Made by a program: the position numbers and the translations under genes. Under the pieces are notes generated by a model. The model ran no database searches. It had not been told where the DNA came from and saw only the letters and a program-made list of their open reading frames with translations. A stretch of DNA of 59,731 nucleotides from Acidimicrobiia bacterium (GTDB lineage Bacteria; Actinomycetota; Acidimicrobiia; IMCC26256; PALSA-610): positions 1 to 59,731 of the forward strand of contig DATBAK010000051.1 of assembly GCA_036271555.1 (NCBI GenBank), in the 5' to 3' direction. Position 1 is the stretch's first letter; each line of letters begins with the position of its first letter. Of this stretch, positions 1-59,731 are shown piece by piece.

Positions 1-64
1 TAACGCACGGCTTGTCGTAGCCGCGCACTCTTGAACGCGAGCACGCACACTCGCGAACTGGAAC

Positions 65-487
65 CTACGTCCAGCCGTTCCGCCTTCGAATCACGACTCC
101 CGCCCTCTTCAGTGACTGTCGCACAGTCTCGCCGTCGACACCGAAGTGTTCGCCGACCTTCGCAAGCGACAGGCCCGACTCATAGAGCGTGCGCGCGCGT
201 TCGAGATGTCTTTCGATGACGCCAGCGCGACGCTCGACGCCAGCCCGGTCAAGGTGCTTCATGACGGTGGTGCGATGGATTCCGAAGCGAGCAGCTAATT
301 CAGCGATGCTCTCGCCGTCGAGGTGGGACGTGATCAGGTCGTCAACTTGATCGCTCGTCAGATGTATCTGCGTTTGGCGTTGTCGGACGCGACCTTGGTC
401 CGCATCGCGCGAGCCAGTGCACGCCTGGACTGCCGTGAGTTTCTCAAGTAAAATGGTTGGGTTAGAATAGGATCCGACAAGGTCCAC
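65..487 (-). CDS. Orphan protein with two helix-turn-helix segments
   Basis: The predicted product has 140 residues and probably binds DNA. Two helix-turn-helix-like segments are visible, around residues 50-85 (SIAELAARFGIHRTTVMKHL) and 100-135 (SLAKVGEHFGVDGETVRQSL). Each is followed by a basic RAGV-type tail, so the protein looks like a tandem duplication of one recombinase-type HTH. The family is that of small orphan HTH proteins, and of the C-termini of serine recombinases, in actinobacteria. No catalytic recombinase domain is present, so it may be a free-standing regulator or the remnant of an integrase. The first 40 residues look unconserved, so the true start could be downstream. DNA around 440-480 is clearly more AT-rich than the rest of the window, which fits acquired DNA. 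No operon partner is visible. Specific function unknown. Confidence 0.7.
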   Translation of the reverse strand: MDLVGSYSNPTILLEKLTAVQACTGSRDADQGRVRQRQTQIHLTSDQVDDLITSHLDGESIAELAARFGIHRTTVMKHLDRAGVERRAGVIERHLERARTLYESGLSLAKVGEHFGVDGETVRQSLKRAGVVIRRRNGWT

Positions 488-574
488 TCACTCCGATCAG
501 CGAAGCTGACTGCCTTCAGACGCGAGCCCTCGTACAGGGATCGCGTGCCTCGGTCGTCGAAGATGGATCCGCGT

Positions 575-1903
575 TCAGCCGTGGCGACCGTATTGCGCGA
601 CGAAGAGGTCGTCCCCGCCGGCGTAGCCCCGGCGCGATCCCGGTAGCGCGCCCTCGGAGATACCGACTGTCGTCGCGACGCCTTCCGGTGTCGCCGCGAT
701 GGCGTACGCCGAGTCGTCGGCGGCGCTCCCGAGCTGATGGACCCAAGCAGTACGCAGCCTCGATCCCGCGCCCGGATCAAGGCGCGCGACGAACGCGTCC
801 GAGTCGCCCGCGGAGCTCTCCAGCGAGCCCGGGAGCGTGCCCGCGGTGCTCCCGGTGATGAAGACGTCGTCGGCGTCGTCGACCGCGATCCCTTTCGCCT
901 GGTCGCTGTGGTTCGAGCCGAGCTGGGTGGTGCGCAGCAACGCGCCGCCGGCGTCGAACTCCATCACGAGAGCGTCCTGGTCGCCGGGTGTGCCGGGCAG
1001 CGCGCCGGTCCAGCCCGCGACGAACGCGTTCCCGGCGGAGTCGACTGCCAGGGCATTGCCGACATCGAACGTCTTGGTCCCGGCGTCGGTGATCCACGAG
1101 CGGGTGCCGTCGTCGTCGAAGTGCGCGACGAAGACGTCGGTCTGTCCCTTGTTCTTCGCCGCACCGGCGAACGAGCCGTTGGTCCAACCGGCGACGTCGA
1201 CACCGCCGCCCGGAGTCACGGCCAAGCCGTCCGCGTACTCGTTGCCGGAGGTCCCGATCAGGTGCACCCAGGCGACGTTCCCCGCGGTGTCGTACTTCGC
1301 GACGAACGCTTCGATGCTGTCGCCGTGGAGCGCCTCGGGCGCGCCCGGCAGCCGGTCGTACGTGTAGCCCGCTACGTAGACGCTGCCGGTTGCGTCGCCG
1401 GCGACCGCGAAACCGTTCTCGGTGCTCGGACCGCCGAGCAGGTGCGTCCACACGGCATCACCATCAGCGGTGAACCGGGACACGAAGACGTCGTCGTGGC
1501 CCGCGTTGTTCTCCGGCGAACCCGAAGGTGTCCCGCCGGTCGTCCCGACCACATCGACGTTGCCGAGCCCGTCGACCGCGACCGCGTACGCGCCGTCTTG
1601 CGCTCCCGAGCCGAACTGCCGCGTCCACAAACGCTTGCCGCGTGCGTTGAACTTCAACAGAAACGCGTCGTCATTCCCGACGCTCGGCGTCGGCGATCCG
1701 GGAAACGTCCGCTGCGTTTCCCCCACGACGTACTCGTTGTTCGCGGCATCGACCGCGACGCCGAGGCCGGCCTGATACCAGCGAGTGCCGAGCTCGTTCA
1801 CCCAGCGCGGACCCGAAGGCGCCGCGCCCGCAGCCGTGCCGCCGACGGCACCGGCCACGCCGAGCCCGAGGACCAGAGCTCCCACCAACAGACGACGCAT
1901 CAT
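575..1903 (-). CDS. Secreted SBBP-repeat beta-propeller protein
   Basis: A secreted protein of about 442 residues. The start is placed at the ATG at 1903 because a Sec-type signal peptide (MMRRLLVGALVLGLGVAGAV) begins there and AAGGTGG lies a suitable distance upstream; the open frame continues further upstream but looks non-coding. After the signal the protein consists of about seven repeats of roughly 55 residues with the pattern (N/D)-x-Y/V-V-x-G-x-T-x-G-x-(L/F)-P-G followed by D-(A/V)-F-(L/V)-x-(K/R)-(F/Y)-(D/N)-x-x-G. This is the SBBP seven-bladed propeller repeat. A role in surface binding or extracellular structure is an inference. No cell-wall anchor is visible at the C-terminus. It is transcribed away from the molybdenum hydroxylase operon and seems to be monocistronic. 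Confidence 0.85.
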   Translation of the reverse strand: MMRRLLVGALVLGLGVAGAVGGTAAGAAPSGPRWVNELGTRWYQAGLGVAVDAANNEYVVGETQRTFPGSPTPSVGNDDAFLLKFNARGKRLWTRQFGSGAQDGAYAVAVDGLGNVDVVGTTGGTPSGSPENNAGHDDVFVSRFTADGDAVWTHLLGGPSTENGFAVAGDATGSVYVAGYTYDRLPGAPEALHGDSIEAFVAKYDTAGNVAWVHLIGTSGNEYADGLAVTPGGGVDVAGWTNGSFAGAAKNKGQTDVFVAHFDDDGTRSWITDAGTKTFDVGNALAVDSAGNAFVAGWTGALPGTPGDQDALVMEFDAGGALLRTTQLGSNHSDQAKGIAVDDADDVFITGSTAGTLPGSLESSAGDSDAFVARLDPGAGSRLRTAWVHQLGSAADDSAYAIAATPEGVATTVGISEGALPGSRRGYAGGDDLFVAQYGRHG

Positions 1904-2096
1904 CCCGCCCACCCACCTTCTGCGCGAGAGCGCACTGCAGGCTAGGACCGCATCACACACAAAGGCCAGTGATGATTCGGCCAGGAGCGAGAGGCGAACG
2001 GCGACGAGAGCACGTTCTCCAAGGCGGCCGACGCGAGGAGCCACGATCGTTGTCAGGCCCGGGTTGCCGTCGGCGCGGCGCGGGTACGCGTGACGC

Positions 2097-2606
2097 GTGC
2101 CGCCGGAATCGCCACTTGCCCTGACGGTCAACGGTGCGCGCGTCGATGTGGATGTCGATGCGCGCGTGACGCTCCTCGATCTTCTGCGCGAGCTGCTCGG
2201 GCTGACGGGCACGAAGAAGGGTTGCGACCGCGGGCAGTGCGGTGCGTGCACGGTGCTCGTCGAGGGGCGCAGGGTGAACAGCTGCCTCGTGCTCGCGTTG
2301 ACGGTCGCCGGCTGCGAGGTGACGACCGTCGAGGGTCTGGCGAGCGCCGGCGCCCTGTCGCCGTTGCAACGGGCGTTCCTCGAGCACGACGCGTACCAGT
2401 GCGGGTATTGCACGCCCGGTCAACTGTGCTCGGCGACCGCGGCGCTGGCGGAGCTCGGAGCGGGCGCGCCGAGCGCGGTCACCCCCGATGGCACCGGCGC
2501 GCCGATCCTCTCGGCGGAGGAGATCCGGGAGCGCATGAGCGGCAACCTCTGCCGCTGCGCGGCGTATCCGAACATCGTCGATGCCATCCTCGAGGTCGGC
2601 GCGTGA
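2097..2606 (+). CDS. Mo-hydroxylase 2Fe-2S subunit (PaoA/CoxS-like)
   Basis: Iron-sulfur subunit of a heterotrimeric xanthine oxidase-family molybdenum hydroxylase, 169 residues, the usual family length. The plant-type 2Fe-2S ligands are C43, C48, C51 and C63; the second 2Fe-2S cluster is made by the CGYC pair (C102, C105) and the CRC pair (C152, C154). These clusters carry electrons from the molybdenum site to the FAD subunit encoded next. The start is GTG. Unlike E. coli PaoA there is no Tat signal ahead of the ferredoxin domain, so the enzyme is probably cytoplasmic. The stop overlaps the GTG of the FAD subunit by 3 nt, indicating tight translational coupling. The substrate cannot be read from this subunit. 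Confidence 0.95.
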   Translation: MPPESPLALTVNGARVDVDVDARVTLLDLLRELLGLTGTKKGCDRGQCGACTVLVEGRRVNSCLVLALTVAGCEVTTVEGLASAGALSPLQRAFLEHDAYQCGYCTPGQLCSATAALAELGAGAPSAVTPDGTGAPILSAEEIRERMSGNLCRCAAYPNIVDAILEVGA

Positions 2607-3604
2607 GGGAGTTCCGCTACGAGCGCGCGCCCGACCGGGCGACGGCCGTCGCGCTCGCCGGTCAGTCGGCCGCCAAGCTGCTCGGCGGCGGGACGAACCT
2701 CGTCGACCTGATGAAGATCGGTGTCGAGCGTCCCGAGCTCCTGGTCGACACGACCGCGCTCGGGCTCGGAGCCATGGAGACCCTCGCCGACGGCACGCTC
2801 CGCGTCGGTGCGTCGGTGCGCAACGCCGACCTCGCGCAGGACCAGCGGGTTCGCGACGCCGCGCCGGTGCTGTCGCAGGCACTGCTCTCGGGAGCGTCCG
2901 GTCAGCTGCGCAACATGGCGACGGTCGGCGGCAACCTGCTCCAGCGCACGCGGTGTCCCTTCTTCCAGGACGTCACCAAGCCGTGCAACAAACGCAGCCC
3001 CGGGTCGGGATGTCCGGCGCGCGCGTCGGCAGTCCGCGACCTCGCGATTCTCGGTGCGTCCGAACAGTGCGTCGCGACCCATCCGTCCGACATGGCGGTT
3101 GCATTGGCGGCGCTCGACGCGTCGGTCACCATCGACGACTCGACGGGCACGCGATCGCTCCCGCTCGCGGCGTTGTACCGGCTGCCCGGCGACCGGCCGG
3201 AGCTCGACACGAACCTGCCGCACGGCGCACTCGTCGTGGGTGTCGACGTGCCGGCACTCCCGGCCGGAGCTCGAAGCGGCTATCGCAAGGTTCGCGACCG
3301 CGCGTCGTTCGGCTTCGCGCTCGCGTCGGTCGCCGTTGTGCTGCTGCTCGACGGCCGCGACGTCGCCGACGTTCGCATCGCGCTCGGCGGCGTCGCCCAC
3401 ATGCCGTGGCGCGCGCGCAAAGCGGAGGCGCTGCTCGTCGGCCATACCGTGACGCCGGCGCGCGTCGCGGGCGCGATTGCCGTCGAGCTCGACGGCGCGC
3501 AGCCTCTGCGTGGCAATGCGTTCAAGGTCGCGCTCGTCGAGCGGCTCGTCACCAGCACCGTCTGCGCGCTTGCCGACGTCGACCCCGACGGAGGGTCGGC
3601 GTGA
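2603..3604 (+). CDS. Mo-hydroxylase FAD subunit with PaoB-type [4Fe-4S] insert
   Basis: FAD-binding subunit of the same enzyme, 333 residues. FAD-contact motifs are visible near the N-terminus (KLLGGGTNLVDLMK) and at about residues 108-115 (ATVGGNLLQ). Directly after the second motif comes a cysteine-rich stretch with CPFF, PCNKR and PGSGC. This is the signature that carries an extra [4Fe-4S] cluster in E. coli PaoB (YagS) and is absent from CoxM-type subunits. The complex is therefore closer to PaoABC aldehyde oxidoreductase than to CO dehydrogenase. The GTG start at 2603 overlaps the previous stop, and the stop overlaps the GTG of the Mo subunit. The final acceptor (oxygen, quinone or a ferredoxin) cannot be decided from the sequence. 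Confidence 0.92.
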   Translation: MREFRYERAPDRATAVALAGQSAAKLLGGGTNLVDLMKIGVERPELLVDTTALGLGAMETLADGTLRVGASVRNADLAQDQRVRDAAPVLSQALLSGASGQLRNMATVGGNLLQRTRCPFFQDVTKPCNKRSPGSGCPARASAVRDLAILGASEQCVATHPSDMAVALAALDASVTIDDSTGTRSLPLAALYRLPGDRPELDTNLPHGALVVGVDVPALPAGARSGYRKVRDRASFGFALASVAVVLLLDGRDVADVRIALGGVAHMPWRARKAEALLVGHTVTPARVAGAIAVELDGAQPLRGNAFKVALVERLVTSTVCALADVDPDGGSA

Positions 3605-5706
3605 CGTTGACGAGGGCGACCGGCGACCGCAGGGTGCGCGTCGAAGGGCCCGACAAGGTCAGCGGCCGCGCGGTCTACGCATACGAGCACCGCATCGACC
3701 GCGTCGCGTACGGCCGCGCGGTGGGCGCAACGGTCGCGCGCGGCAGGGTGATCGACGTCGACGTCGAATCCGCGCTCGCCGACCCCGCAGTGCTCGCCGT
3801 CCTCTGGTTCGGCAACGCGCCGCGACTCGCGACGGACGAACCGTCGGAGCTCTCGATCCTGCAAACGGACCGCGTGGCGTACCGCGGGCAGATCGTCGCG
3901 CTCGTCGTCGCGGAATCGCTCGAGACCGCGACGGAAGCGGCTGAACGGCTCGACATCCGGTACGCGGAGGAGCCGTTCGCAGTCGAGCTGCGCGTCGACG
4001 ATCCCGAGCTGTACGCGCCGGAGAAGGTCAATCCCGGCTTCCCGACCGACACGAACGAGGGCGACGTCGAGGCCGCGCTCGCGCGCGCCGCCTGCTCCGT
4101 CGACGCGGTGTACCGAACGCCGGCGTACCACAACAATCCGATGGAGCCGCACGCCGCGATCGCCGTGTGGAACCGTGACGCGCTCACCGTCTACGACTCG
4201 AACCAGGGTGTGTTCCCGGTGCGCGACAAGCTCGCCGAGATCTTCGGTATCCCGCCGGGAGACGTGCATGTGATCAGCGAGCATGTCGGCGGTGCGTTCG
4301 GTTCGAAGGGCACGCCCCGCCCGATCGTCGTCGGTGCGGCGATGGCGGCGCGGGCCGTCGGCCGACCCGTGAAGCTCGCCGCGACACGCGCGCAGATGTT
4401 CGTGTTCGTCGGCTACCGGACGCCGACGATCCAACGGGTCCGCCTGGGCACCGATGACGACGCGCAGCTGGTCGCGCTCGCGCACGACGTCGTCGAACAG
4501 ACCTCGACGCTCCAGGAGTTCGCGGAGCAGACCGCGGTGCCGTCGCGCATGATGTATGCGTCGCCTCACCGGCGGACGACACACCGGCTCCGCCGGCTCG
4601 ACGTACCGACACCGTCGTGGATGCGCGCGCCCGGTGAATGCCCGGGGATGTACGCGCTCGAATCCGCGATGGACGAGCTCGCGGTCGCGTGCGCGATCGA
4701 TCCGATCGAGCTTCGTGTCCGGAACGAGCCTCGGGTCGACCCCGAGACGGGCAAGCCGTTCCCGAGCCGCCACCTCGTCGAGTGCCTGCGCGAGGGTGCG
4801 CAGCGCATCGGATGGTCGGCGCGCGCGGAGCCAGGCGCGCGTCGCGTCGGACGCGGGCTCGTCGGTCTCGGAGTCGCCGCGTCGACGTATCCGGCGCGCA
4901 CGCGGCCCTCCTCGGCGCGCGCCCGCGCGCTGCCCGACGGCGGCTTCGAGATCGAGATCGCGGCGGCCGACATCGGAACCGGCGCGCGCACGGTGCTCGG
5001 GCAGATCGCGGCCGACGCGCTCGGCGTCGACGCGGCGCGCGTCCGCGTCCGTCTCGGCGACAGCGCCCTTCCGCAGGCGCCGCTCGCAGGCGGATCGATG
5101 GGAACGTCGTCGTGGGGCTTCGCCGTCACGCGTGCGTGCGAACGGCTGCTCGAGTCGATGCACGGTCCCGGGGAGCCGGCCGAGGTGAGCGTGGACACGA
5201 CGGCCGAGCTCGACGCGCGGGAGGAGCGGCCGAGCCATGCATTCGGCGCGCAGTTCGCCGAGGTGCGCGTCGACGTCGACACGGGTGAAGTCCGCGTCTC
5301 TCGTCTCGTCGGTGTGTTCGCGGTGGGTCGCGTGATGAACGCACTCACCGCGCGATCACAGCTGATCGGTGGCATGACCATGGGCCTGTCGATGGCCCTC
5401 CTCGAGGAGAGCGTGCTCGATGCGCAGTTCGGCGACTACCTGAACCACGATCTCGCGCAGTACGAGATCGCGTCGTGCGCCGACGTCGAATCCGTCGACG
5501 TCTCGTGGATCGACGAAGAGGACGACTACGTGAATCCGATGGGCGCCAAGGGCATCGGTGAGATCGGCATCGTCGGTACCGCAGCGGCGATCGCCAACGC
5601 GACCTTCAATGCTACGGGGGTGCGGGTCCGCGATCTGCCGATTCGCCTCGACGCGATGGTCGGATCGGTCGCGCCGTCGGCACCGGAACGGGAGGATGGA
5701 CGATGA
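3601..5706 (+). CDS. Mo-hydroxylase molybdopterin-cytosine-dinucleotide subunit
   Basis: Catalytic subunit, 701 residues. The N-terminal hammerhead domain begins with RVRVEGPDKVSGRAVYAYE, and the Mo-cofactor domains follow. HVGGAFGSKG (about residues 226-236) is the conserved molybdenum-pocket glycine motif, and GAKGIGEIG (about 647-655) supplies the catalytic base glutamate. The active-site loop is not the cysteine-containing VAYRCSFR of CO dehydrogenase, so aldehyde, purine or another N-heterocycle is more likely. At 701 residues it is slightly short of the usual 730-780. GTG start overlapping the FAD subunit stop; the stop TGA overlaps the ATG of the nitroreductase gene. No maturation genes (xdhC, mobA-like) are in the window. 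Confidence 0.93.
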   Translation: MTLTRATGDRRVRVEGPDKVSGRAVYAYEHRIDRVAYGRAVGATVARGRVIDVDVESALADPAVLAVLWFGNAPRLATDEPSELSILQTDRVAYRGQIVALVVAESLETATEAAERLDIRYAEEPFAVELRVDDPELYAPEKVNPGFPTDTNEGDVEAALARAACSVDAVYRTPAYHNNPMEPHAAIAVWNRDALTVYDSNQGVFPVRDKLAEIFGIPPGDVHVISEHVGGAFGSKGTPRPIVVGAAMAARAVGRPVKLAATRAQMFVFVGYRTPTIQRVRLGTDDDAQLVALAHDVVEQTSTLQEFAEQTAVPSRMMYASPHRRTTHRLRRLDVPTPSWMRAPGECPGMYALESAMDELAVACAIDPIELRVRNEPRVDPETGKPFPSRHLVECLREGAQRIGWSARAEPGARRVGRGLVGLGVAASTYPARTRPSSARARALPDGGFEIEIAAADIGTGARTVLGQIAADALGVDAARVRVRLGDSALPQAPLAGGSMGTSSWGFAVTRACERLLESMHGPGEPAEVSVDTTAELDAREERPSHAFGAQFAEVRVDVDTGEVRVSRLVGVFAVGRVMNALTARSQLIGGMTMGLSMALLEESVLDAQFGDYLNHDLAQYEIASCADVESVDVSWIDEEDDYVNPMGAKGIGEIGIVGTAAAIANATFNATGVRVRDLPIRLDAMVGSVAPSAPEREDGR

Positions 5707-6218
5707 ACGTGACGGACGCGATCGCGACCCGCCGCAACGTGCGCGAGTACGCCGACGACCCGATCCCTGCCGACGATCTCGATCGGGTGCTCGAGGCCGG
5801 CCGGCGGTCGCCGTCGTCGTCGAACAAGCAACGCTGGGACTACGTCGTCGTCACCGACCGCGATCAGCTCGCCGAGCTCTCGACGGTGTGGCAGGGAGCG
5901 AAGCACATCGCGTCGTCGGCCGCGACGATCGCGCTCGTCGCGCCGGTTGCCGACGACGAATACGCACGTGACTCGACGCACTACGACCTCGGTCAGACGA
6001 CGATCTGCCTCATGCTCGCGGCCGTCGAGCTGGGCATCGGCAGCGCCCACGCCAAGGTCGAGGACCAGCGACGAGCGCAGGAGATCCTCGGCTTCCCCGA
6101 AGATCGGTTCTGTCCGTGGCTCGTCGCCCTCGGCTACCCGGCCGATCGCCCGCTACGGGTGATCGAGCATCCGAAGCGGCGACCGTTCGGCGACGTCGTC
6201 CATCGCGGCCGCTGGTGA
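5703..6218 (+). CDS. Nitroreductase-family FMN oxidoreductase
   Basis: A 171-residue nitroreductase-fold protein. The N-terminal FMN motif RRNVREYADDPIPADDL and the following EAGRRSPSSSNKQRW (residues about 30-45) are typical of the family, as is the C-terminal LGYPADRP. It starts with an ATGA overlap on the molybdenum subunit, so it is the fourth gene of the operon. It may reduce a quinone, a nitro compound or an enone related to the substrate of the hydroxylase; this is inferred from context only. It is shorter than classic homodimeric nitroreductases (about 200-220 residues), consistent with the small subfamily. Confidence 0.88.
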   Translation: MNVTDAIATRRNVREYADDPIPADDLDRVLEAGRRSPSSSNKQRWDYVVVTDRDQLAELSTVWQGAKHIASSAATIALVAPVADDEYARDSTHYDLGQTTICLMLAAVELGIGSAHAKVEDQRRAQEILGFPEDRFCPWLVALGYPADRPLRVIEHPKRRPFGDVVHRGRW

Positions 6219-6311
6219 CGTCGGAGCGCCGTCGCGATTCCTGGAGTGCCCCCGGCGTCGGTCGCATCGCCGGCGGCTACTCGCGACGAGCGACGGCAGA
6301 AGGAGTCGACG

Positions 6312-7016
6312 ATGAGCCTCACACTGGGACGAGGGCCACTCGGTCGGGAGCAAGCCGGTGAGTTGAACCTCACTCTCCCCGACAAGGTCGTGTACGTCGA
6401 GCCGCTCGGTCGACGCGTTCGCGGGGTGCGCGGCGGCGAGACCGTCGTCGACAGCGACGACGCCAAGCTCGTACACGTGTCGGGAGAACTGCCGCGGTAC
6501 GTGTTTCCCGAGAAGCATGTGCGCGTCGACGCGGAGCCGCATCCCGACGTCGACGGTCACGTCACGGTCGACTGGGCTGCGGTCGACGCATGGTACGAAG
6601 AGGATGAGCGCGTGTTCGTTCATCCGAGGGATCCGTACCACCGCATCGACACGTTCGCGACTTCGCGCCGCGTCGAGGTGCGCATCGACGGCGAGACCCT
6701 CGCATCGTCGACGCGTGCGCTCGCACTCTTCGAGACGGCACTGCCGGTCCGCTATTACCTCCCGCGAGCCGATGTGTGCATGGACGCGCTGCGTCCGAGC
6801 TCCACCGTGACCGAATGCGCGTACAAGGGCACCGCGCGGCACTGGTCCGCGGTGCTCGACAGCCGAGAAACGCGCGACGTCGCCTGGACCTACGAGCACG
6901 ACGTACGCCGCGAGGGCGAGCGCGTGCACGGTCTCATCGCTTTCTACAACGAGCGTGTCGACTTCGAGGTCGACGGCATCCGACTCGATCGTCCGCGCAC
7001 ACCATGGTCCACGTGA
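6312..7016 (+). CDS. DUF427 protein, two-domain
   Basis: A 234-residue DUF427 protein. The start at ATG 6312 is chosen because AGAAGGAG precedes it by about 8 nt; the frame is open further upstream. Two DUF427-like halves can be seen: residues 25-80 (KVVYVEPLGRRVRG ... VVDSDDAKLVHVSGELPRYVFP) and 125-225 (RVEVRIDGETLASSTRALAL ... ALPVRYYLPRADV ... CAYKGTARHWS ... AWTYEHDV). The biochemical role of DUF427 is not established. It follows the nitroreductase by 93 nt in the same direction and may be the last gene of the operon, or have its own promoter. Confidence 0.88.
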   Translation: MSLTLGRGPLGREQAGELNLTLPDKVVYVEPLGRRVRGVRGGETVVDSDDAKLVHVSGELPRYVFPEKHVRVDAEPHPDVDGHVTVDWAAVDAWYEEDERVFVHPRDPYHRIDTFATSRRVEVRIDGETLASSTRALALFETALPVRYYLPRADVCMDALRPSSTVTECAYKGTARHWSAVLDSRETRDVAWTYEHDVRREGERVHGLIAFYNERVDFEVDGIRLDRPRTPWST

Positions 7017-7140
7017 GCCGCGGGACGCGAGAGGGATGAGCGCGTAGAGCGGGCCCACCGCTGCGAACGGGGAAGCGCTCCGCCGTTGGGTGCGGCAGAC
7101 CACGCCGTGAACGCTCGTCATTGCGACTCGGCGCCGTTCT

Positions 7141-7166
7141 TTACATACGTACAGAGGTGTATGTAA
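7141..7166. promoter_or_regulatory. Palindromic operator candidate upstream of tetR
   Basis: A perfect 8-bp inverted repeat, TTACATAC (7141-7148) and GTATGTAA (7159-7166), with a 10-nt spacer. It lies immediately upstream of the TetR-type gene that starts at 7177. Its size and symmetry fit a TetR dimer site. The right arm also contains a -10-like TATGTA (7160-7165), so binding there would block the promoter. Autoregulation and control of the downstream DUF169/LDI-like genes is inferred. Confidence 0.65.
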
Positions 7167-7176
7167 CATCCCAACC

Positions 7177-7773
7177 GTGGCACCGGCGGGGGGAGTGGCA
7201 GCGCGGGAGCGGCGCACCCAGCGGGAACGCAGCGACTCGACCAAGACGCGGCTCGCCGACGCCGCGATCGAATCGTTGGTCGATCGCGGATGGGCCGCGA
7301 CGACGGTCGTCGAAGTGTGCGCGCGGGCAGGAGTGACCCGCGGCGCGTTCCATCACCACTACGACGGCCTCGCCGAGCTGCTCGCCGACGCGCTGCGCCG
7401 TCTCTACGACGAGCTCGTCGCTCGCAGCGGCGACTGGCGCGTCGACGTTGCGGGCCGACTCGACGCCGCATGGTCGGCGCTCGCGACGCCGAACTTCAAG
7501 GCGGTCATCGAGGTCTGGCTCGCGATGGCGAACGATCCCGAGCTCGCGGTCGAGATCGGACCGGTCGTCGCCGACTTCGCGTCGTTGATCGCGTTCGACG
7601 CGCGCGCGCTGCCGGTGAAGCAGCGGGCCGCGGCGCGTACGTTCTACGTGCTCGCGCGCGAAACGATGATCGGGCTCGCGCTCGGGCGCGCGACGAACGG
7701 CGGTAGGGCGCTGCCCCACGAGCGCGCCGTCCTCGCGGAGCTGAAGCGGCAGGCCCGCGCCGTCACGTCGTGA
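7177..7773 (+). CDS. TetR-family regulator
   Basis: A 198-residue TetR-type repressor. The N-terminal HTH covers about residues 20-65, with the typical ESLVDRGWAATTVVEVCARAG and GVTRGAFHHHYDGLAELL segments. The C-terminal ligand domain is unremarkable. The GTG start at 7177 lies only 10 nt after the palindrome, and no ribosome-binding site is visible, so the mRNA may be nearly leaderless. Its stop overlaps a GTG in the next frame and the DUF169 gene begins 15 nt later, so the regulator is the first gene of a three-gene cassette with a DUF169 protein and an LDI-like enzyme. The ligand is probably a substrate or product of that enzyme; this is inference. Confidence 0.92.
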   Translation: MAPAGGVAARERRTQRERSDSTKTRLADAAIESLVDRGWAATTVVEVCARAGVTRGAFHHHYDGLAELLADALRRLYDELVARSGDWRVDVAGRLDAAWSALATPNFKAVIEVWLAMANDPELAVEIGPVVADFASLIAFDARALPVKQRAAARTFYVLARETMIGLALGRATNGGRALPHERAVLAELKRQARAVTS

Positions 7774-7787
7774 ACAAGGAGCATCGG

Positions 7788-8501
7788 ATGGACGACAATC
7801 CTGCGCTCGCGGACCGGCTCGTCGCCGCACTCCGCCTGACTGCGGTGCCGGTCGCAGTCACATTCCACGGGACGGGCGCGCCGCCCTTCGACGGCACGTA
7901 CCCGGCGCCGGCCGACGACGGCCGAACCGGTGCCGTGCCCGCCGGCTGTGTGTTCTGGATGCACGCCGAGAACCGCACGTTCACGACGCGGGCGGACGAT
8001 CACGCGAACTGCAGCGTCGGCTCGCTCACGCACGGTTTCATCGACCTGGAGGCTGCCGCGACGCATCACGACGTGGCGTCGTTGGTCGAGGCGGGCTGGG
8101 TGTCGCCCGATGTCTTCCCCGACCTCCCCGTGGTCGTCGATGCACCCGAGGCCATCGCGTACGGGCCGTTGCGCGACGCACAAGACCAACCGGATGTCGT
8201 GCTCGTGCGCATGGACGCGGCAGGCGTGATGACACTGCTCGCCGCGGTGCCCGACGCGCGCGTCGAGGGCAAGCCGCAGTGCCGGATCGTGGTGCTCGCC
8301 AAAGACCATGACGCGGTCGCAGTGAGCGCGGGCTGCGCGCTCAGCCGTGCGCGAACGGGTATGGCGGCGTCGGACCTGACGTGCGCGATCCCGGGCCGTC
8401 GTCTCGGAGAGGTCGTCGCCGCGATCGAAGCCGCGGGGGCCGCCGACGCGATCGTCGCCGACTACGCGCACGCCGACGCGGCGCGGTTCGTCGCGTCATG
8501 A
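7788..8501 (+). CDS. DUF169-family protein
   Basis: A 237-residue protein of the DUF169 type, a family of unknown biochemical role that contains conserved cysteines. Cysteines sit in AGCVFWMHAE (about residue 47), HANCSVGS (about 72), and the pair CRIVVLAK and GCALSRA/LTCAIPG in the C-terminal half. The ATG at 7788 is preferred over the GTG at 7770 because AAGGAG sits 6 nt upstream of it. The stop overlaps the ATG of the LDI-like gene (ATGA), so the two are translated together. The cysteine pattern suggests metal or cofactor binding, but this has not been shown for the family as far as I can state. Confidence 0.82.
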   Translation: MDDNPALADRLVAALRLTAVPVAVTFHGTGAPPFDGTYPAPADDGRTGAVPAGCVFWMHAENRTFTTRADDHANCSVGSLTHGFIDLEAAATHHDVASLVEAGWVSPDVFPDLPVVVDAPEAIAYGPLRDAQDQPDVVLVRMDAAGVMTLLAAVPDARVEGKPQCRIVVLAKDHDAVAVSAGCALSRARTGMAASDLTCAIPGRRLGEVVAAIEAAGAADAIVADYAHADAARFVAS

Positions 8502-9991
8502 CCGTTCCTGCGCTGGACGAGCGCGCGCAGGGTTGGCTGCGCTACCTGTACCGCAAGGCGACGACGCCCGACAGCTGGGATCGCGAGGATCATCCGCACG
8601 AGCACTGGGACGGCGTGAGCGACGCGCCGATGTGCTCGTGGCATCGCTTCGACCTCATCGACTCCACGTACGCGATCGCGATGATGGCCGACCTCACGCC
8701 CGCGTGGCGTGAGATGTACGGCCGCATCCTCGACGAGCTCGTCTTCCGGCACACGGGCTGGTGGGCGGCGCGCGACTGGCTCACGCAGATCGGGCACGAT
8801 CCCGATCGCGCGCAGTATCCCGACCTCTACCGGCTGCTCATCCCCGAGCATCTGTGGGGCAACTACGACGCGCCGGGATGGACCGCGAACGGCATCGAGC
8901 CGTGGGGTCTGCAGATGGACCCGATCGGCGCGACGGGGAACCTCTTCTTCAAAGGGTTCTTCCTCGTGATGCTCGGGCTACACCTGCGCACGACCGGCGA
9001 CGACCGCTGGGACCAGCCGTTCGACATCGTGCGCGACGGCGAGAACACGTTCACGTGGTTCCACACCGCGATCGCGGAGCACCTGCACGCCCAGTGGCGC
9101 GCCGCGCCGCACGGATGTCACTGCGAGAACACGAAGGTGTGGCCGTACTGTCTCGCGGGCGCGGGACTCGGGTTGCAGCTGCACGACCTGCTGCGCGGCA
9201 CCGACCACCACGGGGTGTTCCACGAGTGGTTCGCGGATGTGTGTCGCGCGCGCTACCTGCACCTCGACGCGGACGAGCTTCCGCAGATGGTGACGCTCTA
9301 CTACGACCCGATCCTCGACGTGCACCACGAGGTGCCGACGATGTTCGGCATGGTTCCCGCGCAGTACCTCGCGCCGCAGGTCGTCCCCGACGCGCAGCGG
9401 TTGTTCGAGGCCGGCGTCACGCAGATGGGCATCTGGGAACCGACCGCGCCGATCCTGCCGACCGGTCCGCGCAGCTCCGCCGCGATCATGTGGCTCGCGC
9501 GCGAGTGGGGATTGCAGTCGCTTGCGTCGGCGATGAGCGACGCGATCGACACCGCGTACGAGCCGACGTGGGACGCGAGTCGCGGCGAGTTCACGTGGGG
9601 TTTCGGGCTAAGAGAGTCGCACCCGCGCGGTCAGTACAACGGAACGATGGCCGCGGCGCAGATCGCGCGCGAAGGGTCGTGGTGGCACGTCGCGAACGTG
9701 GGGCCCGGCGCGCGCTTCGACGAGCCGACGGTGTGCGATGTCGACGTGCCGTCCGTCGTGCTGAGTCAGGCGTGGTGGGACGGCGGGCGCGAGGAGCTGA
9801 CCATCGGCGTCGAGCCGCGGCCGTCGATGCGCGGCACGACGACGTTCACGGTCACGCAGCTGCCTGACCCGCGACGCTTCCACGCGACGACCGATGGCCC
9901 GCACATCGCGGCGCGGGTCGACGGTGATGCGCTCCGCGTCGAGGTCGACGCGGTGCCGCAGCGGGTCGTGATCAGAGCCGGCGAATCGTGA
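8498..9991 (+). CDS. Linalool dehydratase/isomerase-like enzyme
   Basis: A 497-residue (alpha/alpha)6-barrel type protein resembling linalool dehydratase/isomerase (LDI) of Castellaniella. In LDI the acting residues are a Cys pair nine residues apart (C171, C180) and D39/Y45 six apart. Here C209 and C218 (HCENTKVWPYC) and D52 and Y58 (FDLIDSTY) have the same spacings and surroundings. I could not place an equivalent of LDI H129; the matching helix may be NLFFKGFF. The protein is about 100 residues longer than LDI, with a C-terminal beta-rich extension (about residues 400-497). No signal peptide is seen, whereas LDI is periplasmic. ATGA overlap with the DUF169 gene. The last 20 nt overlap the converging GHMP kinase gene. 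The reaction is likely hydration, dehydration or isomerisation of an alcohol or alkene, but the substrate is unknown. Confidence 0.72.
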   Translation: MTVPALDERAQGWLRYLYRKATTPDSWDREDHPHEHWDGVSDAPMCSWHRFDLIDSTYAIAMMADLTPAWREMYGRILDELVFRHTGWWAARDWLTQIGHDPDRAQYPDLYRLLIPEHLWGNYDAPGWTANGIEPWGLQMDPIGATGNLFFKGFFLVMLGLHLRTTGDDRWDQPFDIVRDGENTFTWFHTAIAEHLHAQWRAAPHGCHCENTKVWPYCLAGAGLGLQLHDLLRGTDHHGVFHEWFADVCRARYLHLDADELPQMVTLYYDPILDVHHEVPTMFGMVPAQYLAPQVVPDAQRLFEAGVTQMGIWEPTAPILPTGPRSSAAIMWLAREWGLQSLASAMSDAIDTAYEPTWDASRGEFTWGFGLRESHPRGQYNGTMAAAQIAREGSWWHVANVGPGARFDEPTVCDVDVPSVVLSQAWWDGGREELTIGVEPRPSMRGTTTFTVTQLPDPRRFHATTDGPHIAARVDGDALRVEVDAVPQRVVIRAGES

Positions 9992-10943
9992 GGCCGGTGG
10001 GGCTGATCGCGATCGGGAACACGCGGTAGCGCGCGTCCAACCGCGCAACAGCGGCGTCGAGCGTGCGCTTCGCGTCGGCGTTCGCGCTGAGCAGTGTGAG
10101 CGACCCGCCGTCACCGCCCGCGCCGTTCACCTTCCAGCCGAGCGCGCCGCAATCGGCGGCGAGGTCGACGACGCGCTGCGCGTCGACTCCAACGAGGTCG
10201 GCGTGCAGCGCTCGCTGGGCCTCGGTGTTGTCGATCATCGCGGCTCCGAACGCGCGCAGGTCGCGCGCGAGCACTGCGTCGCGCGCCGCCATCGCGGCGG
10301 CGCGGAGCCGATCGAACGCGGTCGACGGCTGCGCAGCGACCCGACCGATCACGTCGCGGTGCACGCTCGACGAGTCGTGCGCGCGCCCGACGGAGACGAG
10401 CGACAGCCGGGCACCGAGGTCGTCCCAGTCCGGCAGACGGTGCACCACGCCGGCGGGATACGCGTCGATCTCGATGAAGTTGACCCCGCCGAGCGCCGCA
10501 CTCAGCTGATCCTGCACCCCGCTCTCGAGCCCGAGGTGCTCGACCTCGAGCCGGTGCGCGTCGCGCGCGATCGAACGCGCCGACCACGGTTCACCGCGCG
10601 ACTCGGCGAGCGCGGTGAGGAGCGCGACCGCGACCGCGGCCGACGTGCCCGCGCCGCATCCGGGCGGCACCGCCGCGCGCACGCGGATCTCGAGGCCGCG
10701 GTCCGATGGTGGCGGCGAGACCTCGACGGCGGCGTGCACGAGCGGCGACGGCGACTCGACGTCGATCACGAGCCGCGGCGGGCCCGCGAGCTCGCGGACC
10801 GACACGGTGACGCCCGGCGTCACGGCCACGTTCAGCACCCGCCCCGGCCCGCCGAACCAGGTGTCGGTCCAGCCGCCGAGGTCACAGATGCGTACGGGCG
10901 CCGACACCTCGAGCTCCACGGCACCCGTCGTATCACCGGACAT
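9972..10943 (-). CDS. GHMP-family small-molecule kinase
   Basis: A 323-residue GHMP kinase. The N-terminal SAPVRICDLGGWTDTW corresponds to the sugar-kinase motif 1, PPGCGAGTSAAVAVALL (about residues 90-106) is the ATP-binding motif 2, and KVNGAGGDGGSLTLL near the C-terminus is motif 3. The arrangement resembles heptose-7-phosphate/fucose kinases (HddA/FKP-like) more than mevalonate kinases, because of the GGWTD segment. The start is the ATG at 10943, directly before the first conserved segment; the open frame upstream looks non-coding. The gene converges on the LDI-like gene with a 20-nt overlap. The phosphorylated substrate is probably a sugar; not provable here. Confidence 0.85.
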   Translation of the reverse strand: MSGDTTGAVELEVSAPVRICDLGGWTDTWFGGPGRVLNVAVTPGVTVSVRELAGPPRLVIDVESPSPLVHAAVEVSPPPSDRGLEIRVRAAVPPGCGAGTSAAVAVALLTALAESRGEPWSARSIARDAHRLEVEHLGLESGVQDQLSAALGGVNFIEIDAYPAGVVHRLPDWDDLGARLSLVSVGRAHDSSSVHRDVIGRVAAQPSTAFDRLRAAAMAARDAVLARDLRAFGAAMIDNTEAQRALHADLVGVDAQRVVDLAADCGALGWKVNGAGGDGGSLTLLSANADAKRTLDAAVARLDARYRVFPIAISPTGLTIRRL

Positions 10944-11239
10944 CCGACGCCGGACGCGGCCGGAGTCCGGCGTCGCGTGATCTCGTCCGTCGGCGCGCAG
11001 ACGCCGATTTCGGCGTTCGGGATCGAGCCCGAGGCTCGCGTCGAGCACGGGAGAGCAACCCGGGAGGAGCGCGGCATGGCTTCCCGCACCCAGGCCGACC
11101 TGCCGACTCGCGTCGCCTCCGTCGCGGCGACCTTCGGGCGACGATGGCTCGACCCGGATCACGAAGGCGCGACGATTCACGACGTAGGGTCACGCGTGTA
11201 CTGATGAGATCCACAGCCATGGATCGGGGGGCCAGCAAA
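10944..11239. other. Divergent intergenic region, GHMP kinase / CAP-like gene
   Basis: About 296 nt without a convincing gene. It must hold the promoters of the leftward kinase and the rightward CAP-like gene. The last 60 nt resemble the region before the second CAP-like gene (the pattern CGA-C-TA-GGT followed by a run GGGGG-CCAGC just before the start), showing that the promoter region was duplicated with the gene. A TAGGGT -10-like hexamer is at 11185-11190. Confidence 0.5.
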
Positions 11240-11836
11240 ATGCGTCGTCTGCTCACGTTCGTCGCGGTCACGTGCGTCTCGCTCGGGTTTCTCGGCGCCG
11301 GCGGCGCGACCGCCGCCAGCCCGCCGAACATCCCGCCGACGGCGGCATTCGGGAACGCCTGCTACGGCCAGCGGGCGACGCACGCCTGCGACAAGCAGGC
11401 CATTCTCAACATCAACAGCGCGCGCGCGACCGAGGGCCTCGGCCCGATCGCGCTGCCCGCCAACTACAAGAGCCTCACGCTCATCCAGAAGGAGGTCGCG
11501 GTCTCGAACGCGGAGCGGACGGCGCGCGGCCTGTCGAAGCTGCCCGCGAAGCTCGCGTGGGCCAAGCTCGCAAAGACCGGCGCCGTGAACAACACCGACC
11601 CGATCGGTCCGAGCGGCCGCGGCTGGGGATCGATCTGGGCGGGCGGTCTCGGTGATCCGCTCGCGGCCGACTACCTCTGGGTGTACTGGGACGGGCCCGG
11701 CAGCCCGAACGGCGACTGCGTGAACCCCGGCGACTCCGGCTGTTTCGGGCATCGCAACAACATCCTCGGCCCGTTCTGGACGGCGATGGGTGCGGGCAAG
11801 GCGCCCGGATCCCTGGCCCAACTCTTCGTCCAGTAG
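11240..11836 (+). CDS. Secreted CAP/SCP-like protein, copy 1
   Basis: A secreted protein of 198 residues. The start at ATG 11240 is chosen by comparison with the paralogue that follows; both genes begin MRRL directly after a GGGGG-CCAGC sequence. Signal peptide: residues 1-28, ending in GGATAASPP. The mature part has NINSARATEGLGPIALP and the C-terminal FGHRNNILGPF, which match the N-x-x-R-x-x-x-G-L and H-R-x-N-I-L motifs of the CAP (SCP/PR-1) fold. The usual first active-site histidine is not obvious, so it may be non-catalytic. Four cysteines (ACYG, HACD, GDCV, GCFG) could form two disulfides. The function of bacterial CAP proteins is mostly unknown. Confidence 0.82.
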   Translation: MRRLLTFVAVTCVSLGFLGAGGATAASPPNIPPTAAFGNACYGQRATHACDKQAILNINSARATEGLGPIALPANYKSLTLIQKEVAVSNAERTARGLSKLPAKLAWAKLAKTGAVNNTDPIGPSGRGWGSIWAGGLGDPLAADYLWVYWDGPGSPNGDCVNPGDSGCFGHRNNILGPFWTAMGAGKAPGSLAQLFVQ

Positions 11837-11973
11837 CGATCGCGGCCTCGGCCTCGGCGTCGTCGCCGGCTCGGTCGCGCGCGACGTGCCCGTGAATTGA
11901 TCGTGCGACGGTTCGCGACCTACGGTCCCGCGCGCTGCGAATGAAACGCCAGCCACGGACTCGGGGGCCCAGC

Positions 11974-12570
11974 ATGCGCCGTCTCGCCACCATCGTCACC
12001 GTCGCCTGCCTCGCGGTCGGACTCTTCGGTACCGGTGCCGCCCGAGCCGACGGGCCGGTGAACACACCGCCGACCGGCCGGTTCGCGTTTGCGTGCTACG
12101 GCAAGTCGCACCCGAATTTGCGCTGCGACAAGGCTGCACTGGCGAACATCAACCGCGCGCACAAGGCGGAAGGTCTCGGCAAGATGGTGTTGCCGGAGAA
12201 CTACGCGAGCCTCACGGTCACGCAGCAGGGGATCGTGGTCTCCAACCTGGAGCGCACGATTCGCGGCCTGCCCGCGCTGCCCGGGAAGCACGCGTACACC
12301 CAGCTGGCGAAGGCCGGTGCGGTCGCCGGCCACGACCCGAGCGGTCCCGAGGGCCACGCCTGGGGTTCGGTCTACATCGCGCTCGCCGATCCGCTCGCGT
12401 CCGACTACTTCTGGATGTACTGGGACGGTCCGGGCAGCCTGAACCCCGACTGCACGCAGCCGAGCGACCCGGCGTGCTTCGGTCACCGCAACATCATCCT
12501 CGGCGACATCTGGACGGGGATGGGCGTGGGGAATCAACACGCGTCGATGGCGCAGCTCTTCGTCCAGTAG
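11974..12570 (+). CDS. Secreted CAP/SCP-like protein, copy 2
   Basis: Tandem paralogue of the previous gene, also 198 residues. The signal peptide (MRRLATIVTVACLAVGLFGTGAARA), the four cysteines, the central NINRAHKAEGLGKMVLPENY and the terminal FGHRNIILGDIW line up position by position with copy 1, and both end in AQLFVQ. The two genes are 137 nt apart and share the sequence pattern just before the start codon, so this is a whole-gene duplication including the promoter. Divergence is considerable (roughly half of the residues differ by eye), so it is not recent. The stop lies 8 nt from the end of the converging esterase gene. Confidence 0.82.
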   Translation: MRRLATIVTVACLAVGLFGTGAARADGPVNTPPTGRFAFACYGKSHPNLRCDKAALANINRAHKAEGLGKMVLPENYASLTVTQQGIVVSNLERTIRGLPALPGKHAYTQLAKAGAVAGHDPSGPEGHAWGSVYIALADPLASDYFWMYWDGPGSLNPDCTQPSDPACFGHRNIILGDIWTGMGVGNQHASMAQLFVQ

Positions 12571-12577
12571 CGCCGCT

Positions 12578-13525
12578 TCAGCCGTCGACGCGCAGGCCGC
12601 GCCGCAGCGCGTCGAAGAGCTCGTGCTGCGCGCGACGCGACACGGCCGCGGTCGTCACGAGCGCCGAGCCGTGGAACGTGCCGGGGTACGAGTGCAGCTC
12701 GACGGAGACGCCCGCCTCCATCATGCGCAGCGCGTAGACGATCCCTTCGTCGCGCAGCGGGTCGAACTCCATCGTCGTGACGTAGGCGGGTGGCAGGCCG
12801 GCGAGGTCCTCGGCGATCGCGGGTGACGCGTAGGGCGAGACTGCGCCGTCGTGGTCGCCGAGGTAGCGACTCCAGCTCAGCTCGGCCGCCGGTCGCGACC
12901 ACATCGGCGTGTCGACGAACGCGCGCATGCTCGCGGTATCGAGCCGGTGGTCGAGCTCGGGGATGCCGAGGAACTGGAAGCACAGCGCCGGTCCGCCCCG
13001 GTCGCGCGCGAGCAGCGCGGTCGCCGCGCTCAGCCCACCGCCCGCGCTCTGGCCGCCGACGCCGACGCGCGTCGTGTCGATGCCGAGCGCGCCGGCTTCG
13101 CCGTGCATCCACGTGAGCGCGGCGTAGCAGTCTTCGAGGCCGGCGGGGAACGGGTGCTCGGGCGCGAGCCGGTACTCGACGGCGACGATCACCGCGTCGA
13201 GCGTGCGCGCCGCGTTCGCCGCGAACGCGTGCTCCATCTCGACCGACCCGACGACGAATCCGCCGCCGTGGATGTCGAGCAGCGCGGGCCGCCCGGTCGC
13301 GGGCGGCGCGCTGTCGGGCGCGTACACGCGCACGGCGACCGGCGGCGCGCCCTCGGGCCCCGGCACCTCGTGGTCGGTGATCGAGACCCCGCTCGTGTCG
13401 ACGTGCGCGTTGAGCGGAGCGATCATCTCCGTCATCACCGCGCGCGAGCCCTCGATGTCGTGGTGGTCGCGAACGGGGATGAGCTCGAGCACGGGAACCA
13501 GCTCGGGATCGATGGCGTAGGTCAC
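12578..13525 (-). CDS. Alpha/beta hydrolase, hormone-sensitive-lipase type
   Basis: A 315-residue esterase or lipase of the HSL family. The oxyanion-hole motif HGGGF (in LLDIHGGGFVVGS, about residue 85), the nucleophile elbow GQSAGGG (about residue 158), the acid in EFDPLRDEG (about 255) and the histidine in YPGTFHGSAL (about 285) form a complete set of catalytic elements. No signal peptide, so cytoplasmic. It probably hydrolyses short acyl esters; the natural substrate is unknown. It stands alone, with 196 nt between its start and the divergent ankyrin gene. Confidence 0.93.
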   Translation of the reverse strand: MTYAIDPELVPVLELIPVRDHHDIEGSRAVMTEMIAPLNAHVDTSGVSITDHEVPGPEGAPPVAVRVYAPDSAPPATGRPALLDIHGGGFVVGSVEMEHAFAANAARTLDAVIVAVEYRLAPEHPFPAGLEDCYAALTWMHGEAGALGIDTTRVGVGGQSAGGGLSAATALLARDRGGPALCFQFLGIPELDHRLDTASMRAFVDTPMWSRPAAELSWSRYLGDHDGAVSPYASPAIAEDLAGLPPAYVTTMEFDPLRDEGIVYALRMMEAGVSVELHSYPGTFHGSALVTTAAVSRRAQHELFDALRRGLRVDG

Positions 13526-13721
13526 GACGACTCCTCGGTTGGCGAGGGCGCGATTGGATCACCGATCCCCGGCGGGCCGCTACATTCGCGGGCGGCGCGC
13601 GAGGCGCCTCCGGTCCGCGGGAAGGGCAGAGCCCACTCGAGCGAGTGCAAGACCTCTCGGTACGGCCGTGACCCTCCTTTCGGCCTGACGATGCGGACCG
13701 CAGGCGAGAGAGGAGGTCGCG

Positions 13722-15206
13722 ATGCCGACCATTTCCCTGCCCGACCGTCCGGACCTCGGCCAGCTGCGCCGCCAGGCCCGGGAGCTCCAGCGCGCGGTGC
13801 GCGCCGGCGACACCGATGCGCTCGCCCACACGCGCGAGCACGCGGCACCCGTCGACGACCCGCCGCGCTTCCCGCTCGCAGCCGCGCAGCTCGTGATCGC
13901 GCGCCACTACGGGCACGCGAGCTGGCCGCGACTCGTCGCGTTCGTCGAGATGCTGACGCAGTACACGCGCGTTCCCGACGCGGTTCCCGCGCTCGACGAT
14001 CCCGCCTCCGAGTTCCTGCGGCGCGCGTGCCTGCGCTACGCGGACGACTCACCCGACGACTGGAAGGTCGCGCGCGAGTTGCTCGCGACGCATCCGGAGA
14101 TCGCGCGCTCGAGCATCCATCACGCGGCTGCGCTCGCCGATGGCGACGGCGTGCGCGCGTTCCTCGCGCGCGATCCGTCGCTCGCGCGGCGGGCCGGCGG
14201 TCCGTTCCGTTGGGAGCCGTTGTTCGTGCTCGCGTACTCGCGCGTCGATCCCGACGTCGCCGAGTCGGCGGTGCTCGACACCGCACGCGCCCTCCTGCAG
14301 CACGGTGCCGATCCGAATTCGGGCTATCTGTGGCACGGGTTGCGCACGCCCTTCACGGTGCTCACCGGCGGGTTCGGCGAGGGCGAGCTCGGACCCGTGC
14401 GGCAGCCGCGCCATCCGCACTCCCTCGCGCTCGCGCGCGTGCTGCTCGACGCGGGTGCGGATCCGAACGACGGTCAGGCGCTCTACAACCGGATGTTCGA
14501 GCCGGACGACTCTCACCTCGAGCTCCTGTTCGAGCACGGGCTCGGCCGGGGCGACGGTGGGCCGTGGAAGGCGCGACTGGGCGACGACCTCGACTCACCG
14601 CGCGCGATGGTGCAGGGGCAGCTCGCGTGGGCGGTCGCGCACGGCATGAACGCGCGCGTCGAGCTCATCGTCGAGCACGGCGGCGACATGTTCGCTCCGC
14701 TGCGCGACGGCCGGACCGCTTCCGAGGTCGCCGCGGCCGAGGGGAACCGCGCGCTCGTCGCGTTCTTCGAGGCGCGCGGCGCACGCTCGCCCGACCTCGA
14801 TCCGGTCGACGCACTGATCGCGGGCGCGCTCGAGGGAGATCGCGAGACGGTCGACGCGGTGACCGCCGCGCACGCCGGCGTCGTCGACGCGGCACGCGCG
14901 CGCCGGCCTGCGTTGCTCGTGTGGGCCGTCGCGCAGCGGCGCGCTCCAGGCGTTGCACTGCTCGCCGACCTCGGCTTCGACGTGAACGCGCGCGGTCGCG
15001 GCGACATCGGCAGTGACGAGCCCTGGGAGACGCCGTTGCACCGCGCGGTCGCGAACGACGACCGAGAGATGGTCGAGCTCCTGCTCGCACTCGGCGCCGA
15101 TCCCGACGCGCGCGACGAGCGCTTCGAGACCACTCCGCTCGGCTGGGCTCGCTACTTCGACAACGCCGGCCTCGAGGCCCGGCTCGCGCCGATCACGTCG
15201 GACTAG
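13722..15206 (+). CDS. Ankyrin-repeat protein
   Basis: A 494-residue protein. GAGAGGAGG lies 6 nt before the ATG. The N-terminal 70 residues (SLPDRPDLGQLRRQARELQRAVRAGD ... FPLAAAQLVIARHYGHASWPRLV) match a short module often found ahead of ankyrin repeats in actinobacterial proteins. Ankyrin-like repeats follow, clearest around residues 185-265 (ALLQHGADPNSG, VLLDAGADPNDG) and 415-480 (TPLHRAVANDDREMVELLLALGADPDARDE). No membrane segment or catalytic domain is visible. It probably mediates protein contacts. Its stop codon shares the CTAG at 15203-15206 with the stop of the converging PhyH gene. Confidence 0.88.
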   Translation: MPTISLPDRPDLGQLRRQARELQRAVRAGDTDALAHTREHAAPVDDPPRFPLAAAQLVIARHYGHASWPRLVAFVEMLTQYTRVPDAVPALDDPASEFLRRACLRYADDSPDDWKVARELLATHPEIARSSIHHAAALADGDGVRAFLARDPSLARRAGGPFRWEPLFVLAYSRVDPDVAESAVLDTARALLQHGADPNSGYLWHGLRTPFTVLTGGFGEGELGPVRQPRHPHSLALARVLLDAGADPNDGQALYNRMFEPDDSHLELLFEHGLGRGDGGPWKARLGDDLDSPRAMVQGQLAWAVAHGMNARVELIVEHGGDMFAPLRDGRTASEVAAAEGNRALVAFFEARGARSPDLDPVDALIAGALEGDRETVDAVTAAHAGVVDAARARRPALLVWAVAQRRAPGVALLADLGFDVNARGRGDIGSDEPWETPLHRAVANDDREMVELLLALGADPDARDERFETTPLGWARYFDNAGLEARLAPITSD

Positions 15207-15901
15207 CGCCCATTCGCCCACGGCACGCCGGGTTGCGCGACGAAGCGCGGCTCGCGGCCGTGGTGGCGTTGCGCGGCGTGCACGAGGAACGGATGACACA
15301 GGTAGACGTCGCCGGCGCGGCCGGTCGCGAACGCGATCGGACGTGCGAGCGCGCGGGCGGGGAGCGGGAAGTCGAGGGACGCCACGCCCGCGTCGCCGAA
15401 CGGCGCGAGCGCGTCGGGTACGTCGACGTGCGATCCGACTCGCAGTCGCGTCGGCGCGTCGTCGGGTCCCACGTCGGAGAGCAACACGAGCATGAGCAAC
15501 GCGCGCCCGTCCGAGCGCGCGTTCAACCACCACCGACCATCGGGTCCGGCGTAGCTGCCGTCGACGTGCCAGCCGTCGTCATTGGGCGGACCGGCGATGG
15601 GGAAGCGCACCGCGACCGTGCCGCCGAGCCACGGTTCGGGTGCTGCGTCCCGCCCTGCCACTGCGTGGATCGCGTCGAGCCACCGCGGCGAGGCGACCGC
15701 CTCGCGGAACGGCTCGTCGAGCTGCGCACCGAGTCGCGCGACGGGTCGCGTCCAGGTGCTCGGATCGTCGGGTGACTCGTCGAGCTGCTCCCACAGACGC
15801 GCGCGGCAGCGCGCCGCGAGCTCGTGCGAGAAGGCCGCGTCGAGCCGAACGAATCCGTCGCGTCGGTAGGAGTCGAGCGGTTCGGAAGTGAGCGCGCTCA
15901 C
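15203..15901 (-). CDS. Phytanoyl-CoA dioxygenase-like protein (PhyH)
   Basis: A 232-residue Fe(II)/2-oxoglutarate oxygenase of the PhyH type. The HxD metal motif is in DGWHVDGSYAG (about residue 108), the distal histidine in CHPFLVHAAQRH (about 212) and the 2-oxoglutarate arginine follows in GREPRF. The GTG start overlaps the stop of the upstream DMF-amidase-like gene by 4 nt (GTGA), so the two form an operon. It is short compared with human PhyH but normal for bacterial members. The substrate is unknown; the partner suggests a small amide or N-alkyl compound, which is an inference from context. Confidence 0.85.
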   Translation of the reverse strand: MSALTSEPLDSYRRDGFVRLDAAFSHELAARCRARLWEQLDESPDDPSTWTRPVARLGAQLDEPFREAVASPRWLDAIHAVAGRDAAPEPWLGGTVAVRFPIAGPPNDDGWHVDGSYAGPDGRWWLNARSDGRALLMLVLLSDVGPDDAPTRLRVGSHVDVPDALAPFGDAGVASLDFPLPARALARPIAFATGRAGDVYLCHPFLVHAAQRHHGREPRFVAQPGVPWANGR

Positions 15902-17415
15902 TCCGACAGTCGGTCGAGCACGTTGCGCGTGATCTGCTCGATCTGCGGATCGCGCGCCGCGAGCCCGTGCGCCCAGTCCGTCGATCCCGACGTCACGACC
16001 GTGCCGCCGCCGGGTGAGGTGTAGGTACCGAGCATCGCGTGACCGTGCGCGATGCGTTCGACCGCTTCGGTCTCGCGTGTCGCGAAGAGGCGCGCCGCGA
16101 GGAACTCGATCTCCGACGGCTCGTTCGGATGCGGCGGCCGCGTCGCGGTCGTGCGCGTGAAGTGCGCGGCCGGCGCGCTGCCGAGGATCTCGAAGTTCAA
16201 AGGCGTGCCGTCCGAACCCGTCGGATACGGCAGCCCGTCGCGCGTCGTGAAGTCGCAGCCGTCGCACTCGTAGCCGACGACGGTCGCGCCCGCACCCAGC
16301 ACGTCGCCGTAGCCGATGCCCGTGTGCTCGAACATCCAGTGGTCCGGCCGGAACACCGTGTAGCCGCCGAGCCCGTTCGTCACCCGCTTGCCGATCCGGT
16401 GGTAGCCGCCGCGGGTGAAGCTCACGCCGGTCATGTGGTTCTCGGGTCGGCCGACGAGATGGTCGGACCAGATTGTTGTGAGATCCCGAACCCGATCGGT
16501 GTCGTATACAGGGTCGTGCTTGAACTGGCCCTTGTAGCCGACCATCGTCGCCGCGGGGCCGCCGTCGACGCGCCGTTCGAACCGCACCTGCCACAGCGAC
16601 GTATTGCCCGAGAAGAACGCGACGCTGCCGCCCGACGCGATGAACGTCTCGACCGTGTCGCGCATCGGACCCGACCAGTACTCGTCGTGCCCGACCGACA
16701 GCATCAACCGATAGCCCGCAAGGAGCTCCGGATGTTCCTCGAGGTCCGCGTTGGTGGCGACGTCGATCGCGTACCCGGCGCGCTCGGCCCACGCGAGGAA
16801 CGGGTGCTCCCAATCGGGCCAACCGGCCGAGCCCGCCCACTCCGACAGGTGGTTGAGGCGCACGTAGCCCACGTGCGCGGCCATCTGCGGGTCGGGCGGG
16901 TTCACGACCGTCACCCGGCGCCCCGCGCCGGGAGGCTTGAAGAGGTAGCCCGGCGCCATCGGCCGGTCGAGCGCGACCTGCGTCGCGCCGTTGTAGAGGT
17001 TGCGGCCTCCGAAATCGTTGTACGCGTGCCACGTGTTCGTGGCGAGCACGAGGAGGATGCGGGCCGCCGGCGTGCCGACGTCGGGCCGCACGACGAAGAA
17101 CGCGCGGTCGCGGCGCGTCCGCCCGTCGGCGTCGATCTCGAGCAGCACCTCGTAGTAGCCCGAGCGCCACGACGGATCGACTCGGATCGTCGTCGCCGCC
17201 GGCCAGCCGCAGCCGGCCGTGGACGCGTCGGTCGGGGTCGGGTGCTCTGCCGCCGCGACGGCTGCGTCGCGGTGCACGACGGCCCGTTCGGCCCCGACGC
17301 GCGCCACCTCGACGGCGACCGGGCGGCCGCGCGCCGAGGACAGATGGAGGTCGACGTTCTCGCCGACCCTGACCACTTGAGGCCAGCAGTAGCCGGTTAC
17401 GGTTTCCCTCGCCAT
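15898..17415 (-). CDS. N,N-dimethylformamidase large-subunit-like protein
   Basis: A 505-residue protein resembling the C-terminal part of the large (beta) subunit of N,N-dimethylformamidase. Typical segments are the beta-rich N-terminal domain (WRSGYYEVLLEI at about 90), LLVLATNTWHAYNDFGGRNLY (about 125-145), the glutaminase-like SVGHDEYWSGPMRDTVETFIASGGSVAFFSGNT (about 235-270) and the C-terminal HMTGVSFTRGGYHRIGKRV. The catalytic small subunit gene of real DMFase is not present, so the activity may differ. Start at ATG 17415, with no obvious RBS. Translationally coupled to the PhyH gene. Many such proteins of unknown substrate occur in actinobacteria. Confidence 0.8.
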   Translation of the reverse strand: MARETVTGYCWPQVVRVGENVDLHLSSARGRPVAVEVARVGAERAVVHRDAAVAAAEHPTPTDASTAGCGWPAATTIRVDPSWRSGYYEVLLEIDADGRTRRDRAFFVVRPDVGTPAARILLVLATNTWHAYNDFGGRNLYNGATQVALDRPMAPGYLFKPPGAGRRVTVVNPPDPQMAAHVGYVRLNHLSEWAGSAGWPDWEHPFLAWAERAGYAIDVATNADLEEHPELLAGYRLMLSVGHDEYWSGPMRDTVETFIASGGSVAFFSGNTSLWQVRFERRVDGGPAATMVGYKGQFKHDPVYDTDRVRDLTTIWSDHLVGRPENHMTGVSFTRGGYHRIGKRVTNGLGGYTVFRPDHWMFEHTGIGYGDVLGAGATVVGYECDGCDFTTRDGLPYPTGSDGTPLNFEILGSAPAAHFTRTTATRPPHPNEPSEIEFLAARLFATRETEAVERIAHGHAMLGTYTSPGGGTVVTSGSTDWAHGLAARDPQIEQITRNVLDRLSE

Positions 17416-17544
17416 CGTTCGGAGCCTAACGACGGGCGCTCCTCGCCACGAACGCGGATAGTGGTCAATCACTCGCTTTCTGTGTGCGAATTCGCTAGGC
17501 TTCAACGCTGGCTGGGACTGCAGTGGGCGATTCGCGGGGCAGAA

Positions 17545-19023
17545 GTGGCTGGTAGGCGAACCGGAAACGCGTGGGGACCGACGTTGGCGTGCGCCGTCGC
17601 GGCCGCGATCGCGCTCGCGGGCTGCGGCGGCTCGTCGCACCCGGGGTCCGACGGCCCGGCCACGACCCCCAAGACCCCCGGCGGCCCGACGACCACGGTG
17701 CCGAAGGGCCGGCCGCCGCAGCAGCTGCTCGCGAGCGACGGCAAGGCCGGCGACAACCTCGGCGGCGCGCAGGCCTACGACACCTTCTCCACACCCATCA
17801 AGCCCGTCTACTACGCGACCCCCGGCGAGGCCGCGATGTCGTCCGCCGGTGCCGTCGCCGCCATCGGGGCACCCGGGAACGCGGCCGGCGCCAAGACCGG
17901 GTCGGGCGCGGTCTACGTCGACGCGGGGAGCGCCGGTCATTGGGCGCAGACCGCCAAGCTCGTCGCGGCCGACGGCGCGAAGTACGACGCGCTCGGTTGG
18001 TCGGTTGCGATCTCGGGCGACGGGCACACGATCGTCGCGGGCGCGCCGTTCGGCGACGTCGGGGCGGCCGCCGACGAAGGCACGGCCTACGTGTTCAGTG
18101 ATTCCGGCGGTCGTTGGGCGCAGGTCGCCAAGCTGCGCGGGCCCGACTCCGCCGCCTACGACGGGTTCGGCTGGTCGGTGGCGATCTCACGCGACGGCGC
18201 GCGCATCGTCGTCGGCGCGACGGGCCACGACGTCCTCGCCGTGAAGGACGCGGGCTCCGCGTACGTGTTCAACCGCGGCGCGAGCGCGACGCAGTGGACC
18301 GCGGCGCGCACGTTGATCGCCCGCACCCCGACCGCGAGCGCGGAGTTCGGCGGCGCCACTGCGCTCTCCGCGAACGGCTCCATCGCCGCGGTGACCGAGC
18401 TCACGCACTTCGACTCGCAGCACACGTTGCACTCGGGGTCGACGTCGGTGTTCGGCACGCACGACGCGTGGAAGACCGCGCAGACGCGCGCCGTCTTCGC
18501 GGATCCGAACCGCAACAAGAACGGTGACACCGACGCGTACGGCGTGAACGCGACGTTCTCCGACGACGGTCGCGTGCTCGCGATCGCGGCGCCCGACGTG
18601 AACGTCGGGGCCGCGAAGGGCGCCGGCGCGACGTACGTGTACCGCACGACCGGCGACTGGAGCGCCCCGGCGCAGAACACGACGCTCACGCTGCTGCCGA
18701 CGAACGCGGCGCCGTTCCTCTACTACGGCTCGTCGGTCGCGTTGAGTGCCGACGGCTCCGAGCTCGTCATCGGCGTCGACGGCGCCGGTGTCGACGACCA
18801 GGGCGCGGCCGAGCTCGTGCACCTCGTCCCGGGCCAGCAGCCGACCGCCGCCGACCGCGTCACGATCGCGGCGCCGAACTCCACGAAAGGCCGCTTCGGT
18901 ACCGCGATCGCCATGGACGGTGACGCGCACACCGCGGTCGGCACGTCGCCGTGGTTGAAGGTCGGCTCGGCCGACCAACGCGGCGCCGCCTACGTCATCG
19001 ACCTGTCCGCCACTCGAGCCTGA
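17545..19023 (+). CDS. FG-GAP/propeller-type lipoprotein
   Basis: A lipoprotein of about 492 residues. The GTG at 17545 is preferred since it gives a short basic N-region, hydrophobic core and the lipobox LAGC (cysteine at about residue 27). A Thr/Pro-rich linker follows. The rest has repeated beta-blades with the pattern W-S-V-A-I-S-x-D-G-x-x-I-V-x-G-A-x (about residues 150-165, 210-228, and weaker copies later) alternating with G-(T/S)-A-Y-V-F, typical of FG-GAP-like propellers. It is therefore probably a cell-surface beta-propeller. It starts a run of rightward genes leading into the glycan locus but is separated from the methyltransferase by only 11 nt. Role: possibly ligand or glycan binding, inferred. 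Confidence 0.78.
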   Translation: MAGRRTGNAWGPTLACAVAAAIALAGCGGSSHPGSDGPATTPKTPGGPTTTVPKGRPPQQLLASDGKAGDNLGGAQAYDTFSTPIKPVYYATPGEAAMSSAGAVAAIGAPGNAAGAKTGSGAVYVDAGSAGHWAQTAKLVAADGAKYDALGWSVAISGDGHTIVAGAPFGDVGAAADEGTAYVFSDSGGRWAQVAKLRGPDSAAYDGFGWSVAISRDGARIVVGATGHDVLAVKDAGSAYVFNRGASATQWTAARTLIARTPTASAEFGGATALSANGSIAAVTELTHFDSQHTLHSGSTSVFGTHDAWKTAQTRAVFADPNRNKNGDTDAYGVNATFSDDGRVLAIAAPDVNVGAAKGAGATYVYRTTGDWSAPAQNTTLTLLPTNAAPFLYYGSSVALSADGSELVIGVDGAGVDDQGAAELVHLVPGQQPTAADRVTIAAPNSTKGRFGTAIAMDGDAHTAVGTSPWLKVGSADQRGAAYVIDLSATRA

Positions 19024-19034
19024 ACGGATCTGCA

Positions 19035-19721
19035 ATGCCTTTCGACGCACGGATGCAATTTCGCCAGCTGCTCATCAAGGCCGGGAGCCGGCTGAGCAAG
19101 GAACGGCTCTACGACGCGAGCAACGTCCTCGGCGCGCTCACGATCGGGAACTGGGTCGCGCAGAACCCGCCCGCGGGTCGGCTCATCGTTCGTGAGGACA
19201 AGACCGACACGTACCGCGACGCGCTCGCGCGACTCACCACACCGAACCCGGTGTACCTCGAGTTCGGCGTGTGGGAGGGATGGTCGCTGCGCTGGTGGGT
19301 CGAGCACCTCGACCGGCCCGGCGCGCGCTTCGTCGGCTTCGACAGCTTCCAGGGACTGCCCGAGGAGTGGCGCCCCGACTATCCGCCGGGGTTCTTCAAG
19401 ACCGCGGCGCCGCCGTCGATCACCGACCCGCGCGTCTCGTTCCAGGTCGGTTGGTTCAACGAGACGCTCGCCAACTTCGAGCTCCCCGCGCACGACCAGC
19501 TCTTCGTGAACATCGACTGCACGCTCTACTCGAGCACCGCGGCGGTGTTGGAGTGGCTCGAGCCGCACCTCAATCCCGGTGACCTCATCTACTTCGACGA
19601 GTTGCCGGAGTACGACCACGAGCTGCGCGCGTTCCTCGAGCACGCCGAACGAACGAAGCTGCGGCTCGTCCCGGTCTCGCAGGCCCGTGGCTACTACTGG
19701 CTGTTCCAGTACGCGACGTGA
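19035..19721 (+). CDS. TylF/MycF-like class I methyltransferase
   Basis: A 228-residue SAM-dependent methyltransferase of the macrocin O-methyltransferase (TylF) type. The SAM-binding motif is in YLEFGVWEGWSLRWW (about residues 75-90); ARFVGFDSFQGLPEEW (about 98-113) is the TylF hallmark, and DCTLYSSTAAVLEWL (about 158-172) carries the acidic metal ligands that follow. Members methylate hydroxyls on sugars of antibiotics and on capsule or EPS residues. Its position at the head of the glycan genes suggests a sugar methyl decoration, which is inferred. The stop overlaps the GTG of the GH26-like gene. Confidence 0.85.
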   Translation: MPFDARMQFRQLLIKAGSRLSKERLYDASNVLGALTIGNWVAQNPPAGRLIVREDKTDTYRDALARLTTPNPVYLEFGVWEGWSLRWWVEHLDRPGARFVGFDSFQGLPEEWRPDYPPGFFKTAAPPSITDPRVSFQVGWFNETLANFELPAHDQLFVNIDCTLYSSTAAVLEWLEPHLNPGDLIYFDELPEYDHELRAFLEHAERTKLRLVPVSQARGYYWLFQYAT

Positions 19722-20836
19722 CGACGAGTCCTGCCGATCGCGCACGGACGCGCACGGGGCGCCCAGCCCCGGCGACGGTCGTCGGGCTCGCGCTCTTGAT
19801 CGCGCTCGGAGCGGCCTGCTCGACCGAGTCGGCGGCGGCACCGCCGCAGTCGACGACGTCGTCGTCGTCGACGACCACGACGACCGTCGCCCGTACGACG
19901 ACATCGGCGCCCGTGGTGAACGCGGGTCTCGCGCCGCCGAAGGTGCCGCGCACCGGCGCCTACTTCGGCGCCTGGCGCGGCCCCGGTCCCGGGCGGCCCA
20001 ACAGCAACCCGAAGCTCAACCTCCAGCAGGCCGAGCAGGCGATCGGACGCAAGTACGCGATCGACCACCAGTACTACCAGTGGGGCGATCCGATCCCGAC
20101 GGCGTATCAGACGTGGACCGTCTCGCAACACCGCATCCCGATGCTGAGCCTGTGTGCGTGCCACTTCTCGGGCTCGGTCGTGTCGTGGGCGCGAATCGCG
20201 GCGGGCAAGGAAGACGCGTACCTCGTCTCGGTCGCGAGGGGCTTCGTCGCCCTGCACAGCCCGGCGTTCTTCGTGTTCGACGCGGAGCCCGAGACCAACG
20301 TGGGCGCCCGTGGCCCCGCGTCGGACTACGTCGCGGCCTTCCGTCACGTGGTCGCCGTGTTCCGAGCGCAGAAGGCGACGAACGTCGCGTTCGTGTGGGC
20401 GACGACCGCGTTCGCGTGGCAACCGGGCTCGGGCGAGACCTCGATCGTGAAGACCACGTATCCGGGCGACGCGTATGTGAACTGGATCGCTCTGGATCCG
20501 TACAACTTCGACGCGAACGGTGCGTGGCACACGCTCTCGTTCGAAGTCGATCCCTGGTACTCGTGGGCCAGATCGGCGCACGCAACGAAACCATTGATGC
20601 TCACCGAATGGGGATCCAAGGAGGATCCGAACGTGCCGACCCGGAAGGCGATCTGGTTCCGCGACGCGCTCACCGCGCTGTCGCAGAAGTACCGCGCCGT
20701 CCATGCGGTCGTCTACTTCGACGAGCGGAAGGTGGAGCACGGAACCATCAACGACTGGCGCATCGACACGAGCACACCCTCGTTGTCGGCGTTCGCGCAG
20801 ATCGCGAAGGCGTCGTGGTTCGACGTCGCGTCATGA
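19718..20836 (+). CDS. GH26-like lipoprotein glycoside hydrolase
   Basis: A 372-residue lipoprotein. The GTG start at 19718 overlaps the methyltransferase stop. The signal peptide (residues about 18-36) ends in the lipobox GAAC and a Ser/Thr-rich linker with many TTTT residues follows. The catalytic domain resembles glycoside hydrolase family 26: TGAYFGAW at its start, FFVFDAEPE (probable acid/base glutamate), WIALDPYN, and the strand-7 motif KPLMLTEWGS (probable nucleophile glutamate). It is therefore likely an extracellular endo-beta-mannanase or related enzyme that trims the polymer made by the neighbouring genes. Substrate is not known. Confidence 0.8.
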   Translation: MTTSPADRARTRTGRPAPATVVGLALLIALGAACSTESAAAPPQSTTSSSSTTTTTVARTTTSAPVVNAGLAPPKVPRTGAYFGAWRGPGPGRPNSNPKLNLQQAEQAIGRKYAIDHQYYQWGDPIPTAYQTWTVSQHRIPMLSLCACHFSGSVVSWARIAAGKEDAYLVSVARGFVALHSPAFFVFDAEPETNVGARGPASDYVAAFRHVVAVFRAQKATNVAFVWATTAFAWQPGSGETSIVKTTYPGDAYVNWIALDPYNFDANGAWHTLSFEVDPWYSWARSAHATKPLMLTEWGSKEDPNVPTRKAIWFRDALTALSQKYRAVHAVVYFDERKVEHGTINDWRIDTSTPSLSAFAQIAKASWFDVAS

Positions 20837-21014
20837 CCGCGTTCCGTGTCGACGAAAAGTCTGAGAATGTCGGGCAGAAAAACGCGTTCAGTGGTGACTT
20901 GCGCGCGCTCAATGTGGTATTTTCACGGCCACAACGGGGTCGAGAAACGGCGCGGGGCGGCGCCAACCACGCTGAGCGGCTGGTGAGCGCCTACGCGCGG
21001 GCTGGGAGCAACGG
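20837..21014 (+). promoter_or_regulatory. AT-richer promoter region before GT2 gene
   Basis: A 178-nt gap, the only sizeable one inside the glycan run. It is more AT-rich than its surroundings. A candidate promoter is GTGACT (20894-20899), 18 nt, then TATTTT (20918-20923). This would allow the glycosyltransferase block to be expressed apart from the three genes before it. No terminator hairpin of note was seen. Confidence 0.4.
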
Positions 21015-21914
21015 ATGGCACTCAGGGCAGAGGGGCTTGGCCTCGCGTACGCGCGGACCGCGGTCCATGCGGACGAGGTCGACATCGACCTGGTCGCCGA
21101 GGAGGCGATCGAGCAGAGTGTTGCGCGTGTGTCGGTCGTGATCCCGACCCTCAACGAAGAGCGCAACCTTCCGCACGTGCTCGAGCGGATCCCCGAATGG
21201 GTGGACGAGGTCCTCATCGTCGACGGTCTCTCGACCGACGACACGATCGCCGTCGCTCGGCGCTGCCGACCCGACGTCCGCGTCGTGCTCGAGTCGACGA
21301 GGGGCAAGGGTGCGGCACTGCGCGCCGGCTTCCGCGCCGCGACCGGTCACATCCTCGTGATGCTCGACGCCGACGGCTCCACCGATCCCCGTGAGATCCC
21401 GTCCTTCGTCGGTGCGTTGCTCGCCGGCCACGACATCGCCGTCGGCTCTCGCTTCGCGCAGGGTGGCGGCACCGCCGACATGGAGCGCCACCGCCAGCTC
21501 GGCAACTGGGTGCTCACGCGCCTGGTGCGCGCCGGCTTCCGCGGTCGCTACTCCGACCTCTGCTACGGCTACACCGCGTTCTGGAGCGACGTGCTGCCGT
21601 TCATCGACGGCGACTACACGGGATTCGAAGTCGAGACGCTCATCCACATCCGCGCGCTGCGTGCGTCGCTCAAGGTCGCCGAGGTCCCGAGCTACGAGTC
21701 GAAGCGCATCCACGGTGTGAGCAACCTGCGCACCGTTCAGGACGGCGCGCGCGTGTTGCGCTCGATCGTGACCGAGTGGATGCAGCACCGTCTCGGTACC
21801 GGCTCGCCGCAGCCGCTCGTCGTCGACCGCCTTCCCAACGCGCGTCCGAGCACGCCGCCGTTCAGCCACGAGGCCGGCGTCGACGTGAGAGAACGAAGGC
21901 GAGCCGCGCAATGA
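21015..21914 (+). CDS. Family 2 glycosyltransferase (dolichyl-phosphate mannose synthase type)
   Basis: A 299-residue GT2 enzyme. The nucleotide-binding segment VSVVIPTLNEERNLPHVL begins at about residue 38, DEVLIVDGLSTDDT follows, and the metal-binding D-x-D is in VMLDADGSTDP (about 118). The GSRFAQGG and YGYTAFWSDVLP segments match polyprenyl-phosphate mannose/glucose synthases. There is no C-terminal membrane domain, so it is a peripheral enzyme. Residues 1-37 are not conserved. It probably makes a polyprenyl-phosphate sugar or extends the lipid-linked glycan. The stop overlaps the ATG of the next glycosyltransferase (ATGA). Confidence 0.9.
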   Translation: MALRAEGLGLAYARTAVHADEVDIDLVAEEAIEQSVARVSVVIPTLNEERNLPHVLERIPEWVDEVLIVDGLSTDDTIAVARRCRPDVRVVLESTRGKGAALRAGFRAATGHILVMLDADGSTDPREIPSFVGALLAGHDIAVGSRFAQGGGTADMERHRQLGNWVLTRLVRAGFRGRYSDLCYGYTAFWSDVLPFIDGDYTGFEVETLIHIRALRASLKVAEVPSYESKRIHGVSNLRTVQDGARVLRSIVTEWMQHRLGTGSPQPLVVDRLPNARPSTPPFSHEAGVDVRERRRAAQ

Positions 21915-24160
21915 ACGCGCGCCGCGGTGTCTCGGTCGTGGTGTGCTGCTACACCGAGGACCGCTGGGACGACATCTGCGGCGCACTCGGTTCGGTTCTG
22001 CCCCAGCTGCGTATCGACGACGAGCTCATCGTCGCGGTCGATCACGCACCCGAGCTGGCCGAACGCGTGCGCGCGTGGTTCCCGCACGCGGTCGTCGTCG
22101 AGAACACCGAGGCACGTGGTCTGTCGGGTGCGCGCAACACCGGCATCGCGGCGGCACGCGCGGAGATCGTCGCGTTCCTCGACGACGACGCGGTCGCGAA
22201 CCCCGACTGGCTCGACCGGCTGCTCGAGCCCTACGACCGGCCCGACGTCGTCGCGGTCGGCGGGCGCGTCGTGCCGCGTTGGGACGCGGGTCGCCCTTCG
22301 TGGTTCCCCGAGGAGTTCGACTGGGTCGTCGGCTGCACCTACGCGGGGCATCCCGGTGAGGGCCCGATCCGCAATGTGATCGGGGCGAACATGTCGTTTC
22401 GCCGCGACACCTTCTCCGAGCTCGGCGGTTTCGACGACCGTGTCGGACGGGTCGGTGCGCTGCCGTCGGGCTGCGAGGAGACGGAGCTCTGCATCCGCGT
22501 CCAGCAGCGCCGTCCCGAATCGGTGATCTGGTACGCGCCGGATTCGATCGTGCACCATCGCGTCCGCCCCGAGCGGGCGACGCGCGCCTACTTCCGGCAG
22601 CGTTGCATCGCCGAGGGCGGCTCCAAGACGCGCGTCGCCAAGCTCGTCGGCGCGCGCGACGGTCTTTCCAGCGAGCGTTCGTACGCGACGCGCACGCTGC
22701 CGCTCGCCGCGGGCCGCGACCTGCGGCTCGCAATGAACGGCGGCGGACGCGGTGCGCTCGCTCGGGTCGGCGCGCGCGCCTCGGGTGTCGCGTTCACGAG
22801 CGCGGGCTTCGCGAAGACGCGCGTCGCGATGCGCCGGCCGCGCAAGGCCTCGGGCGAGGTACGACCCGACTACCGGCCTGCGCTCGTTGGCCACGTCGAC
22901 CTCGCGTCGCCGGGTCCGCTCGAAGGCGCGACGAGCATCAGCGGCGCGCCGTACGGGCGCGCGTTCCTGCTCGTGCGCGACCACGGTCGGCCCTGCGGCA
23001 TCCTCGAGGCCGAGCTGCCCGAGGGCGGGCTGAGCGAGCAGGACATCAAGGAACGACTGCGCGATGCGATCGAGCAGCGCGACGTCGTCGTGATGCCGCG
23101 CGACGAGGCGCCGGTGTCGATCTCGACGCCGTGGCTCTCGTCGAAGACGCCGCGGGTCACCGTCGTCGTCGCGACGTGCGGCCGCCCGCAGGAGTTGCGG
23201 CGCTGCGTCGAGTCGATCCTCGCGTGCGACTACCCGGACTTCGACGTGCTCATCGTCGACAACAGCCCGGACGCCGAGCAGCAGGGTCCACCGGAGCTTC
23301 CGTTCGCTCCCGGTCACCGCGTCTCGTGGACGTGGGAGTCGACGCCCGGGCTCGCGTGCGCGCACAACCGGGCGCTGCGCGAGGTGACCGCGCCCATCGT
23401 CGCGTTCACCGACGACGACGTCGTCGTCGACTCGCACTGGCTCTCGCGTCTCGTCGCCGGCTTCGGCGTCGCACCCGACGTCGGCTGCGTCACCGGCATG
23501 ATCTTCCCGCTCGAGCTCGAGACCGGCGCGCAGGCGCTCGTCGAGCAGTCGGTCGGGTTCAACAAGGGCTTCGAGCAGCGCATCTTCCGCGACGACCGCT
23601 TCGCCGTCGACGACCCGCTGTTCCCGTACGCCGCGGGCCGGTTCGGTTCGGGTGCCAACATGGCGTTCCGCACCGAGGCGCTGCTCGCGGTCGGCGGCTT
23701 CGATCCTGCGCTCGGCACCGGCACGCGTGCCCGCGGCGGCGACGACCTCGCGGCCTTCTTCGACATCGTGAGCAGTGGGCACGCGCTCGTGTACGAGCCC
23801 GCGGCCGTGATCTTCCACGCGCACCGGCGCGACGCGGCCGCCCTCGGTCGCCAGGCGTTCGGCTACGGCGCCGGGCTCACCGCGTACCTGATGAAGACGC
23901 TGATGAACCGGCCGTCACGCGCGATCGACCTCGCCGGCCGCGTGCCGGCGGGCTTGCGGTACGCGCTCGGGAGCGATTCCGTGAAGAACGCGCGCCTTCC
24001 CGACGACTACTCGCGCCGACTCGTGCTGCGCGAGCGCGTGGGCATGCTCGCCGGTCCGATGCTCTACATCGCGAGCCGGCGGGCGACGCGGCACGTACGC
24101 CGCGCGCCGGGCACGGAGCAGAGTCGCCGCAGTCGCGTGCTCTCCGCGGCCGGGGAGTAA
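21911..24160 (+). CDS. Tandem GT2-GT2 glycosyltransferase fusion
   Basis: A 749-residue protein with two family 2 glycosyltransferase domains. The first spans about residues 1-300, with VSVVVCCYTEDRWDDI, GLSGARNTGI and the FLDDDAV metal motif. The second begins at about residue 415 with RVTVVVATCGRPQELRRCVESI, followed by VLIVDNSPD, GLACAHNRAL and FTDDDVVVDSHWL. Between them is a linker of about 100 residues (ISGAPYGRAFLLVRDHGRPCGI) that is not a known GT element to me. Both domains keep their acidic metal-binding residues, so both may be active, adding two sugars or alternating linkages. ATGA overlap with the gene before; the deacetylase gene begins 3 nt after its stop. Confidence 0.88.
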   Translation: MNARRGVSVVVCCYTEDRWDDICGALGSVLPQLRIDDELIVAVDHAPELAERVRAWFPHAVVVENTEARGLSGARNTGIAAARAEIVAFLDDDAVANPDWLDRLLEPYDRPDVVAVGGRVVPRWDAGRPSWFPEEFDWVVGCTYAGHPGEGPIRNVIGANMSFRRDTFSELGGFDDRVGRVGALPSGCEETELCIRVQQRRPESVIWYAPDSIVHHRVRPERATRAYFRQRCIAEGGSKTRVAKLVGARDGLSSERSYATRTLPLAAGRDLRLAMNGGGRGALARVGARASGVAFTSAGFAKTRVAMRRPRKASGEVRPDYRPALVGHVDLASPGPLEGATSISGAPYGRAFLLVRDHGRPCGILEAELPEGGLSEQDIKERLRDAIEQRDVVVMPRDEAPVSISTPWLSSKTPRVTVVVATCGRPQELRRCVESILACDYPDFDVLIVDNSPDAEQQGPPELPFAPGHRVSWTWESTPGLACAHNRALREVTAPIVAFTDDDVVVDSHWLSRLVAGFGVAPDVGCVTGMIFPLELETGAQALVEQSVGFNKGFEQRIFRDDRFAVDDPLFPYAAGRFGSGANMAFRTEALLAVGGFDPALGTGTRARGGDDLAAFFDIVSSGHALVYEPAAVIFHAHRRDAAALGRQAFGYGAGLTAYLMKTLMNRPSRAIDLAGRVPAGLRYALGSDSVKNARLPDDYSRRLVLRERVGMLAGPMLYIASRRATRHVRRAPGTEQSRRSRVLSAAGE

Positions 24161-24163
24161 CCG

Positions 24164-24979
24164 ATGGCAGTGACCCGCACGGTCCCCGTCCTGCTCTATC
24201 ACTCCGTGTGCACCGATCCCGCGCCGCTCATGCGCGAGTGGGCGATCACACCCGCGCGCTTCCGCGAGCACCTCGCGTTCCTGAACCAGCGCGGCTACAC
24301 GACGATGACGGTGAGCGAGTACGTCGACATGCTCCGCTTCGACCTGCCGCTTCCCGAGCAGGTCGCGCTGGTGACGTTCGACGACGGCTTCGCCGATTTC
24401 GCGTCGTCGGCGGCGCCCGCGCTCGCCGACGCGGGCATCGCGAGCACGATCTACATCTCGACCGCGTACGTCGGCGGCCGGAGCTCGTGGCTCGGTTCCG
24501 ACGGCGAGCAGCCGATGATGACGTGGGACGCGATCGAGAAGATCGCGGCGATGGGCGTCGAGATCGGCGCGCACGCGCACCACCACTGGGCGCTCGACGA
24601 GCTCGACGACGATTCCGCGGAGATGGAGATCGGGGTGAGCAAGAAGCTGCTCGATCGCCACCTCGGCCGCTCGGTCCGCTCGTTCGCCTACCCGCACGGC
24701 TACCACAGCCGCAAGATCCAGGCGATGGTGCACCGGGCCGGGTTCGACAACGCCTGTGGCGTGAAAGAGGCGCTCAGCGGGCCCGGTGACGACGAATTCG
24801 CCCTGGCCCGTATCATGCTGCGGGGCGACGCTTCCGTCGAGCAGTTGGATTCGCTGATGCGAGGTTCGAGTCGAGCACCCCGTCACGAGCGGCTGCAGAC
24901 GAAGGCGTGGAGGGTCGCACGACGGACCCGCGCGCGCCTCGAGCTGCACAAGCACGCCGACGCGCTCGACTCGGCATGA
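24164..24979 (+). CDS. Polysaccharide deacetylase (NodB domain)
   Basis: A 271-residue carbohydrate esterase family 4 protein. Motif 1 is VTFDDGFADF (about residues 70-79, with the catalytic Asp and the metal Asp), motif 2 is EIGAHAHHHWALDEL (about 128-142, metal histidines) and SFAYPHGYHS (about 168) matches motif 3. No signal peptide is present, so it probably acts on cytoplasmic lipid-linked or nucleotide sugars, or is exported another way. It would remove N- or O-acetyl groups from the glycan. Only 3 nt after the fusion glycosyltransferase. Confidence 0.9.
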   Translation: MAVTRTVPVLLYHSVCTDPAPLMREWAITPARFREHLAFLNQRGYTTMTVSEYVDMLRFDLPLPEQVALVTFDDGFADFASSAAPALADAGIASTIYISTAYVGGRSSWLGSDGEQPMMTWDAIEKIAAMGVEIGAHAHHHWALDELDDDSAEMEIGVSKKLLDRHLGRSVRSFAYPHGYHSRKIQAMVHRAGFDNACGVKEALSGPGDDEFALARIMLRGDASVEQLDSLMRGSSRAPRHERLQTKAWRVARRTRARLELHKHADALDSA

Positions 24980-24992
24980 TCATCGCGGCGTC

Positions 24993-26318
24993 ATGACCGC
25001 GGAATCCGTCGCGACCGTCACCGCGCAGGAACCGGCGCGCGCGCAGCGCCTCGTCGAGCACCTGCGCTCGCCGCTGCACCGCAACGGCTACGCGCTCGTG
25101 CTGTCGACGTTCTCCACGTCGGGCCTCGGCGCGCTCTACTGGGCGCTGGCCGCGCGTCGATTCTCGTTGCACGACGTCGGGATCGGCGGTTCCGTGATCG
25201 CGTCGATGCAGCTGCTGACGAACCTGTCGAGCCTCAACTTCACCGACGTGCTGAACCGCTTCGTCCCGGTGAGCGGCGCCGCGACCAAGCGGCTCGTGAT
25301 GCTGTCGTACGCGGTCGCGGTCGGCCTCGGTCTGGTCACTGCGGCCGTGTTCCTCGCCGGGATCGGCATCTGGACGCCCCGCTTGCGGGAGACGATCCAC
25401 GGCCCGGGGCTGTTCGCGATCTACGTCGTGTCGGTCCTGCTCTGGATCGTCTTCGTGCTCCAGGACGCGGTGCTGATCGGCGTCCGCCGCGCGTCGTACG
25501 TGCTGGTCGAGAACAGCAGCTACGGCGTGATGAAGATCGTGCTGTTGTTCCTGTTCGCCTCGATGATCCCGAAGTCGGCGATCTTCCTCTCGTGGACCGC
25601 CCCGCTGCTGCTCGTGGTGCCGGCCGTCACGCTGGTCCTGTTCGGCAAGCTCGTGCCCCGGCACGTCGAACGCACCCGGGAGATCGCGGAGCCGATCACC
25701 CGCAACATCATCGGCCGCTTCCTGATGGTCGACTACGTGTCGTCGATGCTGTGGACGGCCGCGATCGCGCTGACACCGATCATCGTGCTCGCGATCAGCG
25801 GCGCGAGCGCGAGCGGTTACGTGTACATCGCGTGGACGATCGCCTACACGCTCGTGCTCGTGAGCCGGAACATGGGCATGTCCCTCACGACCGAGGGTGC
25901 GCAGGAGCCCGAGCGGCTCTGGGAGCACACCCGCGCGACGCTCAAGGCGTCGTTCCGCATCATCGCCCCGCTCGCCGTGTTGCTCGTCGCGGGCGCGCCG
26001 CTCGTCCTCGCGGTGTTCGGTCACAAGTACGAAGCCGGTGCGGGCGTGCTGCGACTGTTCGCGCTGTCGACGATCCCTGCGATGATCCCGCTCACGTTCG
26101 TCACCGTCGCCCGGGTGCAGAAGCGACTCACCGCGATGCTCGTCGCGACCGCGTTCACGACCGTGCCGGTGCTCGTGCTCGCGCCGATCCTCATGCACCT
26201 CTGGGGCGTGATCGGCATGGGCTACGCGTGGCTGATCGTCCAGACCGCCGGCGCGATCGTCCTGCTGCTCGGTGAGCTGCGACCGCATCTGCGCGCCGCG
26301 CCGCCCGCGGTCTTGTGA
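24993..26318 (+). CDS. Polysaccharide flippase-like membrane protein (Wzx/MATE type)
   Basis: A 441-residue integral membrane protein with about 12 hydrophobic segments. The opening YALVLSTFSTSGLGALYWALAARRFSLHDVG is typical of oligosaccharide flippases, as are the paired segments near residues 80, 120, 190 and 250-300 and the long C-terminal run of helices. It is expected to move a lipid-linked oligosaccharide across the membrane. The stop overlaps the GTG of the next membrane protein by 4 nt. No matching Wzy-type polymerase is obvious, though the next gene could serve that role. Confidence 0.85.
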   Translation: MTAESVATVTAQEPARAQRLVEHLRSPLHRNGYALVLSTFSTSGLGALYWALAARRFSLHDVGIGGSVIASMQLLTNLSSLNFTDVLNRFVPVSGAATKRLVMLSYAVAVGLGLVTAAVFLAGIGIWTPRLRETIHGPGLFAIYVVSVLLWIVFVLQDAVLIGVRRASYVLVENSSYGVMKIVLLFLFASMIPKSAIFLSWTAPLLLVVPAVTLVLFGKLVPRHVERTREIAEPITRNIIGRFLMVDYVSSMLWTAAIALTPIIVLAISGASASGYVYIAWTIAYTLVLVSRNMGMSLTTEGAQEPERLWEHTRATLKASFRIIAPLAVLLVAGAPLVLAVFGHKYEAGAGVLRLFALSTIPAMIPLTFVTVARVQKRLTAMLVATAFTTVPVLVLAPILMHLWGVIGMGYAWLIVQTAGAIVLLLGELRPHLRAAPPAVL

Positions 26319-28207
26319 CCGCAACGCTCAACGCCGCGCCGGACGTCAAGCTCGACCTCGACCCCGGCTTCGAGCTCGACCTCGCGTTCGAGCCTCCGGG
26401 CCGCGCCGCGCGCGTCCCCGCACCGCGGCGCCGGCGGCTGCCGGCGTGGTGGCCGATGCTCACCCTGGGCGGAGCGATCGCGTTGTGGATCGTCACGCTG
26501 GTGAAGCTCGACCCCGCGAACGTCGGCGCGTACGGCCTCGTCGACGCGTTGCCGTGGACCTTCTACGCCGCGCTCGCGGTGATCACGGTCGGCTTCGTCA
26601 CCGCACTGCACCGCGAGTCGAAGTTGCCCGTGATGCTCGCCCACATCGCGCTCGCGATCCTCGTGATCCACGCGACGCCCGCGCTCACGTACGGGGCGCT
26701 GCGCTACTCGTGGGCGTGGAAGCACGTCGGCATCGTCGACCTGCTGCACCGGCATCACGTGCTCGTGCCGTCGACGCCGGTGCTGCCGATCTATCAGCAA
26801 TGGCCGGGCTTCTTCGGCGCCGCGACCGCGCTCACCGAGTCCGCGGGGCTCAAGAGCGCGCTGTCCTACGCCGCGTGGGCGCCGCCCGTCTTCGAGCTGC
26901 TCGACGCGTTGCTCCTCGCGGTCGTGCTGCGCGCGCTCACCGAGGACCGGCGCCGCATCGCGCTCGGCGTCTGGCTCTTCGTGATCGCGAACTGGGTCGG
27001 TCAGGACTACTTCGCGCCGCAGGCCTTCGGCTTCTTCCTCTTCCTCGTCGCCTTCGCGATCGTGCTGCGTTGGTACCGCCGCCCGGTCGCGGTCTCCGCC
27101 CGCCGCAAGGCCCGTCAGGCGCAGGGTGCGCTGAGCGAGCCCGCGACTCCCGAGGTTGCGCCGGCCCGGCTCGGACGTGCGGAGCGACGCACGGTCGGCG
27201 CGCTGTTCCTCGTGTTGATGGCGGCGACGGTCACGAGCCACCCGCTCACGCCGTTCGTGATCTGCGCGTGCCTCGCGCTGCTCATGTTCTTCCGCGTGCT
27301 CGACCGGCGCTGGCCGGTGATCGCGGCGTTCGGTCTCACCGGCATCTGGCTCGTGACGGGCGCGCGCTCGTACACGTTCGGCAATCTCTCCGCGTTGCTC
27401 TCGGGCTTCGGCGCGCTCAGCACCAATTTCAGCTCGAACCTCGCCAACCTGGGGCAGTTGAGCGCGGCGCAGCACCGCGTCGCCGACCTCGGCCGCCTCG
27501 TCGTCGGCGTGATGGCGCTACTCGCGATCGCGGGGCTCGTCCGTCGCCGCCGCCTGGGGCACGTCGACCGCGCCGCGCTGATCATGTGCATCGCGCCCGC
27601 CGCGATCCTCGCGGGCGGGAACTACGGCGGCGAGGCCATCTTCCGCGTCTACCTGTTCGCGCTGCCGTTCGCGGGGTTCCTCGCGGCGGGCTTCTTCTTC
27701 ACCGAAGGAGGGTCGAAGGTCGGCTGGCGGACTCCGCTCGCGATCGTGCTGGTGAGCGGCGTCCTCATCGGCGGCTTCACGTTCGCGTACTACGGCAAGG
27801 AGACGTGGTCGTACTTCACGCCCGGCGAGGTGCGCGCGGCGACGATGGTCTCCGAGATCGCGCCGCCGGGTTCCCTGCTCGTCGACGGCACGCTGAGCTA
27901 TCCGGTGCAGTTCGACAACGCCGAGCACTTCACGTACGTCACGCTCGGCACCGAGCCGCCACAGTCCGTCAACCAGGTGCTGCGCGACCCGGCCGGCGTG
28001 CTCCACGGCTGGCTCTCCGACACGCGCTATACGCAGGGCTATCTCATCATCACGAGGTCGCAGATCGCCGAGGTGGACTCCGTGGGTGGGCTGCCGCGTG
28101 GGTCGTTGCAACGGATCGAGCGATTGATCCTCGCGTCACATCAGTTCAAGGTGCTGTACCACGATGCCGACGCGCTCCTCGTGACGGTGCCGAGGACGGG
28201 CTCATGA
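26315..28207 (+). CDS. Large multi-pass membrane protein of the glycan locus
   Basis: A 630-residue membrane protein with roughly 12-14 transmembrane segments, a cytoplasmic N-terminus of about 45 residues (acidic, then RRRRLPAW) and an extracytoplasmic C-terminal domain of about 110 residues. Segments such as WPMLTLGGAIALWIV, QYFAPQAFGFFLFLV-like and LTPFVICACLALLMF resemble GT-C glycosyltransferase-like or O-antigen polymerase-like proteins of actinobacterial EPS loci. No DxD or E-D motif of a GT-C enzyme is clear in the first loop. It could be a polymerase or a sugar transferase using polyprenyl-phosphate donors. GTG start overlapping the flippase stop; ATGA overlap into the ATP-grasp gene. 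Confidence 0.75.
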   Translation: MTATLNAAPDVKLDLDPGFELDLAFEPPGRAARVPAPRRRRLPAWWPMLTLGGAIALWIVTLVKLDPANVGAYGLVDALPWTFYAALAVITVGFVTALHRESKLPVMLAHIALAILVIHATPALTYGALRYSWAWKHVGIVDLLHRHHVLVPSTPVLPIYQQWPGFFGAATALTESAGLKSALSYAAWAPPVFELLDALLLAVVLRALTEDRRRIALGVWLFVIANWVGQDYFAPQAFGFFLFLVAFAIVLRWYRRPVAVSARRKARQAQGALSEPATPEVAPARLGRAERRTVGALFLVLMAATVTSHPLTPFVICACLALLMFFRVLDRRWPVIAAFGLTGIWLVTGARSYTFGNLSALLSGFGALSTNFSSNLANLGQLSAAQHRVADLGRLVVGVMALLAIAGLVRRRRLGHVDRAALIMCIAPAAILAGGNYGGEAIFRVYLFALPFAGFLAAGFFFTEGGSKVGWRTPLAIVLVSGVLIGGFTFAYYGKETWSYFTPGEVRAATMVSEIAPPGSLLVDGTLSYPVQFDNAEHFTYVTLGTEPPQSVNQVLRDPAGVLHGWLSDTRYTQGYLIITRSQIAEVDSVGGLPRGSLQRIERLILASHQFKVLYHDADALLVTVPRTGS

Positions 28208-30009
28208 GACGCGCCAACGTCCGTCGCGCGATCGTGCTGCTCTCCGTCGCCGCGTTCGCGCTCGCGGCCGCGCACGTCGGCCCGCCGGTCGCGTTCGTCG
28301 TCGTGATGCTGTTCCTCGCGTTCGGGCCGGGTACCGCGGTCGTCGCGGGGCTCGACCTGCCCGTGGGGCTCGAGATCGCGCTGACGATCGGCGCGAGCTT
28401 CGCGTTCGACGCGCTCGTCTCCGAGAGCCTTCTGTACCTGCACCTGTTCACCGGCGCGCGCGTGATCGGCGTGCTCGCGGTGATCACGGTCGGGGGCATC
28501 TGGCTGCGGCGGTCGGCGGCGCGCGATCGCGGGCCGGTGAGCGCGCCGATCGTGCTCGCGCCGGGTGGGGGCGTCACGCTCGACCGGTCGGTGCCGGTGC
28601 TGCTCGTCCGCATCGGCAAGTACCCCGTGTACCACGGCGGTGTGTGCGCAATCCGCACGTTCGGGCGCGCCGGTGTTCCCGTGCACGCGATCGTCGAAGA
28701 TCGCTTCACGCCCGCCGCGATGTCGCGCTACCTCAACGACGCGATCGTGTGGCCGACGACGGCGAGTGAATCGGAGGAGTTCCTTCTCGAGGGACTCGCG
28801 CGCATCGGGAAGCGCCTCGGCGGTGGCGTGCTCGCCATCCCGACCGACGACGAGGCCGCGGTGTTCCTCGCCGAGCACGGCGACGTCCTGCGCGACTGGT
28901 TCCTCTATCCCGCGATCGAGCCCGACCTCCCCCGCCGGCTCGCGAGCAAGCGCGGGCTGTTCGCCGTGTGCCGCGAGCACGACATCCCGACACCCGACGC
29001 CGCCTTCCCGACGTCGATGGCCGAGGTCGAGGAATTCGCGGCGCGCGCGATGTTCCCGGTCGTCGTGAAGAACGTCGATCCCTTCGTGCGGCTCCAGAAG
29101 CGCGCGGTCGGCAGCACGACGATCGTGCAGACGCCGGAGCAGCTGCTCGAGATCGCGGCGAGCTTTCCCGACCCGACCACGGCGATGTTCCAGGAGTACC
29201 TGCCGCGCGAGGAAGCCGAGGACTGGATCTTCCACACCTACTGCGACGCGAGCTCACGCGCGCTCGTGCCGTTCACCGGTGTGAAGCTGCGCTCGTGGCC
29301 GCCCCACGCCGGGGTCACCACCTACGCGCGCATCGTGCCGAACGCCGAGCTCGAGGAGCTGTCGGCCCGGCTCTGCCGCGAGATCGGCTACCGCGGCGTC
29401 GTCGACCTCGACTGGCGCTTCGACCGGCGCGACGGTCAGTACAAGCTCGTCGACTTCAACCCGCGCATGGGTGCGCAGTTCAAGCTGTTCGAGACCGACG
29501 ACGGAATCGACGTCCTGCGCGCGATGCACCTCGACCTCACGGGTCGCGCGGTCCCGTCGTCACCGCCCCGCTACGGCAAGGGCATCCGCATCGAGCACCT
29601 CGACATCCCGGCGAAGCTCGCGTACCGGCGCGGGGTCGCGACCTCGCCCGCCGGCGCGACCGCGGGTCCGCGCCCCGAACGTGCGTGGCGCGCGCTCGAC
29701 GATCCGCTGCCGTTCGCCACGATGCTCGTGTGGTTCTCGGGTCAGGTGGTCGCGCGAGTCGCCGGTGCGTTGGTGCCGCGGCGTCAGCGCGCGGCGACGC
29801 CCCGCGCCAGGCGCGGCGCCGCGAAGTCGGTCCCGCACACGAAGCGCATCAAGGGACCGAAGGTCGCCGCCGACGACAACCCCGCGAAGAACAACCCGGA
29901 GACCGACGACTCGAACGAGGCGTTGAGCGCCGGGAAGCCCGCGACGCGGTCGACCCGGGCCCGCAGGTTCTGGTCGAGGAACTCGATGGAGTCGACGTCG
30001 ACCCGGTAA
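28204..30009 (+). CDS. Membrane-anchored ATP-grasp ligase
   Basis: A 601-residue protein. Three or four hydrophobic helices occupy residues about 8-100. An ATP-grasp enzyme follows from about residue 130: a Rossmann-like pre-domain (VLLVRIGKYPVYHGGVCAIRTFGRAG), an ASKRGLFAVCREHDIPTPDA segment, the ATP-binding FPVVVKNVDPFVRLQKRA, QEYLPREEAEDWIFH, and the metal-binding YKLVDFNPRMGAQF. This resembles carboxylate-amine ligases that attach amino acids to glycans or peptides. The last 75 residues (from about 527) are encoded antisense to the conserved end of the FAD oxidoreductase gene, so they are probably a non-conserved tail. ATGA overlap with the membrane protein. I infer that it decorates the glycan at the membrane. 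Confidence 0.82.
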   Translation: MRRANVRRAIVLLSVAAFALAAAHVGPPVAFVVVMLFLAFGPGTAVVAGLDLPVGLEIALTIGASFAFDALVSESLLYLHLFTGARVIGVLAVITVGGIWLRRSAARDRGPVSAPIVLAPGGGVTLDRSVPVLLVRIGKYPVYHGGVCAIRTFGRAGVPVHAIVEDRFTPAAMSRYLNDAIVWPTTASESEEFLLEGLARIGKRLGGGVLAIPTDDEAAVFLAEHGDVLRDWFLYPAIEPDLPRRLASKRGLFAVCREHDIPTPDAAFPTSMAEVEEFAARAMFPVVVKNVDPFVRLQKRAVGSTTIVQTPEQLLEIAASFPDPTTAMFQEYLPREEAEDWIFHTYCDASSRALVPFTGVKLRSWPPHAGVTTYARIVPNAELEELSARLCREIGYRGVVDLDWRFDRRDGQYKLVDFNPRMGAQFKLFETDDGIDVLRAMHLDLTGRAVPSSPPRYGKGIRIEHLDIPAKLAYRRGVATSPAGATAGPRPERAWRALDDPLPFATMLVWFSGQVVARVAGALVPRRQRAATPRARRGAAKSVPHTKRIKGPKVAADDNPAKNNPETDDSNEALSAGKPATRSTRARRFWSRNSMESTSTR

Positions 30010-30995
30010 CCCGTTCCCGCGAGGACGTGGTCGACCACCAACCGCTGGCGCGCACCGTGCGGCGCCGAGCATTCGAGCACGACCTTGTCGCCCTCGATCG
30101 ACCCGGACGCGACCGACTGCGCGGTGCGAATCTCGACGACGTTCTCCACCCGGTCGTGCAGCCACCACGCGCCCGCGGGGCCGAGCACGGCCTTGAAGAT
30201 CGCGAGGCGGGTGCGCTCGGGCAGGTGGCGGATGGCCCCCGCACCGCGCTCGCTGCCGAAGTGCGACCAGCCGGGGCCGAGGCCCGACATCGGCTTCAGC
30301 ACCTTGTCCTTCCAGGTGCGCTCGACATTGGGCGGGCCCGCCCACAGCACTCGGGGCGCCCGCACGATGAGGTGCACGCCGGCGCCGCTCTCGTGGAGCA
30401 GGGCGGCGGTCTCGAGCGCGGACTGGCCGGCGCCGACGACGGCGACGTCGGAGCCCGCGAACTTCGACAGGTCGTCGTGCTGCGACGTGTGTGACACCAG
30501 CGACGTCGGCAGGGGCTCGCCCTCGGCGAGCGAGGCGAGGACCGGCGGCAGGTTCGTGAACTGCACGTGGCCCGCGGCCATCACGACCGAGCGGGTCGTG
30601 AAGATCTCGCCGGTGCCGAGCTCGACCTCGAAGCGGTCCCCGGCGGCGCTCACGCGCACGACCCGTTCCTGCTCGATCGGCACGAGCTGTTCCTGGAACC
30701 AGCAGCCGTAGCCGACGAACATCTCGATCGGCACCGCCTCGTCGTTCCGCAGCGGCCGGACGCCGATGGCACGGCAGTAGTCCTCGAGCCGGTAGCCCTT
30801 CCGCGGTGCCGAGAGGCTCGACGCGAAGGGCTCGGACTTCAGGAACATGCCCTTCGGCATGTTGTGGCGCCAGGCGTCCATCGGTTCGCCGAAGACGCGG
30901 ACGCTCACCCCCTCGTGCAGGAGGTGGGCGGCGACGGCGAGCCCGTAAGGGCCGGCACCGACAACGACGGCAGCGGGGGAGTTCGACGCGTTCAC
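29784..30995 (-). CDS. FAD-dependent oxidoreductase, flavin-monooxygenase-like
   Basis: A 403-residue flavoprotein. The FAD motif AVVVGAGPYGLAVAAHL is at about residues 8-24, and the NAD(P) motif DVAVVGAGQSALETAALL lies at about 168-185; ATG(Y)RVDV-type AGTGYRVDVDSIEFL (about 325-340) is the conserved FMO/lysine-hydroxylase-like end motif. Family members hydroxylate amines or act as Baeyer-Villiger enzymes; the FMO signature FxGxxxHxxxW is not clear, so the type is uncertain. Its C-terminus (FFAGLSSAATFGPLMRF) is encoded in the 226 nt shared antisense with the ATP-grasp gene. It is transcribed leftward, 189 nt after a small unknown gene. Confidence 0.87.
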   Translation of the reverse strand: MNASNSPAAVVVGAGPYGLAVAAHLLHEGVSVRVFGEPMDAWRHNMPKGMFLKSEPFASSLSAPRKGYRLEDYCRAIGVRPLRNDEAVPIEMFVGYGCWFQEQLVPIEQERVVRVSAAGDRFEVELGTGEIFTTRSVVMAAGHVQFTNLPPVLASLAEGEPLPTSLVSHTSQHDDLSKFAGSDVAVVGAGQSALETAALLHESGAGVHLIVRAPRVLWAGPPNVERTWKDKVLKPMSGLGPGWSHFGSERGAGAIRHLPERTRLAIFKAVLGPAGAWWLHDRVENVVEIRTAQSVASGSIEGDKVVLECSAPHGARQRLVVDHVLAGTGYRVDVDSIEFLDQNLRARVDRVAGFPALNASFESSVSGLFFAGLSSAATFGPLMRFVCGTDFAAPRLARGVAAR

Positions 30996-31184
30996 CTACG
31001 GTCCTCGATCGGTCGTACGGCGGACCGCTGAACCCAGCCCCGGATCCAGCCGCCCTCGGCCTCGGGCGGCAATCGCGCGCTACGCGTTCGCCCGAGCACT
31101 GATCTTATCGGCCGGCGGGCGCGCCAATGCGAGCGGTGACGTGAAGATTTTGATCGGGCCGGAGACCGGACGGGCGAGGGCGAC
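30996..31184. other. Gap between small protein gene and FAD oxidoreductase gene
   Basis: No gene is supported in these 189 nt. Both flanking genes are read leftward, so the gap should hold the promoter of the oxidoreductase. I saw no strong hairpin or operator. Confidence 0.4.
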
Positions 31185-31523
31185 CTAGGTGCTGGGGTCG
31201 ATCCTCGCGAGCAGGCTGTCGGCCGAGCCGACCGCCGTCACGGAGATCGACGGCGGCACGGCCTGGAGCTGGCAGTGGAACGGCATGATCGGGTCGTGCC
31301 GCTCGAGGGCCTGGATCATCGCGTCGCGGATGATCTTCACCTCGGCGTCCGACATGCCCGTGACGAGCTTCTCGAACTCCGGCGACAGCTTCACACCGAC
31401 CGCGTTCGCCATCTCGACGAACGGCGTGTTCTTGCGGTGCAGGTCGAGCAACTGCTGGTTGTACTGCGGGTCCTGGAACACGGTCTGGGCCGCGCCCGGA
31501 CCACCGCCTCCACCCTCGGTCAT
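31185..31523 (-). CDS. Small protein of unknown function, divergent from SARP gene
   Basis: A 112-residue protein that I do not recognise. It starts with a Gly-rich segment (TEGGGGGPGAAQ), then a mostly helical, charged middle (QYNQQLLDLHRKNTPFVEMANAVGVKLSPEFEKLVTGMSD, about residues 20-60, and AEVKIIRDAMIQALERHD, about 60-77) and a short C-terminal part with one cysteine (MPFHCQLQAVPPSI). No signal peptide or membrane segment is visible. The length and shape of the helical core are reminiscent of leader-like small proteins, but I cannot link it to a RiPP family. ATG at 31523; it diverges from the large SARP-type regulator 133 nt away, which may control it. Confidence 0.65.
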   Translation of the reverse strand: MTEGGGGGPGAAQTVFQDPQYNQQLLDLHRKNTPFVEMANAVGVKLSPEFEKLVTGMSDAEVKIIRDAMIQALERHDPIMPFHCQLQAVPPSISVTAVGSADSLLARIDPST

Positions 31524-31656
31524 GGAACGACTCCTCACGCCGACATCGGGTTCCGGCAGTCGAATGCACCGCAGCAAACGCTGCGCAAAACGGGCGGCTG
31601 AATTTGCTCGTTGGTAACGTGACGGCCCCTCCCCCGTACCGAGAAGGGCCACGCCC

Positions 31657-34600
31657 GTGCTCGAGTTCTCCGTTCTGGGACCGCTGCGGGTGAGGTGGAA
31701 CGGTGCCGACGTCGACATCGCGCGGCCGAAGAGTCGCACCGTGCTCGGCTTGCTGCTCGCACGTGCGAACCACACGGTGTCGACCGGCCAGCTCATCGAC
31801 GAGCTCTGGTTGCACGAGCCGCCGAACACCGCGCCGAGCGCCTTTCGTGTCCACATCGCGTACCTGCGCAAGACGCTGCGCGATGCCGATGCCGATGCGG
31901 ATGCCGACCCGATCACGGGGACCGCGGGCGGCTACCGCCTGAGCGCCCCGCAGGAGTCGGTCGACGCACTCGAGTTCGAGGCCGCGCTGGCGAAGGCGCG
32001 CACGGTGTGGAACGGCGGCCGCGCGCGCGAGACGGTGGAGCTGCTCGAACCGGTGCTGCCTCGGCGTCGCGGCCCCGCGTACGACGACCTGCGCGAGCTC
32101 GAGCCGCTGCGCGACGAAGGCGTGCGGCTCGACAACCTCTGGCTCGGCGCGGTCGAGTTGCTGGCTGAGGCCTACCTCGAGCTGGGCCGGCCGCGCGACG
32201 CGTGCGACGTGCTCCAGCCCCTGATCGCCGCCGACCCGTTGCGCGAGAGCCTGACCGAGCGTCTGATGATCGCCCTCTACCGCGACGGTCGCCAGGCCGA
32301 CGCGATGCGCGCGTACAGCCGACTCCGCGAGGCGCTCGACGTCGGGCTCGGGATCCAACCCAACGCCCGGGTGCGCGCGCTCGAAGACGCGATCGTGCTC
32401 CAGCACGCGGACCTCGACTCCATCCCGCACGACGATCCGCGGGACCGCTTCGAGCTGCACGAAGCAGATGTGTTCGTCGGCCGGCGCGACGAGCTCGACG
32501 CGATCGACCGCGCCTGGAACCAGGCGTGTGAGCAGGGTCCGCGGCTCGTGCTGATCGGTGGCACCGCGGGCATCGGCAAGTCGACGCTCGCGCAGCAGGT
32601 CGCACAGCGCGGCGCGGCCGCGGGGGCCGTCGTCGTCCACGGCGCGTGCGACCCGGAGCCTGCGAGCGACTACGAGCCCCTTCCCGAGATCGTGCGGTCG
32701 CTCGTCCCGCTCGCGCCCCCCGAGTTGCTCGAGAGCCGTTTGCTCGGTGAGCTGGGCCGGCTCGCGCCCGAGCTCGCCGACCGGCTCCCCGCGGTGCGCG
32801 CACCGGCCGATGCATCGGCCGGCCGGCATCGCCTGTTCGCCGCGGTCGACGCGTTGCTCGCGGGGGTGAGCGCGCACTCGCCGGTGCTCATCCTCGCCGA
32901 GGATCTCCACTGGTCGGGCGCCGACGCGCTCGCGTTGCTGCGGCACCTGTTGCGCAACGCGAGCGGCGCGGTGATGGTCGTGGCGACCTATCGGGACGAC
33001 GAGATCGCGGAGGACTCGCCGCTCGCCGACCTCCTCGCGCTCGCGCGCAGTGGGCGGCCCGAAGGGCTGCAGCTGCGGCTGTCGGGTCTCGATACGACCG
33101 ACCTCGCCGCACTGGTCGAGGCGACCGCGTCCGACAACCTGCGCGAGCGGGCGCTGGCCCGGCTCTCGGAGCTGCGGGACGTGACGCGCGGCAATCCGCT
33201 CTATGCGCGCGAGGTCCTCCGCGAGCTCGCGGAAGTGCGCGAAGAGGTGTCGATCGCCGACGTCGCGCCCGACGGCGTCCGCTCGATCGTGGAACGGCGA
33301 TTGGTCCGCGTCAGCGACTCCGCGCGGGGCGCGCTCGCGGCCGCGTCGGTGCTCGGGCGCGAGTTCTCGCTCGACCTGCTCGCGCGCACGAACCGCATGG
33401 ACGAGTCGGATGCACTCGACGCGGTGGAAGAGGGTCTGCTCAAGGGTCTGTTCGAGGAGGGCGAGGAGCTCGACCACTTCGTGTTCTCGCATCCTCTGAT
33501 CCGCAACACGATCTACACGATGACGAACGCGAGCCGGCGCGCCCGCCTGCACGTCGCGGCCGCGTCCGCGCTCGAGGCGTTGCCCGGCGCGCACGGCACC
33601 GCGCGGGCGGCGGAGCTGGCGCATCACCACCTGGCGGCGCTGCCGCTCGGCGCGCCGTCGGTCGCGGCCGACCACGCCCGGCGGGCCGGCGACGAGGCGG
33701 CGGCGACCTTCGCGAACGAGGAAGCGGCCACGTGGTACGGCCGCGCGCTCGACCTCGCGGCCGACGCGGGATGGGATGGGCGCGAGAAGGCCGAGACGCT
33801 GATGCACCGCGGCCAGTGTCTCGAGCGCGCGGGCCGGCGCGACGACGCGCGGAGCGCCTTCCTCGAGGCCGCCGACGAGGCGCGCGGCAGCGACGACGGC
33901 GACCTCCTCGCCGACATCGCGATCGCGGCGATGCCCCGTTACATCACGCTGGACGACTTCTTCGTGCGGCTCACGGCGCTCGTCGACGAAGCACTCGCGA
34001 AGTGCGGCTCCGACCCCCGTCGGAAGGTGCGGCTCCTCAGCGCCGCGAGCGCGTGTCACTACTACGACGGCAACCGCGACGACGAGGGGTACGCGCAGCA
34101 GGCGCTCGAGCTCGCGCGACACGACTCGGATCCGGAGGTGCAGGCAGCGGCGCTCGCCGCCTACCGGAGGTTGCTCACGCACGACGTCGTGCGCGCCGAG
34201 GAGCGGCTCGCGCTGAGCTACGAGTTCATGACCCTGTGTCGCACGCATCGAATCGACCGGCTCGTCGGCCTCGCATGCCGGGGGCTGCTCGTCGACCTGT
34301 TGGAGTGCGGGCAGCTCGACGAGTTCGACGAGCAGCTCGTCGAGTTCGCGTCGCTCGCCGATGCGCACGGTCTGCCCGCCGACCTCTACTGGGTCAATGC
34401 GCTGCGGGCGACACGCGCGCTCATGCGCGCGCCCGACGCTTACACCGAGGAGCTCGTCAACGCCGCGCAGACGCTCGGCAACGCGTTGCAGCAGTGGGAG
34501 GCCGCGGGCACGTTCGTGCTCCAGTCGTTCGCGCTTCGCTATCAGCAGGACCGCCTGCACGAGATGCGGGCCGGGCTCGAGGCCCCGCAACCGTCGTCGC

Positions 34601-35028
34601 CGCGTGTCGTCGCCGGCGTCGCGATCCTCGCGACCGCGCTCGTTGCGTGCGGACGCGCGGAAGCCGCTCGACCGATCATCGACAAGGTGCTCGCAGGCGG
34701 CGAGATTCGCTTGCCCGACGACAACATGTGGCTCGGCGGCGTCGCGTTGATCTCGGGCACGGTCGCGAAGATCGGCAGCGTCGAGCAGCGCGCGCTGTTG
34801 CGCCGCGAGCTCGCGCCGTTCGCGGAGCGCTGGTGCATCTTCGGCTCGGGCGGTGCCGCGTTCGGGACCGGCCATCACTGGCTGGGCCGCCTCGCGCGGG
34901 CCGACGGCGACGAGGATGCCGCCCGCCGGCACTTCGAGAGCGCCGCCGCGTTGTCCGATGCCGCCGGCGCCGAGTACTGGGCCGGCGTCGCACGCGACGA
35001 CCTCGGGGCGGTCGTCGAGCACGCATAA
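31657..35028 (+). CDS. SARP/BTAD regulator with AAA ATPase and TPR-like region
   Basis: A 1123-residue transcription regulator of the AfsR type. Residues 1-95: OmpR-like winged-helix DNA-binding domain (LEFSVLGPLRVRWNG ... LIDELW ... VHIAYLRKTL). Residues about 105-250: bacterial transcriptional activator domain (BTAD), ending GIQPNARVRALEDAI. From about residue 270: AAA-type ATPase (FVGRRDELDAI; Walker A GGTAGIGKST at about 304-313; Walker B-like VLILAEDLHW at about 410). The rest, to the C-terminus, consists of helical TPR-like repeats. No C-terminal LuxR HTH is present. The GTG at 31657 follows GAGAAGGG by 9 nt. A short Asp-Ala repeat (DADADADADP at about 76-85) lies between the first two domains. 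The target genes are unknown. Confidence 0.9.
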   Translation: MLEFSVLGPLRVRWNGADVDIARPKSRTVLGLLLARANHTVSTGQLIDELWLHEPPNTAPSAFRVHIAYLRKTLRDADADADADPITGTAGGYRLSAPQESVDALEFEAALAKARTVWNGGRARETVELLEPVLPRRRGPAYDDLRELEPLRDEGVRLDNLWLGAVELLAEAYLELGRPRDACDVLQPLIAADPLRESLTERLMIALYRDGRQADAMRAYSRLREALDVGLGIQPNARVRALEDAIVLQHADLDSIPHDDPRDRFELHEADVFVGRRDELDAIDRAWNQACEQGPRLVLIGGTAGIGKSTLAQQVAQRGAAAGAVVVHGACDPEPASDYEPLPEIVRSLVPLAPPELLESRLLGELGRLAPELADRLPAVRAPADASAGRHRLFAAVDALLAGVSAHSPVLILAEDLHWSGADALALLRHLLRNASGAVMVVATYRDDEIAEDSPLADLLALARSGRPEGLQLRLSGLDTTDLAALVEATASDNLRERALARLSELRDVTRGNPLYAREVLRELAEVREEVSIADVAPDGVRSIVERRLVRVSDSARGALAAASVLGREFSLDLLARTNRMDESDALDAVEEGLLKGLFEEGEELDHFVFSHPLIRNTIYTMTNASRRARLHVAAASALEALPGAHGTARAAELAHHHLAALPLGAPSVAADHARRAGDEAAATFANEEAATWYGRALDLAADAGWDGREKAETLMHRGQCLERAGRRDDARSAFLEAADEARGSDDGDLLADIAIAAMPRYITLDDFFVRLTALVDEALAKCGSDPRRKVRLLSAASACHYYDGNRDDEGYAQQALELARHDSDPEVQAAALAAYRRLLTHDVVRAEERLALSYEFMTLCRTHRIDRLVGLACRGLLVDLLECGQLDEFDEQLVEFASLADAHGLPADLYWVNALRATRALMRAPDAYTEELVNAAQTLGNALQQWEAAGTFVLQSFALRYQQDRLHEMRAGLEAPQPSSPRVVAGVAILATALVACGRAEAARPIIDKVLAGGEIRLPDDNMWLGGVALISGTVAKIGSVEQRALLRRELAPFAERWCIFGSGGAAFGTGHHWLGRLARADGDEDAARRHFESAAALSDAAGAEYWAGVARDDLGAVVEHA

Positions 35029-35082
35029 GGTGTCGCACCCGCGTTTTGCGGGGGATTTGCCGCCGCCGATTACAACCGCGGC

Positions 35083-35472
35083 ATGGCCTCCGATCCCGCC
35101 GACGACGCGCGCCTGCTCTCGTGGCTCGCGCTCCGCGAGCGCGGCGCGTCGGACGCGGTCGTGGGGTGGGCGACGCAGGGGTTGAGCCGGGTGTGTCCGA
35201 TCGTGACGAGTCTGTTGGCGTTCGACCAGCGGCTCGAGCGCGAGGTCGACGCCGAGCTCGAACGTCCGACCGCGGCGCGATCGGTGGAGGAATGGGGCTT
35301 CGCGTTCGCGCAGCGGCTGACGACCGACGCCGACCCGTGGATCTCGTGGGCTGCGCAGGTCGACGCGGGCACGCTGGAGGTCGAGGAGTCCCGCCGCCGC
35401 GTCGACCCGTCGTGCCCCGGCGATCCGGTGCAGGCGATCCTGCTCATCACGTCGGGCGCCGACCCGAGATGA
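35083..35472 (+). CDS. Small protein of unknown function after the SARP gene
   Basis: A 129-residue protein with no recognisable family. It is predicted to be mostly helical (LLSWLALRERGASDAVVGWATQGL, TSLLAFDQRLEREVDAELE, SVEEWGFAFAQRL) and ends with a short hydrophobic strand (VQAILLITSG). There is no signal peptide or membrane segment. The ATG at 35083 lies 6 nt after TACAAC, a possible -10, so it may be leaderless. It is 54 nt after the SARP-type regulator and could be its target or co-regulated partner. Codon use looks like that of its neighbours. Confidence 0.55.
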   Translation: MASDPADDARLLSWLALRERGASDAVVGWATQGLSRVCPIVTSLLAFDQRLEREVDAELERPTAARSVEEWGFAFAQRLTTDADPWISWAAQVDAGTLEVEESRRRVDPSCPGDPVQAILLITSGADPR

Positions 35473-35538
35473 CGCAGCCGTTCCCGCCGGAGCGCGCGAG
35501 CGGAGCGAGCGGCGCGGCCTCGACTGCGGGCTGAGGCG
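35473..35538. repeat. Short gap carrying a GCGAGCGGAGCGAGC repeat copy
   Basis: The 66-nt gap between the small gene and the converging aldose epimerase gene holds one copy of the dispersed GCGAGCGnAGCGAGC repeat (about 35495-35512). A second copy at 35548-35568 lies inside the last codons of the epimerase gene. Confidence 0.6.
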
Positions 35539-36498
35539 TCAGGCGCGGCGAGCGGAGCGAGCGCGACCAGAAGCACCGATCCCCCAACGCGCGGTCCAGG
35601 TCTCGCCGGGTTCGAGCACGAGGAGACCGTCGCCGCTGCGGAAGGCGTCGGGCGCGCAGGTCATCGGCTCGACCGCGAGGCCCATGCGGCGCTTGTGCGC
35701 ATCGGGCAACGCGTCGCCCGTGAAGATCATCAGGTAACCGAACCCCTCGTCGCACCACATCGAGACCGCGTCGCCGGTCGCCCGATCGCGCAGCGTCACG
35801 GTCGCGCGGCCTTCGGCACCGCGCGCGAGCTCGGTGAAGGCGGTGTCCATGCGCGTGGCGCCGATCGCGCGGGGCGAACGGAAGTCGAAGGCGGTGCCGT
35901 CGACCGGCTCGCGCCCGGTCGGGATCTGGTCCGCGTCCGCCAAGTAGTGCGACGACGCGGGTGATTCGAGCTCCAGGTCGTCGATGTGCGACGGGTCGAG
36001 CCGCAGGTAGGGGTGGAAGCCCGCGCCGAACGGGCACCGCTCGGTACCGAGGTTCTTCGCGTCGACCCGCACCTCGAGCCCGTCGTCGCCGAGCCCGTAT
36101 TCGAGCGTGAACGCGACCGTGAACTCGTAGCCGGGCTGTGGGAGCAGCGTGTGCGTGAGCGTGACGCGGTCGTCGGCCCGCGCGGAGACCGTCCAGCGGG
36201 ACCAGCGCACGAGCCCGTGGATCGCGTTGTGCTTCTGCGGCTCGTTCCACGGGAGCTGGTGGTCGACGTCACCGAAGCGGTACGCGCCGCTCGCGATGCG
36301 GTTCGGCCAGGGGAGCAGCACCTGGCCCCGGCTGCCGCTGCACATCTCCTCGACCTCGAAGCCGTCGAGGCGCGGGCGGCCACCGACGGTGTAGCTGCGC
36401 AGGGTCGCACCGAGCTCCGTGACGATCGCGCGCTGGTCGCCGCGCACGAGCTCGAGCTGTTGGCCGGTCGGAGCTGGTGCGCGGTCAGCGCGCGACAT
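35539..36498 (-). CDS. Aldose 1-epimerase family protein
   Basis: A 319-residue galactose mutarotase-like enzyme. The substrate-binding GxVLLPWPNRI (about residues 60-70), NAIHGLV (about 90-96), the catalytic histidine in FGAGFHPYLRL (about 165) and the catalytic glutamate in GLAVEPMT (about 278) are all present. It interconverts anomers of hexoses or hexose-6-phosphates. The last residues (GRARSARRA) are encoded by a copy of the dispersed repeat, so the C-terminus seems to have been extended by repeat DNA. The gene stands alone and leftward, with 139 nt before the divergent DUF35 operon. Confidence 0.92.
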   Translation of the reverse strand: MSRADRAPAPTGQQLELVRGDQRAIVTELGATLRSYTVGGRPRLDGFEVEEMCSGSRGQVLLPWPNRIASGAYRFGDVDHQLPWNEPQKHNAIHGLVRWSRWTVSARADDRVTLTHTLLPQPGYEFTVAFTLEYGLGDDGLEVRVDAKNLGTERCPFGAGFHPYLRLDPSHIDDLELESPASSHYLADADQIPTGREPVDGTAFDFRSPRAIGATRMDTAFTELARGAEGRATVTLRDRATGDAVSMWCDEGFGYLMIFTGDALPDAHKRRMGLAVEPMTCAPDAFRSGDGLLVLEPGETWTARWGIGASGRARSARRA

Positions 36499-36637
36499 GG
36501 AAGTCCCGTGCCGGGCGGAGCGAGCATGCGACCGGGGGTCTCGGATTCGACATCCGTGCAGTCTGTATCCGCGTCTGGACGAGTGATGCAACCTCCTGGC
36601 ACGATCCGCCGGACGTCGACGAACGGGAGCGCACGCG

Positions 36638-37615
36638 TTGGCACGAACCATCGAGAGCACCATCCGGTTCCCGTACAAGCGGTCGCTCGGGCCCGTGCTC
36701 GGCGCGTTCATGACCGCGTTGACCGAGAAACGCTTCATCGGCATCCGCAGCGGCGCGCGCGTGATCGTGCCGCCGCTCGAATGGGATCCCGACACGGGCG
36801 CGACACTCGAGCACGACTTCGTCGACGTCGGTCCCGCGGGAACGGTCGTCAGCTGGACGTGGGTCGCGAAGCCGTCGTCGCAGCATCCGATCGACCATCC
36901 GTTCGCGTTCGCGTTGGTGAAGCTCGACGGTGCCGACACCGCGCTCTTCCACGCAGTCGACGCGGGATCGCCGGACGCGATGTCGACGGGGATGCGCGTC
37001 GCGCCCCGTTGGAAGGCGGAGCGGCACGGTCACATCACCGACGTCGACGCGTTCGTCCCCGGTGAGGCAGCGACGGTCGTGGCCGGCGACGAATCCGCGC
37101 CGGGCGAACCGGTGACGATGATGGAGTACAACGCCTCGATCACGTACAACACCCCGGTCACCGCGAACGTCGAGCGTTCCGAGCGCGCGACGGAGGAAGG
37201 GCGCTTCCTCGGCCTGCGCTGCCCGGTATGCGGACGCACCTACACGGGCGGGAAGGGCTACTGCCCGGTCGACGCGGTGGAGCTGACCGCCGAGCACGAG
37301 GTCGACCTCCCGCAGCGCGGGACCGTGAGCAACTACACGATCGTCACGCCCATCCAGTACCCGGGGCAGACCGAGACCGAGCCGTTCGCGCGCGTGCACG
37401 TGTGGCTCGACGACACCGACGTCGTGCTCGGTTACCAGGCGCTGCTCGACACGCCCAACGACGACGTGCGCATCGGCATGCGCGTCGCCGCGATGTGGGC
37501 GACGGACGCGGAGAAGCAAGACCTCGATCCGCGTGCCGAGGGCAACCTGGTCGGCTGGATGCCGACCGGTGAAGCCGACAGCACCGACCCCGACCTCGTG
37601 AACAGGATCTGCTGA
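36638..37615 (+). CDS. Duplicated DUF35 (Zn-ribbon/OB-fold) protein
   Basis: A 325-residue protein with two DUF35-like units. In the first (about residues 18-150) the zinc-ribbon cysteines are missing (IRSGARVIVPPLEWDPDTG). The second (about 185-300) keeps a ribbon RCPVCGRTYTGGKGYCPVD with the fourth cysteine replaced by Asp, followed by an OB fold (GTVSNYTIVTPIQYPGQ). DUF35 proteins bind thiolases or aldolases (BbsA, ChsH2 and archaeal acetoacetyl-CoA thiolase complexes) and shuttle acyl-CoA. The TTG at 36638, 9 nt after GGGAG, is used as the start. The stop overlaps the ATG of the first thiolase-like gene, so the three genes form a complex-encoding operon. Confidence 0.88.
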   Translation: MARTIESTIRFPYKRSLGPVLGAFMTALTEKRFIGIRSGARVIVPPLEWDPDTGATLEHDFVDVGPAGTVVSWTWVAKPSSQHPIDHPFAFALVKLDGADTALFHAVDAGSPDAMSTGMRVAPRWKAERHGHITDVDAFVPGEAATVVAGDESAPGEPVTMMEYNASITYNTPVTANVERSERATEEGRFLGLRCPVCGRTYTGGKGYCPVDAVELTAEHEVDLPQRGTVSNYTIVTPIQYPGQTETEPFARVHVWLDDTDVVLGYQALLDTPNDDVRIGMRVAAMWATDAEKQDLDPRAEGNLVGWMPTGEADSTDPDLVNRIC

Positions 37616-38688
37616 TGGCCGCGAACGGACGCAGCTCCGACGACATCGCGATCGTCGGATGGTCGATCTCGCCGATGGTGCGCAACACCGACAAGACCGA
37701 GGTGCAGATGCTCCTCGAGGTCATCACTGGGGCGGTCGAGGACGCGGGTATCACGCGTGCCGACGTCGACTTCACCTGCGCGGGCAGCTGCGACTACGTC
37801 GCCGGTCAGGCGTTCTCCTTCGTGCAGAACATCGACGCGCTCGGCGCGTGGCCGCCGAAGCGCGACTCGCACGTCGAGATGGACGGTGCGTGGGCGCTGT
37901 ACGAAGCGTGGGTTCGGTTGCTGCTCGGCGATATCGACGTCGCGCTCGCGATGGGATCGGGCCGGTCGTCGACCGCGGACCCGGGACTCATCTATCCGAT
38001 GGAGATGGACCCGTACTACCTCGCGCCATTGGGCGCGGACGCGTCGAGCTTCGCGGCGATCCAGGCGCGCGCGTTGCTCGACGCCGGCAAGGTGAGCGAA
38101 CGGCAGATGGCGGAGGTCGCGGCCCGCTGCCGGCGCGACGCGCAGCAGAGCGACTACGCGCAGGTCGCGGGTGACTTCGACGTCGACGCGTTGCTCGCCG
38201 AGCCGTACGTGCGCTCGCCGCTGCGCAAGCACGACCTTCCGCCGATCACCGACGGCGCCTGCGCGGTCGTGATCGCACGCGCCGACAAGGCACGCGAGAT
38301 GTGCGAGCGCCCGATCTGGATCACGGGCTTCTCGCACGCGACCGAACTGCACAACCCGGGCATGCGTGACCTCACGTCGTCGCGTTCGTCGACGCTCGCG
38401 GCGAAGGCCGCGGGGGTCGAGGAGGCGCCGATCGAGGTCGCCGAGATCCAGTCCGCGTACACGCACGAGGAGCCGGTGCTCGTGAGCGCGCTCGGCGTCG
38501 GCGACGCGGCGATCAACCCGTCGGGCGGCCCGCTCGCGGCCAACCCGATCATGGCGACGGGACTCGTGCGGGTCGCCGAAGCGGCGCGCCAGATCCGCGA
38601 CCTCGGCAAACAGCGCACGCTCGCGCACTCGACGTCGGGACCGTGTCTGCAGCAGAACCTGGTCTGCGTCTTGGGAGGGAACGGCTGA
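37615..38688 (+). CDS. Thiolase-like protein (lipid-transfer type), subunit 1
   Basis: A 357-residue thiolase-fold protein. The first half has DIAIVGWSISPMVR and the Asp-rich dimer region; the second half has PPITDGACAVVIA (about residue 210) and INPSGGPLAANPIMATGL (about 300-317). The classic nucleophilic cysteine position reads VEMDGAWALYEAW and the GHP histidine is Asn (ANPIMATG), so the ordinary thiolase chemistry is unlikely; Ltp2-type retro-aldolases lack the same residues. The enzyme may cleave a beta-hydroxyacyl-CoA together with the DUF35 subunit or act as a structural partner. It begins 1 nt before the stop of the DUF35 gene ends. Confidence 0.87.
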   Translation: MAANGRSSDDIAIVGWSISPMVRNTDKTEVQMLLEVITGAVEDAGITRADVDFTCAGSCDYVAGQAFSFVQNIDALGAWPPKRDSHVEMDGAWALYEAWVRLLLGDIDVALAMGSGRSSTADPGLIYPMEMDPYYLAPLGADASSFAAIQARALLDAGKVSERQMAEVAARCRRDAQQSDYAQVAGDFDVDALLAEPYVRSPLRKHDLPPITDGACAVVIARADKAREMCERPIWITGFSHATELHNPGMRDLTSSRSSTLAAKAAGVEEAPIEVAEIQSAYTHEEPVLVSALGVGDAAINPSGGPLAANPIMATGLVRVAEAARQIRDLGKQRTLAHSTSGPCLQQNLVCVLGGNG

Positions 38689-39857
38689 TGGCCCACCAAG
38701 CGTGCGCGATCGTCGGTGTCGGTCAGACCGAGCACAAGACGCGCCGGTGGGACGTTTCGCTCGGCGGGCTCGTGCGCGAGGCCGCGCTGCGCGCGCTCGA
38801 CGACGCGCAGATGACGTGGAGCGACATCGACGCGGTCGTCGTCGGCAAGGCCCCCGATCTCTTCGAGGGCATCATGAAGCCCGAGCTGTACCTGTCCGAC
38901 GCGCTCGGCGCGACGGGCAAGCCGATGTTCCGTGTGCACACCGCGGGCTCGGTTGGAGGGACGACCGGCATCGTCGCGTCGCACCTCGTCGAGACCGGCC
39001 GCCACACGCGTGTGCTCGCGGTCGGGCTGCAGAAGCAGTCGGAGGGCAACGCGCAGTTCGCGCTCGGCTCCGGCCGCGGCGCGTCGCTCGGCGCGGGCGG
39101 CGCGTTCGCACCGTTCATGCGCGGGTACATCGCGCGCACCGGCGCGCCGATGGACATCGGTCCGATGGTCGCGGTGAAGGACCGGCTCAACGCGCTCAAG
39201 AACCCGTACGCGCACCTGAAGCTCGCCGACATCACGATCGAGAAGGTGAAGGCGTCGCCGATGATGTGGGACCCGGTGCGCTACCTCGAGTCGTGCCCGT
39301 CGTCCGACGGTGCGTGCGCGGTCGTGCTCACCGATCGCGACGGCGGTGAGGCCGCGGCGCGCGCCGGACGGCCGCCGGCGTGGATCCTCGGCTCGGCCGT
39401 GCGTTCCGAGCCGTACGCGTTCCCGGGCCGCGATCCGGTGCGTCCGCAAGGCGCGGTCGACTGTGCGTGGGACGTGTACGGGCAGGCGGGCATCACCGAT
39501 CCGCGGCACCAGATCGACTGCGCGGAGCTGTACGTGCCGTTCAGTTGGTACGAGCCGATGTGGCTCGAAGCGCACGACATCGCGGAGCCGTCGGAAGGCT
39601 GGAAGATGGTCGAGCGCGGCGACACCGCGCTCGACGGATCGTTCCCGGTGAACATGTCGGGCGGTGTGCTGTCGTCGAACCCGATCGGCGCATCGGGACT
39701 GCTGCGATTCTCGGAGGCCGCGCTGCAAGTGCGCGGCATGGCCGGCGAGCACCAGGTCGACGGCGCCAAGGTCGCGCTCGCGCAGGCCTACGGCGCGTCG
39801 GCGCAGTACTTCTCGATGTGGATCGTCGCGAGCTCGTTGGATCCGTTCGGGAGCTGA
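38688..39857 (+). CDS. Thiolase-like protein (lipid-transfer type), subunit 2
   Basis: A 389-residue thiolase-fold protein, the third gene of the DUF35 operon. The start at ATG 38688 follows GGGAGGG at 9 nt and overlaps the stop of subunit 1. The N-terminus reads HQACAIVGVGQTEHKTRR; the region of the catalytic cysteine is RVHTAGSVGGTTGIVASHL, where the cysteine is absent, and the His motif is VLSSNPIGASGLLR, again with Asn for His. Both subunits thus lack Cys and His, which argues for an aldolase-type or structural role rather than thiolysis. A terminator-like hairpin follows at 39886-39902. Substrate candidates are steroid side chains or other branched acyl-CoAs; this is an inference from the family. 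Confidence 0.87.
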   Translation: MAHQACAIVGVGQTEHKTRRWDVSLGGLVREAALRALDDAQMTWSDIDAVVVGKAPDLFEGIMKPELYLSDALGATGKPMFRVHTAGSVGGTTGIVASHLVETGRHTRVLAVGLQKQSEGNAQFALGSGRGASLGAGGAFAPFMRGYIARTGAPMDIGPMVAVKDRLNALKNPYAHLKLADITIEKVKASPMMWDPVRYLESCPSSDGACAVVLTDRDGGEAAARAGRPPAWILGSAVRSEPYAFPGRDPVRPQGAVDCAWDVYGQAGITDPRHQIDCAELYVPFSWYEPMWLEAHDIAEPSEGWKMVERGDTALDGSFPVNMSGGVLSSNPIGASGLLRFSEAALQVRGMAGEHQVDGAKVALAQAYGASAQYFSMWIVASSLDPFGS

Positions 39858-39869
39858 TCGGGTCTCCAT

Positions 39870-39932
39870 GGTCACGCTCGCTGCGGGCCGGGATACCCGG
39901 CCGCGGGCGCTCGCCGCTCCTGACGCCTCGGT
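39870..39932. repeat. Dispersed repeat copy with inserted hairpin, terminator-like
   Basis: The complement of this stretch resembles 35534-35568: GTCAGG-GCGGCGAGCG and AGCGAGCG-GACC. Here the two halves are separated by about 23 nt that hold a perfect hairpin, GGCCGGG (39886-39892), ATA, CCCGGCC (39896-39902). The hairpin lies 29 nt after the thiolase stop and could act as a terminator, although no T-run follows. Confidence 0.6.
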
Positions 39933-39957
39933 CCCCGAGCGAAGACGCGCGCTCGCA

Positions 39958-39963
39958 TAGGGT
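39958..39963 (+). promoter_or_regulatory. -10 hexamer TAGGGT for leaderless DUF3097 mRNA
   Basis: TAGGGT ends 7 nt before the ATG at 39971, with no ribosome-binding site between. The same spacing is seen before the dehydrogenase at 48678 (TAGGCT). This is the arrangement of leaderless actinobacterial transcripts. Confidence 0.5.
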
Positions 39964-39970
39964 CGGCCGA

Positions 39971-40810
39971 ATGGCGAAACGCCCTGGCATCCTCGCGGGG
40001 CCCGTCGCGGGCAAGGAGCGCATCGCCGCGGTGTACCCACCGCATCCCGCGCAACCGGGGACGCGGCTCGTCCACCGCGCGTCCGGTTTCGCGGGCGCGC
40101 TCGTGCGCGTCGACGACGACAAGGTGCTGCTGCGCGGCGACCTCGGCGTCGAGCGCCGGTTCCGGAACGACCCGGGCACGTTCTCGGTCGACGGCATCGC
40201 GGTACGACTCGTCGCGCCGGAGCCGGTGAGCGACGACGGCCCGCCGCACTTGCGCGTGTCGAAGACCGAGAAGACCGCGTCGGGGAGCCGCGTCGTGCAC
40301 GGCGCGAAGGCGCGGGTCGCGCGCGCGAGCCGCATCCTCGTCGAAGGCATCCACGACGCGGAGCTGGTCGAGAAGGTGTGGGGCGACGACCTGCGGCTCG
40401 AAGGCGTGGTCGTCGAACGGCTCGACGGCATCGACCACCTCGCCGACGTGATCCGAGAGCTGAAACCCGCGCGTGGTCGCCGGCTCGGCGTCCTCGTCGA
40501 TCATCTCGTGACCGGCAGCAAGGAAGCGCGCCTCGCGACCGAGGTTCGCCACCCGCACGTGATGGTGACGGGGACGCCCTACGTCGACGTGTGGGAGGCC
40601 GTGCGGCCCAAGGCCGTGGGCATCGCCGCGTGGCCGGTGGTCGAGCGCGGCCGCGACTGGAAGACCGGTGTGTGCGCGCAGCTCGAAGTGGGCGCGCCGC
40701 CGGCGTTCTGGCGGCGGATCCTCGCGAGCGTGGAGTCGTGGCGCGACCTCGAGCAGCCACTCGTGCGCGCGGTCGAGCAGCTCATCGACTTCGTGACCGA
40801 ACCCGCGTAG
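39971..40810 (+). CDS. DUF3097 protein
   Basis: A 279-residue protein of the DUF3097 family, which is confined to actinobacteria as far as I know. Conserved segments are PGTRLVHRASGFAGALVRV (about residues 33-51), RILVEGIHDAELVEKVWGDDL (about 121-141), RRLGVLVDHLVTGSKEARLA (about 173-192), HVMVTGTPYVDVWEAV and the C-terminal WRDLEQPLVRAVEQLIDFV. The central part has a Toprim-like look (VEGIHDAEL, then GVLVDHLV with an acidic residue), suggesting a nucleic-acid-related role, but this has not been shown to my knowledge. Probably a leaderless transcript. Confidence 0.85.
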   Translation: MAKRPGILAGPVAGKERIAAVYPPHPAQPGTRLVHRASGFAGALVRVDDDKVLLRGDLGVERRFRNDPGTFSVDGIAVRLVAPEPVSDDGPPHLRVSKTEKTASGSRVVHGAKARVARASRILVEGIHDAELVEKVWGDDLRLEGVVVERLDGIDHLADVIRELKPARGRRLGVLVDHLVTGSKEARLATEVRHPHVMVTGTPYVDVWEAVRPKAVGIAAWPVVERGRDWKTGVCAQLEVGAPPAFWRRILASVESWRDLEQPLVRAVEQLIDFVTEPA

Positions 40811-40858
40811 CCTTTCCGCATTCAGGCGCTCCCGGAGCGCGGTGGGGAAGGGGTGGGG

Positions 40859-41353
40859 ATGATCCTGTTCGAGTCGGGCGGGATCGTCGCCCTCGCGCTG
40901 CTCCTCTTCTGGGTGTGGGCGCTGTTCGATTGCGTCGCGACCGACGCCGCGCTCTGCCGCAACCTGCCGAAGGGCGTGTGGATCATCATCGTGCTGATCC
41001 TCCCGGACATCGGCTCGTTGCTCTGGCTGTTGCTCGGACGACCGGAACGCGCGCACTGGCGACCGGGCTCGACCGACTACAGCAAGCCGCGCCGGCCGAT
41101 CGGCGTCGAGGACCATCCGCGCTACCGCGCGATCGCGGGCGTCACCGATCGCCAGTCGGCCGAGCTCGATGCGCGGCTCGACGAATGGGAGCAGCAACAG
41201 CGCGCGATCGCGCGGCCCACGAAGGACGCGACGGAGCCGACCGATCTCGACGCGTGGGAGGCGGACCTGAACCGGCGTGAGCTCGAGCTCCGCGCGCGCG
41301 AGCTCGAGGCGCGTGAGCGCGACATCGAGACGCGCGAGCACGACGACGGCTGA
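40859..41353 (+). CDS. PLDc_N-type small membrane protein
   Basis: A protein of about 164 residues. Two transmembrane helices occupy residues about 6-22 and 38-58, with WVWALFDCVATDAA between and the LPDIGSLLWLLLGRPE ending typical of the phospholipase D nuclease N-terminal (PLDc_N) membrane domain. The C-terminal half is a strongly charged helix (LNRRELELRARELEARERDIE) likely to form a coiled coil. The ATG at 40859 is chosen over the GTG at 40853 because GAAGGGG lies upstream at a better distance. These proteins are common in actinobacteria; their function is unknown. It follows DUF3097 by 48 nt. Confidence 0.8.
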   Translation: MILFESGGIVALALLLFWVWALFDCVATDAALCRNLPKGVWIIIVLILPDIGSLLWLLLGRPERAHWRPGSTDYSKPRRPIGVEDHPRYRAIAGVTDRQSAELDARLDEWEQQQRAIARPTKDATEPTDLDAWEADLNRRELELRARELEARERDIETREHDDG

Positions 41354-41431
41354 AGGATCGATCCGGCCGCTGACGGCTTCGTGACGGTCACGAGCCTGAC
41401 TCGACCGGCCGGCGCTAGCGTCACGCCTTCC

Positions 41432-41800
41432 ATGTCTCGTATACGACGGCTCTCGTGGCTGTTGTTGCTCGCGACCTTGGTGCTCGGCGGGTCGGGGCAC
41501 GGCGGCGGCGGTCTGCTCGCGTCGCGCGCGGCTTCCCTGCGAAGCGATTCCGCGCCGACGGCGACGCGCTCGCGTGATGTCTTGCGCCGCCCGGAGCCGC
41601 ACGCCGACTACATCGCCGCCGCGCGGCGCAACGACCGCGACCGCGCCAACGGTGCCGCCGCCGGGCGTTTTGCTGCAAACCGTGCGGTCGCACTGGAGAC
41701 GGCTCGCTCGGTCGAATCGAATGGGAGTCGGCGCGGCGGCACGGCGTCGACCGTCGGCTCGCGCGCCCCTCCGACGCTCACGTCGACCTTCCTGCGCTGA
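41432..41800 (+). CDS. Possible small secreted protein
   Basis: A candidate of 122 residues with an N-terminal signal-like stretch (SRIRRLSWLLLLATLVLGG), a short Gly-rich part (GHGGGG) and an Arg/Ala-rich low-complexity remainder. A TAGCGT -10-like hexamer lies at 41416-41421, giving an almost leaderless start. I do not recognise any family and codon evidence is weak, so it may be spurious; only the hydrophobic N-terminus speaks for it. If it is not a gene, the stretch from 41354 to 41910 is an empty gap. Confidence 0.35.
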   Translation: MSRIRRLSWLLLLATLVLGGSGHGGGGLLASRAASLRSDSAPTATRSRDVLRRPEPHADYIAAARRNDRDRANGAAAGRFAANRAVALETARSVESNGSRRGGTASTVGSRAPPTLTSTFLR

Positions 41801-41910
41801 CGGCGTCGCCCTGATTCGAGGGGTGCCGCCGCGCGCGCCCGTCTCGATCGCGCCGTGCGCCCTTCGTGGGCGCGTGCCCGGCGCGTGCGACCTCGCGAAG
41901 GAGAGCCGTC

Positions 41911-44283
41911 GTGTCGGAAACCGAATCGGTCGCGCCCGTCGATCCCGACGTCGAACGCATCGATCACAAGTTCGCGCAGCCGATGCCGATCCCCGTCGAC
42001 TCGGCTTCGCTGCCGCGTCCCGGTTGGCGCTACCGCGCCAAGGTGCGGTTGCTCGGCCCCGCGTTGCACAGCGAGGAATTGGAGCACGAGACGCTCGGGA
42101 AGCCGACGGCGTTGGCCGTGTTCGCGAGCGACAACCTCTCGTCGGCTGCGTACGCAACCGAGGAGATCCTCGCCCATCTCGTGCAATACATCGGCGTCGC
42201 CGCGTTCGCGCTGGTTGTGCCGACGACGGTCGCGCTGCTCGTCGTCCTCGGCTTCCTCATCCTGTCGTACCGCCAGACGATCGAGGCGTATCCCGCCGCG
42301 GCGAGCGCGTATCTCGTGACGAAGGACAACTTCGGCCTGCGACCCGCGCTCGTCGCCGCGGTCTCGTTGCTGACCGACTACATCCTCACCGTCGCGGTGT
42401 CGGTCGCAGCCGGCACCGCGGCGCTGGTCTCGGTGTTCTCGGGGCTCGAGCCGTACCGCGTGCCGATCGCGGTCGCGTTCATCTTGCTCGTGGCGTTCGG
42501 CAATCTGCGCGGCGTGCGCGAGTCGGGTCGCATCTTCTCGATCCCGACGTACTTCTTCATCGTCAACATCGCACTGCTGCTCGGCTACGGGATCTCACGC
42601 GTGGTCTTCGGGTCGCTGCCGCACGCGGCCCATCACGAAGGCATGATGCACATCGGGACGCCCGGCTCGGGTCTGCTGCGCGGTGCCGCGTTCTTCGTCG
42701 TGCTGCGGGCGTTCGCGTCCGGCGGTGCCGCGGTCACGGGCGTCGAGGCGATCTCCGACGGTGTGCCCGCGTTCCGACCGCCGGCGTGGCGGAACGCGCG
42801 CACGACCCTCGTGTGGATGGGTTCGTTGCTCGCCGTCATGTTCCTCGGGCTCTCGGTGCTCGCGTCCAAGACGCACGTCGTGCCCTACGAGCACGGCACC
42901 CCGACCGTCGTCGCGCAGATCGGCAAGCTCGTCTACGGAACCGGCGTGCTCGGCAACGTTCTGTACGTGAGCCTGCAGGCGGCGACCGTGCTCATCCTCG
43001 TGCTCGCCGCGAACACCAGCTTCGCCGACTTCCCCCGGCTCGCGAACTTCGCGGCGGTCGACAACTTCATGCCCCGGCAGCTGATGCGACGGGGACACCG
43101 GCTCGTCTTCTCGACCGGCATTCTGGTCCTCGCCGGGAGCGCGAGCGTGCTGTTGATCGCTACCGGCGCGGTCGTCGGCCGGCTCATTCCGCTCTACGCC
43201 GTCGGCGTGTTCACGAGCTTCACGCTGTCGCAGAGCGCGATGGCCCACCGTCATCGCCGCCTTCGGCACGCGGGCTGGAAGAAGGGCTTCGTGATCAACG
43301 GCTTCGGCGCGCTGCTGACCGCCGTCGTCGACGTCGTCATCGCGGTCACGAAGTTCGCGCAGGGCGCATGGGTCATCCTGCTCGCGATCCCCGTGCTCGT
43401 CGCGTTGCTCACGCGCCTCAACCGGCAGTACTCGCTCGAGGACGTCGAGCTCGTGGCCGACGTCCCGAAGGCCGCGACGGCGCCGATTCTGCGGCGCCAC
43501 GTCGTGCTCGTGTTCGTCGACCGCCTCGACCTCGCGTCGGCGCGTGCGATCCAGTACGCACGCGCGCTCATGCCCGACGAGCTGCGCGCGGTGCACTTCG
43601 TCGTCGATCACGAGCGGGCGGAGACCCTCGCGGCCGACTGGCGCCGGCTCGGACTCTCGGGGGTGACGCTCCAACTCTTCGAGTGCGCCGACCGCGTGAT
43701 CCCGCGCGCCGCGATCGAGGCGACCGCAGAGGTGCTGGCCGATGGCGATACGGAGGTCTCGGTGCTCCTGCCACACCGCAAGTACCGCGGGCCGTGGCAT
43801 CGCATCCTGCACGACCGCACCGCCGACGACATCAGCGAAGAGGTGTCGCGCCTCCCCCATGCGAACGTGACGCTCGTGCCGTTCCATCTCGGGGCGGGCG
43901 AGCAGAAGGTCATCCCGATCGCGCGGGCGCGCCTGGGTCGCGTGCGTGAGCCGATGCCGCAGGAAACGACCCAGGCCGACGATGTCATCGATCTCGACGA
44001 CGTCGGCATCGGCGACGGCCCGACGGCGATCGCGCGCATCCGGTTCCGCCAGCGCGCGACCGTGCGCGGGCGGGTGCGCTCGATGCGCGTCCAACCGCTC
44101 GCGGGGACGCCGACACTCGAGTGCGTCGTCGCCGACGAGAGCGGGCAGGTGTCGGTCGTGTTCCTCGGACGGCGACGTATCGCCGGCGTCGAGGTCGGCA
44201 GGACCCTCGTCGTCGAAGGCATGGTCGGCAGCTATCAGCGCCGACTGTGCTTCCTGAACCCCCGCTACGACCTCGACGGCTGA
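41911..44283 (+). CDS. APC-family permease fused to C-terminal OB-fold
   Basis: A 790-residue membrane protein. Residues about 60-500 contain 12 or so transmembrane segments of an APC amino acid/cation permease (ALAVFASDNLSSAAYATEEIL at the first helix is the family hallmark). A cytoplasmic part follows (about 505-690) with FVDRLDLASARAIQYARALMPDEL, similar to the regulatory tail of actinobacterial members. The last 90 residues (RIRFRQRATVRGRVRSMRVQPLAG ... LECVVADESGQVSVVFLGRR ... LVVEGMVGSY) form an OB-fold of the nucleic-acid-binding type. In mycobacteria a similar permease and a separate OB-fold protein lie in one locus with TrkA-type proteins (Rv2690c-Rv2694c, from memory). GTG at 41911, 7 nt after GAAGGAG. 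Substrate is unknown. Confidence 0.85.
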   Translation: MSETESVAPVDPDVERIDHKFAQPMPIPVDSASLPRPGWRYRAKVRLLGPALHSEELEHETLGKPTALAVFASDNLSSAAYATEEILAHLVQYIGVAAFALVVPTTVALLVVLGFLILSYRQTIEAYPAAASAYLVTKDNFGLRPALVAAVSLLTDYILTVAVSVAAGTAALVSVFSGLEPYRVPIAVAFILLVAFGNLRGVRESGRIFSIPTYFFIVNIALLLGYGISRVVFGSLPHAAHHEGMMHIGTPGSGLLRGAAFFVVLRAFASGGAAVTGVEAISDGVPAFRPPAWRNARTTLVWMGSLLAVMFLGLSVLASKTHVVPYEHGTPTVVAQIGKLVYGTGVLGNVLYVSLQAATVLILVLAANTSFADFPRLANFAAVDNFMPRQLMRRGHRLVFSTGILVLAGSASVLLIATGAVVGRLIPLYAVGVFTSFTLSQSAMAHRHRRLRHAGWKKGFVINGFGALLTAVVDVVIAVTKFAQGAWVILLAIPVLVALLTRLNRQYSLEDVELVADVPKAATAPILRRHVVLVFVDRLDLASARAIQYARALMPDELRAVHFVVDHERAETLAADWRRLGLSGVTLQLFECADRVIPRAAIEATAEVLADGDTEVSVLLPHRKYRGPWHRILHDRTADDISEEVSRLPHANVTLVPFHLGAGEQKVIPIARARLGRVREPMPQETTQADDVIDLDDVGIGDGPTAIARIRFRQRATVRGRVRSMRVQPLAGTPTLECVVADESGQVSVVFLGRRRIAGVEVGRTLVVEGMVGSYQRRLCFLNPRYDLDG

Positions 44284-44296
44284 GGGGGCGTCAGCC
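44278..44296. terminator. Hairpin across both stop codons
   Basis: GGCTGA (44278-44283), seven nt, TCAGCC (44291-44296). The stems contain the TGA stop codons of the converging permease and potC-like genes, so one hairpin could end transcripts from both sides. There is no T-run, and the stem is only 6 bp. Confidence 0.4.
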
Positions 44297-45184
44297 CGCG
44301 GCGAGGCGGTTCTCGCGGACCAATCGCAGCGTGGTGCCCGCGCCGATCAGCAGGAAGCTCGCGGCGAGGATCATCGTCGCGAGCACGTCGATCTGCGGCG
44401 GCACCGCGATCTTCTGCTCGGTGAAGATCTGGATCGGGAACGTCACGGTGTTGCCGGCATTGAAGACGGTGATGATGTAGTCGTCGATCGACAACGAGAA
44501 CGACAGCATGAACGCGGCGATGATGCCCGGCATGATGAGCGGCATCGTGACCTTGCGGAACGTGCGTAACGGCGGCGACCCGAGGTCCATCGCCGCGTCC
44601 TCGAGCGTCCAGTCGAAACCGCGGATGCGCGCCTTGACCGTCAGCGCGACGAAGCTCACGCAGAACATCACGTGCGCGATCAGGATCGTCACGAACCCCA
44701 GCTCGATGCCACGCGTGAGGAACAGCGTGAGCAACGACGAACCGAGGCAGATCTCCGGCGTCGTGAGCGGCAGCACGAGCAGCAGGTTCACGAGCGCGCC
44801 GCCGCGGAACCGGTAGCGCGAGAGCGCGATCGCGACGAGCGATCCCATGACGGTCGCGATCAACGATGCGAGGAACGCGATCTTGAGGCTCTCGACCATC
44901 GCGTCGCCGAGCTCCGGGAACTTCCCGAGCGGATGCCGCCAGTTCTCGAGCGTGAAGCCGCGCCACGTGTAGTTGAACGGGTGCGTGATGCCGTTCAGGT
45001 TGTTGAAGCTGAACAGGATGATCACGACGATCGGCGCGAAGAGATAGAGGTAGGCGAAGACCGCCCACCCGTTGAGCGCGCCGTTACCGGTGCGCCGCAG
45101 CCAGCGCGGCGCGTAGCGACCGCCGGCCTCGGCGCTCGAGTGCGCCGCGGTCGGCGTCGGCGGAGCGGCCTCGAGCACGGCCAT
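44291..45184 (-). CDS. potC: Polyamine-type ABC importer permease (PotC-like)
   Basis: A 297-residue permease with six transmembrane segments after a cytoplasmic N-terminus of about 45 residues. The EAA loop is in DLGSPPLRTFRKVTMPLIMPGI (about residues 190-212). The ending is typical for PotC-type subunits. It is the last gene of a potADBC-like operon on the minus strand; its ATG overlaps the PotB-like stop (TGATG). The system takes up putrescine/spermidine or a related cation; the precise ligand is not visible. Confidence 0.9.
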   Translation of the reverse strand: MAVLEAAPPTPTAAHSSAEAGGRYAPRWLRRTGNGALNGWAVFAYLYLFAPIVVIILFSFNNLNGITHPFNYTWRGFTLENWRHPLGKFPELGDAMVESLKIAFLASLIATVMGSLVAIALSRYRFRGGALVNLLLVLPLTTPEICLGSSLLTLFLTRGIELGFVTILIAHVMFCVSFVALTVKARIRGFDWTLEDAAMDLGSPPLRTFRKVTMPLIMPGIIAAFMLSFSLSIDDYIITVFNAGNTVTFPIQIFTEQKIAVPPQIDVLATMILAASFLLIGAGTTLRLVRENRLAAG

Positions 45185-46041
45185 CAGGCGATCTCCTCCG
45201 TGCCGAGGATCTTCGAGTAGATGAGCACGAGCACCGTGATGATCGCCATCAGCACGAACGAGATCGCAGCCGCCGACGGATAGTCGAGCGTCTCGAGGAA
45301 GTTGCCCTGCACGACGTTGCCGATCATGCGCGTCTGCGGGCTGCCGAGGAGCGCGGAGTTCACGAAGTCGCCCGCGGCGGGGATGAACACGAGCAGGCTG
45401 CCCGCGAACACGCCCGGCAACGACAGCGGCAGCACGACCTTGCGGAACGCGCGCGCGGGACTCGAGAAGAGGTCGCGCGCGGCTTCGAGCAACCCGGGGT
45501 CGATCTTCTCGAGGCTCACGTAGATCGGGAGCACCATGAACGGCAGGAAGTTGTAGGTGAGCCCGCCGATCACGGCCCAGCTCGTGCTCAGCAGGTGACC
45601 GTTCTGCGAGAGGAGATGCACGTCGCGCAGGAACCGGACGAACGGGCCCTGGTCCTGCAGGATCGTCTTCCACGCAAGCGTGCGCACGAGATAGCTCGTG
45701 AAGAACGGGACGACCACGAGGCCGAGCAGCACGTTCTTGTAGCGACCGCCGCGGAATGCGACCACGTACGCGAGGGGGTAGCCGATCGCGATGCAGAGCA
45801 CGGTCGCGATGAACGCGTACCGGAACGACAGCAGGTACTGGTGCTGATACGAGGTCCACGAGTCGGAGAAGTTCGCCCAGCGCCACACGAACGACGTGTT
45901 GCCGACCGCGTCGGCCTTCGACAGCGCGGTCTGGAGAAGGAACCAGATCGGCACCATGAAGAAGAGGACGAGCCAGAGCATCCCCGGCGCGAGCAGCGCG
46001 TAGGGCGTGAAGCCGCCGCGCCGTTGCGCCTCACCGGCCAT
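45184..46041 (-). CDS. potB: Polyamine-type ABC importer permease (PotB-like)
   Basis: A 285-residue permease with six transmembrane helices. LLAPGMLWLVLFFMVPIWFLLQTALS (about residues 14-40) is the first; the EAA motif is in EAARDLFSSPARAFRKVVLPLSLPGVFAG (about 182-210). It pairs with the PotC-like permease to form the channel. It lies 15 nt downstream of the binding-protein gene and overlaps the next start by 1 nt. Confidence 0.9.
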   Translation of the reverse strand: MAGEAQRRGGFTPYALLAPGMLWLVLFFMVPIWFLLQTALSKADAVGNTSFVWRWANFSDSWTSYQHQYLLSFRYAFIATVLCIAIGYPLAYVVAFRGGRYKNVLLGLVVVPFFTSYLVRTLAWKTILQDQGPFVRFLRDVHLLSQNGHLLSTSWAVIGGLTYNFLPFMVLPIYVSLEKIDPGLLEAARDLFSSPARAFRKVVLPLSLPGVFAGSLLVFIPAAGDFVNSALLGSPQTRMIGNVVQGNFLETLDYPSAAAISFVLMAIITVLVLIYSKILGTEEIA

Positions 46042-46056
46042 TGACCGAGTACCTCG

Positions 46057-47280
46057 TCAGCCGTTCTGGATCTGCTGGAACCGGGTGTTGAACTGCTTCT
46101 CGACGTCGGCGCTCAGCGGCCCGAAGATGTGCAGCCGGCTCTGGATGTCGGCCGGGGGGTTGATCAGCGGGTTGTCGGCGAGCTCGGCATCGGTCTTGCG
46201 CAGCTCGTCGGCGACACCCTTCACCGGCGAGATGTACTGCACCTCCGAGGTGATCTGCGCGGCGTGCGCGGGGTCGTACACGTAGTCGATCCACGACTCG
46301 GCGTCGGCCACGTGCGCGCTCGTCGCGAGGATCATCATGTTGTCGGACCACAACATGCCGCCCTCTTCGGGGACGACGAACACGAGGTCCTTGTTGTTCT
46401 GCTCGAGCTGCACGACATCGCCCGACCACGCCATCGCCGCGACGACGTTGCCGTTCGAGAGGTCGTCGGCGTAGTCGTTCCCCGTGAAGCGGCGAATCTG
46501 CCCGCTCTTCGCGGCGTTCTCGATCGCGGTGAACGCGCTCGCGGCGCTCGCGTACGTGGCCTTCGACGGGTCCTCGCCCTCGGCGAGCATCCAGAGCCCG
46601 ACGGTGTCGCGCATCTCGGTGAGGAACGTGATCTTCCCCTTGTACTGCGGCGCGAGCAGGTCCTTGAAGCTCTTCGGCGGCTGGAGCCCGAGGTTCGCGA
46701 CGAGCTTCTTGTTGTACGCGATGCCCGTCATGCCCGACTGCCACGGCATCGTGTAGTCGCGGCTCTTGTCGAACGCCGGGTGCTGCAGGCTGTCGAGGAG
46801 GTTCGCCGACGCGTTCGGCACCTTCGTCTTGTCGATCCGCGCCGCCCAGCCGAGCGAGATCATGCGGCTCGCCATCCAGTCGGTCGCCACGATGAGGTCA
46901 CGACCGATCCCGCGGCACTGGCTCAGCAGCGGCCGGTACTTCGCGTAGAACTCCTCGTTGTCGTTGTAGTCCTCTTTGTACGTGGTCTTGATGCCGCTCG
47001 CGGTCTGGAAGTCGCCGACCGTCTTCTTGTCGATGTAGAGCGGCCAGTTCGAGATGGAGAGCGTCTTCGACGACGACTGGCTCGGCAGCTTGCAGCCGGA
47101 CGTCAGCGCGTTCGTCGAGCCCGGCGACGCGCCCTTGTTCTTGATGCCGCCGCCGCCGCACGCTGCGAGGATCGCGGGACCGCCGAACACCGCGGCCCCG
47201 CCGACGAGCGCGGCACGTCCGAGGAACTCGCGCCGGCTGACGGCGTTCGAGACGATGTTCTTGCGCTGGCGTGGGCTCAT
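46057..47280 (-). CDS. potD: Polyamine-type ABC importer binding lipoprotein (PotD-like)
   Basis: A 407-residue extracellular solute-binding protein. The N-terminus has a twin-arginine motif (SRREFLGRAALVGG, about residues 14-27) followed by a lipobox-like ILAACGGG, so it is likely a Tat-exported lipoprotein, which is unusual for PotD. The body shows the PotD/PotF pattern: LSISNWPLYID, IATDWMASRMI, YTMPWQSGMTGIAYNKKLV, AAMAWSGDVVQLEQ. Ligand-binding aromatic and acidic residues such as those in NWPLYID and WSGD are kept. GAGGAG precedes the ATG by 5 nt. Second gene of the operon after the ATPase. Confidence 0.9.
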   Translation of the reverse strand: MSPRQRKNIVSNAVSRREFLGRAALVGGAAVFGGPAILAACGGGGIKNKGASPGSTNALTSGCKLPSQSSSKTLSISNWPLYIDKKTVGDFQTASGIKTTYKEDYNDNEEFYAKYRPLLSQCRGIGRDLIVATDWMASRMISLGWAARIDKTKVPNASANLLDSLQHPAFDKSRDYTMPWQSGMTGIAYNKKLVANLGLQPPKSFKDLLAPQYKGKITFLTEMRDTVGLWMLAEGEDPSKATYASAASAFTAIENAAKSGQIRRFTGNDYADDLSNGNVVAAMAWSGDVVQLEQNNKDLVFVVPEEGGMLWSDNMMILATSAHVADAESWIDYVYDPAHAAQITSEVQYISPVKGVADELRKTDAELADNPLINPPADIQSRLHIFGPLSADVEKQFNTRFQQIQNG

Positions 47281-47302
47281 CGATGCTCCTCGAGAAGGCC
47301 GG

Positions 47303-48466
47303 TCAGACGGACGCGGCCGGTTCGATTTCGGGATCGGCGGTGGGGTCGTCGAGCGGGCCGGGCCGGCGGTCGGGAAGCAGGCGCGCCGCGCTCGCGTCCC
47401 AGCCCGCCCAGATCGGATCACCCGGTCGCAACATCGGCAGCCGTTCCTCGGCACCGACGTGGGCGACGATCTCGTTGCCGTCGGGACCGGCGAGTGCGAA
47501 GCGGATCACCGGACCTTGGAACACGTAGTCGATCACCGTGCACGGCAGCATCGGCGTGCCGTCCCCCGGATCGGTCGGGCTCACGCGGACGCGCTCGGGC
47601 CGCACCATCAGCTGCGCGTGTTCGCCGGCGCGGACGGTGTTGCCCTCGAGCGGCGCGCCGAGCTTCAACCCGCCGAGCGCGACGACGACGGAATCCGAAG
47701 TGGTCGACTCGACGGTGACCGGCCACAGGTTCGCCTGGCCGATGAAGCCGGCGACGAAGACGGTCTCGGGGTGGTGGTAGATCTCCTCGGGGCGGCCGAT
47801 CTGGTCGACCCAGCCGAGGTTCATCACCGCGATGCGGTCGCTCATCGTGAGCGCCTCTTCCTGGTCGTGCGTCACGAAGATGAACGTGATGCCGACCTCG
47901 CGCTGGATGCGCTTGAGCTCGATCTGCATCGCCTGCCGGAGCTTGAGGTCGAGCGCGCCGAGCGGTTCGTCGAGGAGTAGCGCGCTCGGAAAGTTGACGA
48001 GCGCGCGCGCGAGCGCGACCCGCTGCTGTTGACCACCGGAGAGCTGCGCAGGCTTGCGCTTCGCGAACTCGGAGAGGCGGACGATCTCGAGCAGCTCGCC
48101 GACGCGCTTGCGGGTCTCGGGCTCCGAAACCTTGCGGGAGCGGGGGCCGAACGCGATGTTGTCCCACACCGTCATGTGCGGAAAGAGCGCGTACTGCTGG
48201 AAGACGGTGTTCACGTTCCGGCGATAGGGCGGGACGCGCGACACGTCCTCGCCTTCGAGGCGGATCTCACCGCTCGTCGGGGTCTCGAAGCCGGCGATCA
48301 TGCGCAGCGTCGTCGTCTTGCCGCAGCCCGACGGCCCGAGCATCGCGAAGAACTCGCCGCGAGCGATCGCGAAGTTCGCGTCGTGCACCGCGACGAAGTC
48401 GCCGAAATGCTTCGAGACGTGGCGCAGGTCGATGACGTCGTCGCGAGTCTCGCTCAGCTTGCCCAC
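47303..48466 (-). CDS. potA: Polyamine-type ABC importer ATPase (PotA-like)
   Basis: A 387-residue ABC ATPase. Walker [10 protein letters not shown] (about residues 47-55), signature LSGGQQQR (about 143-150), Walker [12 protein letters not shown] and the switch histidine in [10 protein letters not shown] are present, followed by a C-terminal TOBE regulatory domain (residues about 245-350). It is the first gene of the importer operon. The start is uncertain: GTG 48466 has a GGGGAGG immediately next to it (too close), and a CTG at 48457 would have better spacing. Divergent from the dimethylglycine dehydrogenase-like gene across a 211-nt region with a perfect palindrome. Confidence 0.92.
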
Positions 48467-48677
48467 CTCCCCAATGCCGAGACCACGACCGTCGGCCGCG
48501 GCCCCATTGGTCGCCCCCCGGCGACTTCCGCCGCAATGTCGCACGTCGTCAGCGCGACCGCAAGCACCGCACCGCAAGCATCCCGTCACGATCCGTCACG
48601 GAACCCGCGCGGGCGCGCGTACCTACGGATTCCGTAGGTAACGGAGCCCGGTCGGACCGCTGCCTAGGCTGCGGCGC
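48467..48677. promoter_or_regulatory. Divergent control region with perfect 21-bp palindrome
   Basis: This region separates the importer operon from the dehydrogenase gene. It contains TACCTACGGA (48620-48629), one T, and TCCGTAGGTA (48631-48640), a perfect inverted repeat with 10-bp arms. A pair of direct CGTCACG repeats lies 20-35 nt to its left. Downstream, TAGGCT (48665-48670) ends 7 nt before the ATG at 48678 and fits a leaderless transcript. The palindrome could be the binding site of a regulator that controls both directions. Confidence 0.65.
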
Positions 48678-51137
48678 ATGTCGGACCCGGTGCTGCCGTC
48701 GCGCGCGCGCGTCGTCGTCGTGGGCGGCGGAATCATCGGCACGTCGGTCGCGTACCACCTCGCGCACGCGGGCTGGACCGACGTCGTGTTGCTCGAACGC
48801 GATCGGCTCACGTCCGGCACGACGTGGCACGCAGCCGGGCTGATGGTGACGTTCGGCTCGACGTCGGAGACGTCGACCGAGCTGCGCAAGTACACGAGCG
48901 CGCTCTACGCGCGGCTCGAAGCGGAGACGGGCCTCGCGACCGGGTTCAAGCCCTGCGGCTTCATCGAGGTCGCGTCCGATCAGGACCGGCTCGAGGAGTA
49001 CCGGCGCGTCTCCGCGTTCAATCGCCACTGCGGCGTCGACGTGCACGAGATCTCGCCCCGCGAAGTGCACGACCTGTTCCCGCTCGCGCACACCGACGAC
49101 ATCCTCGCCGGCTTCTACGTGGCCGAGGACGGTCAGGCGAACCCGGTCGACGTCACGATGTCGATGGCGCGCGGGGCGCGGATGCAGGGCGCGACGATCG
49201 TCGAGGGCGTGGCGGTGACGGGATTCCTCCAGCGCGGTGGCGCCGTCAGCGGCGTGCGCACCGCACACGGCGACATCGAGTGCGAATACGTCGTGAACTG
49301 CGCGGGCATGTGGGCGCGCCAGCTCGGCGCGACCGCGGGGGTGAACATCCCGCTCCAGGCGGCCGAGCACTACTACCTGATCACCGAGCAGATCGCCGAT
49401 CTCCCGCCGAACCTGCCGGTGCTCGAAGATCCGGCGTCGTTCGGCTACATCCGTGAGGAGGTCGGCGGCCTGCTCGTCGGATTGTTCGAGACGGTGTGCG
49501 CGCCGTGGCACGTCGACGGCATCCCCGACGACTTCTCGTTCGGCGAGATCGCGCCCGACTACGACCGCATGGCGCCGTACGTCGAGGCCGCGATGGCGCG
49601 CGTGCCGGTGACGAGCGAGGTCGGCATCAAGAAGTTCTTCTGCGGCCCCGAGAGCTTCACCCCCGACCTGCAACCCGTCGTCGGCGAGGCGCCCGAGCTG
49701 CGCAACTACTTCGTCGCCGCGGGCCTGAACTCGATCGGCATCCTCACCGGTGGCGGCATGGGCCGGTTGCTCGCGCACTGGATCACGACCGGCCGCCCCG
49801 ACATGGACGTCACCGGCTTCAACATCGACCGGCTGCACCCGTACCAGTCGAACCCCGAGTACCGAGCGACGCGCACCGTCGAGTCGCTCGGCATGGTGTA
49901 CCAGTGCCACTTCCCGTTCCGGTCGATGCAGAGCGCGCGCGGCGTGAAGCGGTCGGCGATCCACGATCGGCTCGCGGCGCGCGGCGCGTACTTCAAGGAC
50001 GTGAGCGGTTGGGAAGGCGCCGACTGGTACGCGCCGCCGGGCGTCGAACCCGTCGCCGGCGCGCTGTCGTGGGGTCGTCAGCACTGGTTCGACTCCTGGT
50101 CGGAGGAGCATCGGGCGACGCGCGAGGGCGTGATCGTCATGGACATGTCGTTCATGTCGAAGTTCCTCGTGCAGGGGTGTGACGCAGGGCGGGTGCTCTC
50201 GCACATCTCCGCGAACGATGTCGACGGCGAGCCCGGCGTCATCACGTACACGCAGTGGCTCAACGACCTCGGTCGCATCGAAGCGGATCTCACCGTCACG
50301 AAGCTCGCCGACGATCGCTACTGGGTCGTCGCGTCCGATACCGCGCACGGCCACGCGCTCACGTGGATGCGTCGACACGTTCCTTCGGATGCGCACGTGA
50401 GCGTGTCCGACCTGACGTCGGGGTACGCGCAGATCAACGTGCAGGGTCCGCAGTCGCGCGCGTTGCTGCAGTCGGTCACGTCGATGGATCTCTCGAATTC
50501 CGTGTTTCCCTATCGCTGCGCGCGCGAGATCGACATCGGCTTCGCGCGCGTGCTCTGCATCCGCATCACGTACCTCGGTGAGCTCGGCTACGAGCTCTAC
50601 ATCCCGACCGAGCAGGCGACGCACGTGTACGACCGGCTGATCGCGGCGGGGGAGGCATTCGGGTTGCGGCACGCGGGGCTCAAGGCGCTCGCGAGCCTCC
50701 GGATGGAGAAGGGCTACCGCGACTACGGGCACGACATCGACAACACCGACTCGGTGCTCGAGGCCGGACTCGGCTTCGCGGTCGCGTACGACAAGCCCGG
50801 TGGGTTCATCGGACGCGACGCGGTGATGGCGGTGCGCGATGCGGGACCGTTGCGCCGCCGCCTGCTCCAGGTGCTGCTGCAGGATCCCGACCCGCTGATG
50901 TTCCACGCCGAGGTCGTGCGGCGCGACGACCGCGCGGTCGGCTACGTGCGCGCCGCGTCGTACGGTTGGACGCTCGGCGGCGCGGTGGGGCTCGCGATGG
51001 TCGAGGCCGACGAGCCGATCACCGCGGCGTGGGTGAAGGACGGTCGGTGGGACGTCGAGATCGCGGACGCGCGGGTTCCCGCGATCGCGTCGATCCGCCC
51101 GCTCTACGACCCGAACATGGAGCGAATCAAGAGCTGA
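48678..51137 (+). CDS. FAD-dependent dimethylglycine/sarcosine dehydrogenase-GcvT protein
   Basis: An 819-residue flavoprotein of the dimethylglycine dehydrogenase type. FAD motif RVVVVGGGIIGTSVAYHLA (about residues 10-28), followed by SGTTWHAAGLM (about 48-58), where the His is the covalent FAD site in the family. The FAO middle domain covers about 380-440 (GFNIDRLHPYQSNPEYRATRT). From about 445 to the end is a GcvT-like aminomethyltransferase domain that passes the C1 unit to tetrahydrofolate (GELGYELYIPTEQATHVYDRL, GLKALASLRMEKGYRDYGHDI). It would oxidise an N-methyl amine. The adjacent importer, read the other way, may bring in the substrate or a polyamine. Leaderless start. Confidence 0.9.
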   Translation: MSDPVLPSRARVVVVGGGIIGTSVAYHLAHAGWTDVVLLERDRLTSGTTWHAAGLMVTFGSTSETSTELRKYTSALYARLEAETGLATGFKPCGFIEVASDQDRLEEYRRVSAFNRHCGVDVHEISPREVHDLFPLAHTDDILAGFYVAEDGQANPVDVTMSMARGARMQGATIVEGVAVTGFLQRGGAVSGVRTAHGDIECEYVVNCAGMWARQLGATAGVNIPLQAAEHYYLITEQIADLPPNLPVLEDPASFGYIREEVGGLLVGLFETVCAPWHVDGIPDDFSFGEIAPDYDRMAPYVEAAMARVPVTSEVGIKKFFCGPESFTPDLQPVVGEAPELRNYFVAAGLNSIGILTGGGMGRLLAHWITTGRPDMDVTGFNIDRLHPYQSNPEYRATRTVESLGMVYQCHFPFRSMQSARGVKRSAIHDRLAARGAYFKDVSGWEGADWYAPPGVEPVAGALSWGRQHWFDSWSEEHRATREGVIVMDMSFMSKFLVQGCDAGRVLSHISANDVDGEPGVITYTQWLNDLGRIEADLTVTKLADDRYWVVASDTAHGHALTWMRRHVPSDAHVSVSDLTSGYAQINVQGPQSRALLQSVTSMDLSNSVFPYRCAREIDIGFARVLCIRITYLGELGYELYIPTEQATHVYDRLIAAGEAFGLRHAGLKALASLRMEKGYRDYGHDIDNTDSVLEAGLGFAVAYDKPGGFIGRDAVMAVRDAGPLRRRLLQVLLQDPDPLMFHAEVVRRDDRAVGYVRAASYGWTLGGAVGLAMVEADEPITAAWVKDGRWDVEIADARVPAIASIRPLYDPNMERIKS

Positions 51138-51158
51138 CGCGTCCGCGGGCCGAGGGAT

Positions 51159-52055
51159 TCAGGCGGCCAGACCGAGCGCGGTCCAGGCCTCGACGCTCGC
51201 GTCGTCGATCACGCCGATGTCGGTGAGGAACGCCGTGAGCTTCGCCAAGCCGGCGACGATCACCTGCCGGTGATGCGGGTTGGCCCGCGCGATCTCCGCT
51301 CCGTCCGCGATGCCGAGCTCGTCGTACACCGCGGGGTCGACGCTCAGCTCCGCGACGACCGACACGAGCACGGGCGCAGCCTCGATCACGACCCGCCGCG
51401 CGTTCGCGTCGAGCGTCGCCCACGACTCCGCGAGGTAGGTCTTCGCGAAGCTCACGTGCCGCGCTTCCTCGAGTACGTGCAGCTTCGCCATCGCGCGCGA
51501 CGTCGGGTGGACGCGCTCGTCGCGCATCGTGGCGCGGTTCATCGAGTCGAGCAGCTCCTCGACTGCGAGGATCAAGAGGTACGACACCATCCGGCGTTCG
51601 CTGCCACCGTCGGAGTCCGACAGCACGGTGCCGGACAGAGCGGGCCGGTAGGCCGGAGTGCCGGCGCGGCGCACGTACTCGCCGAACATCGCGGAGTGCC
51701 GGCACTCGTCGGCCACCTCGACGAGGAGGAAGCGGTGCGCCGGATCGGTGACCGGCAGCTCCGCGAGGTGGCGGAGCACCACCTGCATGAGCACGTTCTC
51801 GAACCAGATGCCGGCGCCGCAGAGCGCCGCCGTCTCGTGCCGGCTGTAGGCGATGCGGTCGGCTTCGCTCATCGCGTCGTAGGGCGCGGTCCCGTAGAGC
51901 GGCAGTTGCTCGGGCGGGAGGTGGAAGGCGGAGTCGTCGATCGGCACGTTCCAGTCGACGTGCACGAAGGGATCGAGGGTGGCGCGCTGCGAAGCCGCGA
52001 CCAGCTGGTCGGCCCGGGCGGCGGTACGGGGGAGGAGCGAGGCGGTGGGGGTCAT
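51159..52055 (-). CDS. AurF-like diiron N-oxygenase family protein
   Basis: A 298-residue protein of the p-aminobenzoate N-oxygenase (AurF) family. Diiron ligands are expected in helices with RHETAALCGAGIWFENVL, VEVADECRHSAMF (about residues 118-130), AVEELLDSMNR and VLEEARHVSFAKTYL (about 200-214); the two ExxH patterns are clear. Such proteins oxidise amines or aldehydes or act as other diiron oxygenases. The ATG at 52055 is preferred over the TTG 12 nt upstream. It faces a MerR-type regulator across 72 AT-rich nt and probably is its target. Stop to stop distance with the dehydrogenase gene is 21 nt. Confidence 0.83.
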   Translation of the reverse strand: MTPTASLLPRTAARADQLVAASQRATLDPFVHVDWNVPIDDSAFHLPPEQLPLYGTAPYDAMSEADRIAYSRHETAALCGAGIWFENVLMQVVLRHLAELPVTDPAHRFLLVEVADECRHSAMFGEYVRRAGTPAYRPALSGTVLSDSDGGSERRMVSYLLILAVEELLDSMNRATMRDERVHPTSRAMAKLHVLEEARHVSFAKTYLAESWATLDANARRVVIEAAPVLVSVVAELSVDPAVYDELGIADGAEIARANPHHRQVIVAGLAKLTAFLTDIGVIDDASVEAWTALGLAA

Positions 52056-52127
52056 GCGCCCACCCAAACACTTGCAGTCGACACTGTCAAGGTATTCTGC
52101 CAGTTATTACTGTAATCATTCGGCGAC
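52056..52127. promoter_or_regulatory. AT-rich divergent promoter region, AurF-like / MerR
   Basis: The region 52071-52120 is unusually AT-rich for this window. On the minus strand there is TTGACA (complement of 52085-52090), a good -35 for the AurF-like gene. The sequence CAGT-TATT-ACTG (52102-52113) and ACTG...CAGT (52084-52105) are short symmetrical elements that might be the MerR site. On the plus strand TACTGT (52108-52113) could be a -10 for merR. Confidence 0.45.
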
Positions 52128-52970
52128 GTGTGCTTGACTCGGCCGGTGAGCCCCGAAGCGCCCGAGCCCGAGCCGGAGCCGGAATCGGAGTCGAAGTCGG
52201 AGCCGAAATCGGAGCCGACGTTCGGGCTCCAGGCGCTGGCCGACCGGAGCGGGCTCCCGGTCCGCACGATCCGCTGGTACCAGTCGGAGGGGCTGCTCCC
52301 GAAACCCGAGAAGCAGGGCCGCGACGCGGTGTATCGCCGCGAGCACCTCGAGCGGCTCGCGTTGATCGCGGAGCTGCGCGACCGCGGTCTCACCCTCAAT
52401 GCGATCCGCGACCTGGTCGCACGGTCGCGACCGGCGCGCACCGTGTCGGAGTGGCTCGGCATCGACGCAACGCTCACGGCTCCGTGGTCCGACGATCGCC
52501 CGCGCATCGTCGATCGCGAGCAGCTCGCCGAGCTGATCGGTGATCGGCGCGTCGGCCTGCTCGCGGAGCTGCAGGACGCCGACTACGTGAAGCCCACCGA
52601 AGGCGGCGGCTGGCTCGTGCCGAGCCCGATGCTGCTCGACCTCGCGCTGCAGCTGCACGACGCGGGGATCGAGGTGGAGCTGAGTGGGCGGCTGCGCGAT
52701 CTTCTGCGGCGTCGGCTGGCCAAGGCCGTCGACGACGCGGTGAAGCTCGTGGTCGAGCGCACCGGCGCGGGCTTCGCGGGCGCGGCGAGCCCGCGCGAGG
52801 TTGCGACCGCGCTCGGCGTGCTGCGCCCGATCGCGCGTGAGACGACGAGTCTGATCCTGGCGCAGGAGGTCGAGCGCGCGTTGCGCGAGCTCGCGGGTGC
52901 CGGGCCGGCCGCGCTCGAACGGGCGTTGCCTGCGGAAGTGAGTGAGAGAAGCCGCCATGCCCGGCGATGA
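52128..52970 (+). CDS. MerR-family regulator with acidic low-complexity N-terminus
   Basis: A regulator of about 280 residues. Residues 10-30 are a run of Pro/Glu/Ser/Lys (PEPEPEPESESKSEPKSEP) encoded by a hexanucleotide-like repeat at 52160-52218. The MerR winged HTH follows (FGLQALADRSGLPVRTIRWYQSEGLLPKP, about 32-60; LIAELRDRGLTLNAIRDLV, about 78-96). The C-terminal 170 residues are helical and lack the cysteines of metal sensors, so a small organic ligand or none is likely. GTG at 52128 or 52146 could be the start; both are before the repeat. It diverges from the AurF-like gene, and its stop overlaps the VOC gene by 14 nt. Confidence 0.85.
   Translation: MCLTRPVSPEAPEPEPEPESESKSEPKSEPTFGLQALADRSGLPVRTIRWYQSEGLLPKPEKQGRDAVYRREHLERLALIAELRDRGLTLNAIRDLVARSRPARTVSEWLGIDATLTAPWSDDRPRIVDREQLAELIGDRRVGLLAELQDADYVKPTEGGGWLVPSPMLLDLALQLHDAGIEVELSGRLRDLLRRRLAKAVDDAVKLVVERTGAGFAGAASPREVATALGVLRPIARETTSLILAQEVERALRELAGAGPAALERALPAEVSERSRHARR
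52160..52218. repeat. Imperfect GAGCCG/GAATCG tandem repeat in merR gene
   Basis: About nine or ten copies of a six-nt unit, GAGCCG and variants (GAATCG, GAGTCG, AAGTCG, AAATCG), in frame, giving Glu-Pro, Glu-Ser and Lys-Ser pairs at the N-terminus of the MerR protein. Copy number may vary between strains. Confidence 0.75.
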
Positions 52971-53376
52971 CCCGTCTCCGCAGCTCGGCCAGGTGAACCT
53001 CGTGACGGGCGACATCGACGCGATGGTCGCGTTCTACCGGCGGCTCGGCGTGCGCGTCGACGACGACGATGACGCGTCGTCCGGCGCGCGCCACGTCGAG
53101 ATCGCGATGGGCAACGGCTTCAGCCTCGAGCTCGACAACATCGTGAGCGCGTCGTCGTGGAACGCGGGCGTGCGCGGCGACCGCGCGCCGACCGTCGTGT
53201 TCGGCTTCTCGCTGCCGACGAGCGCCGCGGTCGACGAGACGTATCGCGATCTCGTCGCCGCGGGTGCCGTCGGCCGGCAGCCGCCCTACGACGCGTTTTG
53301 GGGTGCGCGTTTCGCGATCGTGCGCGATCCCGACGGTCACGACATCGGCCTCATGGGCCCGCGGGATCGGTCGTAG
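52957..53376 (+). CDS. VOC (glyoxalase/bleomycin-resistance fold) protein
   Basis: A 139-residue protein of the vicinal oxygen chelate fold. GQVNLVTGDIDAMVAFYRRLGVRV (about residues 9-32) is the first half, and FAIVRDPDGHDIGLMGP (about 118-134) the second, with metal-ligand-type His and Glu positions partly kept. It could be a dioxygenase-like, glyoxalase-like or binding protein. The ATG at 52957 overlaps the end of the merR gene by 14 nt, so the two are co-transcribed. Substrate is unknown. A weak hairpin, CGGTCG (53368-53373) and CGACCG (53386-53391), spans its stop codon. Confidence 0.87.
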   Translation: MPGDDPSPQLGQVNLVTGDIDAMVAFYRRLGVRVDDDDDASSGARHVEIAMGNGFSLELDNIVSASSWNAGVRGDRAPTVVFGFSLPTSAAVDETYRDLVAAGAVGRQPPYDAFWGARFAIVRDPDGHDIGLMGPRDRS

Positions 53377-53405
53377 CGCGCGCCGCGACCGTCGTCGCTG
53401 GTTCG

Positions 53406-54473
53406 CTAGGGCAGGATCAGGTGCTCGTCGCCGAACTCGTGCCACTGGTAGCCCTCGGCGAGGCTCGCCGCGTACGACGCTTCGAGCAGCGGCCGACCCG
53501 CGACCGCTTCGAGCATCAAGAGGTGCGACGCCTCGGGCTCGTGCCATCCGGTCAGCAGCCCGTCGACCGCACGCACCCCGCGCTCCGGTGTGATCACGAG
53601 GTCGGTCCATCCGTCGAACGGGTGCACGGTGCCGTCGCAGTCGACCGCAGACTCGAGCGCGCGCACCACGGTCGTGCCGACCGCGACGACGCGTCCGCCG
53701 GCGGCGTGCGTCGCGTTCACGCGCATCGCAGTCGTCGCCGACACGTGCACGGGCTCCGGGTACGGCAGTTCGTCGGCTTCGAGTGAAGCGACTCCCGTGT
53801 GGAGAACGACCGGCGTCACGCCGATGCCCTTCGCGACGAGGCGCATGATCACGTCGGGCGTGAAGGGGCGCCCGGCGCTCGGCATCTCCGCACTGCCGGG
53901 CTCGGTCACGTACACGTTCTGATACGCCGACAGCGGCCACGGCCGCTCGACGTATCCGTAGCGGATCGGCCGGCCGTGCACGGTCAGCCACGTGAGCACG
54001 GGGTGCGGCAGGTCGAGCTCCGCGACCCACAAGCGCGCGCTGTCGAGGTAGCGCTCGCGCAGGCTCATCGACGCGTCGGGTGCGAGCGTCAACGCGCGCG
54101 GCGGGTCGTCGTCGGGCCACCGCTCGGTCGTGTGGCCGGCGATGCGCCGCGGCTCGACGACCCAGCGACCGTCGTCGAGCCGGGTCGAGAGGTGCACGGT
54201 GATCTCGGCGCCGGTCGCCGTCGTCGCAGTGATCGCGGCCGGGATCGTGCCCGACGTGTTCACCACGACGAGATCACCGTCGTTCAGGAAGGCGGGGAGC
54301 AACGCGAACGTCGTGTGCACGAGCTCACCCGTCCCGCGGTGCGCGACCATCATCCGCACCGCGTCGCGCGTCATGCCGCGCGCTTCGGGCGGTGCGCTCG
54401 CCTCGAGCTCGGGCGGCAGATCGAACGTCAGCCGCGGCGACTGCGTCAGTGGCTTCGTCAGCGTGCTCGTCAT
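53406..54473 (-). CDS. QueA-like S-adenosylmethionine:tRNA ribosyltransferase-isomerase paralogue
   Basis: A 355-residue protein of the QueA family, the usual length. True QueA transfers the ribose of SAM to preQ1-tRNA. Recognisable parts: FDLPPELEASAPPEARG at the N-terminus, LNDGDLVVVNTSGTIPAAI (NDTRVIPAR in QueA), LPPxLT-like YVERPWPLSAYQNVY, ALESAVDCDGTV, and the final LAEGYQWHEFGDEHLIL. The NDTRVIPAR arginine and other conserved residues have changed, so it is a divergent paralogue and may not make queuosine. No other queuosine genes are in the window. It is translated with the SDR gene before it (TGATG overlap). Confidence 0.85.
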   Translation of the reverse strand: MTSTLTKPLTQSPRLTFDLPPELEASAPPEARGMTRDAVRMMVAHRGTGELVHTTFALLPAFLNDGDLVVVNTSGTIPAAITATTATGAEITVHLSTRLDDGRWVVEPRRIAGHTTERWPDDDPPRALTLAPDASMSLRERYLDSARLWVAELDLPHPVLTWLTVHGRPIRYGYVERPWPLSAYQNVYVTEPGSAEMPSAGRPFTPDVIMRLVAKGIGVTPVVLHTGVASLEADELPYPEPVHVSATTAMRVNATHAAGGRVVAVGTTVVRALESAVDCDGTVHPFDGWTDLVITPERGVRAVDGLLTGWHEPEASHLLMLEAVAGRPLLEASYAASLAEGYQWHEFGDEHLILP

Positions 54474-55186
54474 CACTTCACCTCCACGACGTCGGAGAGG
54501 TCGGCGGCGCGGTAGCGGCCGCTCGGTGGCGCGTTCCAGAGCAGGCTGCGGAGGCGGGGCACGACGCGCTCGGGGAGCGGGCGATCGGAGATGTCCTCGC
54601 CTGGGAACGCCTCCTGGTGCATCTGCGTGCGCATGTCGCCGGGGTCGAACCAGTAGACGCGCACGTCGGGCTCCTCGGCGGCGAGCACATTGCTCAGCTG
54701 CTCGAACGCAGCCTTCGACGAGCCGTAACCGCCCCAGCCCTCGTAGCCCTCGACCGCGGCGTCGGACGTCATGTCGACGACGGTGCCGTGCGCGGCACGC
54801 AGCGCGGGCAGCGCGCCTTGGATGAGCGCGAGCGGCGCGATCACGTTGACGCGGTAGACGGACTCGAGCTCGTCGAGCGGGTAGTCGGCGAGCGCCGGCT
54901 GGGGCGACGGGCCGAGCAGGCTCGCGTTGTTGACGAGCAGGTCGATGCCGCCGAGCTGCTGCGCGGCGGCGACGACTTCGGCGCGGTGACCCGCGTCGGC
55001 GACGTCGCCCGGAACCGCCCGCACCCGGGCACCCGGCGCGGCGCCGGACGCGATCTCGGCCGCGGCCCGGTCGAGCGCGGCGCCGTCGCGAGCGTCGAGC
55101 ACGACGTCCCAACCGTCCGCCGCGAGGTCGGCGGCGAGGGCCTTCCCGAATCCTCGCGAGGCTCCCGTGATCACTGCGACCGCCAT
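54473..55186 (-). CDS. Short-chain dehydrogenase/reductase
   Basis: A 237-residue classical SDR. The cofactor motif is AVITGASRGFGKALA (TGxxxGxG, about residues 4-18), NNAS is in LLVNNASLLG (about 84-93) and the catalytic S, Y and K are in VVDMTSDAA and GYGSSKAAFEQL (YxxSK: Y at about 155, K at about 159). NADP preference cannot be stated with certainty, though the Arg after the glycine motif is compatible. ATG 55186 is chosen over 55192 because GAAGGGG is at a better distance. It is the first gene of a two-gene operon with the QueA-like gene, under a palindrome at 55223-55236. Confidence 0.92.
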   Translation of the reverse strand: MAVAVITGASRGFGKALAADLAADGWDVVLDARDGAALDRAAAEIASGAAPGARVRAVPGDVADAGHRAEVVAAAQQLGGIDLLVNNASLLGPSPQPALADYPLDELESVYRVNVIAPLALIQGALPALRAAHGTVVDMTSDAAVEGYEGWGGYGSSKAAFEQLSNVLAAEEPDVRVYWFDPGDMRTQMHQEAFPGEDISDRPLPERVVPRLRSLLWNAPPSGRYRAADLSDVVEVK

Positions 55187-55222
55187 GGCCATCCCCCTTC
55201 GTCGGAGTGCCGGCCACTTTAA

Positions 55223-55236
55223 CAAGTGATCACTTG
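55223..55236. promoter_or_regulatory. Perfect palindrome, probable TetR operator
   Basis: CAAGTGATCACTTG, a 14-bp perfect palindrome flanked by TTAA and GTAA, lies 37 nt upstream of the SDR start (55186) and downstream of the TetR gene read the same way. The size and perfect symmetry fit a TetR dimer site. A -35/-10 like pair (TTACGC, TAAAGT on the minus strand) overlaps it. Confidence 0.65.
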
Positions 55237-55246
55237 CGTAATTCCG

Positions 55247-55294
55247 ATCTGATCGAGAACGGCGACGCGGGCGCGTCGCCAAACTCGATCAGAT
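55247..55294. repeat. Long two-part inverted repeat
   Basis: A 48-nt hairpin: outer arms ATCTGATCGAG (55247-55257) and CTCGATCAGAT (55284-55294); inner arms GGCGACGC (55261-55268) and GCGTCGCC (55273-55280); loop GGGC; an AAC/AAA internal bulge between. All 19 arm base pairs are Watson-Crick. It sits 39 nt downstream of the TetR stop and upstream of the SDR promoter, so it may end the tetR transcript. The absence of a T-run and the length of the perfect outer arms also allow other roles. Confidence 0.75.
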
Positions 55295-55332
55295 GCCCAA
55301 AGGCCCTGGTCAGCGCGCTGGCGGCGCGGGCG

Positions 55333-55986
55333 TCAGGGGGTGGCGGTGAAGGGGGCGAAGAGCGCCCCGCAGACCATGTCGACGAGGTTCTCGACGAACA
55401 GCTGTCCCGGCAGGTGGGCCCGCATGCCGCTCGGGTCGTCCTCGACGCGCGAGCGGTCCGCGCACAGATGGAGCGAGGTCTGGGCGAGGGTCACGATCCG
55501 CTCGCCCGCGATCTCCGGGGGCATGCGCTCCGCGAGCTGCTCGTAGAGCGCGGTGCCGACCTTCGTCGCGATCTCGGGCGCCGACGACACCATCTCCCGC
55601 ACGTGCAGATCCGGGCGCTGGAGCAGGTCGCTCATGATCTTCACCCACGCCCGCTCGCTCGGTCCCCGCAGCAGGTACACGGCGGCAGGCCGCACGAGCA
55701 CGGCGACCAGGCTGCGGGCGTCGTCGCCTTGCCCATCGGCGATCGTCGCCTCGAAGAGCTCCCGCTGGATCGCCGTGATCGCCGGCATGTGCCGGTCGAT
55801 GAGCGCCTGCATCAGACCGGCCCGGTTCTCGAAGTGGAACTGCACCGCCGCCGCGTTGCGCGCCCCGGCGGCGAGCCGGATCTCCCGCAGCGAGACCGCG
55901 TCGACGCCGCGTTCACCGAAGAGCTGTTCGGCGACGTCGAGCAAGCGTTCCCTCGTGCGCCGCCCGGGGGCAGTCACGGCGCTCAT
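55333..55986 (-). CDS. TetR-family regulator
   Basis: A 217-residue TetR-type protein. The HTH is at about residues 10-60 (RERLLDVAEQLFGERGVDAVSLREIRLAAGARNAAAVQFHFENRAGLM). The C-terminal part matches the TetR_C_33/AcrR-like ligand domain (LVAVLVRPAAVYLL, PEIAGERIVTLAQTSLHLCADRS). The ATG at 55986 starts directly before the basic TAPGRRTRERL segment. It lies upstream of the SDR-QueA-like operon in the same direction, separated by 146 nt with a palindrome, so it probably controls that operon. Distance to the divergent sulfotransferase-like gene is 90 nt. Confidence 0.9.
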   Translation of the reverse strand: MSAVTAPGRRTRERLLDVAEQLFGERGVDAVSLREIRLAAGARNAAAVQFHFENRAGLMQALIDRHMPAITAIQRELFEATIADGQGDDARSLVAVLVRPAAVYLLRGPSERAWVKIMSDLLQRPDLHVREMVSSAPEIATKVGTALYEQLAERMPPEIAGERIVTLAQTSLHLCADRSRVEDDPSGMRAHLPGQLFVENLVDMVCGALFAPFTATP

Positions 55987-56076
55987 GCTACGACCCGCCC
56001 GTTGTCTCCCGGTTGATCCGCGCCCGTTGCGGCCACGAACCAGGCCGTGCGAGGCTTCTCGACCGGGGGGATCGGG

Positions 56077-56694
56077 ATGCCGTTGAAAGTGATCGGTGCG
56101 GGTGTCGGGCGGACGGGCACGCACTCCTTGAAGCTCGCGCTCGAGCAGCTGCTCGGCGGGCCCTGCTATCACATGATGGAAGTGTTCGGCCGTCCCGACG
56201 ACGTGCCCCGCTGGCAGCGTGCGGTCGACGCGAACCCGGGCCCGTGGGACGACATCCTCGGCTCGTACGTCGCCGCGGTCGACTGGCCGGCGTCCGAATT
56301 CTGGGAGCCGATCGCCGCGGCATACCCGGACGCGATCGTCCTGCTGTCGACAAGGAAGTCGGCCGACGCGTGGTTCGAGAGCGCGAACAACACGATCTTC
56401 GCGGTGATGGACGGTGTCGGCGCCGAGAACCCCGAGTGGCACCACATGATCGAGGGTCTGTTCGCGCACTTCGGTGACGTCACCGATCCGGTGGCGGCGA
56501 AGGCCGCGTACGAGCGCCACAACGCGCACGTGCGCGCGACGGTGCCCGCCGACCGGCTCGTGGATTGGGAGCCGGGTGACGGATGGGAGCCGATCTGCGC
56601 GGCGCTCGACGTGCCGGTTCCCGACTCGCCGTTCCCGCACGTGAACACCACCGACGAGTTCCGCACGATGACCGGGCTCGACGCCGCGCACTGA
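56077..56694 (+). CDS. Sulfotransferase-family protein
   Basis: A 205-residue protein of the sulfotransferase-like P-loop family. The PAPS-binding-like P-loop is at the N-terminus (KVIGAGVGRTGTHSLKLAL, residues 4-22), and VLLSTRKSADAWFESANNT (about 88-106) corresponds to the 3'-phosphate-binding segment. The C-terminal WEPGDGWEPICAALDVPVPDSPFPHVNTTDEF is typical of this subgroup. The ATG at 56077 is preferred because GGGGGGATCGGG precedes it; a GTG at 56047 is in frame. Acceptor is unknown. It diverges from the TetR gene. Confidence 0.85.
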   Translation: MPLKVIGAGVGRTGTHSLKLALEQLLGGPCYHMMEVFGRPDDVPRWQRAVDANPGPWDDILGSYVAAVDWPASEFWEPIAAAYPDAIVLLSTRKSADAWFESANNTIFAVMDGVGAENPEWHHMIEGLFAHFGDVTDPVAAKAAYERHNAHVRATVPADRLVDWEPGDGWEPICAALDVPVPDSPFPHVNTTDEFRTMTGLDAAH

Positions 56695-56837
56695 GCTTTC
56701 TGGTCGGGCTCGCGAGCTTCGACGCCTCGGTCCGCCGGTCGCGCCGGCCGCAAGGTGACCCGCCGTTCGTGCCGGCGCAAACGGAGCGACGGTCGATATC
56801 GGCGAGCCGTCCGAGGACGGCTCTCTAGGCTCGCGCC

Positions 56838-56939
56838 GTGGTTTTGCCGAACCGTCGAGCCGCGAGCGAAGCGAGCACGCGACCGAACTCGCTCCCGTCC
56901 CGCGCCTCGGAGCCGCGAGCGCAGCGAGCGCGACCGTAG
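56838..56939 (+). CDS. Candidate 33-codon leader ORF before the ABC-F gene
   Basis: A small open frame: GTG at 56838, TAG at 56937-56939, only 2 nt before the ABC-F ATG at 56942. TAGGCT (56826-56831) ends 6 nt before the GTG, in the position of a leaderless promoter. The product would be a basic peptide rich in Arg, Ala, Ser and Pro, and two thirds of it is encoded by two copies of the dispersed repeat. ABC-F resistance genes often have leader peptides that control them by ribosome stalling; whether this one is translated is unknown. Confidence 0.35.
   Translation: MVLPNRRAASEASTRPNSLPSRASEPRAQRARP
56857..56936. repeat. Two direct copies of the dispersed GCGAGCGnAGCGAGC repeat
   Basis: Copy A at 56857-56885 begins GAGCCGCGAGCGAAGCGAGC and ends ACGCGACCG; copy B at 56910-56936 begins GAGCCGCGAGCGCAGCGAGC and ends GCGACCG. 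Related copies lie at 35495-35512, 35548-35568, 36515-36533 and, inverted and split, 39870-39932. Confidence 0.8.
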
Positions 56940-56941
56940 AC

Positions 56942-58525
56942 ATGGGCGCGGTCGACGTCAGCGGCGTGTCGTACGCGCTGCCCGGAGGACGGACGTTGCT
57001 CGACGATGTCGGGTTGCGCGCCGGCGACGGTGAGCACGTCGCGCTGATCGGCGCGAACGGCAGCGGCAAGACCACGCTGTTGCGCATCGTCTGCGGCGAC
57101 CTGCGACCGCAACGGGGAACGGTCGCCGTCGACGGTCGCCTGCTCGTGATGCGCCAGCTCCTCGGCACCGACGACGCGACCGTTCGTGAGCTGCTCGTCG
57201 GCGTCTCGCCGCCGGCGTTGGGCGCTGCCGCGGCCGAGCTTGCCGCGGCAGAGACCGCGGCCGCCGCCGACCCGTCCGACGCGGCGGGCATGCGGCTCGC
57301 CCGCGCCCACGCCGCGTACGGCGACGCCGGTGGGTACGACGCCGAGGTGCTCTGGGACGTCTGCACGTCGCGCGTGCTCGACGCGAGCTTCGAATCCGTC
57401 GCCGATCGCCGGCTCGCGACGCTCTCGGGCGGCGAGCAGAAGCGGCTCGCGCTCGAGGCGCTGTTCCGCTCCGACGCCGACGTCCTCGTCCTCGACGAAC
57501 CCGACAACTTCCTCGACGTGCCCGGCAAGGAGTGGCTCGAGGCGACGATCGCGGCGTCGCCGAAGACGGTGCTGTTCGTGAGCCACGATCGCGAGCTGCT
57601 CGCGCGCTCGGCGCGGAAGATCGTGACGATCGAAGCGGGCGGCAACTGGACGCACGGGGGCGGCTTCGCGGGCTACCACGAGGCGCGCGACGCGCGGCTC
57701 GCGCGTCTCGACGACCAGCATCGTCGCTACCTCGAGGAGCAGAAGCATCTCGTCAAGGCGCTCAACGAGTTCCGCCGCCGCGCGCAGATGGGGAGCGACA
57801 CGTTCGCGTCGCGCGTCCGTGCGACGAAGACGCGCATCGAGCGGTTCGAGCGTGAGCCCCCGCCGGCACGGCCGGCGCAGCAGAACGTCACGATGAAGCT
57901 CGGCGGCGCGCGCACCGGCAAGCGCGTCTTCACCGCCGAGCACCTCGAGCTCGACGGGCTCACCGATCCGTTCGACGCCGAGATCCTGTTCGGCGAGCGC
58001 ATCGGTGTCGTCGGTCTCAACGGCACCGGCAAGAGCCACTTCCTCAAGCTGCTCGCGGGCTACGACGTCGCGCACGCGGGCGAGTGGAAGCTCGGCGCGC
58101 GCGTCGTACCCGGTTACTTCTCGCAGCTGCACGAGGAGACCTCGTCGCGCGCCGGCGACGGCGAGCGTCTGCTCGACGTGATGATGCGCGCCGGTCACAG
58201 CCGCGGCGAGGCGATGGCCTCGTTGCGGCGCTACGAGCTGCACGGGTGCGCGGAGCAACCATTCGTCACGCTGTCGGGCGGGCAGCAGGCGCGCTTCCAG
58301 ATCCTCATGCTCGAGACGTCCGGCGCGACGCTGCTCCTGCTCGACGAGCCGACCGACAACCTCGACCTCGTGTCGGCCGAGGCGCTCGAGACCGCGCTCG
58401 CGCAGTTCGAGGGCACGGTGGTCGCGGTCACGCACGACCGCTGGCTCATGCGATCGCTCGACCGGTTCCTCGTCTTCGGCAGCGACTGCAGCGTGCGCGA
58501 AGCGCCGGAGCCCGAGTACCGGTGA
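56942..58525 (+). CDS. ABC-F family ATPase
   Basis: A 527-residue protein with two ABC ATPase domains and no membrane part. Domain 1: Walker A GANGSGKTT (about residues 37-45), signature LSGGEQKR (about 162), Walker B VLVLDEPDNFLD, switch VSHDRELL. A linker rich in Arg/Leu (about 240-300, HRRYLEEQKHLVKALNEFRRRAQMGSD) follows. Domain 2: Walker A GLNGTGKSH, signature LSGGQQAR, LLLLDEPTDNLD, VTHDRWLM. ABC-F proteins act on ribosomes, giving antibiotic protection or helping translation; this one is of the shorter, soluble type without an arm of note. The ATG is 2 nt after a candidate leader ORF. The end lies in a tandem octamer repeat that leads into the next gene. Confidence 0.92.
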   Translation: MGAVDVSGVSYALPGGRTLLDDVGLRAGDGEHVALIGANGSGKTTLLRIVCGDLRPQRGTVAVDGRLLVMRQLLGTDDATVRELLVGVSPPALGAAAAELAAAETAAAADPSDAAGMRLARAHAAYGDAGGYDAEVLWDVCTSRVLDASFESVADRRLATLSGGEQKRLALEALFRSDADVLVLDEPDNFLDVPGKEWLEATIAASPKTVLFVSHDRELLARSARKIVTIEAGGNWTHGGGFAGYHEARDARLARLDDQHRRYLEEQKHLVKALNEFRRRAQMGSDTFASRVRATKTRIERFEREPPPARPAQQNVTMKLGGARTGKRVFTAEHLELDGLTDPFDAEILFGERIGVVGLNGTGKSHFLKLLAGYDVAHAGEWKLGARVVPGYFSQLHEETSSRAGDGERLLDVMMRAGHSRGEAMASLRRYELHGCAEQPFVTLSGGQQARFQILMLETSGATLLLLDEPTDNLDLVSAEALETALAQFEGTVVAVTHDRWLMRSLDRFLVFGSDCSVREAPEPEYR

Positions 58526-58558
58526 CCCGGTGACCCGGTGACCCGGTGACCCGGTGAG
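58519..58558. repeat. Tandem octamer repeat at a gene junction
   Basis: Five copies of an eight-nt unit, CCGGTGAC four times then CCGGTGAG, from 58519 to 58558. The ABC-F stop TGA lies in the first copy and the GTG of the next gene in the last. Every copy contains GTGA. The unit is not a multiple of three, and between stop and start it is non-coding, so copy changes would alter spacing of the coupled start rather than the protein. Confidence 0.9.
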
Positions 58559-59731
58559 CGCCGCGCGCAATCCGTGGCCCGCGGCCGACATCCACGTCGA
58601 GTGGGGCGTTCCCGGCGTCGAACAGGCGGTCGCGCGGGGCGACGGTGTCGTCGTGGTCGACGTCATGTCGTTCTCGACGGTCGTGACGCTGCTCACCCAG
58701 CGGGGCGCGACCGTGCGGGGCCTCGCTCCCGACGACATCGCCACGCTCGGCGGCCGCGACGCGGTGGCGGAGCGTCTCGGCGCGCACGTCGCGGGCGAGA
58801 ACCGCGGCGACCCGAGCGCGCGATTCACGTTGTCGCCGGCGAGCGCGTCGCGCGTGAGCGCGGGTGATCGGCTCGTGCTCCCCTCGCCGAACGGCGGCCG
58901 GCTCACGACCGCGTGCGCGGGCGCGCCGTTCGCCGTCGTCGGAAGCTTGCGGAACTGCGCGGCGGTCGGGGAGTTCGTTGCGGTCGCGCGCCGGCTCGAG
59001 CTCGTGGAGCGGGTCACGATCGTCGCCGCGGCCGAGCAGTGGAAGGCGGACTGGACGGGCGCCGACCGCTCGCGCTTCGCGCTCGAGGACTGGCTCGGTG
59101 CGGGGGCGATCGCGTCCGAAGCGCGCAACCTCGGCGTGCACCTCTCCGCGGAAGCCGAGACCGCGGCGCGCGCGTTCGCGTCCGCGCGCGCCGACCTCGA
59201 CGCGCTGCTCGCCGAGAGCCTCAGCGGTCGCGAGCTGCGCGACGCCGGGTTCGCGGAGGACGTGGTGCTCGCGTCGGAGGTCGCGGTCGATCCCGGCGTC
59301 CCTTGCCTCGGCGCCGACGGTTTCGTCGCGCGCCTGCCGTTCGCCGTACGGCCGGCGACGGAAGGCGACCGGACGTACCTCTTCACGCTGAAGCAGGCGA
59401 CGATGCGCGAGTACATCGCGGACGCGTTCGGTGGCTGGGACGAGCGCGAGCAGCGGACGATGTTCGACCCCGATCTCGCGCGCACGGCCATCGTCAGCGT
59501 CGACGGCCGCGCCGCGGGCATGATCGAGGCACGTCGCGACCGCGGTGGCATCTACCTCGCGAACATCGAGGTCGATCCCGAGTACCAGAGCATCGGGCTC
59601 GGCGCGCGGTTGGTCGGCCTGCTCGCCACCGCCGCGCACGCGCACGATCTCCCGCTGGTGCTGCAGGTGTTGAAGACGAACCCGCGCGCGCGGCGCTTCT
59701 ACGAGCGGGTCGGCCTGCGCGTCACCGGTGA
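58554..59731 (+). CDS. ComB-type phosphatase fused to GNAT acetyltransferase (partial)
   Basis: An open frame of 392 residues that runs past the window end; the final codons are missing. Residues 1-260 resemble 2-phosphosulfolactate phosphatase (ComB): GDGVVVVDVMSFSTVVT (about 29-45), GENRGDPSARFTLSP, LPSPNGGRLTTAC (about 109-121) and VVGSLRNCAAVGE (about 128-140) are the family segments. Residues about 264-392 are a GNAT domain: AVRPATEGD at the start, the acetyl-CoA motif VDPEYQSIGLGARLV (about 340-354) and NPRARRFYERVGL (about 376-388). ComB hydrolyses 2-phosphosulfolactate in coenzyme M synthesis, and ComB-like proteins of other role occur in bacteria. GTG start at 58554, inside the octamer repeat, 28 nt after the ABC-F stop. 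Confidence 0.85.
   Translation, partial: MSAARNPWPAADIHVEWGVPGVEQAVARGDGVVVVDVMSFSTVVTLLTQRGATVRGLAPDDIATLGGRDAVAERLGAHVAGENRGDPSARFTLSPASASRVSAGDRLVLPSPNGGRLTTACAGAPFAVVGSLRNCAAVGEFVAVARRLELVERVTIVAAAEQWKADWTGADRSRFALEDWLGAGAIASEARNLGVHLSAEAETAARAFASARADLDALLAESLSGRELRDAGFAEDVVLASEVAVDPGVPCLGADGFVARLPFAVRPATEGDRTYLFTLKQATMREYIADAFGGWDEREQRTMFDPDLARTAIVSVDGRAAGMIEARRDRGGIYLANIEVDPEYQSIGLGARLVGLLATAAHAHDLPLVLQVLKTNPRARRFYERVGLRVTG

Follow-up and report, generated by a model that had tools for sequence, protein, structure and literature searches.

The locus studied here raises the question of what a TetR-family regulator, a DUF169 protein and a protein similar to linalool dehydratase/isomerase (LDI) do side by side in a member of the Acidimicrobiia. 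Within the window (i.e., the whole stretch of 59,731 bp that was analysed), the three genes form one operon behind a palindrome (Table 1). An earlier note on this DNA had named the three families and placed the genes and the palindrome correctly, and profile searches bear the families out: TetR_N (PF00440) reaches 40.5 bits (cut-off 24), PF02596 63.3 bits (cut-off 27), and Ldi (PF18566) 50.4 bits (Pfam gathering cut-off 26.1). The translational linkage claimed there for all three genes holds for DUF169 and LDI, where the stop codon and the ATG at 8498 overlap as ATGA, but probably not for TetR and DUF169. The TetR stop codon is overlapped by a GTG at 7770; the ATG at 7788 is, however, the likelier start of the DUF169 gene, because it is preceded by AGGAG (7778–7782) and because the DUF169 relative of genome G100 (in L006) starts at the corresponding position, and therefore the DUF169/LDI junction is the sole true overlap.

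Table 1. Features of the cassette and sites discussed in the text (positions in the window)
Feature	Position	Strand	Basis or remark
Perfect inverted repeat TTACATAC-N10-GTATGTAA, 8+8 bp, candidate TetR operator	7141..7166	.	Direct reading; statistics; genome uniqueness
Promoter-like site TTTACA-18-TAACAT	7140..7169	+	No second one in 6900-10400; mean of shuffles 0.2
TetR-family regulator, 198 aa	7177..7773	+	TetR_N PF00440, E 2.3e-10
DUF169 (COG2043) protein, 237 aa	7788..8501	+	PF02596, E 3.7e-17; alternative start GTG 7770
LDI-like enzyme, 497 aa	8498..9991	+	Ldi PF18566, E 3.1e-13; AlphaFold model; orthologues
Codon TGC, Cys209 (= LDI Cys171)	9122..9124	+	TGA in 12/29 UGA-containing orthologues
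Codon TGT, Cys218 (= LDI Cys180)	9149..9151	+	TGA in 29 orthologues
Place of the SECIS hairpin in UGA orthologues (their loop GGUCU = 9170-9174)	9164..9180	+	Absent in window (CTCGGGTTGCAG)

Upstream of the cassette, a three-gene molybdenum hydroxylase (2097–5706; PaoABC-like by NCBIfam scores) is overlapped by a nitroreductase-family gene, which is followed by a DUF427 gene (5703–7016, on the strand of the cassette). Subunits related to this molybdenum hydroxylase are also found near LDI genes with selenocysteine codons (see below) in L022 and L094. Further downstream, a tandem pair of similar, probably secreted proteins (11144–11836 and 11941–12570), likely a local duplication, has the motifs INxAR/INRAH, EGLG and GHRN-ILG in common.

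Concerning the palindrome, the inverted repeat of 8+8 bp reported in the earlier note is exact. It is unremarkable by length alone and is set apart by its A/T-rich arms: perfect 8+8 repeats are common (134 in the window, about 97 per shuffle), and those with at least five A/T in the arms are rare (two in the window, none in ten shuffles). The chance of an 8+8 repeat in the 160-bp gap is about 0.005 for a spacer of 10 bp and about 0.08 for any spacer of 3–20 bp. With up to two mismatches allowed, the palindrome occurs once in the 4.68-Mb genome (control: 0). The promoter-like site sits on it, and the predicted +1, close to GTG 7177, would make the tetR message leaderless. Because of the A/T-rich arms, the uniqueness in the genome and the position on the only promoter-like site of this region, self-repression by the TetR protein is likely, as far as can be judged from the operator; the regulator would probably repress its own promoter here and control both the DUF169 protein and the LDI-fold enzyme. 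TetR repressors with operators of their own are known from the AcrR type, with which the protein shares the TetR_N domain and an A/T-rich palindrome that covers the promoter in front of its own gene, whereas it matches no NCBIfam regulator family above that family's cut-off.

The DUF169 protein shares with other DUF169/COG2043 proteins its match to PF02596 above the cut-off, and differs from them in that its gene lies in an operon with an LDI-like gene. Four cysteines (Cys54, 75, 165 and 183) are common to it and its relative in G100. A search of its sequence against the PDB gave no match, its structure model was built from two sequences and has a pLDDT of 48.7, and in the literature DUF169 was found mentioned in gene lists only, with no tested function.

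The search for LDI orthologues covered the order (58 genomes), the class (395), the phylum (396) and the order of G343 (397), sets which overlap and together comprise about 1,000 genomes, as well as the GTDB contig collection. The gene-order search proposed in the earlier note turned out largely against a conserved cassette: no second intact TetR-DUF169-LDI order occurs in the about 1,000 genomes searched, no intact DUF169 or TetR gene adjoins LDI at the orthologue loci of other genomes, and no neighbour is common to more than six of 35 loci. Remnants exist in Candidatus Microthrix (L004), where an intact LDI gene (60% identical to that of the window) is preceded by two DUF169 fragments in collinear order (E 6.5e-6 and 4e-4, against 3e-3 for the best reversed control), the junction again being a stop/start overlap (GTGA) of the same kind, and is followed by two TetR fragments (decayed TetR relative at 2389–2948 of L004). 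In G100 (LDI in L003, 68% identical), the DUF169 relative (48%) is situated on a different contig from LDI. To judge from these comparisons, TetR and DUF169 are associated with LDI in two lineages, both belonging to one branch, and in one of the two the association has decayed. It is known only from that branch, whose members possess cysteine at both active-site positions (Cys/Cys, see below); the three-gene cassette exists, though it is rare. On its contig in G100, the DUF169 gene adjoins YjbQ-family- and glutathione-peroxidase-like genes (L006, 1504–2995; by eye). The TetR gene adjoining LDI in G1015 (L082) was rejected as a different regulator, which overlaps an epimerase-like gene.

The LDI-like enzyme consists of a barrel domain (residues about 1–408) and a C-terminal beta domain (about 411–494). 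Its AlphaFold model (pLDDT 87.9, pTM 0.91) matches LDI with a Z-score of 34.4 over 326 residues at 2.5 Å, the next fold scoring 20.5. The correspondence of both active-site cysteines (Table 1) comes from a profile alignment, and the residue numbering is consistent with the structure entries M125A, C171A and C180A; mutant structures of LDI exist for C171A, C171S and C180A. LDI-likeness thus stands for the fold and both cysteines, but not for LDI His129, which is replaced by Phe154, nearly invariant in 33 aligned proteins. Compared with the LDI of Castellaniella defragrans (PF18566; PDB 5g1u, 5hlr, 7ad2), barrel fold and cysteines are kept, whereas sequence identity is 19%, the C-terminal beta domain is added, an obvious signal peptide is lacking (by eye), and orthologues would use selenocysteine (Sec). 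A hydratase review (PMC6013536) gives Cys171 and Cys180 of LDI a part in acid/base or covalent catalysis on the substrate; since one proposal for LDI is acid/base catalysis with no covalent intermediate (PMC6013536), Sec at these positions need not act as a nucleophile.

It is at these cysteines that the most unusual feature of the family lies, which was invisible from the window and so escaped the earlier note: orthologues carry UGA there. An in-frame TGA was first seen in six of the initial orthologues; altogether, 29 genes in 28 genomes (Acidimicrobiia and phylum) have one (UGA2) exactly at the position of Cys218, 12 of them also one (UGA1) at that of Cys209. The window gene represents the Cys/Cys form (TGC, TGT), without in-frame UGA, and all four Cys/Cys proteins group in a single clade (support 100/99); the family tree is midpoint-rooted and does not decide between Cys and Sec as the ancestral state. 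Two orthologues possess Ser/His at the two sites (L027, 8421–9875; L105, 5978–7432; dN/dS about 0.17); because they form a long branch in the tree and are yet still under selection, they may have another activity. In G979, a single-UGA copy (L083, 6396–7850) and a double-UGA copy (L107, 2601–3755) are found on different contigs, being either paralogues or mixed bins.

Following UGA2, the codons CTC-GGT-CTG-AGR are found in all 29 genes (expected from their own codon use: 0.0014 per gene). They belong to a hairpin whose loop GGUCU begins at +19 throughout and whose stem of 6–7 bp is paired in every gene, one pair being changed from C-G to U-A in seven; in E. coli fdhF, too, this pentamer begins at +19. 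The hairpin is absent in the window, L004, L081 and L082 (all Cys/Cys) and in the Ser/His genes. In the orthologues it agrees with the SECIS model of PMC13188914 (loop of 3–9 nt with G among the first two, stem of 4–16 bp, a distance of 16–37 nt from UGA and an energy of -7.5 kcal/mol or lower), with energies of -6.7 to -11.4 for the 20-nt core and -8.5 to -18.4 for a 42-nt stretch, the minimum-energy fold of which differs from the SECIS hairpin in some genes. Compared with synonymous shuffles, the hairpin energy lies below the mean in all 29 genes; because 0.01–0.31 of the shuffles per gene reach it, it is the invariant sequence and the pairing, not the energy, that make the case for a SECIS.

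The hosts possess the corresponding machinery. Of the 28 UGA genomes, 27 have a tRNA-Sec above the Rfam cut-off; the exception, G626 (84% complete), has none above the cut-off and is among the six UGA genomes tested for SelB, all positive. The genome of the window itself contains SelB and tRNA-Sec (contig C19), though its LDI-like gene uses Cys; the other three genomes with a Cys/Cys gene (completeness 58–89%) lack tRNA-Sec. By their UGA, the GGUCU loop at +19 and SelB/tRNA-Sec of their hosts, the orthologues, not the window gene, resemble selenoproteins of the fdhF type (E. coli formate dehydrogenase H), from which they differ as an alpha/alpha barrel of another family with up to two Sec, nine codons apart.

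In the double-UGA genes, a separate UGA1 hairpin fully fitting the SECIS model is not present in every case. UGA2 is, however, enclosed by a 7-bp hairpin (UCUGGCC/GGCCGGA), complete in 12 of 12 double-UGA and 2 of 17 single-UGA genes, which RNAalifold found unprompted alongside the SECIS hairpin. No pair of it is changed on both sides, and the difference between double- and single-UGA genes may partly be due to descent; in the tree the double-UGA genes do not group in a single clade, though most inner branches there are weak. We hypothesize that this hairpin acts as a spacer or as a second SECIS. With UGA2 in its loop, it would shorten the distance between UGA1 and the GGUCU hairpin and melt as the ribosome advances; a tentative proposal is that one GGUCU loop could in this way serve two UGAs 27 nt apart and yield a lyase/isomerase with two selenium atoms, not a redox protein.

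Could the UGA codons be something other than Sec codons? Many of the source genomes look like drafts or metagenome assemblies of many contigs, and pseudogenes or sequencing errors might be suspected. In 28 genomes, however, single-contig G184 among them, the UGA affects the same one or two codons, the matches of the 29 genes contain no other in-frame stop, and dN/dS downstream of UGA is 0.07–0.31, i.e., selection is purifying; these observations contradict an origin by decay or error, which is hardly conceivable. Reassignment of UGA to another amino acid, or read-through by a near-cognate tRNA without selenium, would equally explain a UGA inside an open frame and is very improbable: the genes end at ordinary stops, and because most of them still end in TGA, UGA is not reassigned; moreover, UGA is confined to two Cys positions and co-occurs with tRNA-Sec and the SECIS-like hairpin. 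The comparison of sequences thus establishes the two-site exchange of UGA and Cys, a bacterial SECIS after UGA2, the selenocysteine machinery of the hosts and selection downstream of UGA.

Concerning function, the earlier note had proposed an inducible pathway for terpenoids or tertiary alcohols, in which DUF169 and an LDI-like dehydratase/isomerase cooperate under a substrate-sensing TetR. There is good support for a compact operon that is probably self-repressed, and operator, LDI fold, both catalytic cysteines and the remnants of all three genes in Microthrix fit the proposal; but nothing tested points to a terpenoid, no terpenoid gene is recognised around the locus, LDI His129 is lost, the gene order is not kept in orthologues and DUF169 is unlinked in G100, and such a pathway appears unlikely. 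Somewhat better placed, if still doubtful, is the reading as a redox protein with thiol/selenol chemistry on an LDI scaffold, with a disulfide, selenenyl-sulfide or diselenide pair instead of lyase/isomerase activity: a redox role is assumed for most selenoproteins (PMC13188914) and Sec is possible at both sites together, whereas redox motifs do not usually take the form of C-x8-C in an alpha/alpha barrel and the LDI cysteines are assigned to catalysis on the substrate (PMC6013536). The reading we prefer, with a probability of roughly three quarters, is that of a TetR-controlled operon encoding an LDI-fold enzyme together with a DUF169 protein, the enzyme being the Cys form of an Acidimicrobiia-centred family, most members of which would carry Sec at one or both of the equivalents of Cys180 and Cys171. 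The two side chains would form a reactive centre acting through thiolate or selenolate, by acid/base or covalent catalysis. The reaction would most likely be of the lyase/isomerase type, with a small hydrophobic compound as substrate, and the effect of selenium would be a higher reactivity and a lower pKa.

We found no description of an LDI-related family with putative Sec for one or both active-site cysteines. Neither LDI nor a PF18566 protein is among the 119 prokaryotic selenoprotein families and subfamilies catalogued in 2026 (PMC13188914), the LDI-like enzyme has no match in NCBIfam, and no literature joining a selenoprotein with linalool dehydratase or with Ilumatobacter was found, unpublished or subscription-only reports being possible. 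UGA-containing LDI-like genes are probably split in two by automatic annotation. The family would add selenoproteins on an alpha/alpha-barrel scaffold and offer a natural two-UGA case for the study of SECIS use. The two positions that selenium would occupy are precisely those in dispute in the mechanism of LDI, and the natural Cys/Cys, Cys/Sec, Sec/Sec and Ser/His versions would let the role of each residue be tested directly.
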